Virus record (IMG/VR): IMGVR_UViG_3300036766_000091
Location: 1 to 25,916 of that record
Length of the DNA stretch: 25,916 bases
Source of the DNA: a virus
Strand: one strand, 5' to 3'
Translations under genes and position numbers: made by a program
In this document: positions 1-25,916 of the stretch, piece by piece
Layout: each line of letters opens with the position of its first letter
How positions within the stretch are numbered: position 1 is the stretch's first letter
Notes under the pieces: generated by a model
Told to the model about the DNA's origin: nothing
Database searches by the model: none
Seen by the model: only the letters and a program-made list of their open reading frames with translations

Positions 1-2
1 TC

Positions 3-256
3 GTGAACTTCTACTCCTCGAAGGGCTGGAAAGTAGGGTCGGCGGCGATGAAAGACTGGCGGGCCGCGGTCAGAACATGGGAGGGGCGCGATGGGCTAGG
101 GCCGACAGCGCAGAGCGCAATCAAGGAACCAGGCTGGGACGAGATGGACGATGCCGAGCGGATGTACTGGGCAAAGCTATTCATCAGCACCAAGCGCGCC
201 ATCCCCAAGCACATGAAGCCCTATGCGGATCGCTGCCAGCACCAGGAGACGACAGT

Positions 257-260
<4 letters not shown>
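3..260 (+). CDS. Replication-initiation/helicase-loader-type phage protein, C-terminal part (5' end outside window)
   Basis: The frame is open to the window edge, so only the last 85 residues or so are present and the first GTG here is probably internal. The visible start, FYSSKGWKVGSAAMKDWRAA followed by VRTWE, matches the C-terminal signature I know from phage replication proteins and helix-turn-helix replisome organisers (FxxYYxxxGWxVGxxxMKxWKAAVRxWE). The tail after this motif is not one I recognise. Such proteins bind the phage origin or load helicase, so this marks the end of the replication module, with the small early genes following. Its TGA overlaps the ATG of the next gene (ATGA at 257-260), implying translational coupling. 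The family assignment rests on one motif; the N-terminal domain cannot be seen. Confidence 0.7.
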
Positions 261-837
<577 letters not shown>

Positions 838-841
<4 letters not shown>

Positions 842-999
842 CGACTCAGCATGACGTTCAGCGGGTACGCCGGGAGTGGAACTGGCAGCGGGTGGATGAG
901 CTGGTCCACGCCGCGAGCTGGGCAATCATCGGCCTGGTGATGTTGGGCTTGGTGCTGCTGCTTGGGATCGCGGCGGCGAATGGGAGGCTGACGCCATGA
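838..999 (+). CDS. Small single-pass membrane protein
   Basis: 53 residues, starting at GTG 838 with a strong ribosome-binding site (AGGAGG at about 826-831). The start overlaps the TGA of the previous gene (GTGA) and the stop overlaps the next start (ATGA at 996-999). The first 25 residues are polar and charged (VRREWNWQRVDEL). Residues 28-47 form one hydrophobic segment (WAIIGLVMLGLVLLLGIAAA), followed by a short polar tail. The N-terminal part carries charges of both signs, so orientation is unclear. The function is not recognised. A class III-like holin, superinfection-exclusion peptide or membrane anchor would all fit such an architecture, but nothing nearby decides between them. The coupled start/stop geometry is the main evidence that it is real. 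Confidence 0.7.
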
Positions 1000-1244
1000 G
1001 CGGGGAAATTGAGCGCGACGGAAAATGGGTGCGGCCACGTTTTAATCATTGCACGCACGGCGCCACTACGCCCCAAGACGCCGCAGCCGCGCAGATGCTC
1101 GAATCAATCCGCAACATCCTAGAGGACATTCAGCGTTCCCAGATGCTCCAGTGTGACGTGCGGAGGGACATCTGGGAGATTCGGCTTGCGCTACAGCGGA
1201 AGCGGCGAGAGCCGAAGGCCAAGGCCAAGCGGAGGCGGCCATGA
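996..1244 (+). CDS. Small hypothetical phage protein with basic C-terminus
   Basis: 82 residues, ATG overlapping the upstream TGA. The start contains a GKWVRPRF segment; residues 30-65 look helical and amphipathic (AAQMLESIRNILEDIQRSQM), suggesting a short coiled coil. The last 15 residues are almost all Arg, Lys, Pro and Ala (KRRREPKAKAKRRRP), which could bind nucleic acid. I do not recognise a family. It is a middle member of the tightly packed early operon and is coupled to both neighbours by 4-base overlaps. Confidence 0.7.
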   Translation: MSGEIERDGKWVRPRFNHCTHGATTPQDAAAAQMLESIRNILEDIQRSQMLQCDVRRDIWEIRLALQRKRREPKAKAKRRRP

Positions 1245-1657
1245 GCGCAGAGGGGAAGCACACGGCGACACCGCCGTGGGTCAGTCGTCGCCAGCAAATT
1301 TACGATGGCGAGGGCAATCACATAGCGCGCACGTTCAATGACGCCCCCGAAGGGAAGCGCGCCCAGCTCATCGTCTCCGCCGTGAACGCGCATGAGGGAT
1401 TAATAGAGGCATTGCTTGATGCTCTTTCCGCCGTTGAGGATGCCGTCGGAGACGACTTCTGCGAAGAGATGGACTGGGAGGCCGCGAATGGGGAATTAAG
1501 CGGCAACGCCAAGACGATGCAGGAGAAGTTGTCATTAGCATACCGCATCTGCCATTCATGGAATACGCGGCATTGTTGCTTCTATATACATAAGAACTGG
1601 CGAAAACTTGTTACGCCGACATCAGGCGAGCGCGGCCCCGGAGGACATAGAACATGA
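1241..1657 (+). CDS. Hypothetical phage protein of the small 'N-A-x-x-L-I-x-A-L' type
   Basis: 138 residues, ATG overlapping the upstream stop (ATGA 1241-1244). The middle (KRAQLIVSAVNAHEGLIEAL then LDAL) resembles a widespread class of small phage proteins that carry a VNAHxxLIxALLxAL helix and a preceding short beta segment (IYDGEGNHIARTF). These proteins are common in phage early regions and have no established role. The C-terminal part from about residue 105 (CHSWNTRHCCFYIHKNWRKL) lacks the usual features of the class and may be a lineage-specific extension. The stop overlaps the start of the VRR-NUC gene. Confidence 0.65.
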   Translation: MSAEGKHTATPPWVSRRQQIYDGEGNHIARTFNDAPEGKRAQLIVSAVNAHEGLIEALLDALSAVEDAVGDDFCEEMDWEAANGELSGNAKTMQEKLSLAYRICHSWNTRHCCFYIHKNWRKLVTPTSGERGPGGHRT

Positions 1658-2049
1658 GCCGCCTACTCCTAGCTCGCCGATCGCCCCGCGCCAGTGCGGG
1701 ACGCAAGCCCAAAGTAGCCGAACGGGATGTGCTCCGGGCCTGCCTCGACCTGCTGGCCGTGAAGCACATCTGGCGCATGAGGGTAAACACGGGGGCTGTA
1801 GCGATGTCTGGGCCACAGCAAAAGCCGCGATTTGTTCGATTCGGCAGGAAGGGTTGCGCGGACATCCTGGCTGACATCCCGGGCCGTTCGCCATCGTCCT
1901 TCGTCTGGGTGGAATGCAAGTCTCCTGGCAAGAAACAGAGCGTTGATCAGGTGGCATTTCAGGTGGCAGTTGAGCAGGCCAAGCAGCGCTACCTGCTGGT
2001 GAGCGACGTGGACACGCTGGCGGAGTGGCTGAAATCAAGAGGTTTGTAG
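1654..2049 (+). CDS. VRR-NUC domain nuclease
   Basis: 131 residues. The VRR-NUC fold (a restriction-endonuclease-like nuclease seen in phage and FAN1-type proteins, often credited with junction or flap cleavage) is indicated by an early E-x-x-V-L-x-A segment, then VNTGAVAM, then GCADILADIP supplying the catalytic Asp, and FVWVECKSPG with the E-x-K pair, followed by Q-x-x-F (DQVAFQVAVEQAK). The protein ends with an aspartate-bearing strand and DTLAEWLKSRGL. Phage versions are small stand-alone enzymes like this one. It probably processes branched replication or recombination intermediates. The start overlaps the upstream stop by ATGA. All the catalytic residues I expect are present. Confidence 0.85.
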   Translation: MSRLLLARRSPRASAGRKPKVAERDVLRACLDLLAVKHIWRMRVNTGAVAMSGPQQKPRFVRFGRKGCADILADIPGRSPSSFVWVECKSPGKKQSVDQVAFQVAVEQAKQRYLLVSDVDTLAEWLKSRGL

Positions 2050-2076
2050 CGCCTTCGGGCGCAGAAAGAGCAAACG

Positions 2077-2235
2077 ATGAGGAAACCGAAGAATACCAAA
2101 GGGCTACCAGAGAGAGTCCTCCCCGTGGCTCACTGCTGCGGACCCACTCACAACTTTCAGACATTACCAACCCAGCACGGCGAGACGCGAATCTACTGCG
2201 TCAATTGCGGAGAAGTCAGGGACGTGACCTGCTGA
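2077..2235 (+). CDS. Small CxxC zinc-ribbon-like protein
   Basis: 52 residues, ATG at 2077, in a different frame from a longer GTG-initiated frame that covers the same bases. The sequence has two adjacent Cys at 20-21, a His-rich middle (THNF, QHGE) and IYCVNCGEVRDVTC at the C-terminus, so one CxxC knuckle plus extra Cys could bind zinc. A purine-rich stretch (GAAAGAG, 2063-2069) lies upstream as a possible ribosome-binding site. It is preferred over the overlapping frame because the Cys and His spacing makes sense as a treble-clef or ribbon fragment. No function is known. It sits between the VRR-NUC gene and an echo of that gene's 3' end. Confidence 0.55.
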   Translation: MRKPKNTKGLPERVLPVAHCCGPTHNFQTLPTQHGETRIYCVNCGEVRDVTC

Positions 2236-2267
2236 TGGCGGAGTGGCTGAAGGAGCGCGGGATTTGA
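2235..2267 (+). pseudogene. Echo of the VRR-NUC C-terminus (MAEWLKERGI-stop)
   Basis: Ten codons plus stop read MAEWLKERGI, nearly the same as the LAEWLKSRGL that ends the VRR-NUC gene. The two share 15 identical bases (2019-2033 and 2237-2251), about 218 bases apart. VRR-NUC proteins commonly end this way, so this looks like the stump of a second or older copy, or a recombination scar. It overlaps the stop of the small CxxC gene (TGATG). It is unlikely to be a gene in its own right. Confidence 0.5.
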
Positions 2268-2512
2268 CAAGTTTGCGCCGTGGCGGAAAAGACGTGGTTG
2301 CTGATACAACACGCGGCCTAAAAGGGGCGCTTATTCGCCCGCTGTCACCGGGTGGGTCAGGTGCGTCTCGGAGTGGCCAAGGAAGGCAGCCAAAAGTAAA
2401 CGCTGGGCTTATAACGGCGGCTAGAGCAAGAGCCGTGGTGGATAGGGCCCAGTCCGAACAATCCATGAAGGACATCCGGGGTGGAGGCGGGAATCCCCGG
2501 CGGCGCAAATGA
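2264..2512 (+). CDS. Hypothetical basic protein, start uncertain
   Basis: About 82 residues if it starts at TTG 2264. That start has an AAGGAG site eight bases upstream (2250-2255) and overlaps a TGA (TTGA). A GTG at 2243 is the alternative. The stop overlaps the next gene's ATG (ATGA at 2509-2512), in keeping with the operon pattern. The protein is rich in Gly, Arg, Ser and Ala with no hydrophobic core I can point to, and ends in GGGGNPRRRK. I do not recognise it. A rival frame in the same stretch has short open segments (CVSEWPRKAAKSKRWAYNGG) broken by stops, so the region may instead be decayed sequence. Confidence 0.4.
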   Translation: MTSLRRGGKDVVADTTRGLKGALIRPLSPGGSGASRSGQGRQPKVNAGLITAARARAVVDRAQSEQSMKDIRGGGGNPRRRK

Positions 2513-2850
2513 ACTCACACCCTCAATACGGACCGTCGCCGCTGTTCGCAGGGGCGGACTACGTTCCCCAGCGCGACGACGCCAGACTGCTTACCCAGAT
2601 TGACCGGATTCGCAACCTCATGGCGGACGGGCACTGGAGAACGCTGAAGCAGATAGGGGACGCGACCGGCGATCCGACGCCGAGCGTATCGGCCCAGTTG
2701 CGCCACCTCACGACCCCGCAGCACGGCTCGCACATCAAAGAGAGGCGCTACGCTGGTGATGGGCTCTTTGAATACCGAATCGTGCCGGGCTCAGGGAAAC
2801 CGTACCAGTTACGGCTGAGGGCATCCGCGCCTACAGGGGGTGCTGAGTGA
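2509..2850 (+). CDS. Winged-helix DNA-binding protein
   Basis: 113 residues, ATG overlapping the upstream TGA. Residues about 26-90 read as a winged helix: an initial helix (LLTQIDRIRNLM), D-G-x-W-R-T-L-x-x-I for the second helix, then TPSVSAQLRHLTT as the likely recognition helix, and a wing from ERRYAGDGLFEYRIV. Similar small proteins with an ADGxWRTLxEI core are frequent in phages and are thought to be transcription regulators or replication accessories. Position in the middle of the early operon suggests a role in controlling phage gene expression. The target is unknown. Confidence 0.75.
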   Translation: MNSHPQYGPSPLFAGADYVPQRDDARLLTQIDRIRNLMADGHWRTLKQIGDATGDPTPSVSAQLRHLTTPQHGSHIKERRYAGDGLFEYRIVPGSGKPYQLRLRASAPTGGAE

Positions 2851-3038
2851 GTTCGGAAATGGAACTGACCGAGGCGGGGCGTTTGCAACTGGCAACCCTG
2901 ATAGCGGAGGAGCGCCAGACGCCGATCCGGGAGCCGCTGATTGCGCGAAGTCAGGACTTAGGCTATCTGTGCGGGAAGGTGCTGGCGAACGAGGAGAAAC
3001 GATTGCGGGAATCGGGCCAAAATCGGAGGCGAGCATGA
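2847..3038 (+). CDS. Small hypothetical helical protein
   Basis: 63 residues, starting at GTG 2847, which overlaps the preceding TGA (GTGA), and ending at a TGA that overlaps the next ATG. It is charged and likely all-helical (ELTEAGRLQLATLIAEERQ, then LANEEKRLRES) with a basic end (QNRRRA). There are no Cys residues except one near the middle and no membrane segment. No family was recognised. Confidence 0.6.
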   Translation: MSSEMELTEAGRLQLATLIAEERQTPIREPLIARSQDLGYLCGKVLANEEKRLRESGQNRRRA

Positions 3039-3229
3039 ACCAAGAAGTCCCACGCGAGCAGTGGCATTGCGCTAACTGTCTGATGACTGGCACACTCGAT
3101 CTTCACGGGAGGTGTGGAACGTGCGGCTCAGGCCAAGTAGCCTCGGAGCAAGCGCGAGGGCTGAGCCGGGACGCTCGGGAATGCGCCGAATTGGAAAAGA
3201 TGTTGGAATGCAGAGAGGAGCGAAGGTGA
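3035..3229 (+). CDS. Small zinc-ribbon protein
   Basis: 64 residues, starting at ATG 3035 with a GGAGG site a few bases upstream, and overlapping the upstream stop (ATGA). A longer in-frame reading from 2840 is rejected because it would duplicate coding of the preceding gene. WHCANC followed thirteen residues later by CGTC forms a classic CxxC-x(n)-CxxC zinc ribbon, with HGRCGTCGSGQVAS as the second knuckle. A C-terminal helix with CAELEKMLECREE follows. Similar ribbons occur in many phage small proteins of unknown role. The stop overlaps the HNH gene start (GTGA 3226-3229). Confidence 0.7.
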   Translation: MNQEVPREQWHCANCLMTGTLDLHGRCGTCGSGQVASEQARGLSRDARECAELEKMLECREERR

Positions 3230-3666
3230 CCCAACCCCCATTTGAAACACGCTTTTGGTCTAAGGTAGAGAAATCCCACAGTGGCTGTTGGATTTGGACG
3301 GGAGCGAAGAATGATACCGGCTACGGGATGCTACTCCGCGGCGTGCCGGCCAAGGGTAGGATCAGGGCCCATAGGTGGCTCTACGAGAAGACCAATGGTC
3401 CAATACCTCCCGGCCTGGAGCTAGACCATCTATGCCGAAATCGAGCCTGCGTTAATCCGCGGCACCTTGAGCCAGTAAGCCATAGAGAGAATATCCTGCG
3501 CGGGATCGGTCCATCGGCCGTCCATGCCAAGAAAACCCACTGTATTCGTGGGCACGAATTCACCCCAGCAAACACGAAACGCCTACCGCATGGGCGGGAG
3601 TGCGTGGAATGCAGGAGAATGCACAATGCAGCACGCTCTCGCCGGGGGATCGGGGGGAAGCCATGA
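3226..3666 (+). CDS. HNH endonuclease (HNH_3-like)
   Basis: 146 residues. The start is taken as GTG 3226, which overlaps the upstream TGA and lies about eight bases after a GAGGAG site; an upstream ATG at 3208 adds six residues. The order of motifs is that of small phage HNH homing-type nucleases: FWSKVEKSHSGCWIWTGAKN, DTGYGM, AHRWLYEKTNGPIPPGLELD with the HNH core H-L-C-x-N-R-A-C-V-N-P-x-H-L-E, then RENILRG. A second zinc knuckle follows near the C-terminus (CIRGHEF and CVECRR). It nicks or cuts DNA; as a free-standing gene it could be a selfish homing enzyme or a packaging-associated nuclease. Its distance from the terminase genes favours the former. Confidence 0.85.
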   Translation: MTQPPFETRFWSKVEKSHSGCWIWTGAKNDTGYGMLLRGVPAKGRIRAHRWLYEKTNGPIPPGLELDHLCRNRACVNPRHLEPVSHRENILRGIGPSAVHAKKTHCIRGHEFTPANTKRLPHGRECVECRRMHNAARSRRGIGGKP

Positions 3667-3890
3667 GCAAGCCCAAGGGAGCGGGCCAGTGGCCGGAGTG
3701 GATTAGCGTGAAGGAGCGGTTGCCTCGCAAAGGCCAGCGCGTTCTCTGTACGTTCGCACCGACGACAGACGGGAAGCTGCAACTCATCGTCATAGACTCG
3801 CTTGACCGCCAGGAAAATAGTTGGGCGCGCGGAACACTGATAACCCACTGGCTCCCGCTCCCGCTCCCGCCCAAGAAAGGGAAGCCATGA
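3663..3890 (+). CDS. DUF551 family protein
   Basis: 75 residues, ATG overlapping the HNH stop. It carries the DUF551 pattern: WISVKERLPRKGQRVLCTF near the start, a short variable centre, and THWLPLPLPPKKG at the end. DUF551 proteins are small, very common in phages and prophages, and have no assigned function. The gene is complete and of usual length. Coupled by ATGA to the next gene. Confidence 0.85.
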   Translation: MSKPKGAGQWPEWISVKERLPRKGQRVLCTFAPTTDGKLQLIVIDSLDRQENSWARGTLITHWLPLPLPPKKGKP

Positions 3891-4066
3891 AGAAGACGCC
3901 GGAGTTCAAGGTGGGGCAGGTGGTGGCATCTAAGCGGTCGAAGGATTTCTACGTTCGCATCACGGGCATCCATCGCGGCACCTACAGAGTTGCCGACCCG
4001 GAACTTGGCGCATCCGCCTACCGCGAGAAGTGGTTGCGCGCCCTGACAGCGCGGGAGAAGGGGTAG
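3887..4066 (+). CDS. Small hypothetical protein
   Basis: 59 residues, ATG overlapping the preceding stop. The sequence is beta-rich (FKVGQVVASKRSKDFYVRIT, then GTYRVAD) and resembles a small SH3-like or KOW-like barrel, ending in a charged helix. Family unknown. The stop is followed two bases later by the next start, which is one of the few non-overlapping junctions in this operon. Confidence 0.65.
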   Translation: MKKTPEFKVGQVVASKRSKDFYVRITGIHRGTYRVADPELGASAYREKWLRALTAREKG

Positions 4067-4068
4067 CC

Positions 4069-4722
4069 ATGCCGACTGACGACAGGAAGCCGATGAGCGC
4101 CGAGAGGTTGGCGGTAATAAAGAGAACTGTTGGACTCAGCAGCGTGGCCCGCGAACTGCTCCGCGAGGTGGAGCGGCTGCGGGCCAACATTTACACTGGC
4201 CCCGAGTTGAAACTTGAGCCAGTCGAGGCGCAGCCCGAGCAGGTGTGCGCGAAGCCGTTGACTACTGATTTCGCAATGCGCCTAGACTTGCGTTGTACCT
4301 TGCTCGCCGGTCATTCTGGAAACTGCCAACTTGTCTTTCATAGCCCGCCCCCCCCCGAGACCCAGCCCCAGCAGGTGTGCGCGTGCGGGCATCCGTTATC
4401 TTGCCACGCGGGTGAGGCCGGCGGCTGTGCTGCGTGCGGTAGCCATCCCGATGATTGGTGTGATTGCGACGTGTACACCCCCGCCCCGCCTCCTGCTGCG
4501 CCCCGCGAAGGAATCGCACACGAAACTCAGGGCTACCCATCCCGCAGCAATCTTGGCACAGCCTCGCAACTTGGGCCCCCTGCTCCGTGCGATGAGACCC
4601 ACGAATGGCATTTACCCGTATTTGCCCGTAATTTACCTGCCCCGAATCAATGTCAGCATTGTGCAGATTACAGAGGAGCCGAAATAGCCGAGCAGGCGAA
4701 GCGAGAGGAGGCGGGGGAATGA
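4069..4722 (+). CDS. Multi-module Cys-rich (zinc-binding) protein
   Basis: 217 residues. After an N-terminal helix (LLREVERLRAN) there are three Cys/His modules separated by Pro/Gln-rich linkers: (i) about residues 60-90, QVCAKPL...LRCTLLAGHSGNC, which resembles the C-x-x-P...C-x-L-x-x-GH-x-G-x-C/H knuckle common in phage and actinobacterial small proteins; (ii) about 103-138, CACGHPLSCHAGEAGGCAAC and GSHPDDWCDCDVY; (iii) near the C-terminus, HEWHLP...NQCQHCADYR. QPEQVCA and QPQQVCA before modules one and two suggest module duplication or shuffling. It looks like a string of zinc knuckles that could bind nucleic acid or protein. The function is unknown. Confidence 0.6.
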   Translation: MPTDDRKPMSAERLAVIKRTVGLSSVARELLREVERLRANIYTGPELKLEPVEAQPEQVCAKPLTTDFAMRLDLRCTLLAGHSGNCQLVFHSPPPPETQPQQVCACGHPLSCHAGEAGGCAACGSHPDDWCDCDVYTPAPPPAAPREGIAHETQGYPSRSNLGTASQLGPPAPCDETHEWHLPVFARNLPAPNQCQHCADYRGAEIAEQAKREEAGE

Positions 4723-4976
4723 GCATCAAGTTCGACAGCAAAATGATTGAGAAGAACGTCCTGACGGGGCTGGATTGCGATGCCTGTGGGGAGGATATCC
4801 CTTTAGGGGAAGGCGGGGGTATTTGTCAGGGAGTCGGGATGCTAACCGTAACAGTGTCGGGAGGGTACGGCGAATACATGGACGGGAGTAGTCGCGTGAT
4901 GCCGTGTGCAGACTGCGCCAAGCTGCTACAGGATGCCTTCCCAATGCTCTGGAAGAATGAGGTGTTCGTGCCATGA
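4719..4976 (+). CDS. Small CxxC protein
   Basis: 85 residues, ATG overlapping the upstream stop; the in-frame extension upstream is rejected because it would lie inside the previous gene. CDACGEDIP near residue 24 and CADCAKLL near residue 66 form a paired CxxC zinc site around a beta-rich middle (MLTVTVSGGYGEYMDG). This layout is a split zinc ribbon. No family name is known to me. It is coupled to the next gene (ATGA 4973-4976). Confidence 0.65.
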   Translation: MSIKFDSKMIEKNVLTGLDCDACGEDIPLGEGGGICQGVGMLTVTVSGGYGEYMDGSSRVMPCADCAKLLQDAFPMLWKNEVFVP

Positions 4977-5530
4977 GTGACCTGCGGGAGATTGAAGCGT
5001 TGGCGAAAGCGACGTTTGCGGCCAACTTTCCAGGCCGCATCTGGAGCGAACAATCAGCGGAGTTCCATAATGACTACTATGTTCAGGCCGACCGCCTGCT
5101 TCCCTTCGTGCAGGCCCAGGTGGACGCGGGCCAAGTTGGGTACAAAGAGCGCATTGACCACCTAACCGAAAGCCTAAACGCGGAGATTGCGAAACGAAAG
5201 GCCGCCGCATATGTGCCCAGCAGCGACGAAGTGGCAGCCTTGCTTTGCGAGGAACACTACGACTGTGGGCAGTGTTATCGCTGGCAGCTAGCAGGAATAA
5301 AGCTAGCCGTGGACGAGGCGGTGGAGGCGGAGCGGGAGCGGTGGATTGAAAACGGTTTGTACACTCTGACTTTGGAGAAGTTGCTTGCGCGATGTGCCCA
5401 CAGCATAGAACACGAAAAGGTGAGGCCGCTGGATGGAGGAATCATCAAGTGTGACCCGAATACATGTCGCAAATGTCACATTGAATCTATACTGAGCGCC
5501 GCCGCCGTCCGAGAGGGGGAGAAGTCATGA
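4973..5530 (+). CDS. Hypothetical protein with helical core and CxxC motifs
   Basis: 185 residues, ATG overlapping the preceding TGA. The first half is helical (EIEALAKATFAANF; ERIDHLTESLNAEIAKRKAA looks like a short coiled coil). The centre holds CEEHYDCGQCYRWQ followed by a helix with AVEAERERWIEN, a pattern common in phage hypothetical proteins. The C-terminal third has CAHSIEH and CDPNTCRKCHIESI, another likely zinc site. The stop overlaps the next ATG. Function unknown. Confidence 0.65.
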   Translation: MSDLREIEALAKATFAANFPGRIWSEQSAEFHNDYYVQADRLLPFVQAQVDAGQVGYKERIDHLTESLNAEIAKRKAAAYVPSSDEVAALLCEEHYDCGQCYRWQLAGIKLAVDEAVEAERERWIENGLYTLTLEKLLARCAHSIEHEKVRPLDGGIIKCDPNTCRKCHIESILSAAAVREGEKS

Positions 5531-5694
5531 GCGCCCTAGTCGGAATTGTCGCTTGGTTTGCCATCATGTTTGTTGCGAGCCTGACTATGGGGCCAGAACG
5601 GTGCGACCGCTGCGGTTCAACCAATATTGGCAACTTTTCATGCGACGAGCCTTGCAGCGAGTGTAAGGACTGCGGACTGATAGGAGGAGCATAG
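5527..5694 (+). CDS. Tiny membrane-anchored Cys-rich protein
   Basis: 55 residues, ATG overlapping the upstream TGA. Residues 4-20 form one hydrophobic helix (LVGIVAWFAIMFVASLT). It is followed by a Cys cluster: CDRCGSTNIG, then C-x3-C-x2-C-x2-C (CDEPCSECKDCG), able to hold one zinc or a metal cluster. So this is a membrane anchor with a zinc ribbon. The 3' end contains AGGAGG, which probably serves as ribosome-binding site for the next gene. Function unknown; the combination is unusual for a phage early protein. Confidence 0.7.
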   Translation: MSALVGIVAWFAIMFVASLTMGPERCDRCGSTNIGNFSCDEPCSECKDCGLIGGA

Positions 5695-5696
5695 AC

Positions 5697-5966
5697 ATGA
5701 GCGCGATTGAAGACATGGCGAAGCGGGCACTTTGCGAAGTGCAGCAGTTTGGCGATTCCGATGTGCACAGACTTGCCGGAGTTGCGAAAGAATCATTTGA
5801 GGCGGACGCGGCCATCATCGCCCGCCACTACCGGGTGGGCGTGAGGGAGTTGCTGCTGGCGGCGCGGGGGTGGGCTGGAGTTGCGGAGGCTGAGAGCATG
5901 GACGAGTACCGCAACAGAAAGGCCCGGCTCCGCAAGGCGCTGGAGGGCTACGCCGATGTCAAGTAA
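5697..5966 (+). CDS. Small hypothetical helical protein
   Basis: 89 residues, ATG 5697, two bases after the preceding stop and with AGGAGG-type sequence (about 5683-5688) at good spacing. It reads as a helical protein (EDMAKRALCEVQQF; ADAAIIARHYRVGVRELLLA; AESMDEYRNRKARLRKALEG) with no motif I recognise. It overlaps the next gene by 11 bases. Confidence 0.65.
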   Translation: MSAIEDMAKRALCEVQQFGDSDVHRLAGVAKESFEADAAIIARHYRVGVRELLLAARGWAGVAEAESMDEYRNRKARLRKALEGYADVK

Positions 5967-6144
5967 GCGGCCAACTTGCTTCAACTGTCGTACTGAGTAC
6001 GTGGCGTCATGTAGCAGGGCCTACTGCCTCCGCTGCCTAGAGAGCGGCAGGGAGCTCAGGCCAATCCCGGTACTGCGTTCCCTGTGGTGGGACATGGAAG
6101 ACTTGATTGCGTCGACCTTGGATTGGTGCCCCTTTGGCGACTGA
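5956..6144 (+). CDS. Small CxxC zinc-ribbon protein
   Basis: 62 residues, starting at ATG 5956, eleven bases inside the end of the previous gene. [20 protein letters not shown] gives two CxxC knuckles with an extra Cys between them. The C-terminal half ([19 protein letters not shown]) is hydrophobic and helical but too mixed to be a clear membrane segment. Function unknown. It is one of the run of small zinc-type proteins in this region. Confidence 0.6.
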
Positions 6145-6637
6145 GCCCACACCCCATCCCGAAGGCGGAGCCGGGATCAAGGAGTGCGGGAAGTGCTTGT
6201 TGGCCAAGCCGATAAACAGCTTCCCTATTCGCAAATATAAGCTGAAAATGGGCACTTCCTGCTGGTGCCACGAGTGTCATGCGGAGTATTATAGGGAGTG
6301 GAAGATGAATTCGGACCACTACAAACTGCCTCCGAACTACTGCCGATCGCGGGAATACAGCTCGTGGGTCAATATGCGGGCGAGGTGTCTAAACCCTAGG
6401 AGCAAGTCTTTCAAATATTACGGTGGCAGGGGAATTACGGTATGCCGTCGCTGGCACTGGTCCTTTCCCAATTTTCTAAAGGACATGGGTCCAAGGCCGG
6501 AAAGCACGACACTAGACCGCATCAACAATGATGGAAACTACGAACCAGGGAATTGTCGCTGGGCCACGGCGAAGCAGCAACAGTCCAATAAGCGAAAGAA
6601 GATTTTTAAAACTCCGCAAACCCCGCAGAGCTATTGA
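6134..6637 (+). CDS. HNH-like endonuclease with N-terminal zinc finger
   Basis: About 167 residues from TTG 6134 (176 if TTG 6107 is used). No ATG is well placed, so the start is uncertain. It has an N-terminal CxxC-x(n)-CxxC finger ([28 protein letters not shown]), then a domain I know from phage free-standing nucleases: [58 protein letters not shown] and a basic tail. [14 protein letters not shown] is the HNH-like core. This family spreads as homing-type genes. Base composition is lower in G+C than the neighbours (216 of 420 bases at 6181-6600, about 51%), a sign of later arrival. It ends the packed early operon; a non-coding gap follows. Confidence 0.8.
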
Positions 6638-6765
6638 CAGCCTCTGCCTTCCTGCATCACACTCCCATATGTAGTAGGGCTTCGCCAGGAGCCACAAGCT
6701 ATACGCCCTCCCCGCGCGAGCCGGGGTCCAATCAAACAGCCAAGACCGGAGGACTGCCCAAGCTC
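6638..6765. other. Gap between early operon and packaging genes
   Basis: 128 bases without a convincing gene. A 5-bp GC hairpin (CCCCG at 6710-6714 with CGGGG at 6722-6726, loop of seven) lies in it, with no U-tract. TTGACA at 6634-6639 has no matching -10 at normal spacing. The gap is the largest break in the first 9 kb, so it is the natural place for a late promoter or regulator site, but I cannot identify one. It ends with GGAGG (6749-6753) upstream of the next ATG. Confidence 0.4.
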
Positions 6766-7068
6766 ATGTCGCGCAAGATTGCCGTTCAAGGCGAGACCGT
6801 GCACCTGAAGAAATCCATCGCTAAGCTACTAGTGCGCCGGCTGCTCGCTCGCTGGGTAGTGGTGAATCGGAGTATCCAGCGGGTGCCGATCAGTGAACTC
6901 CCGCCCGGAGTCTTCGCCCGACTGCCCCGCTGTGTAAGCCAGGCGAAGCCCTACATCCCAGACAAACTTCCACCTTACGAACTCCCAGGGCTGAAGTTCG
7001 AGCTTCCCGGAGGCATCCCGTCCCAGGTGAGGTTCCTGACCGTGGCTGCTCGGTCGCTAGTCCCATGA
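6766..7068 (+). CDS. Hypothetical protein upstream of terminase
   Basis: 100 residues from ATG 6766, preceded by CGGAGG about 12 bases upstream. A longer in-frame reading from TTG 6634 is rejected: its extra 44 residues are Ser/Pro/Thr-rich and lack a ribosome site. The protein is basic and beta/helix mixed (KIAVQGETVHLKKSIAKLL; RRLLARWVVVNRS) with a Pro-rich second half (DKLPPYELPGLKFELPGG). Not recognised. It is coupled to the small terminase candidate by ATGA (7065-7068), so it probably belongs to the packaging transcript. Confidence 0.6.
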   Translation: MSRKIAVQGETVHLKKSIAKLLVRRLLARWVVVNRSIQRVPISELPPGVFARLPRCVSQAKPYIPDKLPPYELPGLKFELPGGIPSQVRFLTVAARSLVP

Positions 7069-7520
7069 GAACCGCCGAGACGATTGAGCGGGAAAAGGCT
7101 GACAGGGAAGCGCCTGACAGCAGTGGCCAAACAGTCAAGCACCCAAAGACAAAGCACTTAGCCCCGTACCAGTGGAAGCCCGGGCAGAGCGGAAACCCCG
7201 GCGGGCGCAAGGTAGACCTCGCCAAGCAGATTGCCAGGGCCGTCTTCGAGCAGAATGAGGATGCAGCCATCTCCGCCTTTGCCAAGATTCTCCGCAAGGG
7301 CAACGCCTATGCCTTCAAGGAGTTAGCCGACCGCGCTTACGGAAAGGTGACAGACAAGCTAGAAGTGACGGAGAAACCCCCAACCGACGATGCCGACCTC
7401 ACAAGCAGAATCGCGCAGCTTGAGCGAGATCTTGGCCTTGCGCGAGAGATTGACGAAGCTGGAAGAGCTGGCCTCGTTGCGGCAGGAACTGGCTCGCCGC
7501 CAAGCTCGCACGAAGATTAA
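7065..7520 (+). CDS. Small terminase subunit candidate (DUF5681 domain)
   Basis: 151 residues. The DUF5681 hallmark is at about residues 34-50 (PYQWKPGQSGNPGGRKV). After it come a helix (LAKQIARAVFEQNEDAAISAF), FKELADRAYGKV, and a C-terminal coiled-coil-like part (LTSRIAQLERDLGLAREID). DUF5681 proteins are regularly found directly upstream of phage large terminases and are treated as the DNA-recognising small subunit, though direct proof is thin. Here the gene overlaps TerL by 131 bases, an unusually long overlap that supports tight co-expression. The start overlaps the preceding stop by ATGA. Confidence 0.75.
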   Translation: MRTAETIEREKADREAPDSSGQTVKHPKTKHLAPYQWKPGQSGNPGGRKVDLAKQIARAVFEQNEDAAISAFAKILRKGNAYAFKELADRAYGKVTDKLEVTEKPPTDDADLTSRIAQLERDLGLAREIDEAGRAGLVAAGTGSPPSSHED

Positions 7521-8883
7521 TAGCTACTTCCCCGACACCGGCCCCTTGCGCCGGGAGTTGTATCCCAAGCATTGCGAGTTTTTTGAGGCCGGCATAGACC
7601 GCCGAGAACGGCTGCTACTAGCGGCCAACCGCATCGGCAAGACCGAGGGCGTGGGCGGATACGAACTGACGCTTCACCTTACCGGGCGCTACCCCGCCTG
7701 GTGGAAGGGCCGAAGATTCAGCAGGCCGGGAGCATTCTGGGCTGCTGGCGACAACAGTAAGACGGTCCGCGAGATTCTTCAGCAGAAACTCTTGGGGCCC
7801 ATCGGGGACTGGGGAACTGGCCTAATCCCTGGGGATGCGATTGTTCGCACCACGCGGGCGATGGGCATGGCGGATACGCTGGACTCGGTATTCGTTAAGC
7901 ACGCCTCAGGTGGTACAAGCCGCCTAGTATTCAAGAGTTACGAACAAGGCCGGGAGAGCTTTCAGGGCACAGAGCAGGATGGCATCTGGCTGGATGAAGA
8001 GCCTCCGTTGGACGTGTACACGGAATGCCTGCTTCGCACCATGACCAACAACGGCATGGTGATGTGTACGTTCACTCCGTTGATGGGCCTGAGCGATGTG
8101 GTAATGCTGTTCCTGCCCGGCGGGAAGCTAGGGGAGCAGCCGGCAGAGGGTCGCTACGTGGTGATGGCGACGTGGGACGATGCGCCCCATCTGGACGAAG
8201 CGGCGAAGAAGGAATTGTGGGCCGCAATCCCGCCCTTTCAGCGAGACGCTCGATCTAAGGGCATTCCGCAGCTGGGTTCTGGTGCCATCTATCCGGTGCC
8301 GGAGAGCGAGATTGTCACGCCTGACATCCCCATCCCCAAGGAGTGGCCGAGGGCCTTCGGACTGGATACGGACATGGGTTCCGGGTTCACTGCGGCCATC
8401 TGGCTGGCGCTGAACCGCGAAACTCAGACTTTGTACCTCTACGACTGTTACAAGCGCAGTCGGTCAGAGCTGGCCGTCCATATTGAGGCGGTAAAGCAGC
8501 GTGGCGCATGGATTCCAGGCGTCGGCGACGCTGCGGCTCTGATCGTGACCGCACACGACGCCGAACAGCTAATCGGTCTGTACCGCAGGGCGGGATTGAA
8601 CATCAACCTGCCCGATAAGAGCGTGGAGGCTGGGATTCAGAAGGTATGGGAACTGCTCTCTCAGGGACGACTGAGGGTATTCCAGTCCTGCCAGTCTTGG
8701 TTTGAGGAGTTCCGGCTGTACCGAAGGGACGAGAGGGGCAGGATTGTGAAGCAAAACGATCACTTGATGGACGCCACGCGCTATGCGGTTATGAGCGGAC
8801 TAGCGAAAGCAATCACCGAGCCGTTGCCCAAGACACGCGCCCGCGCCGTACCTGCGGGGGGGGCCGATGGATGGATGGCGTGA
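7390..8883 (+). CDS. terL: Terminase large subunit (TerL)
   Basis: 497 residues. The ATPase-nuclease motor pumps DNA into the prohead and cuts the concatemer. The N-terminal 45 residues are a charged helix, then FPDTGPLRRELYPKH, typical of this TerL group. Walker A is AANRIGKTE (residues 78-86), Walker B is GIWLDEE (D202, E203), and the coupling motif is TFTP (227-230). The nuclease domain shows FGLDTDMG (D326), AHD (D390) and the final acidic motif NDHLMDATRY (D457, D461). All expected residues are present. The start at 7390 lies well inside the small-subunit gene; related TerLs carry a similar leader helix, which supports it. It is followed directly by a small gene and the portal. Confidence 0.95.
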   Translation: MPTSQAESRSLSEILALRERLTKLEELASLRQELARRQARTKINSYFPDTGPLRRELYPKHCEFFEAGIDRRERLLLAANRIGKTEGVGGYELTLHLTGRYPAWWKGRRFSRPGAFWAAGDNSKTVREILQQKLLGPIGDWGTGLIPGDAIVRTTRAMGMADTLDSVFVKHASGGTSRLVFKSYEQGRESFQGTEQDGIWLDEEPPLDVYTECLLRTMTNNGMVMCTFTPLMGLSDVVMLFLPGGKLGEQPAEGRYVVMATWDDAPHLDEAAKKELWAAIPPFQRDARSKGIPQLGSGAIYPVPESEIVTPDIPIPKEWPRAFGLDTDMGSGFTAAIWLALNRETQTLYLYDCYKRSRSELAVHIEAVKQRGAWIPGVGDAAALIVTAHDAEQLIGLYRRAGLNINLPDKSVEAGIQKVWELLSQGRLRVFQSCQSWFEEFRLYRRDERGRIVKQNDHLMDATRYAVMSGLAKAITEPLPKTRARAVPAGGADGWMA

Positions 8884-9155
8884 AGAAGGTCCTCATCACC
8901 CCGGAGCAAACGAAGCAGTACATCACGGCGCGGGTATCAGCGCAACTGCATAAGGAGTACCCCATGCTGCCTCCGGGGAAAGTGGCCAGGCTTGCCTATT
9001 CGCTGTCGCGCAAGGCCCTGAAGTCCATCCCTGGCGGGAGGATTTTCCTAGCATTGAAGCCGGCGAACCGCTGGGAGAGGCTGAAAGAGGGTTCCTTCCC
9101 GACGTGGCTGAAGCGTTTCTTTCCTGTTAGGTACGAGGAGGCGGATGCCGAGTAA
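8871..9155 (+). CDS. Hypothetical protein between TerL and portal
   Basis: 94 residues. ATG 8871 and GTG 8880 (GTGA overlap with the TerL stop) are both possible starts; the difference is three residues. It is basic: KKVLITPEQTKQYITARVSA, YPMLPPGKVARLAYSLSRKA, then RIFLALKPANRWERLKEG. There is no membrane segment and no Cys. Family not recognised. The position suggests a small head-assembly or packaging accessory. It overlaps the portal gene by 11 bases. Confidence 0.65.
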   Translation: MDGVKKVLITPEQTKQYITARVSAQLHKEYPMLPPGKVARLAYSLSRKALKSIPGGRIFLALKPANRWERLKEGSFPTWLKRFFPVRYEEADAE

Positions 9156-11256
9156 GGCCGACGAGACGCTATTAGAGACGGCGCGCAAGCGCTTTCAGCT
9201 CTGTGTGGATGCGGAACGCAAGATCCGCGAGTCTGCCTTGGCGGACCTAGAGTTCCGGGCCGGCGACCAGTGGGAACCATCAATCCGGGCGCAGCGGGAG
9301 GCGAAGTTCCGGCCCTGCCTGACCCTGAACGTCCTGCCAGCCCGCGAGAAGCAGATTCTGAACGACCTGCGGCAGAACCGACCGGCGATCAAAGTCCATC
9401 CCGTTGATGACAAAGGGGACCAAGAAACTGCCGAAGTATTTCAGGGCCTCATCCGGCATATCGAATACGACTCGAATGCCGACGTAGCTTACGACACGGC
9501 GGTGGCCTCTGCGGTGCGGGGCGGCTTTGGATACTACCGGATCGTAACTGAGTACGAGAACCCGTTCAGCCCAAACCAAGTGCTGAAGGTCAAGCGAGTG
9601 CGGAACCCGTTCACGGTGTACGTTGACCCCAACTGCCAGGAGCCGGACTACTCGGATGCCAAGTTCTACTTCGTATTCGAGGATCTGACTAAAGACGAAT
9701 ACAGAAGCCAGTATCCCGACAGTGATTTGGCGGGGATTGATGATTGGACTTCGATAGGGGACACCCCGCCGGACTGGTTAGCCAAGGACTCGGTGCGGAT
9801 AGCCGAATACTGGTACATCGAGGAAACGCCGGAAACACTGGTGACGCTGCGGGATGGCTCCTCCGCCATCAAGAGTTCATTGCCGGAGGGCTTTAGCGAA
9901 ACAGAAATCGTTGCCCAGCGCGAAACGCGAGTTCCGGTCGTAAGGTTCTGCAAGCACAACGCCCAAGAAGTTCTGGAGCGGGTTGAATGGCGGGGCCGGT
10001 GGATTCCCATCATCCCGGTATTGGGAGATGAACTGGACGTTGATGGCGAGCGCAGCCTAGAAGGGCTGGTGCGGCACGTCAAAGATGCGGTCAAGATGGG
10101 CAACATGATGGCGAGTGCCCAGGTGGAGACCATCGGCATGGTGCCACGGTCCCCCTGGCTGGTAGCGGAGGGTCAGATTGCTGGTTATGAGGATTTGTGG
10201 AACCAGGCCAACCGCGAAAATCTAGCCTACCTGCCGTACAAGCCTACCGACCTGATGGGTCAGCCAGTGCAGCCACCACAACGCCTAATCTCCGAGCCGG
10301 CGGTGCAGGCCATCACCCAAGCCCGCCTCCAGTTCAACGACGATTTAAAAGCTATTACGGGGATGTACGACGCGCAGCTAGGCCAGCGGTCGAACGAAAC
10401 CAGCGGTCGCGGCATCCTAGCGCGGCAGCAGCAAGGGCAGCTTGGGAACTTTCACTATTCCGACAACCTGACCCGCGCCCAGCGGCACGAAGGCCGCATC
10501 TTGGTGGACCTAATCCCTAAGATTTACGACACCCCGCGGGTGCTGCGGATTATCGGCGAGGACGGGGAACAGAAAACCACGCTAGTCAACGGACATATGT
10601 TGGGTCAGGACGATCCGAGGCTTCAGGGTGTGAAGAACATCTACGACCTGAGCGCCGGAACCTACGACGTTACGGTTGCTTCCGGCCCGAGTTTCCAGAC
10701 CCGCCGCCTCGAGGCGGTGGCGTCACAGCTTGAGGTCATCCGGTCAGTGCCTCAACTCTTTCCTTTGGTGGGAGACCTCATCGCCAAGAACATGGACTGG
10801 CCTGGAGCGGATGAGTGGGCGAAGCGGCTCAAGAAGTCCCTGCCTCCTGGGCTTGCCGACGAAGAGCAGCAGCCCATATCCCCGCAGGCACAAGCGATGA
10901 TGCAACAGCAGGCCCAGATGGTCGAGCAGTTGACGGCACATCTGAACGCGGCCAATCAGAAGCTAGAGGCTAAGGTGCCGGAGCTCGAGAGCCGGGAACG
11001 CATTGAGATGAGGAAACTCGAAGTACAGGTCCTCGTTGCCGAGATTGAAGCCAAGGCCCAAGAATCCCTCATCCGCATGAAGATGGAAAATCAGGTGTGG
11101 TCGGAACTACACGGCGCCGCGAGCGACCATTTGATGCAGGCAACCGACCAGCGCCACGAAGATATGCAGCGTCAGGCCGCACAGGAAGCGGCCGCGCAGC
11201 AGGCGCAACCGCCCGCAGAAGGCAACGGGCAGCAACCACCCATCCCACAAGTTTAG
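9145..11256 (+). CDS. Portal protein (P22 gp1-like)
   Basis: 703 residues, close to the 725 of P22 gp1. It forms the dodecameric ring at the unique vertex through which DNA enters and leaves. Features of the P22-like portal family: an N-terminal helix with RKRFQLCVDAERKIRESALA, DLEFRAGDQW, CLTLNVLPAREKQILNDLRQ, NRPAIKVHP, AVASAVRGGFGYYRI, and RNPFTVYVDPNCQEPDYSDA. In the centre are NDDLKAITGMYDAQLGQRSN and SGRGILARQQQG. The C-terminal 120 residues are Gln/Ala/Met-rich coiled coil, corresponding to the barrel. GGAGG upstream supports ATG 9145. Confidence 0.93.
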   Translation: MPSKADETLLETARKRFQLCVDAERKIRESALADLEFRAGDQWEPSIRAQREAKFRPCLTLNVLPAREKQILNDLRQNRPAIKVHPVDDKGDQETAEVFQGLIRHIEYDSNADVAYDTAVASAVRGGFGYYRIVTEYENPFSPNQVLKVKRVRNPFTVYVDPNCQEPDYSDAKFYFVFEDLTKDEYRSQYPDSDLAGIDDWTSIGDTPPDWLAKDSVRIAEYWYIEETPETLVTLRDGSSAIKSSLPEGFSETEIVAQRETRVPVVRFCKHNAQEVLERVEWRGRWIPIIPVLGDELDVDGERSLEGLVRHVKDAVKMGNMMASAQVETIGMVPRSPWLVAEGQIAGYEDLWNQANRENLAYLPYKPTDLMGQPVQPPQRLISEPAVQAITQARLQFNDDLKAITGMYDAQLGQRSNETSGRGILARQQQGQLGNFHYSDNLTRAQRHEGRILVDLIPKIYDTPRVLRIIGEDGEQKTTLVNGHMLGQDDPRLQGVKNIYDLSAGTYDVTVASGPSFQTRRLEAVASQLEVIRSVPQLFPLVGDLIAKNMDWPGADEWAKRLKKSLPPGLADEEQQPISPQAQAMMQQQAQMVEQLTAHLNAANQKLEAKVPELESRERIEMRKLEVQVLVAEIEAKAQESLIRMKMENQVWSELHGAASDHLMQATDQRHEDMQRQAAQEAAAQQAQPPAEGNGQQPPIPQV

Positions 11257-11275
11257 GAGGCGGTTCATCGCCTTC
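11256..11275 (+). promoter_or_regulatory. Hairpin after portal gene
   Basis: GGAGGCG (11256-11262) can pair with CGCCTTC (11269-11275) with one G-U pair and a six-base loop. It starts on the last base of the portal stop codon and sits in a 72-base gap before the scaffold gene. No U-tract follows, so it is more likely an mRNA-processing, stability or attenuation element than a full terminator. Weaker than the hairpins at 13438, 13705 and 13968. Confidence 0.35.
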
Positions 11276-11328
11276 GGAGCCCTAGCGGCGGGGCAATACA
11301 CCGCGCTGTTCATCCATCGGAGTCCACG

Positions 11329-12201
11329 ATGCCCACAGAAGACCAAACAGTTCAGGAATCTGCCGCGACCGAGTCCCCAGCCGGCCAAGAGGCTGTTGCG
11401 GAGACCCCGGAGCAAACCCCCGCTGTATCGGCACCAGCGGATGAAGGCGAACAGGAAGAGAAACCCAAGCCCAAGGGCGGCTTTCAGCGCCGCATCGACC
11501 GGCTGACGCGGGAACGCGAGGACGCAGCTCGGCAAGCGGACTTCTGGCGCGGCAAGGCGCTGGAAGCGAAGCCTGCCGAGGCACCACGCGAGGAACCGAC
11601 AGACGACCCCAAGCCCAAGTTCTCGGACTTCGGCGAGTGGGAGACGTTCTTCGACTCACGTGATGCCTGGAGTGAGCGTCAGGCTAAGCGGATTGCCAAG
11701 GCGGAAGCCGGGGCGGTACGCGAGGCCATGATTCAGGAAGAAGCCCAGCGGCAGCAGGAAGCAGATCAGCGCACCGTCGCCCAGCAATGGACGAAGCGCG
11801 AGGCAGAGTCGTCCCAGCGGTTCCCGGACTTCATAGAGAAGGCCGAGGACTGCCGGGAAGCCTTGGAGGTGGTTAGGACGGAACCGGGAGTACCGGTGCT
11901 GGCCGAAGCCATCCTCCGCAGCGACCCCACGGGAGAGTTCGAGTATTACCTGGGCTCCCACCCGGAAGAGGTCGAGCGCATCGCCAGGCTGCGGCCGGTA
12001 GAAGCTGGCATCGCCATTGGCAAGGTTTTCTCCACGTTCGCAACCCAAGAATCTGCGGGGCGCAGCGCCCCGCCCGTGAGCAAAGCGCCGCCGCCACCGA
12101 AACCAGTGGGCAAGTCCTCACCAACGGCAACCGGGTTGAGTGATGACCTGTCGCCGGAGGAGTGGAAGAAGCGGTTCTTTGCAAAACTCGAAAGGAAATA
12201 G
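11329..12201 (+). CDS. Scaffolding protein (P22 gp8-like position)
   Basis: 290 residues, highly charged and predicted almost entirely helical or disordered, as expected of a P22-type scaffold (gp8, 303 residues). The N-terminus is acidic and Pro/Glu-rich (residues 1-50). It is followed by GFQRRIDRLTREREDAARQA, a helix also seen at this place in many podovirus scaffolds, and FWRGKALEAK. The centre has long Gln/Glu helices (AMIQEEAQRQQEADQ) and the C-terminus ends LSPEEWKKRFFAKLERK, a basic helix of the kind that binds coat protein. It lies directly between portal and coat. No protease was seen, fitting a recycled rather than cleaved scaffold. Confidence 0.85.
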   Translation: MPTEDQTVQESAATESPAGQEAVAETPEQTPAVSAPADEGEQEEKPKPKGGFQRRIDRLTREREDAARQADFWRGKALEAKPAEAPREEPTDDPKPKFSDFGEWETFFDSRDAWSERQAKRIAKAEAGAVREAMIQEEAQRQQEADQRTVAQQWTKREAESSQRFPDFIEKAEDCREALEVVRTEPGVPVLAEAILRSDPTGEFEYYLGSHPEEVERIARLRPVEAGIAIGKVFSTFATQESAGRSAPPVSKAPPPPKPVGKSSPTATGLSDDLSPEEWKKRFFAKLERK

Positions 12202-12204
12202 CAC

Positions 12205-13416
12205 ATGGCAAGCACTTACTTGACCCCTACGGCAGTGACCCGCGCCATCGCGGCGATCCTGCACCAAAGGGGAAGGTTCCTCCAGCGAATCAACAAGCAG
12301 TATGACCCACAGTATTCGCAAGAGGGTCAGCGGCACGGCGGCGGGTCCATCAAGATCCGAATGCCCAACCAGTACACCGTTCGCACCGGCACGGTGATGG
12401 ACGTGCAAGACACCACGGAAGCCAGCGAGACGATGACCATTGGCACGATGAAGGGCGTGGACCTGAACTTCTCGGACACGGACTTGGCATTGTCCATTGA
12501 GGACTTCACCAAGCGCTTCATCAATCCGGCAGTCGCGGCCTTGGTTTCCAACATCGAGGCGGACATCATCGTTGGCGCGTGCAATGGAGTGGCCAACATG
12601 GTGGACAACGACGGGGCTGCATTCAGCTTCCTGAACATCATGCAGGCCCGGCAGAAACTCATCGAGGGCTTAGTGCCCGACGACGAGGACGAGTTGAGCC
12701 TATTCCTGACTCCTTCGCACAACACGAAGTACGTGGATGCGGTGAAGGGCTTGTTCGCCCCGGCAGGGCGGATTGGCCAGCAGTATCAGGAAGGCATGGT
12801 TGGACCGGTTGCGGGAGTGGGCTGGGTCGGCACCAGCACGCACCTGACGGACCTGACCACGGGGACAGGCAGCAAGGGCGACACGTTGTACAACGTGAAC
12901 CCCGGAAGCCAGGTCGGTGCGGCCATCACGGTCGATACCGGAACCATCACCATGAAGAAGGGCGAGGTTGTGACCCTTGCGGGCTGCAACGCAGTACACC
13001 CAGAAACCAAGGTGGACCTGGGCTACCTCAAGCAGTTTGTTTTGACGGCAGACCACGGGGCATCGTTCACCACGCTGAACATCTCACCATCCATTGTGGT
13101 GACGGGCGGCGGGCAGAACGTGACCGCATCCCCCACCAACGGCGGTGCGGTTAGCAAAATCGGGGCAGGAAACGGGGAGCTGCTGAATCGCACCCTGTAC
13201 TTCCACCGCGATTTCTGCGCGGTCGCGTTCGCTGACCTGGAAAACCCCAAGAAGTACGGAGCCTGGGGCGATGTTCAGGTACTGGATGGCGTCTCGGTTC
13301 GCCTGTGGCGGCAGGGTGACATCACGAACGGGGCATTTCCGACCCGCCTGGATGTCCTCTACGGCTACAAAGTAATCCGGCCACAACTGGCCTGCCGCAT
13401 TCACGCGGACGGCTAA
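12205..13416 (+). CDS. Major capsid protein (P22 coat gp5-like)
   Basis: 403 residues (P22 gp5 is 430). It forms the icosahedral shell by the HK97 fold. The start (STYLTPTAVTRAIAAILHQ) and the segments FLQRINKQYDPQY, GGSIKIRMPNQYTVRTG, DFTKRFINPAVAALVSNIEAD and FCAVAFADLENP are those of the P22 coat family. The region at about residues 220-320 (MKKGEVVTLAGCNAV, then a Thr/Gly-rich stretch) is the insertion-domain-like part. The start is preceded by AAAGGAAA. It is followed by a strong hairpin and two small capsid-associated genes. Expression is probably high. Confidence 0.95.
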   Translation: MASTYLTPTAVTRAIAAILHQRGRFLQRINKQYDPQYSQEGQRHGGGSIKIRMPNQYTVRTGTVMDVQDTTEASETMTIGTMKGVDLNFSDTDLALSIEDFTKRFINPAVAALVSNIEADIIVGACNGVANMVDNDGAAFSFLNIMQARQKLIEGLVPDDEDELSLFLTPSHNTKYVDAVKGLFAPAGRIGQQYQEGMVGPVAGVGWVGTSTHLTDLTTGTGSKGDTLYNVNPGSQVGAAITVDTGTITMKKGEVVTLAGCNAVHPETKVDLGYLKQFVLTADHGASFTTLNISPSIVVTGGGQNVTASPTNGGAVSKIGAGNGELLNRTLYFHRDFCAVAFADLENPKKYGAWGDVQVLDGVSVRLWRQGDITNGAFPTRLDVLYGYKVIRPQLACRIHADG

Positions 13417-13437
13417 TCATCAGGGTGATTCCAATCT

Positions 13438-13458
13438 GGGCCGCTCTTAGGGCGGCCC
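13438..13458 (+). promoter_or_regulatory. Strong GC hairpin after coat gene
   Basis: GGGCCGC (13438-13444) pairs perfectly with GCGGCCC (13452-13458) around a seven-base loop. A smaller stem AATCA/TGATT (13415-13419, 13426-13430) lies just upstream, directly on the coat stop. There is no run of T after it. It probably protects the coat mRNA end or reduces read-through. Confidence 0.6.
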
Positions 13459-13483
13459 TGGATTTCCCGAAAGGAGAAACGCA

Positions 13484-13687
13484 ATGGCAATCGGAGAATA
13501 TCTCGGGAACGGAAACCCGGATGGCAGTTCGTTCGGGTCCGCCATCACCGAGAAGATCAGTTTCTACGGCATCACGCCCGTCGTGCAGGCGCAAATCGCT
13601 GCCGCCGGCACGGACGCCGCGACCACGCAGACGTTGGCAAACGACCTGCGGACAAAGCTCATCGCCCTGGGACTTGTGAAAGCCTGA
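13484..13687 (+). CDS. Small capsid-associated (decoration/head-fibre-like) protein, copy 1
   Basis: 67 residues, ATG 13484 with AAAGGAGAAA upstream. The N-terminal 25 residues are Gly/Asn-rich. The C-terminal part reads KISFYGITPVVQAQ, IAAAGTDAATTQTL and ANDLRTKLIALGL. I know this K-I-x-F-[FY]-G-x-x-P-V-x-Q plus 'xxLxALGLV' pattern from short proteins encoded next to phage coat genes, often labelled head-fibre or decoration proteins. The helix at the end could trimerise. The nearly identical second copy follows at 13761. Placement straight after the coat gene fits a high-copy capsid protein. Function is inferred, not shown. Confidence 0.75.
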   Translation: MAIGEYLGNGNPDGSSFGSAITEKISFYGITPVVQAQIAAAGTDAATTQTLANDLRTKLIALGLVKA

Positions 13688-13704
13688 TCCCAGCTAAACC
13701 GGAT

Positions 13705-13732
13705 GGGGCTGGGCGTTCAGGCGTCCGGCCCC
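13705..13732 (+). promoter_or_regulatory. Strong GC hairpin between the two paralogues
   Basis: An 11-pair stem (13705-13715 with 13722-13732), including two G-U pairs, and a six-base loop. It fills most of the gap between copy 1 and copy 2. No T-run follows. It resembles the elements after the coat gene and after copy 2 in position and GC content, though not in sequence. Confidence 0.6.
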
Positions 13733-13760
13733 GCCCGAATCCAAAACAAGGAGATTCACC

Positions 13761-13961
13761 ATGCCGCTGAGAGAAGGCGCGTTAGACCGCGATGCCATTG
13801 CAAGCCTAGTGGGCTTGAAGGCCGCGGACAAGATCAGTTTCTACGGAGTAGCCGCCGTATCCCAGGCCAGCATCGCCGCAGCCGGAACCGATGCCGCAAC
13901 GACTCAGACCTTGGCGAACGATTTACGCACCAAACTCATCGCCCTCGGACTGGTAGTTTAG
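13761..13961 (+). CDS. Small capsid-associated (decoration/head-fibre-like) protein, copy 2
   Basis: 66 residues, ATG 13761 with AAGGAG at about 13748-13753. It shares with copy 1 the KISFYG motif and an uninterrupted identical run of 28 residues to near the C-terminus, while the first 25 residues (MPLREGALDRDAIASLVGLK) are different. The gene therefore has a variable head and a conserved C-terminal module. The conserved part is coded with different synonymous codons at 18 of 28 positions, so this is not a recent tandem duplication. It probably sits on the capsid like copy 1, perhaps as a hetero-oligomer. A hairpin separates it from the glycosyltransferase gene. Confidence 0.75.
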   Translation: MPLREGALDRDAIASLVGLKAADKISFYGVAAVSQASIAAAGTDAATTQTLANDLRTKLIALGLVV

Positions 13962-13967
13962 CTCATG

Positions 13968-13989
13968 CGGGGCGGCGAAGGTCGCCCCG
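13968..13989 (+). promoter_or_regulatory. Strong GC hairpin after paralogue copy 2
   Basis: CGGGGCG (13968-13974) pairs perfectly with CGCCCCG (13983-13989) with an eight-base loop. It lies between copy 2 and the glycosyltransferase gene, ending 16 bases before that gene's ATG. It may cover or replace a ribosome-binding site, since no clear Shine-Dalgarno precedes that ATG, and so could hold down expression of the enzyme. Confidence 0.55.
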
Positions 13990-14005
13990 TGTGGTTTGCG
14001 CCAGC

Positions 14006-15238
14006 ATGAGAGTCATTTTCGCCATCCCGGCACTCACGGGCACGTTGCACTCGCACTGCGTCTTGAGTCTGATGCAGGCGCAGCGCATTTTGGACCTCAA
14101 GGGAATCCCCCACGAACTGTTCATCTTGGCGAATTGCCCGATGATCAGCGTGGCGCGGAACACCCTGACCGCGATGTTCATGGCGGACGCCGAAGCCACG
14201 GACCTGTTCTTCATCGATTCAGACGTGGGCTTCGATTCAGAGGCCGTTGTCAAGATGCTGGAGCGCCCGGAGGAGGTTGTGGCCGGGGTCTACCCCCTGA
14301 AACGCGCCGAGGGGGGCTTCCCGGTACAAATCAAGACCGAAGATGGCGTTCCGCTGGGGCGGGAGGGCTTAATCGAGGCCGACTTCCTGCCTGGCGGGTT
14401 CATGCGTATCAAGCGCAGCGTATTCGAGAAGATGATGGTGTCCTACCCCGAACTAAAGTATGAGGACAGCGTGGTGTGGGTGGACAGCGGCACGCTGCAG
14501 GCGGCCTATGACCTGTTCAGCATGGGCGTCTATGGGCGGAGATTCCGGGGAGAGGACTTCGCGTTCTGCCAACGCTGGCGGGACATCGGGGGACGGTGCT
14601 GGGTTTATCCAGACATCGACTTCCAGCACATCGGCAGCAAGGCATATAAGGGCAATTACCATGAACACCTGCTCCAGCTTCCGGGCGGGGCTAAGTCTGA
14701 CCTGCACCTAGAGAAGGCGCGCAAATTAGAGGGCTGGATGACCGAGCCAGAGTTGGTCTGGTTGGCGCAGCAGGCGACATTCCGCCAGAAAATCGTCGAG
14801 TTAGGTTCATTCCTCGGACGTTCTACTAGGGCACTGGCCGACAACACGCCGGGAACGGTGTGGGCGGTGGATGACTGGAAGGGGCCGCGGGACTTCGGGG
14901 AGTGGGAACCGGAAGTCAGTGCCGGGGTTTTCCCCGGATTCATTGAGAACATGGGTGACTTGATTCAGGCGAAGAAGGTGGTGCCGGTCAAGAGCAAGCA
15001 CGAGGAACTGGACATCTCCACCTTGCCCGTACCGGACATGGTGTTCCTAGACGGGCACCATACCTACGAGGCCACCAAGCGGGAGATACTGCGCTGGCAG
15101 GCACGCCTGCAGCCGGGTGGCCTGCTTTGCGGCCACGACGCGAACTGGGAGAGTGTTGCTCAGGCCGTGAGCGAAGTCCTGCCGAGAGCCGAGACGGCTC
15201 CCGGGACGCAGATTTGGCACTCACTGGTGAACCCGTGA
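14006..15238 (+). CDS. Glycosyltransferase-methyltransferase fusion protein
   Basis: 410 residues in two domains. Residues 1-235 look like a GT-A glycosyltransferase: MRVIFAIPALTGTL start, ISVARNTLTAMFM, FFIDSDVGFD with the DxD at 71-73, AGVYPLKR, and GEDFAFCQRW (E183, D184) with a later His (FQHIG). Residues 255-410 are a class I SAM methyltransferase of the Methyltransf_24 type: VELGSFLGRST (264-274) for SAM binding, VDDWKG, MVFLDGHHTYEATKREI and PGGLLCGHD. No TM or signal segment, so it should act in the cytoplasm. A 101-codon upstream extension is rejected because the first GT motif starts here. It sits inside the head genes, coupled by GTGA to the next gene. Substrate unknown; a virion protein or host glycan are both possible. 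Confidence 0.85.
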   Translation: MRVIFAIPALTGTLHSHCVLSLMQAQRILDLKGIPHELFILANCPMISVARNTLTAMFMADAEATDLFFIDSDVGFDSEAVVKMLERPEEVVAGVYPLKRAEGGFPVQIKTEDGVPLGREGLIEADFLPGGFMRIKRSVFEKMMVSYPELKYEDSVVWVDSGTLQAAYDLFSMGVYGRRFRGEDFAFCQRWRDIGGRCWVYPDIDFQHIGSKAYKGNYHEHLLQLPGGAKSDLHLEKARKLEGWMTEPELVWLAQQATFRQKIVELGSFLGRSTRALADNTPGTVWAVDDWKGPRDFGEWEPEVSAGVFPGFIENMGDLIQAKKVVPVKSKHEELDISTLPVPDMVFLDGHHTYEATKREILRWQARLQPGGLLCGHDANWESVAQAVSEVLPRAETAPGTQIWHSLVNP

Positions 15239-15414
15239 AGCTCACAGCGACCCAGCGCCGCCGCCTACAGTATGCGCTGTTCGCCCTGCCCGGAAGGCGA
15301 TACCCCATCCCCGACAAGTCCCATGCCGCCAATGCTAGGGCGCGGGTGATGCAGTTCGGGACGCCAGCGGAGAAAAAGACGGTATTCGCCAAGACCTTCA
15401 GGTTCTTCAGGTAG
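15235..15414 (+). CDS. Small DUF6582-like protein
   Basis: 59 residues from GTG 15235, which overlaps the preceding TGA. The pattern LPGRRYPIPDKSHAANARAR followed by VMQFGTPAEKKTV is like the DUF6582-type module (R-x-Y-P-I-x-D-x-x-H-A-x-N-A-x-x-R-V-x-Q-x-G-T-x-x-E) seen as small stand-alone proteins or as a tail of larger head proteins in phages. It is basic and ends TFRFFR. Role unknown; possibly DNA- or capsid-associated. Three bases separate it from the gp4-like gene. Confidence 0.65.
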   Translation: MKLTATQRRRLQYALFALPGRRYPIPDKSHAANARARVMQFGTPAEKKTVFAKTFRFFR

Positions 15415-15417
15415 CCC

Positions 15418-16173
15418 ATGCCAGTTCTAGCCAACGATTACTCCAATTTCAGTTACACCACGAACGGCAAGGCCATCGTTAAGCGCGCCCTGCGGCTCTT
15501 GGGGGCAATCTCATCCGGCGAGGAACCATCCGGCAATGAGTTGACGGATGGGATCGAAGCCCTGAACAAGATGCTGGACTCCTGGAACTCGGAAAACCTC
15601 ATGGTGTGGGCGCTGGAGGAGTTCAGTTTCACCACGAACAGTCGCAGCATGAGTGTCGGGCCGGGGGCTGACTTAGATATGCCACGCCCCGGAAGTCTGG
15701 AGAGGGGCCAAGTGTTCATCCGCAAGGATGAAATCAGCTACCCGTTGGAACCCATGACCTCGGCGGAGTGGGGCTTGGTGGAGGGGCTGACAAGTTCGGG
15801 TCTTCCGAATGCCTTCCACTATGACCGGGCGGTTGCGTTCGCCAGCCTGAACTTCGACATCACCCCAGACCAAACATACACCCTGGTACTAAGAGTCCCA
15901 ACGCTGCTGCGGCAAATCACATCGGCGGTTGCGACGATTCAGCTTCCCGCCGGATATGCCGAGGCGCTGGATTATAGCCTAGCCATCCGCTTGGCGCCGG
16001 AGTATGGGAAGGAAGTCCCTTTGACGATTCTCGACATAGCGACCACGGCGCGAGCCAAGATTCAGCGCAACAATGTCAGGGTTGGTGAGTTATTCGCGGA
16101 CTCAGTGCAGACCTGTGACTCGGGGGGTCTCCTGCTGGCCGACATCAATTCCGGTTTGCTGCGGAGGTTCTGA
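15418..16173 (+). CDS. Head completion/tail accessory protein (P22 gp4-like)
   Basis: 251 residues, longer than P22 gp4 (166). gp4 binds below the portal ring after packaging and extends it for the gp10 hub. Family-like features: KAIVKRALRLLGAISSGEEP, ELTDGIEALNKMLDSWNSEN, and a helical C-terminal part with YAEALDYSLAIRLAPEYGKE. The middle (residues 70-165) is beta-rich and Asp/Pro-rich, a segment found in the larger relatives outside enterobacterial phages. Gene order (coat ... gp4 ... gp10) supports the call. gp4 of P22 also has muramidase activity; I see no clear catalytic motif for that here. Confidence 0.85.
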   Translation: MPVLANDYSNFSYTTNGKAIVKRALRLLGAISSGEEPSGNELTDGIEALNKMLDSWNSENLMVWALEEFSFTTNSRSMSVGPGADLDMPRPGSLERGQVFIRKDEISYPLEPMTSAEWGLVEGLTSSGLPNAFHYDRAVAFASLNFDITPDQTYTLVLRVPTLLRQITSAVATIQLPAGYAEALDYSLAIRLAPEYGKEVPLTILDIATTARAKIQRNNVRVGELFADSVQTCDSGGLLLADINSGLLRRF

Positions 16174-16174
16174 A

Positions 16175-17614
16175 GTGCGACAAGTTGGTTTCGTCGGGCC
16201 GACCTACACGCAGCAGAGCGTGAACGTGGACGCGCAGAGGACGCTGAATCTCTACCCCGAAGTGGACGAGAGCGGACACGGCAAGAACGCGGAAATTGCT
16301 TCCATGCCGGGAACGCCAGGACTGGTAAAACTGTCGAGCGCAGGCAGCGGCCCCTGTCGCGGGATGCACTATGTTTCGCGCTCTAATCGGGCCTTCATGG
16401 TGAGCGGGGCCGAACTCTATGAGATCACCGACCCGTCGGTTCCAGTGGTGCGGGCGACACTGGATACGAACCTAGGCTATGTCTCACTTGCCGACAACGG
16501 CATAGAGATGTGCCTGGTGGACGGTACTTCGCTGTATCTCTACACCTTGGCCACGGATGTAGTAACCAAGCCGGCCACGCCGGGATTCAGTGGGGCGACG
16601 CGGGTATCTTTTCAGGATGGATACTTCATCGTCAACCGCGCCGATACCCAGCAATTCTTTCTCAGCGACCTGTACAACGGAAGTTCCTGGGACGCCCTGG
16701 ATGTAGCTTCCAAGGAGGGGGAACCCGACAACCTGCTGAGCCTGGAAGTGGATCATCGGGAACTGTGGCTGTTCGGGGAACGCACCACGGAAGTCTGGTT
16801 TAACTCCGGCGACCCATTGTTTCCCTTTGAGAGAATCCAGAACGCCTTCCTGCAGGAGGGCATCGCCGGGGCAAACCTGGTGGAGCGGGTAGACAACTCC
16901 CTATTCTGGGTGAAGCGCGACCGCAACGGACAGCACATGGTCATGCGGGCCGACGGGTACGTGGGTCAGCGCGTCTCGACCTTTGCCCTCGAACAGGCGA
17001 TGTCTGGCTATGGCGACATCAGCCAAGGGACGATGTGGAGCTACATGGAGCGGGGCCACAGCTTCCTGCTAATCAACTTCCCAAATGCTGACCGCACTTG
17101 GGTCTTCGACGCCGCCACTCGGCTGTGGCACGAACGCGACTACACGCCGCCCACAGGCAAGAAGCACACGCGCCACCGAGCGGAACATCATATCCTACTT
17201 GGGACGAAACACATTGTTGGGGACTACCAGAACGGGAATGTCTACGAACTGAGCGAAACCGCCCGAACGGACGACGGGGCGCCCATCACTAGGCTGCGGG
17301 ACACGCCCTACATCGCCGAGGAAGGGAAGCGCATCTTCTTCCCCGTCGTCCAGTTGGACATGGAGACTGGCATCGGCGCCGGGAATGGGGCGGCATCGAA
17401 TCCCAAGGTGGCGCTGTCTTGGACCGACGATGGCGGGCATACATACTCGGATGAACACGTCGTCTCGGCGGGCAAGGTTGGAGAATATGGGGCGCGGGCA
17501 CGATGGACTCGTTTGGGTTCGTCGCGGGGCCGCAGTTTCCGCGTGAAGATTACGGATCCGGTTAAGGTAACGCTGATTTCCGGCTTTGGGGAAGTAACTG
17601 CCGGGGCTCACTGA
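16175..17614 (+). CDS. Packaged-DNA stabilisation protein/tail hub (P22 gp10-like)
   Basis: 479 residues, close to the 472 of P22 gp10. Start is GTG 16175, with GGAGG about eight bases upstream. It forms the hub under gp4 and closes the channel. RQVGFVGPTYTQQSVNVDAQ, RTLNLYPEV and MPGTPGL are the usual start. The rest is beta-propeller-like: repeated short strands, LWLFGERTTEVWFNSGDPLF, PFERIQNAFLQEGIAG, TWVFDAATRLWHERD. The C-terminal third is a Gly/Asp-rich beta domain. The gene overlaps the next start by one base (TGATG). All key landmarks are present. Confidence 0.88.
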   Translation: MRQVGFVGPTYTQQSVNVDAQRTLNLYPEVDESGHGKNAEIASMPGTPGLVKLSSAGSGPCRGMHYVSRSNRAFMVSGAELYEITDPSVPVVRATLDTNLGYVSLADNGIEMCLVDGTSLYLYTLATDVVTKPATPGFSGATRVSFQDGYFIVNRADTQQFFLSDLYNGSSWDALDVASKEGEPDNLLSLEVDHRELWLFGERTTEVWFNSGDPLFPFERIQNAFLQEGIAGANLVERVDNSLFWVKRDRNGQHMVMRADGYVGQRVSTFALEQAMSGYGDISQGTMWSYMERGHSFLLINFPNADRTWVFDAATRLWHERDYTPPTGKKHTRHRAEHHILLGTKHIVGDYQNGNVYELSETARTDDGAPITRLRDTPYIAEEGKRIFFPVVQLDMETGIGAGNGAASNPKVALSWTDDGGHTYSDEHVVSAGKVGEYGARARWTRLGSSRGRSFRVKITDPVKVTLISGFGEVTAGAH

Positions 17615-18144
17615 TGGCGCTACCGTCGCTTCCGCCGCCGCCCTATCGCAGCCCCATTGCAGGCAGGCACGGAGTTCTGACCGGCGACTGGCAGCGCTGG
17701 TTCCAGTTGCTCTACCAGTGGCTTGGCACCAGCACGGGCAGTGCCCCGCTGAATGCGGCGAACGTAACCGGCATCGTACCGGCCTCGAATCTGGCGATTG
17801 GAGTGAGTATAAACGTGACCGCCGACGCCGGGGCCGGGGTGGGGATTGATCCCAACATCACAAACGACGCCGAGGTAGTGGCTACCTTGATGGTTGGTGG
17901 CGAGACGGCGCGCTTGAGAATAGGTCGTCCTCCGTCCGCCACCGCGGCCTGGAACGTGTACCGGGCGGGCGTAGTGGAGTATGCGAATGTCCCATCACAC
18001 GCCTTCCAGGTCCTGGCACTCTCCACGGCCTACTTCATGGGCTACGACGTGGTAACGCAAGCATGGGCCATCTCGACGGTATACGGGGACATTGTGGGAG
18101 ACAACGTGATTCGCTTTTTCGGGACGACCCCGGACCCGCTGTAA
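17614..18144 (+). CDS. Virion protein at tail-needle position, identity uncertain
   Basis: 176 residues. ATG 17614 shares a base with the upstream TGA. In P22 the gene after gp10 is the tail needle gp26. This protein has the short Pro-rich lead-in that I often see in podovirus tail-associated proteins (LPPPPYRSPIAGRHGVLTGD, then WQRWFQLLYQWLG). An Asn/Ala/Val-rich beta region (LNAANVTGIVPASNLAIGVS) and a C-terminal beta-rich part follow. I see no long heptad coiled coil as in gp26, so it may be a different plug or adaptor. It is translationally coupled (TAATG) to the next gene. Confidence 0.5.
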   Translation: MALPSLPPPPYRSPIAGRHGVLTGDWQRWFQLLYQWLGTSTGSAPLNAANVTGIVPASNLAIGVSINVTADAGAGVGIDPNITNDAEVVATLMVGGETARLRIGRPPSATAAWNVYRAGVVEYANVPSHAFQVLALSTAYFMGYDVVTQAWAISTVYGDIVGDNVIRFFGTTPDPL

Positions 18145-18491
18145 TGACCTACCGACTGCTTACGCAAGAGGAAAAGTCCAAGGTAGCGGAAATCTGGCCC
18201 AAGTACGCCGGGCTGGACCTCGCCAACGTGCCGATTGCTGGCGCGGTAGACGATGGGGGCGAGGTCAGGGCCTTTGCAGTGGAGAACTGGGTTCCACACT
18301 GCGAGCCGATCTGGATAGGCGAACGGGCGCCGGTTGATTTTCGTCGCTTGGTAGCCGTCATTGAGAAGAACGTGAAGTCACGACACCCTGAATTATGGCT
18401 CTTCGCCCCGAACGACCATGCGGTTCGGATGGCTGAGATTTGCGGAGCCAAGGATACGGGCTATCGCGTGATGCGGAAGGAGCTTTCATAA
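18144..18491 (+). CDS. Degenerate GNAT-acetyltransferase-like protein
   Basis: 115 residues. ATG 18144 shares a base with the TAA of the previous gene. It follows a GNAT-like plan: helix LTQEEKSKVAEIWPKY, strand IAGAVDDGGEVRAFAVENW, then VPHCEPIWIGERAPVDFRRL in place of the usual acetyl-CoA loop, and ELWLFAPNDHAVRMAEICGA followed by GYRVMRKEL. The Q/R-x-x-G-x-G/A pyrophosphate loop is absent, so it may not bind acetyl-CoA. Similar small GNAT-like proteins occur among podovirus tail genes, at the place of P22 gp14. I infer a structural or assembly role. The call could be wrong at family level. Confidence 0.5.
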   Translation: MTYRLLTQEEKSKVAEIWPKYAGLDLANVPIAGAVDDGGEVRAFAVENWVPHCEPIWIGERAPVDFRRLVAVIEKNVKSRHPELWLFAPNDHAVRMAEICGAKDTGYRVMRKELS

Positions 18492-19609
18492 TGCCATCGA
18501 TTGCGATTGCCGCTGGGATTGGGGCCGCCGGGAGCATTGCGAGCGGAGTTATCGCCAGCTCCGGGGCGGGCAAGGCTGCTGACGCTACGCTTCAGGCGGG
18601 CCGCGAAGCCAACGCGCTGCAGGAGAAAATCTACAATCAGAACCGCACTGACATTCTGCCCTGGATTACCTCGGGCGGTGCAGCGCTCGGGAGGCTCGAT
18701 TATCTCTTAGGGCTGAATCCGGGTTCCACGTCCTCCGGGGCGATGCAGGCGAACTATGGACCAATGGGAACAGCGCCATCCGCTGGAAGTTGGGGCGGCG
18801 CGGGGAATGCGAGTGAAACTGCGGCCCAGCGTTACGCAAGGCTTTCGGGCCCCGCTAGGCAATGGCAGTCGGAAAACGACCTCTCCCGCCTGCGAGACGT
18901 GAGTTCGGTCATCGACCAGGGAAACGTGGACGTATCGGCGCAAGGTCCCGGAGCGGGCAGTTGGGGTGCCGGCGGCACGCCCGAAGCTACAGTCAGCAAC
19001 CCGCTTCCCGGAATCATCGGAAACTATCTACCGTCGAGCGGGCCGGGAGCGCTGGACCCGCAGGGTGCCAGCACGGGTACGGGAACGGCCTTCGGTGCAA
19101 CACCAGGGCAAACTACCGGAGAGGCAGCATCGGGACAGTTTGGTTCCTTGATGCGCGACTTCGGCATTCCGGACTTCAACGTAGATCCCGGCTATTTATT
19201 CCGCCTGCAAGAGGGCCAGAAGGCGCTGGACAGGTCGGCGGCGGCAAGGGGCGGACTGTTCAGCGGCGGAACCATCAGGGCCTCGGACCAGTACAACCAG
19301 AACTTCGCGTCGAACGAGTACGGGAACGCCTACAACCGCTACCAGAACAACCGGCAGACGAAATACAACTTCCTCTCGGGACTTGCGGGGCTGGGTAGTC
19401 AGAACGCGCAGACGCTCGCGGGAATCGGCGGGGATTACGCCAACAATGCCGCGAACATCATGACCCGCTCCGCCTCCAACGCCGCGCAACTGAGGGCGTC
19501 AGGCTATGGTGCCCTAGCGACCGGGGTAGGGGGGGCATTTGGCAACCTCTCCGGGCTTGCGGCTTACTATGCTGCGATGAACCAGCAACTCCCGAAAGTG
19601 ACGGGGTAA
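18491..19609 (+). CDS. Injection (DNA-transfer) protein, P22 gp7-like position
   Basis: 372 residues, ATG 18491 directly after the upstream stop; an earlier in-frame start would overlap that gene. Residues 4-31 are an Ala/Gly-rich hydrophobic segment (IAIAAGIGAAGSIASGVIAS), apt to insert into a membrane. The middle is Gly/Ser/Thr-rich and repetitive. The C-terminal part (DPGYLFRLQEGQKALDRSAA, ARGGLFSGGTIRAS, EYGNAYNRYQNNRQTKYNFL, SGLAGLGSQNAQ) is the signature I associate with phage DNA-transfer proteins. Such proteins leave the virion with the DNA and help it cross the envelope. First of three consecutive such genes. Confidence 0.8.
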   Translation: MPSIAIAAGIGAAGSIASGVIASSGAGKAADATLQAGREANALQEKIYNQNRTDILPWITSGGAALGRLDYLLGLNPGSTSSGAMQANYGPMGTAPSAGSWGGAGNASETAAQRYARLSGPARQWQSENDLSRLRDVSSVIDQGNVDVSAQGPGAGSWGAGGTPEATVSNPLPGIIGNYLPSSGPGALDPQGASTGTGTAFGATPGQTTGEAASGQFGSLMRDFGIPDFNVDPGYLFRLQEGQKALDRSAAARGGLFSGGTIRASDQYNQNFASNEYGNAYNRYQNNRQTKYNFLSGLAGLGSQNAQTLAGIGGDYANNAANIMTRSASNAAQLRASGYGALATGVGGAFGNLSGLAAYYAAMNQQLPKVTG

Positions 19610-19614
19610 CGACA

Positions 19615-21249
19615 ATGGCTGGATACTACACACCGCCGCCGACTTTTCTTGAGCAGATGGGCCAGGCCGAAGCCATCCGCAACTCGCAACTGGAGCGCCG
19701 CCAAAGGCTGATGCAGTTGGCCGAGAACCAGCGCCAGTTGGACGAGAATCAGAAGATCCGCCAGGCTGCGGAAGGCGCGATAACGCCGCAGTCAGCGCAG
19801 ATTACCCTGCCTCCGGCCCAACTCCCGCCGGATTCCGGGCCACTAGGAAGCTACGGGGGCATCACGCTTCCAGGCATCACCTCTCAGGTGAAAGGACCCA
19901 CGGCCTTTGACCGCCAGACCTACTACAAGAATCTTCCGCCGCTGGTAGCGATGAACGAGCAGGCGCGCTTCGCCCAACAGGACGCGGAACAGCAGAAGGC
20001 GAAAATCGATAACCAAAAATCCCTTGCCACCCTGACGGAGACGGAACTCAAGAACCATAGCGCCCAGGCTGGCATCATCGCGCAACGGTCGAATCAGATT
20101 CTCCAACTACCGGAGGAGCAGCAACTACGGGCCCTCGGAGATGGACTTCATCAGTTCGTCCAAGATGGGATTATGACCCCCGAACAGGCGAATCGTACCT
20201 GGCAAGCCGCGCAGACTAACGGGGTACGCACGGTCCTGCAGCAGGCCGCGATGGGGGGGGTCAGCGCGCAGAGCGTCTTTGATGCGGAACAACGACGGCG
20301 CGCGGCCGCCCAGGAACCAACCCGCCGGGAAATGGACGACTGGCTGGCGAAGAACCCCGGCAAGGGACCTGCCGACTATGCCGCATGGAAAGCCAGCGGC
20401 AACAGCAGTTCCACCTCCACCGACCCGATTACCGGCATAAAAACGACCACACTATCATCCCACGGGCCAGGTCCCGTCCGGGGCCGGAGTCCAGTCAGTC
20501 CCGCGCCAGCGGCTACGCCGTACCCTGGACCCATGCAAGGCGCTGCTCCGACGACCATGCCGACCTTGCCTCCGCAGGCTCAAGCCCTAGTTGACCAGAT
20601 TGGCCAGGGCAAAATGGCCCTGACTCGCCTCGACTTCCTGATGGCGCGGAATCCCGTGATTCTCGATGCGGTCGCCGCGCAGTATCCAGACTTCGATTCA
20701 TCGAAGGTCAAGGCATACACCGACGCCTACCGCTCCTTCACCTCTGGCACCGACAGCAAGCAGGTCAACGCTGGGGCGGTAGCGATGCAGCACCTCAAGC
20801 AACTCCGGGACATCAACGACGCCGACCCGGTCGGGGCGCGGACGCCGGGGACTAAAGCTTATCTCGCATTCCACAATCTGCTCGACACCGTGGCGGACGA
20901 ACTGATGACCTTCTACGGTGAACCCAAGACGAATGAAGCCGTCTCTTCCAAGAAGGGTACGCTCGGAAGCGTCTTCAATCGCGATGCGGCCATCGAGGAG
21001 CAGGCAAACGCGATGGGCGTGAAGATCGACGAACTGCAACAGAAGTGGGAGAACGCCGCCCCCAGTCCTGCTTATCAGGCCCCGATGCCAGGCTGGTCGC
21101 AGAAGGCCAAGCGGGCTCGGGCAGCGCTGGACCCGACGTACACGGTGCCCGCTGAAGTTCCGCGCCCAGCCCCGAGCAAGCGTCCGTCCTCGACCGCAGG
21201 GCAGACGTTCCGCTACAACCCGCAGACGGGACAATTGGAGCCACAGTAA
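19615..21249 (+). CDS. Injection protein candidate, P22 gp20-like position
   Basis: 544 residues, ATG 19615, five bases after the preceding stop. Residues 10-60 and 105-150 are Gln/Glu/Arg-rich coiled coil (QLERRQRLMQLAENQRQLDE; FAQQDAEQQKAKIDN). A Ser/Thr/Pro-rich linker follows (about 260-320) and then a helical C-terminal domain (VDQIGQGKMALTRLDFLMAR, FTSGTDSKQVNAGAVAMQHL, KAYLAFHNLLDTVADELMTF). The end is FRYNPQTGQLEPQ, a tail I know from many phage internal virion proteins. No enzyme motif seen. Position and composition, rather than homology, support the call. Shares TAATG with the next gene. Confidence 0.65.
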   Translation: MAGYYTPPPTFLEQMGQAEAIRNSQLERRQRLMQLAENQRQLDENQKIRQAAEGAITPQSAQITLPPAQLPPDSGPLGSYGGITLPGITSQVKGPTAFDRQTYYKNLPPLVAMNEQARFAQQDAEQQKAKIDNQKSLATLTETELKNHSAQAGIIAQRSNQILQLPEEQQLRALGDGLHQFVQDGIMTPEQANRTWQAAQTNGVRTVLQQAAMGGVSAQSVFDAEQRRRAAAQEPTRREMDDWLAKNPGKGPADYAAWKASGNSSSTSTDPITGIKTTTLSSHGPGPVRGRSPVSPAPAATPYPGPMQGAAPTTMPTLPPQAQALVDQIGQGKMALTRLDFLMARNPVILDAVAAQYPDFDSSKVKAYTDAYRSFTSGTDSKQVNAGAVAMQHLKQLRDINDADPVGARTPGTKAYLAFHNLLDTVADELMTFYGEPKTNEAVSSKKGTLGSVFNRDAAIEEQANAMGVKIDELQQKWENAAPSPAYQAPMPGWSQKAKRARAALDPTYTVPAEVPRPAPSKRPSSTAGQTFRYNPQTGQLEPQ

Positions 21250-22661
21250 TGCCGCAAGGCGACATCGAAGTGCTGGTTGGCGCTGACACCCTCACCTTCC
21301 CGGCCGGGACTCCTCCAGAAGTGATGCGGCGCGTGGCATCGCAGCACAAGCCGAGTCTGGGAAGTATCAACGCCCAGGCCCAGCAGAACATGGCGCAGCA
21401 GGATCCAGCCCTCGCCAAGATGGGTGTGTCTCCCGGCGGGGAAGCGGTCGGTCAGCGAGGCCAGGGGGATTTGCGCACGGCGGCGCTTCTGGCTCCCGTA
21501 CATCCCTTGGCCGCCGCAGCGGTAGCCCTAGGGCCGAGTGGAAGGTCGGCGCTCGGCAGCGACTTGTGGGGGATGGCAAAGGGTTCCGTCATTCCACCGC
21601 CGGTCGCTTTCGCGCAGAATGCTTTGGAATCCCTGAAGAGCCTTCGGGAAACAGGGAAGACCCCGGAGCAACTCGCCCTCGAGCAGCGCCGCGCCGAAGG
21701 GCGCAGCTTGCCCTACTCCGCACTGGCCGTTCCCGCCGCTGAAGGACTGGGCGTGAACGTCTCAGGCATGGAGCAGGCAGCAGCGCAAGGCGATACCAGC
21801 GGAGTGCTGGGCCATGCGGCGGCCGTGCCGACGTTCCTGGCGGCGACATATGGCGTGGCCCAGGGCGTCCCAAAAATGGCGGAAATGGCGAGGTCGCCCG
21901 GTCCTGCAATCGCGCGGGCCGCAATCGAGCAGACACTACGCCCACCACCGAAAGCGTTTCGCTTTGGGAAAGACCCCGTAGGCTTCGTGATTGACAACGG
22001 AATCACGGCCAACTCGCTCCCAGAGTTTACGAAGGCTATCGAACAGACGGTAGAGGCCAAGAAGGCTGACCTGTCCGCGGTTCTGAAGGATGCTCCGCCG
22101 GTAGACCTGAAGCCAGCCGCGAAGCTGGCACGGGATGCGATTGACCGCAGCATCCGGGCGCGCTCCGTCAAGTTGACTGACCAGCTCGCGAAGTTCTATG
22201 AAGATCGATTCGGCGGAGGGCAAACGCTTACGGTGTCAGCAGCCGATGCTGCCGATATTCGGCACGGCATTCAGGCCGAAACGAACTGGGGTACGGACAG
22301 CCCAGGACTAAACTCCATCCGCAAGCAAGTGCAGCATGAAATCGGGGAGGCTGTGCATAAGGCGGAACCGAAGTCCATTCCCTTGGACGAACAGGTTTCC
22401 AGCGGAATCGAAGCAGCCAAGGCGGCCAAGGTTCAGGAACTGGCGGCCGAGGCTGGCCGCAGGCCCGTGCGCTTTGGGGCGCGATTTCCGCTTGCCGGCT
22501 CAATGATTGGGGGAGGAATTGGCGGAGCCATCGGTGGACCGGCTGGTGCTGGCGTTGGCGCTGCTGCTGGCGGAGCTATCGCGCGCACTGGTTTGCAGGC
22601 CTTAGCTGAGCCAGTTGTCAGTACGCGGGTGGCGCGAGTCTTGCGGCGCAGGCCGCGCTAA
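21249..22661 (+). CDS. Injection protein candidate, P22 gp16-like position
   Basis: 470 residues; ATG 21249 shares a base with the upstream TAA. Ala-rich and largely helical. The N-terminus (PQGDIEVLVGADTLTFPAGT, PPEVMRRVASQHKP) resembles leader segments of other virion-internal proteins. Residues 417-445 are a glycine-zipper-like hydrophobic stretch (GSMIGGGIGGAIGGPAGAGV, then GAAAGGAIA), a type known to pack in membranes, and the end is basic (VARVLRRRPR). In P22 gp16 crosses the inner membrane during ejection; this protein could do likewise. No lytic transglycosylase motif seen. Sequence evidence is indirect. Confidence 0.6.
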   Translation: MPQGDIEVLVGADTLTFPAGTPPEVMRRVASQHKPSLGSINAQAQQNMAQQDPALAKMGVSPGGEAVGQRGQGDLRTAALLAPVHPLAAAAVALGPSGRSALGSDLWGMAKGSVIPPPVAFAQNALESLKSLRETGKTPEQLALEQRRAEGRSLPYSALAVPAAEGLGVNVSGMEQAAAQGDTSGVLGHAAAVPTFLAATYGVAQGVPKMAEMARSPGPAIARAAIEQTLRPPPKAFRFGKDPVGFVIDNGITANSLPEFTKAIEQTVEAKKADLSAVLKDAPPVDLKPAAKLARDAIDRSIRARSVKLTDQLAKFYEDRFGGGQTLTVSAADAADIRHGIQAETNWGTDSPGLNSIRKQVQHEIGEAVHKAEPKSIPLDEQVSSGIEAAKAAKVQELAAEAGRRPVRFGARFPLAGSMIGGGIGGAIGGPAGAGVGAAAGGAIARTGLQALAEPVVSTRVARVLRRRPR

Positions 22662-22753
22662 AGATTCCGCGACTGCCCGAAGAATTTGTCGAACGCTCCA
22701 CAGATATATAGCACGGCCAAGATTAGCAGAATGGTTCCAATCCGGATGCACAT
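22658..22753 (-). CDS. Candidate minus-strand micro-membrane protein
   Basis: 31 residues on the minus strand, ATG at 22753-22751, stop at 22660-22658, convergent with the preceding plus gene. After MCIR comes a clean hydrophobic helix (IGTILLILAVLYICGAF), then a polar, basic end (DKFFGQSRNL). A GAGAGG sequence lies four to nine bases upstream of the ATG on that strand. It fills most of a gap where the plus strand has no convincing gene. It would be the only minus-strand gene in the window. Such peptides are found as holin-like or DUF3309-like membrane proteins, but the length is so short that chance cannot be excluded. Confidence 0.35.
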   Translation of the reverse strand: MCIRIGTILLILAVLYICGAFDKFFGQSRNL

Positions 22754-22806
22754 ACAGCCTCTCGCCCCCTATTCCATTCCCCCGGGAGCCAGAAAGTCAA
22801 GTTTCC

Positions 22807-22932
22807 ATGCCCTGGACCAGACGCCAGTTCCTGTACTTGCTCTCCAAATCGTCTCCGCTGACCGAGGCCCAGAAGGCTAGGATGCTGGCGGAGCGCAAGC
22901 GCAATCCCGGCCTGATTAAGCGCAAGGTCTGA
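22807..22932 (+). CDS. Small basic phage protein (MPWT...LLSKxSPLT type)
   Basis: 41 residues from ATG 22807. MPWTRRQFLYLLSKSSPLTE, then AQKARMLAERKRNPGLIKRK, closely follows a recurrent pattern of tiny phage proteins (MPWTxxQxRYLLSKxSPLxxxQKxKMxxELxxNP). These are found between virion genes and have no assigned function. The upstream in-frame extension to 22615 is rejected, as it runs across the previous gene's end and a low-quality region. No strong ribosome-binding site is seen. Confidence 0.65.
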   Translation: MPWTRRQFLYLLSKSSPLTEAQKARMLAERKRNPGLIKRKV

Positions 22933-22968
22933 ATCTACGTAAATCCATAGAACGCGCCAGGCTCTAAT

Positions 22969-23079
22969 ATGAGCGCCCTTCGCCGTCTTTTCGCCCCAAA
23001 GCACAAGCGAAGGCTAGGCGAAGGCCCAGGGGCAGGTACGCGCGGGTACACAGGCAAGACTGAGAGGAGTCCGACGTGA
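22969..23079 (+). CDS. Candidate micro-gene before tail fibre
   Basis: 36 residues: MSALRRLFAPKHKRRLGEGP followed by GAGTRGYTGKTERSPT. Very basic. Its TGA overlaps the GTG start of the tail-fibre gene (GTGA 23076-23079), the same coupling used throughout this genome, which favours a real gene. No ribosome site was seen upstream of its ATG. Function unknown. Confidence 0.45.
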   Translation: MSALRRLFAPKHKRRLGEGPGAGTRGYTGKTERSPT

Positions 23080-24053
23080 TATTCCCCTATCCCCGATTCC
23101 ACGGGACTGACCCCACGACAGGCACCCCCTTGGCGGCAGGGAAGGTGTATTTCAAGCTGGCTGGGACGGCTACGGACCACGACTCCTATGCTGACGCCGC
23201 CCTGACCACCCCAAACACCAATCCCGTCGAACTTGACGGCGCCGGGGAAGCGACCATCTTCCTGGATCCGGCCATCGCCTACAAGGTCATCCTAACTGAC
23301 GCTTATGACGCGGAGGTGTGGACGGTTGACGGAGTACAGACCCCGGAGGGCGGGGAGTTTACCGCCCTTGCGGTGGTTAGTGACGGCTCGATCGGTGGCA
23401 ACCTGGGCGTAACCGGAACGGTGACGGCCAACAGGTTGATAGTGGCCGACTCTACCGAAGTGGCGAACCTGAATGCCGCCACGCTCAAAGGAAAGACTTG
23501 GGCGGTCCCCGACCCTATCGGCGCCACTACTCCCACGTCAGGCGCTTTCACGTCGCTCTCGGCCAGCGGCGATGCCGCCATCACGGGAAACGAGGCGGTA
23601 GGCGGAAGCCAGGACGTGGCTGGGGCGGTGACGCACCACGCCGAAGTCACATATCAAACAGCCAATGCCGCCAAGTGGATTCGCGCCTGCAACTCCGAAG
23701 AAATCACGCTCTCAACCGGTGGGACGACTACTGATTCCGCCACCAACCTGCTCCCGAGCAACAGCATCATCGAAGCCGTAGTAGCGCGGGTCACTGCGAC
23801 CATCGCAACCGCGACGGACTGGAAGGTTGGCGACCCGACGCAGGGAGCCCGGTTCCTCGCCGCGACCACTGACCTTGCCTCGGGAACGGTCAAGGTATGT
23901 CTGCTGCACATGGATCCGACGGTTGCAACGGCAAACCTAGGGCCGGTGCAAACCACCAGTGCGAAGCTGCGGGTGACGACTACGGGGACACCGACTACCG
24001 GGAAAATCCGATTCTCCGTTTTCTACCGCCAGTTTGTGGCACCAACCTCATGA
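23076..24053 (+). CDS. Tail fibre/spike protein with head-binding-like N-terminus
   Basis: 325 residues, GTG 23076 with AGAGGAG about eight bases upstream. The first 90 residues match the usual particle-binding start of phage fibres: FHGTDPTTGTPLAAGKVYFK, TATDHDSYADAALTTPNTNP, VELDGAGEATIFLDPAIAYK. Then follow Thr/Gly/Val-rich beta repeats (GNLGVTGTVTANRLIVADST; GATTPTSGAFTSLSASGDAA) typical of a trimeric shaft. The C-terminal 130 residues (from ITLSTGGTTTDSATNLLPSN) form a beta domain that ends ...KIRFSVFYRQFVAPTS, as in several fibre tip domains. No endosialidase-like auto-protease is visible. It should bind the host surface. Confidence 0.8.
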   Translation: MIFPYPRFHGTDPTTGTPLAAGKVYFKLAGTATDHDSYADAALTTPNTNPVELDGAGEATIFLDPAIAYKVILTDAYDAEVWTVDGVQTPEGGEFTALAVVSDGSIGGNLGVTGTVTANRLIVADSTEVANLNAATLKGKTWAVPDPIGATTPTSGAFTSLSASGDAAITGNEAVGGSQDVAGAVTHHAEVTYQTANAAKWIRACNSEEITLSTGGTTTDSATNLLPSNSIIEAVVARVTATIATATDWKVGDPTQGARFLAATTDLASGTVKVCLLHMDPTVATANLGPVQTTSAKLRVTTTGTPTTGKIRFSVFYRQFVAPTS

Positions 24054-24061
24054 GAGAGCCC

Positions 24062-25916
24062 ATGCGAAAATTGCTTCTAATCCTGTTCCTGGCGGCGGCT
24101 GCCGGCGCCCAAGTCGTAGTGCCCGGCTCTGGCTCGGGGACTACCACGGCCCCTGCCGGCCCATCGACCAAGGTGGTGCCTAAGAGCTGTTCCGGGACGG
24201 ACAAGTTCTCCCGCGTGGATGCCGCCGGAAACTTGACCTGTTCGGCGGACGTTAGTGGCGGAGCTGGGTCGCTCGCACTGGCTGACCTGACGGACGTGGA
24301 TGCGACTACGGGTTCGGGTGCTACGGTGATGTTCAACGCCGTTCCGGTGCTGCTCGGCTACACGGTAGCGACTTTGCCGGCGGCGGGAACGGCGGGAAGA
24401 ATCGCGGTGGTGAATGACGCCGCTACGGCAGGAAGCTGCACTTCTGGAGGCGGGTCAGCCCTCGCGTTTTGCCGGGATTCCGGTTCGGCGTGGCAACCGC
24501 TAGGAGATGGAGGCGGATCAGGCCACAATCTCCTGAGCGCGACCCACAGCGACACGCTAGGGGCGAGCGTAGTGCTGGGCGACCTGATAGCCGGGAACGC
24601 GACTCCTAAGTGGGCGCGGGTCGCCGGCAATATCACAACCGCCAAACAGTACCTCAGTCAGACGGGGAATGGCAGCATCTCGGCGGTTCCGGCTTGGGCG
24701 ACAATCGCCGAAGCCGATGTCACCAACCTGGCGACCGACCTCGGGAATAAGGTTCCAACCTCGCGTAACATCGGAACGACCGGGCCGCTGGGGGGTGGCG
24801 GCGCCCTCTCCGGTGATCTGACATTGACCTGTACCGGATGCTTGACATCGGTGACGGCCCACAACCTACTCAGCGCCACGCACGGAGACACTACGGCAGC
24901 CTCCGCTACCCGTGGGGACATGGTTGCGGCCATCGGGGCCTCACCGAAATGGGAGCGCGTGGCTCACTCCGCCGCTACCGGAGGTTACTGGAAATGGAAC
25001 GGCACGGACGTGGTGGCTTCTACCGGAGCCGCATCGGGGACAGGGACGCCGACCGCCTGTACCAATCAGGCCGTGACCGGCTTCACGCTGGCTACCGACG
25101 CCGCGCCAACCAGCACTTGCACCACGCTCACGTCGTCGTTCATTGATAAGACAACGTTCAGCGCGGTCACCTGGCTGGCGAACGCCGATTCCACCTGGAC
25201 GTTCGACACCACAGGCGCTACTAGCCCGGTGTTTAGCTTCACCGGGTCGAACATCAACGTCTCTACTGGCGGCCTGCAGGTTGGCGGGAATGCGGTACTG
25301 ACCGGGAACCAGAGCATCACGCTCTCCGGGGACGTTACGGGAACCGGGGCAACGGCCATCACCACGGTCAACGTGAACCTGCCGGACGGGGTGACTCAAG
25401 CGGGGCATCTGCTGGTATCGGGCATGGCGGCCCCCGCTTCGCCAGCGTCGGGCAAGGTCAAGGTTTTCTTCGACTCAACCGACCTGCGCTTCCATGACAA
25501 GAACGCTTCCGGCATCATCGGCACGACCGTCGTGGCGGATGCCGGAGCAAGCAACAATTTCCTCACCGCTATCAGCGCGGCAGGGGCTATCAGCAAGGCG
25601 CAGCCAGCATTCACGAATCTTAGTGGGTCGGCTACGGATGGCCAGGTGCCGGACGGAATCACCCTCTCACAGAACGTAGTGACCGACTGGCAAGACTGGA
25701 CGGAGATTGCGGCCCCAGCATCCCCCGCGGCCGGGAAAGCGCGGGTCTACGCCAAGACCTCATCCGGGGAACTATGCGCCAAGTCAAGTGGTGGAGTAGA
25801 AACCTGTATGTCGGCAGGGACCGGCGGAGGAGCGAACACAGCCCTCTCCAACCTGGCATCCGTCTCCATCAATGCCGCGCTGGTCCCGCAGACCACACTT
25901 GATTTGGGCGATAGCA
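24062..25916 (+). CDS. Large tail-fibre-like protein with signal-peptide-like start (3' end outside window)
   Basis: At least 618 residues, open to the window end. ATG 24062 is chosen; ATG 24050 (ATGA overlap with the previous stop) would add MREP. The start MRKLLLILFLAAAAGAQ looks like a Sec signal peptide with cleavage after AGA. The rest is low-complexity beta: Thr/Gly/Ala-rich, with two copies of an HNLLSATHxDTxxAS module (from 24524 and 24860) and two of AAPASPAxGKxxV (from 25427 and 25709). Near the edge comes ALSNLASVSINAALVPQTTL and DLGDS, a motif I know from phage structural proteins that lead into fibre tips. Likely a second fibre or a phage-encoded surface protein. Confidence 0.75.
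   Translation, partial: MRKLLLILFLAAAAGAQVVVPGSGSGTTTAPAGPSTKVVPKSCSGTDKFSRVDAAGNLTCSADVSGGAGSLALADLTDVDATTGSGATVMFNAVPVLLGYTVATLPAAGTAGRIAVVNDAATAGSCTSGGGSALAFCRDSGSAWQPLGDGGGSGHNLLSATHSDTLGASVVLGDLIAGNATPKWARVAGNITTAKQYLSQTGNGSISAVPAWATIAEADVTNLATDLGNKVPTSRNIGTTGPLGGGGALSGDLTLTCTGCLTSVTAHNLLSATHGDTTAASATRGDMVAAIGASPKWERVAHSAATGGYWKWNGTDVVASTGAASGTGTPTACTNQAVTGFTLATDAAPTSTCTTLTSSFIDKTTFSAVTWLANADSTWTFDTTGATSPVFSFTGSNINVSTGGLQVGGNAVLTGNQSITLSGDVTGTGATAITTVNVNLPDGVTQAGHLLVSGMAAPASPASGKVKVFFDSTDLRFHDKNASGIIGTTVVADAGASNNFLTAISAAGAISKAQPAFTNLSGSATDGQVPDGITLSQNVVTDWQDWTEIAAPASPAAGKARVYAKTSSGELCAKSSGGVETCMSAGTGGGANTALSNLASVSINAALVPQTTLDLGDS
24524..24964 (+). repeat. Duplicated 34-35-residue module in the large fibre
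   Basis: Module 1 (24524-24625) and module 2 (24860-24964) both begin HNLLSATH and end PKW-x-RVA, with a GD-[LM]-[IV]-A centre. About two thirds of the positions match. The DNA has diverged, so the duplication is not recent. It is probably a repeated shaft element. Confidence 0.75.

Follow-up and report, generated by a model that had tools for sequence, protein, structure and literature searches.

The window analysed here, a stretch of 25,916 bp comprising positions 1-25,916 of the virus record IMGVR_UViG_3300036766_000091, holds in the middle of its capsid genes a protein that joins a predicted glycosyltransferase (GT) to a predicted methyltransferase (MT), which raises the question of what such an enzyme would modify there. 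The record is probably a fragment. A P22-type gene set was recognised in it with Pfam and PHROGs, consisting of terminase, portal, scaffold, coat, gp4-like and gp10-like genes. As the preliminary description had reported, the fusion gene lies between two paralogous small genes and the gp4-like gene. The features of this region are the following.

12205..13416, + strand: P22-type coat protein, start of the cassette (PF11651, 9.4e-30; phrog_283, 5e-54)
13484..13687, + strand: KxxFYG small protein 1, 67 aa, best candidate acceptor and candidate decoration protein (motif family behind P22-type coats; co-occurrence with the GT; AlphaFold2 (AF2) pLDDT 75, one C-terminal helix)
13761..13961, + strand: KxxFYG small protein 2, 66 aa, tandem paralogue, 62% identical (alignment; tandem pairs also in loci L008 and L009)
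14006..15238, + strand: GT-MT fusion protein, 410 aa (open ORF; PHROG_1574 and Methyltransf_24; AF2 pLDDT 95.1)
14006..14677, + strand: GT-A glycosyltransferase domain, residues 1-224 (GT profile over residues 1-223; Foldseek match to 2c0n, E 7.9e-11)
14216..14224, + strand: DxD motif D71-S72-D73, predicted metal and nucleotide-sugar site (D71 and D73 in 103/103)
14552..14557, + strand: xED motif E183-D184, predicted catalytic acidic residue (D184 in 103/103, E183 in 79/103)
14729..15235, + strand: Methyltransf_24 (class I SAM-dependent) domain, residues 242-410 (Pfam, 4e-12; MeT1 structures 6g80 and 6g7d)
15235..15414, + strand: small protein of 59 aa, basic (GTG start overlapping the TGA stop of the fusion, GTGA)
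15418..16173, + strand: gp4-type tail accessory or head-tail adaptor protein, end of the cassette (phrog_12985, 8e-40; phrog_637, 3e-8)

The mechanically called ORF reaches upstream in frame to position 13703, across the second small gene, and the GT profile matches residues 102-324 of this extended version. Position 13703 was rejected as the start of the fusion because the homologues share their first residue, beginning at M(R/K)VIFAIP, which corresponds to position 14006. The presence of a GT and an MT in one protein of 410 residues was confirmed by the PHROGs and Pfam matches and by an AF2 model, built from 75 input sequences that all derive from the window or from IMG/VR loci, in which two compact soluble domains are predicted. 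Full-length relatives of the fusion, 53-64% identical, were found in the same slot of other phage genomes (L002/L003 and L008-L010), together with its neighbours. The overlap with the downstream 59-aa gene suggests that the two are translationally coupled; a longer frame at this position (15127-15414) matches phrog_16160 (5.5e-15).

The N-terminal part matches PHROG_1574, a family of unknown function, over residues 3-214 (E 6e-26). No Pfam match was obtained for the fusion with Anp1 (PF03452) or Glycos_transf_2 (PF00535), and its relatives reach these families below threshold only. The best structural match of this part among PDB entries in Foldseek was the GT-A protein A197 of STIV (2c0n); LH3 was also matched, through its GT part. 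By sequence, a profile built from eight fusions and searched against the PDB reached A197 at an E-value of 0.005 only. Among 103 dereplicated GT sequences, the two aspartates of the DxD motif and the one of the xED motif, which the preliminary description had pointed out in this protein, occur without exception, and the C-terminal histidine H208 is present in 102. The fusion is assigned to the GT-A class on its fold (AF2, Foldseek) combined with the DxD, the xED and the C-terminal histidine, and on sequence and model this domain very probably transfers a sugar.

The C-terminal domain belongs to Methyltransf_24 (PF13578), with 47.4 bits against a cut-off of 26.3 over residues 264-378. Eleven residues are invariant in all 23 MT24 fusions (E265, G267, G271, S273, D289, D344, D349, H352, Y354, H377 and D378), including the SAM-binding motif E265/G267/G271/D289. 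The nearest solved relative is the mycobacterial enzyme MeT1 (6g80, E 2.7e-11 in Foldseek; 6g7d, E 4.4e-10 with the profile), and the Foldseek list also holds CalS11 (5hoq), a TDP-rhamnose 3'-O-methyltransferase. MeT1 and STIV A197 are the top two distinct PDB folds in Foldseek and also the best profile matches of their respective domains. The structure prediction suggested in the preliminary description thus gave, at pLDDT 95, a GT-A fold and class I MT-type matches. Loss of catalytic residues in homologues, which would have spoken against an enzyme, was looked for and not seen in either the GT or the MT residues. Both domains look catalytically intact as judged from sequence and model, and with catalytic residues this invariant a decayed or non-enzymatic protein is not expected.

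The fold and the invariant residues point to a reaction in two steps. The GT-A domain would bind a nucleotide sugar via a metal held by the DxD motif and transfer the sugar either directly to a virion protein or to a sugar already present on it. The SAM-dependent C-terminal domain would then O-methylate the transferred sugar. The acceptor would most likely be the product of the adjacent upstream gene, the KxxFYG small protein, which is interpreted as decorating the capsid surface.

The gene order of the window recurs as a cassette of coat, KxxFYG small protein(s), GT with or without MT, gp4 and gp10. Of 80 loci collected from IMG/VR by their GT, most that include a P22-type coat show this order. 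Two complete circular genomes carry it as well: MW202573, with coat, a KIGFYG protein, a separate methyltransferase, GT and adaptor, and MW202691, with coat, HNH, a KVGFFG protein, a GT fused to an unrelated MT and a tail accessory factor. The conserved coat-KxxFYG-GT(+/-MT)-gp4 cassette in P22-type phages is a new result. The preliminary description overstated its case in holding that P22-type phages normally have nothing at this slot, as one to several different small genes lie between coat and gp4 in other such phages. No characterised isolate carrying the cassette was found in the collections searched; 11 records with related coats (PAE2, EBPR podovirus 1, CV-1-33, DSL-LC05, PBR31, phiAX1, P26218, VvAW1 and three metagenomic genomes) lack the small protein, the GT and these MTs in the stretch examined. 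A scan of bacterial genome contigs returned mostly GT homologues with no P22 coat nearby, and the cassette was found only in L312, a Rhodospirillaceae MAG contig. There (L312:3838-8341) the coat is followed by a 463-aa FYN/FYG-type protein with repeats and then by a fusion of the two enzymes in reversed order, MT before GT, in the same slot behind the P22-type coat.

The small proteins share a layout of a conserved N-terminal motif, a variable Thr/Ala-rich linker and a C-terminal helix. They had been described as rich in Thr, Ser and Asn, which holds modestly for Ser and Thr (20% together, against 17% in the coat) and fails for Asn (4.3% against 5.8%). The AF2 model is of low confidence, nothing significant was found among PDB chains and no Pfam family matched the members. 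Fold matches in BFVD were to 'Head fiber protein', at weak E-values of 0.17 and 1.4, and in PHROGs a related C-terminal stretch falls in a 'tail spike' family. From the position behind the coat and these weak fold matches we infer that the KxxFYG protein may decorate the capsid surface. A tblastn search of phage records with the small protein of the window gave no match; a second, approximate query (hand-typed first residues with the C-terminal part of L252) matched only MW202520, where the small protein is present and the slot contains no GT. Some phages have, instead of the small protein, versions of 446-599 aa with repeated Thr-rich segments.

The long relatives were located at L273:4349-5689, L024:207-1880, L242:2286-4031 and L022:4074-5858. 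They contain repeats of the type 'PTAQAGLGI..RVSAANTLGI' and are possibly large capsid surface fibres. The tandem duplication seen in the window has counterparts in L008 and L009; in L032, L039 and L055 the two copies of a pair have diverged.

The association of the GT with the small protein was assessed in three ways. A DNA scan with a degenerate pattern for KIGFYGxTPVVQ, in which the GT plays no part, returned 57 stretches, and in every one the motif comes immediately after a P22-type coat; with many contigs nearly the same in sequence, these are not 57 independent events. A GT follows the motif in 52 of them, 51 times within about 1 kb and once at 1.4 kb (L294). Four of the five remaining stretches end within 300 bp, leaving L278 as the one true absence (52/53 with enough sequence). 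In a dereplicated sample anchored on the coat (n=56, enough downstream sequence), both genes were found at 11 loci, the small protein only at 3, the GT only at 1 and neither at 41 (Fisher p=2.8e-8), though the profile for the small protein started from loci that have a GT and may be biased. GT is absent at 44 of these 56 coats, and an MT of the families searched accompanies 6 of the 12 loci with GT compared with none of the 44 without. As a phylogenetic control, nine independent pairs on the coat tree differ in the small protein; the GT changes in the same direction in 7-8 and in the opposite direction in 1 (sign test, p 0.04-0.07). Taken together, the scan, the counts and the tree identify the small protein, rather than the coat as such, as the partner of the GT. 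The GT gene is physically and statistically tied to structural genes, as a virion glycosylation system would be, and the genomic association with the capsid paralogues, the lack of which would have undermined the preliminary description, is strong and repeated.

At two of the three loci with the small protein only, the GT slot is occupied by an MptE-like protein (L105:6483-7250 and L154:6480-7292; PF01973, below the curated cut-off), which suggests that the GT was replaced there by a different modification enzyme. The MptE-like (PF01973) domain is also found in Maf flagellin-modification proteins. At the single locus with the GT only (L119), an FkbM-like MT, recognised by eye (6128-7138), lies directly behind the coat, no KxxFYG protein is present and the GT is 3 kb downstream.

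An MT was detected in 43 of 72 dereplicated cassettes whose state could be determined: MT24 is fused to the GT in 9, an unrelated MT is fused in 9, a separate MT gene lies upstream in 19 and downstream in 6, and 29 have none, where 'none' means no MT of the families modelled (the FkbM-like MT of L119 was missed by them). On the GT tree the MT state changed at least 17 times and its presence or absence at least 15 times, many branches being weak. The arrangements include C-terminal fusions of two unrelated kinds, N-terminal fusion of one kind and separate genes, and on other viral contigs MT24 and GT are fused in either order or encoded side by side. That different MTs were recruited to one GT is best accounted for if they all act on what this GT makes, and the repeated pairing fits the earlier proposal that a sugar is added and then methylated. 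That proposal is partly supported: sequence, models and gene neighbourhood bear it out in large part, and the activity itself is predicted from them. That the methyl group would cap a chain, as also proposed there, is conjectural.

Further sugar enzymes occur in some cassettes. Beside the GT and a methyltransferase, L086 encodes RmlC (7204-7749; dTDP-4-dehydrorhamnose 3,5-epimerase, PF00908, 7e-74). The slot is taken in L063 (4283-6487) and L071 (1817-4021) by 734-aa proteins in which two GT2 domains are joined to this GT; L063 has a separate MT24 gene in addition, so that some phages may build oligosaccharides. Viral contigs in which no P22-type coat was detected (L178, L182, L199, L200, L219, L228 and L235) showed reverse-order MT24-GT fusions and MT24 proteins of 955-1222 aa, those checked having GT2 and TPR domains.

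Our preferred reading, to which we give a probability of roughly 0.6, is that the fusion works in two steps and builds a methylated glycan on the virion of the phage that encodes it, the KxxFYG protein being the likeliest site. Its parts are of unequal strength. That the MT methylates the sugar added by the GT is likely, and the virion is favoured as the target. The KxxFYG protein is proposed as the likeliest acceptor because it is gained and lost together with the GT, while the coat usually has neither, and this assignment is put forward tentatively. More broadly, and with somewhat less than even confidence, P22-type environmental phages could possess a dedicated two-component surface-glycan system, in which a KxxFYG protein serves chiefly as acceptor for a matched GT, with interchangeable MTs at either end or as separate genes and sometimes with other sugar enzymes. 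About 40% of the cassettes lack an MT of the searched families, and L278 and MW202520 have the small protein but no GT in the slot, all of which counts against the preferred reading.

The same chemistry could be directed to another virion component, be it the coat, the gp4 adaptor or the tail, with the KxxFYG protein positioning the enzyme or being a co-selected decoration. The gene lies between coat and gp4, the KxxFYG protein is very small and mycobacteriophage glycans are found on capsid and tail tube (PMC12619734, PMC12363180); yet most P22-type coats (44/56) have no GT at all, while the GT tracks the KxxFYG protein, and we regard this alternative as unlikely. The two domains could also serve different substrates, the GT making a glycan, the MT methylating something else and the fusion securing co-expression. 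Methyltransf_24 is a broad family and the MT goes undetected in the 40% of cassettes just mentioned, but the GT was joined more than once by unrelated MT families, which stand before or after it in fusions or next to it as genes of their own, and MeT1, the nearest relative of known structure, has a sugar as its substrate (PMC9883506), which makes separate substrates quite unlikely.

A host target is improbable. The enzyme would then alter a surface glycan or glycoprotein of the host, like serotype-converting prophage enzymes, blocking superinfection or aiding release. Phage GTs often modify the host serotype (PMC12619734) and relatives of this GT do occur on bacterial chromosomes and, in phages, outside the structural genes; the present gene, however, is located inside the late head-assembly operon, overlaps the next gene in a way that suggests translational coupling, is tightly coupled to a capsid-adjacent protein and encodes a compact soluble protein (AF2 model) in which no membrane segment is apparent. 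The position behind the coat and the coupling to the small protein also argue against glycosylation and methylation of hypermodified phage DNA bases, even though DNA hypermodification by viral GTs is documented (Pyle et al. 2024, cited by PMC12619734). The best structural relatives of the MT are small-molecule and sugar O-MTs, and none of the 20 window ORFs that were compared with PHROGs matched a base-hypermodification enzyme or a companion hydroxymethyl-pyrimidine gene, a weak point given that the contig is a 25.9-kb fragment. DNA as the target is highly improbable.

Methylated-glycan writing on the virion, as proposed here, has a viral parallel. A064R of PBCV-1 is a cytosolic GT-GT-MT protein of 638 aa; it lengthens the major capsid protein's glycan and O-methylates it (PMC9614988). 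Like the fusion it is a viral multidomain enzyme with GT-A and a C-terminal class I MT, a functional match; unlike it, A064R has two GTs and one MT, whereas the fusion has one of each in 410 aa. The acceptor of A064R is the capsid protein of an alga-infecting virus, that of the fusion a candidate only. No A064R structure was present among the PDB matches of the fusion profile at E<=0.1, and sequence homology was not detected. By functional analogy the fusion may work like A064R, outside the A064R family.

The single domains have counterparts too. STIV A197 is an essential viral GT-A for which coat glycosylation has been proposed (PMC10551542) and after which the GT of MW202573 is annotated; it differs from the fusion in being a stand-alone protein of an archaeal virus, with no MT and 21% identity. 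MeT1, a 1-O-methyltransferase that acts on a sugar hydroxyl (PMC9883506), differs as a stand-alone bacterial enzyme working on free oligomannosides, and at about 23% identity its substrate is not transferable to the MT of the fusion. The mycobacteriophages Che8, Corndog and Myrna encode GTs that glycosylate their own capsid or tail (PMC12363180, PMC11256854). The Che8 GT (Q855A2) is among the BFVD fold matches of the fusion, a partial likeness (TM 0.28); the mycobacteriophage glycans reside on coat and tail tube rather than on a KxxFYG protein, and PMC12363180 mentions no methyltransferase. For the putative acceptor, the likeness is to Dec of phage L, which as a small accessory protein decorates a capsid of P22 type (PMC7602432). 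The KxxFYG protein is likewise small and accompanies a P22-type coat, its decoration role being putative; Dec has an OB fold according to a reference title in PMC7602432, while the KxxFYG protein has no detectable PDB relative. The preliminary description knew of no phage system with this layout, and in the open-licence literature no description of a phage GT-MT fusion beside the capsid was found.

In the literature searched, virion glycosylation of phages has been shown for a few mycobacteriophages only. The cassette suggests that it is common in environmental podoviruses, and names a candidate acceptor; methylation as a finishing step on the sugar would have arisen several times, a parallel to the algal virus PBCV-1. 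If the proposed system is real, it would give a bacteriophage capsid a glycan coat that is modular and evolves fast. Such a coat would matter for how stable particles are, how they adhere and how they are recognised; the methylated sugar could stabilise the particle, promote adhesion to surfaces or hosts, or shield it. A small acceptor with its enzyme would also make a compact tool for protein glycosylation.

The GT family extends beyond capsid cassettes. In MW202825 and MW202753 its members lie beside replication genes, and since the family also occurs away from capsid genes, the capsid linkage is a property of the clade and not of the family. Homologues were also seen on bacterial chromosomes (L309-L388; Acinetobacter, Avibacterium, Variovorax and others); a few of these were looked at and adjoin housekeeping genes. 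A conserved pair of an annotated glycosyltransferase of ~310 aa and this GT was observed in L059, L072, L074, L077, L078, L082 and L088 (Pelagibacter phage HTVC027P). This pair follows a predicted structural protein of 111-114 aa, possibly a second GT-acceptor set in marine phages.
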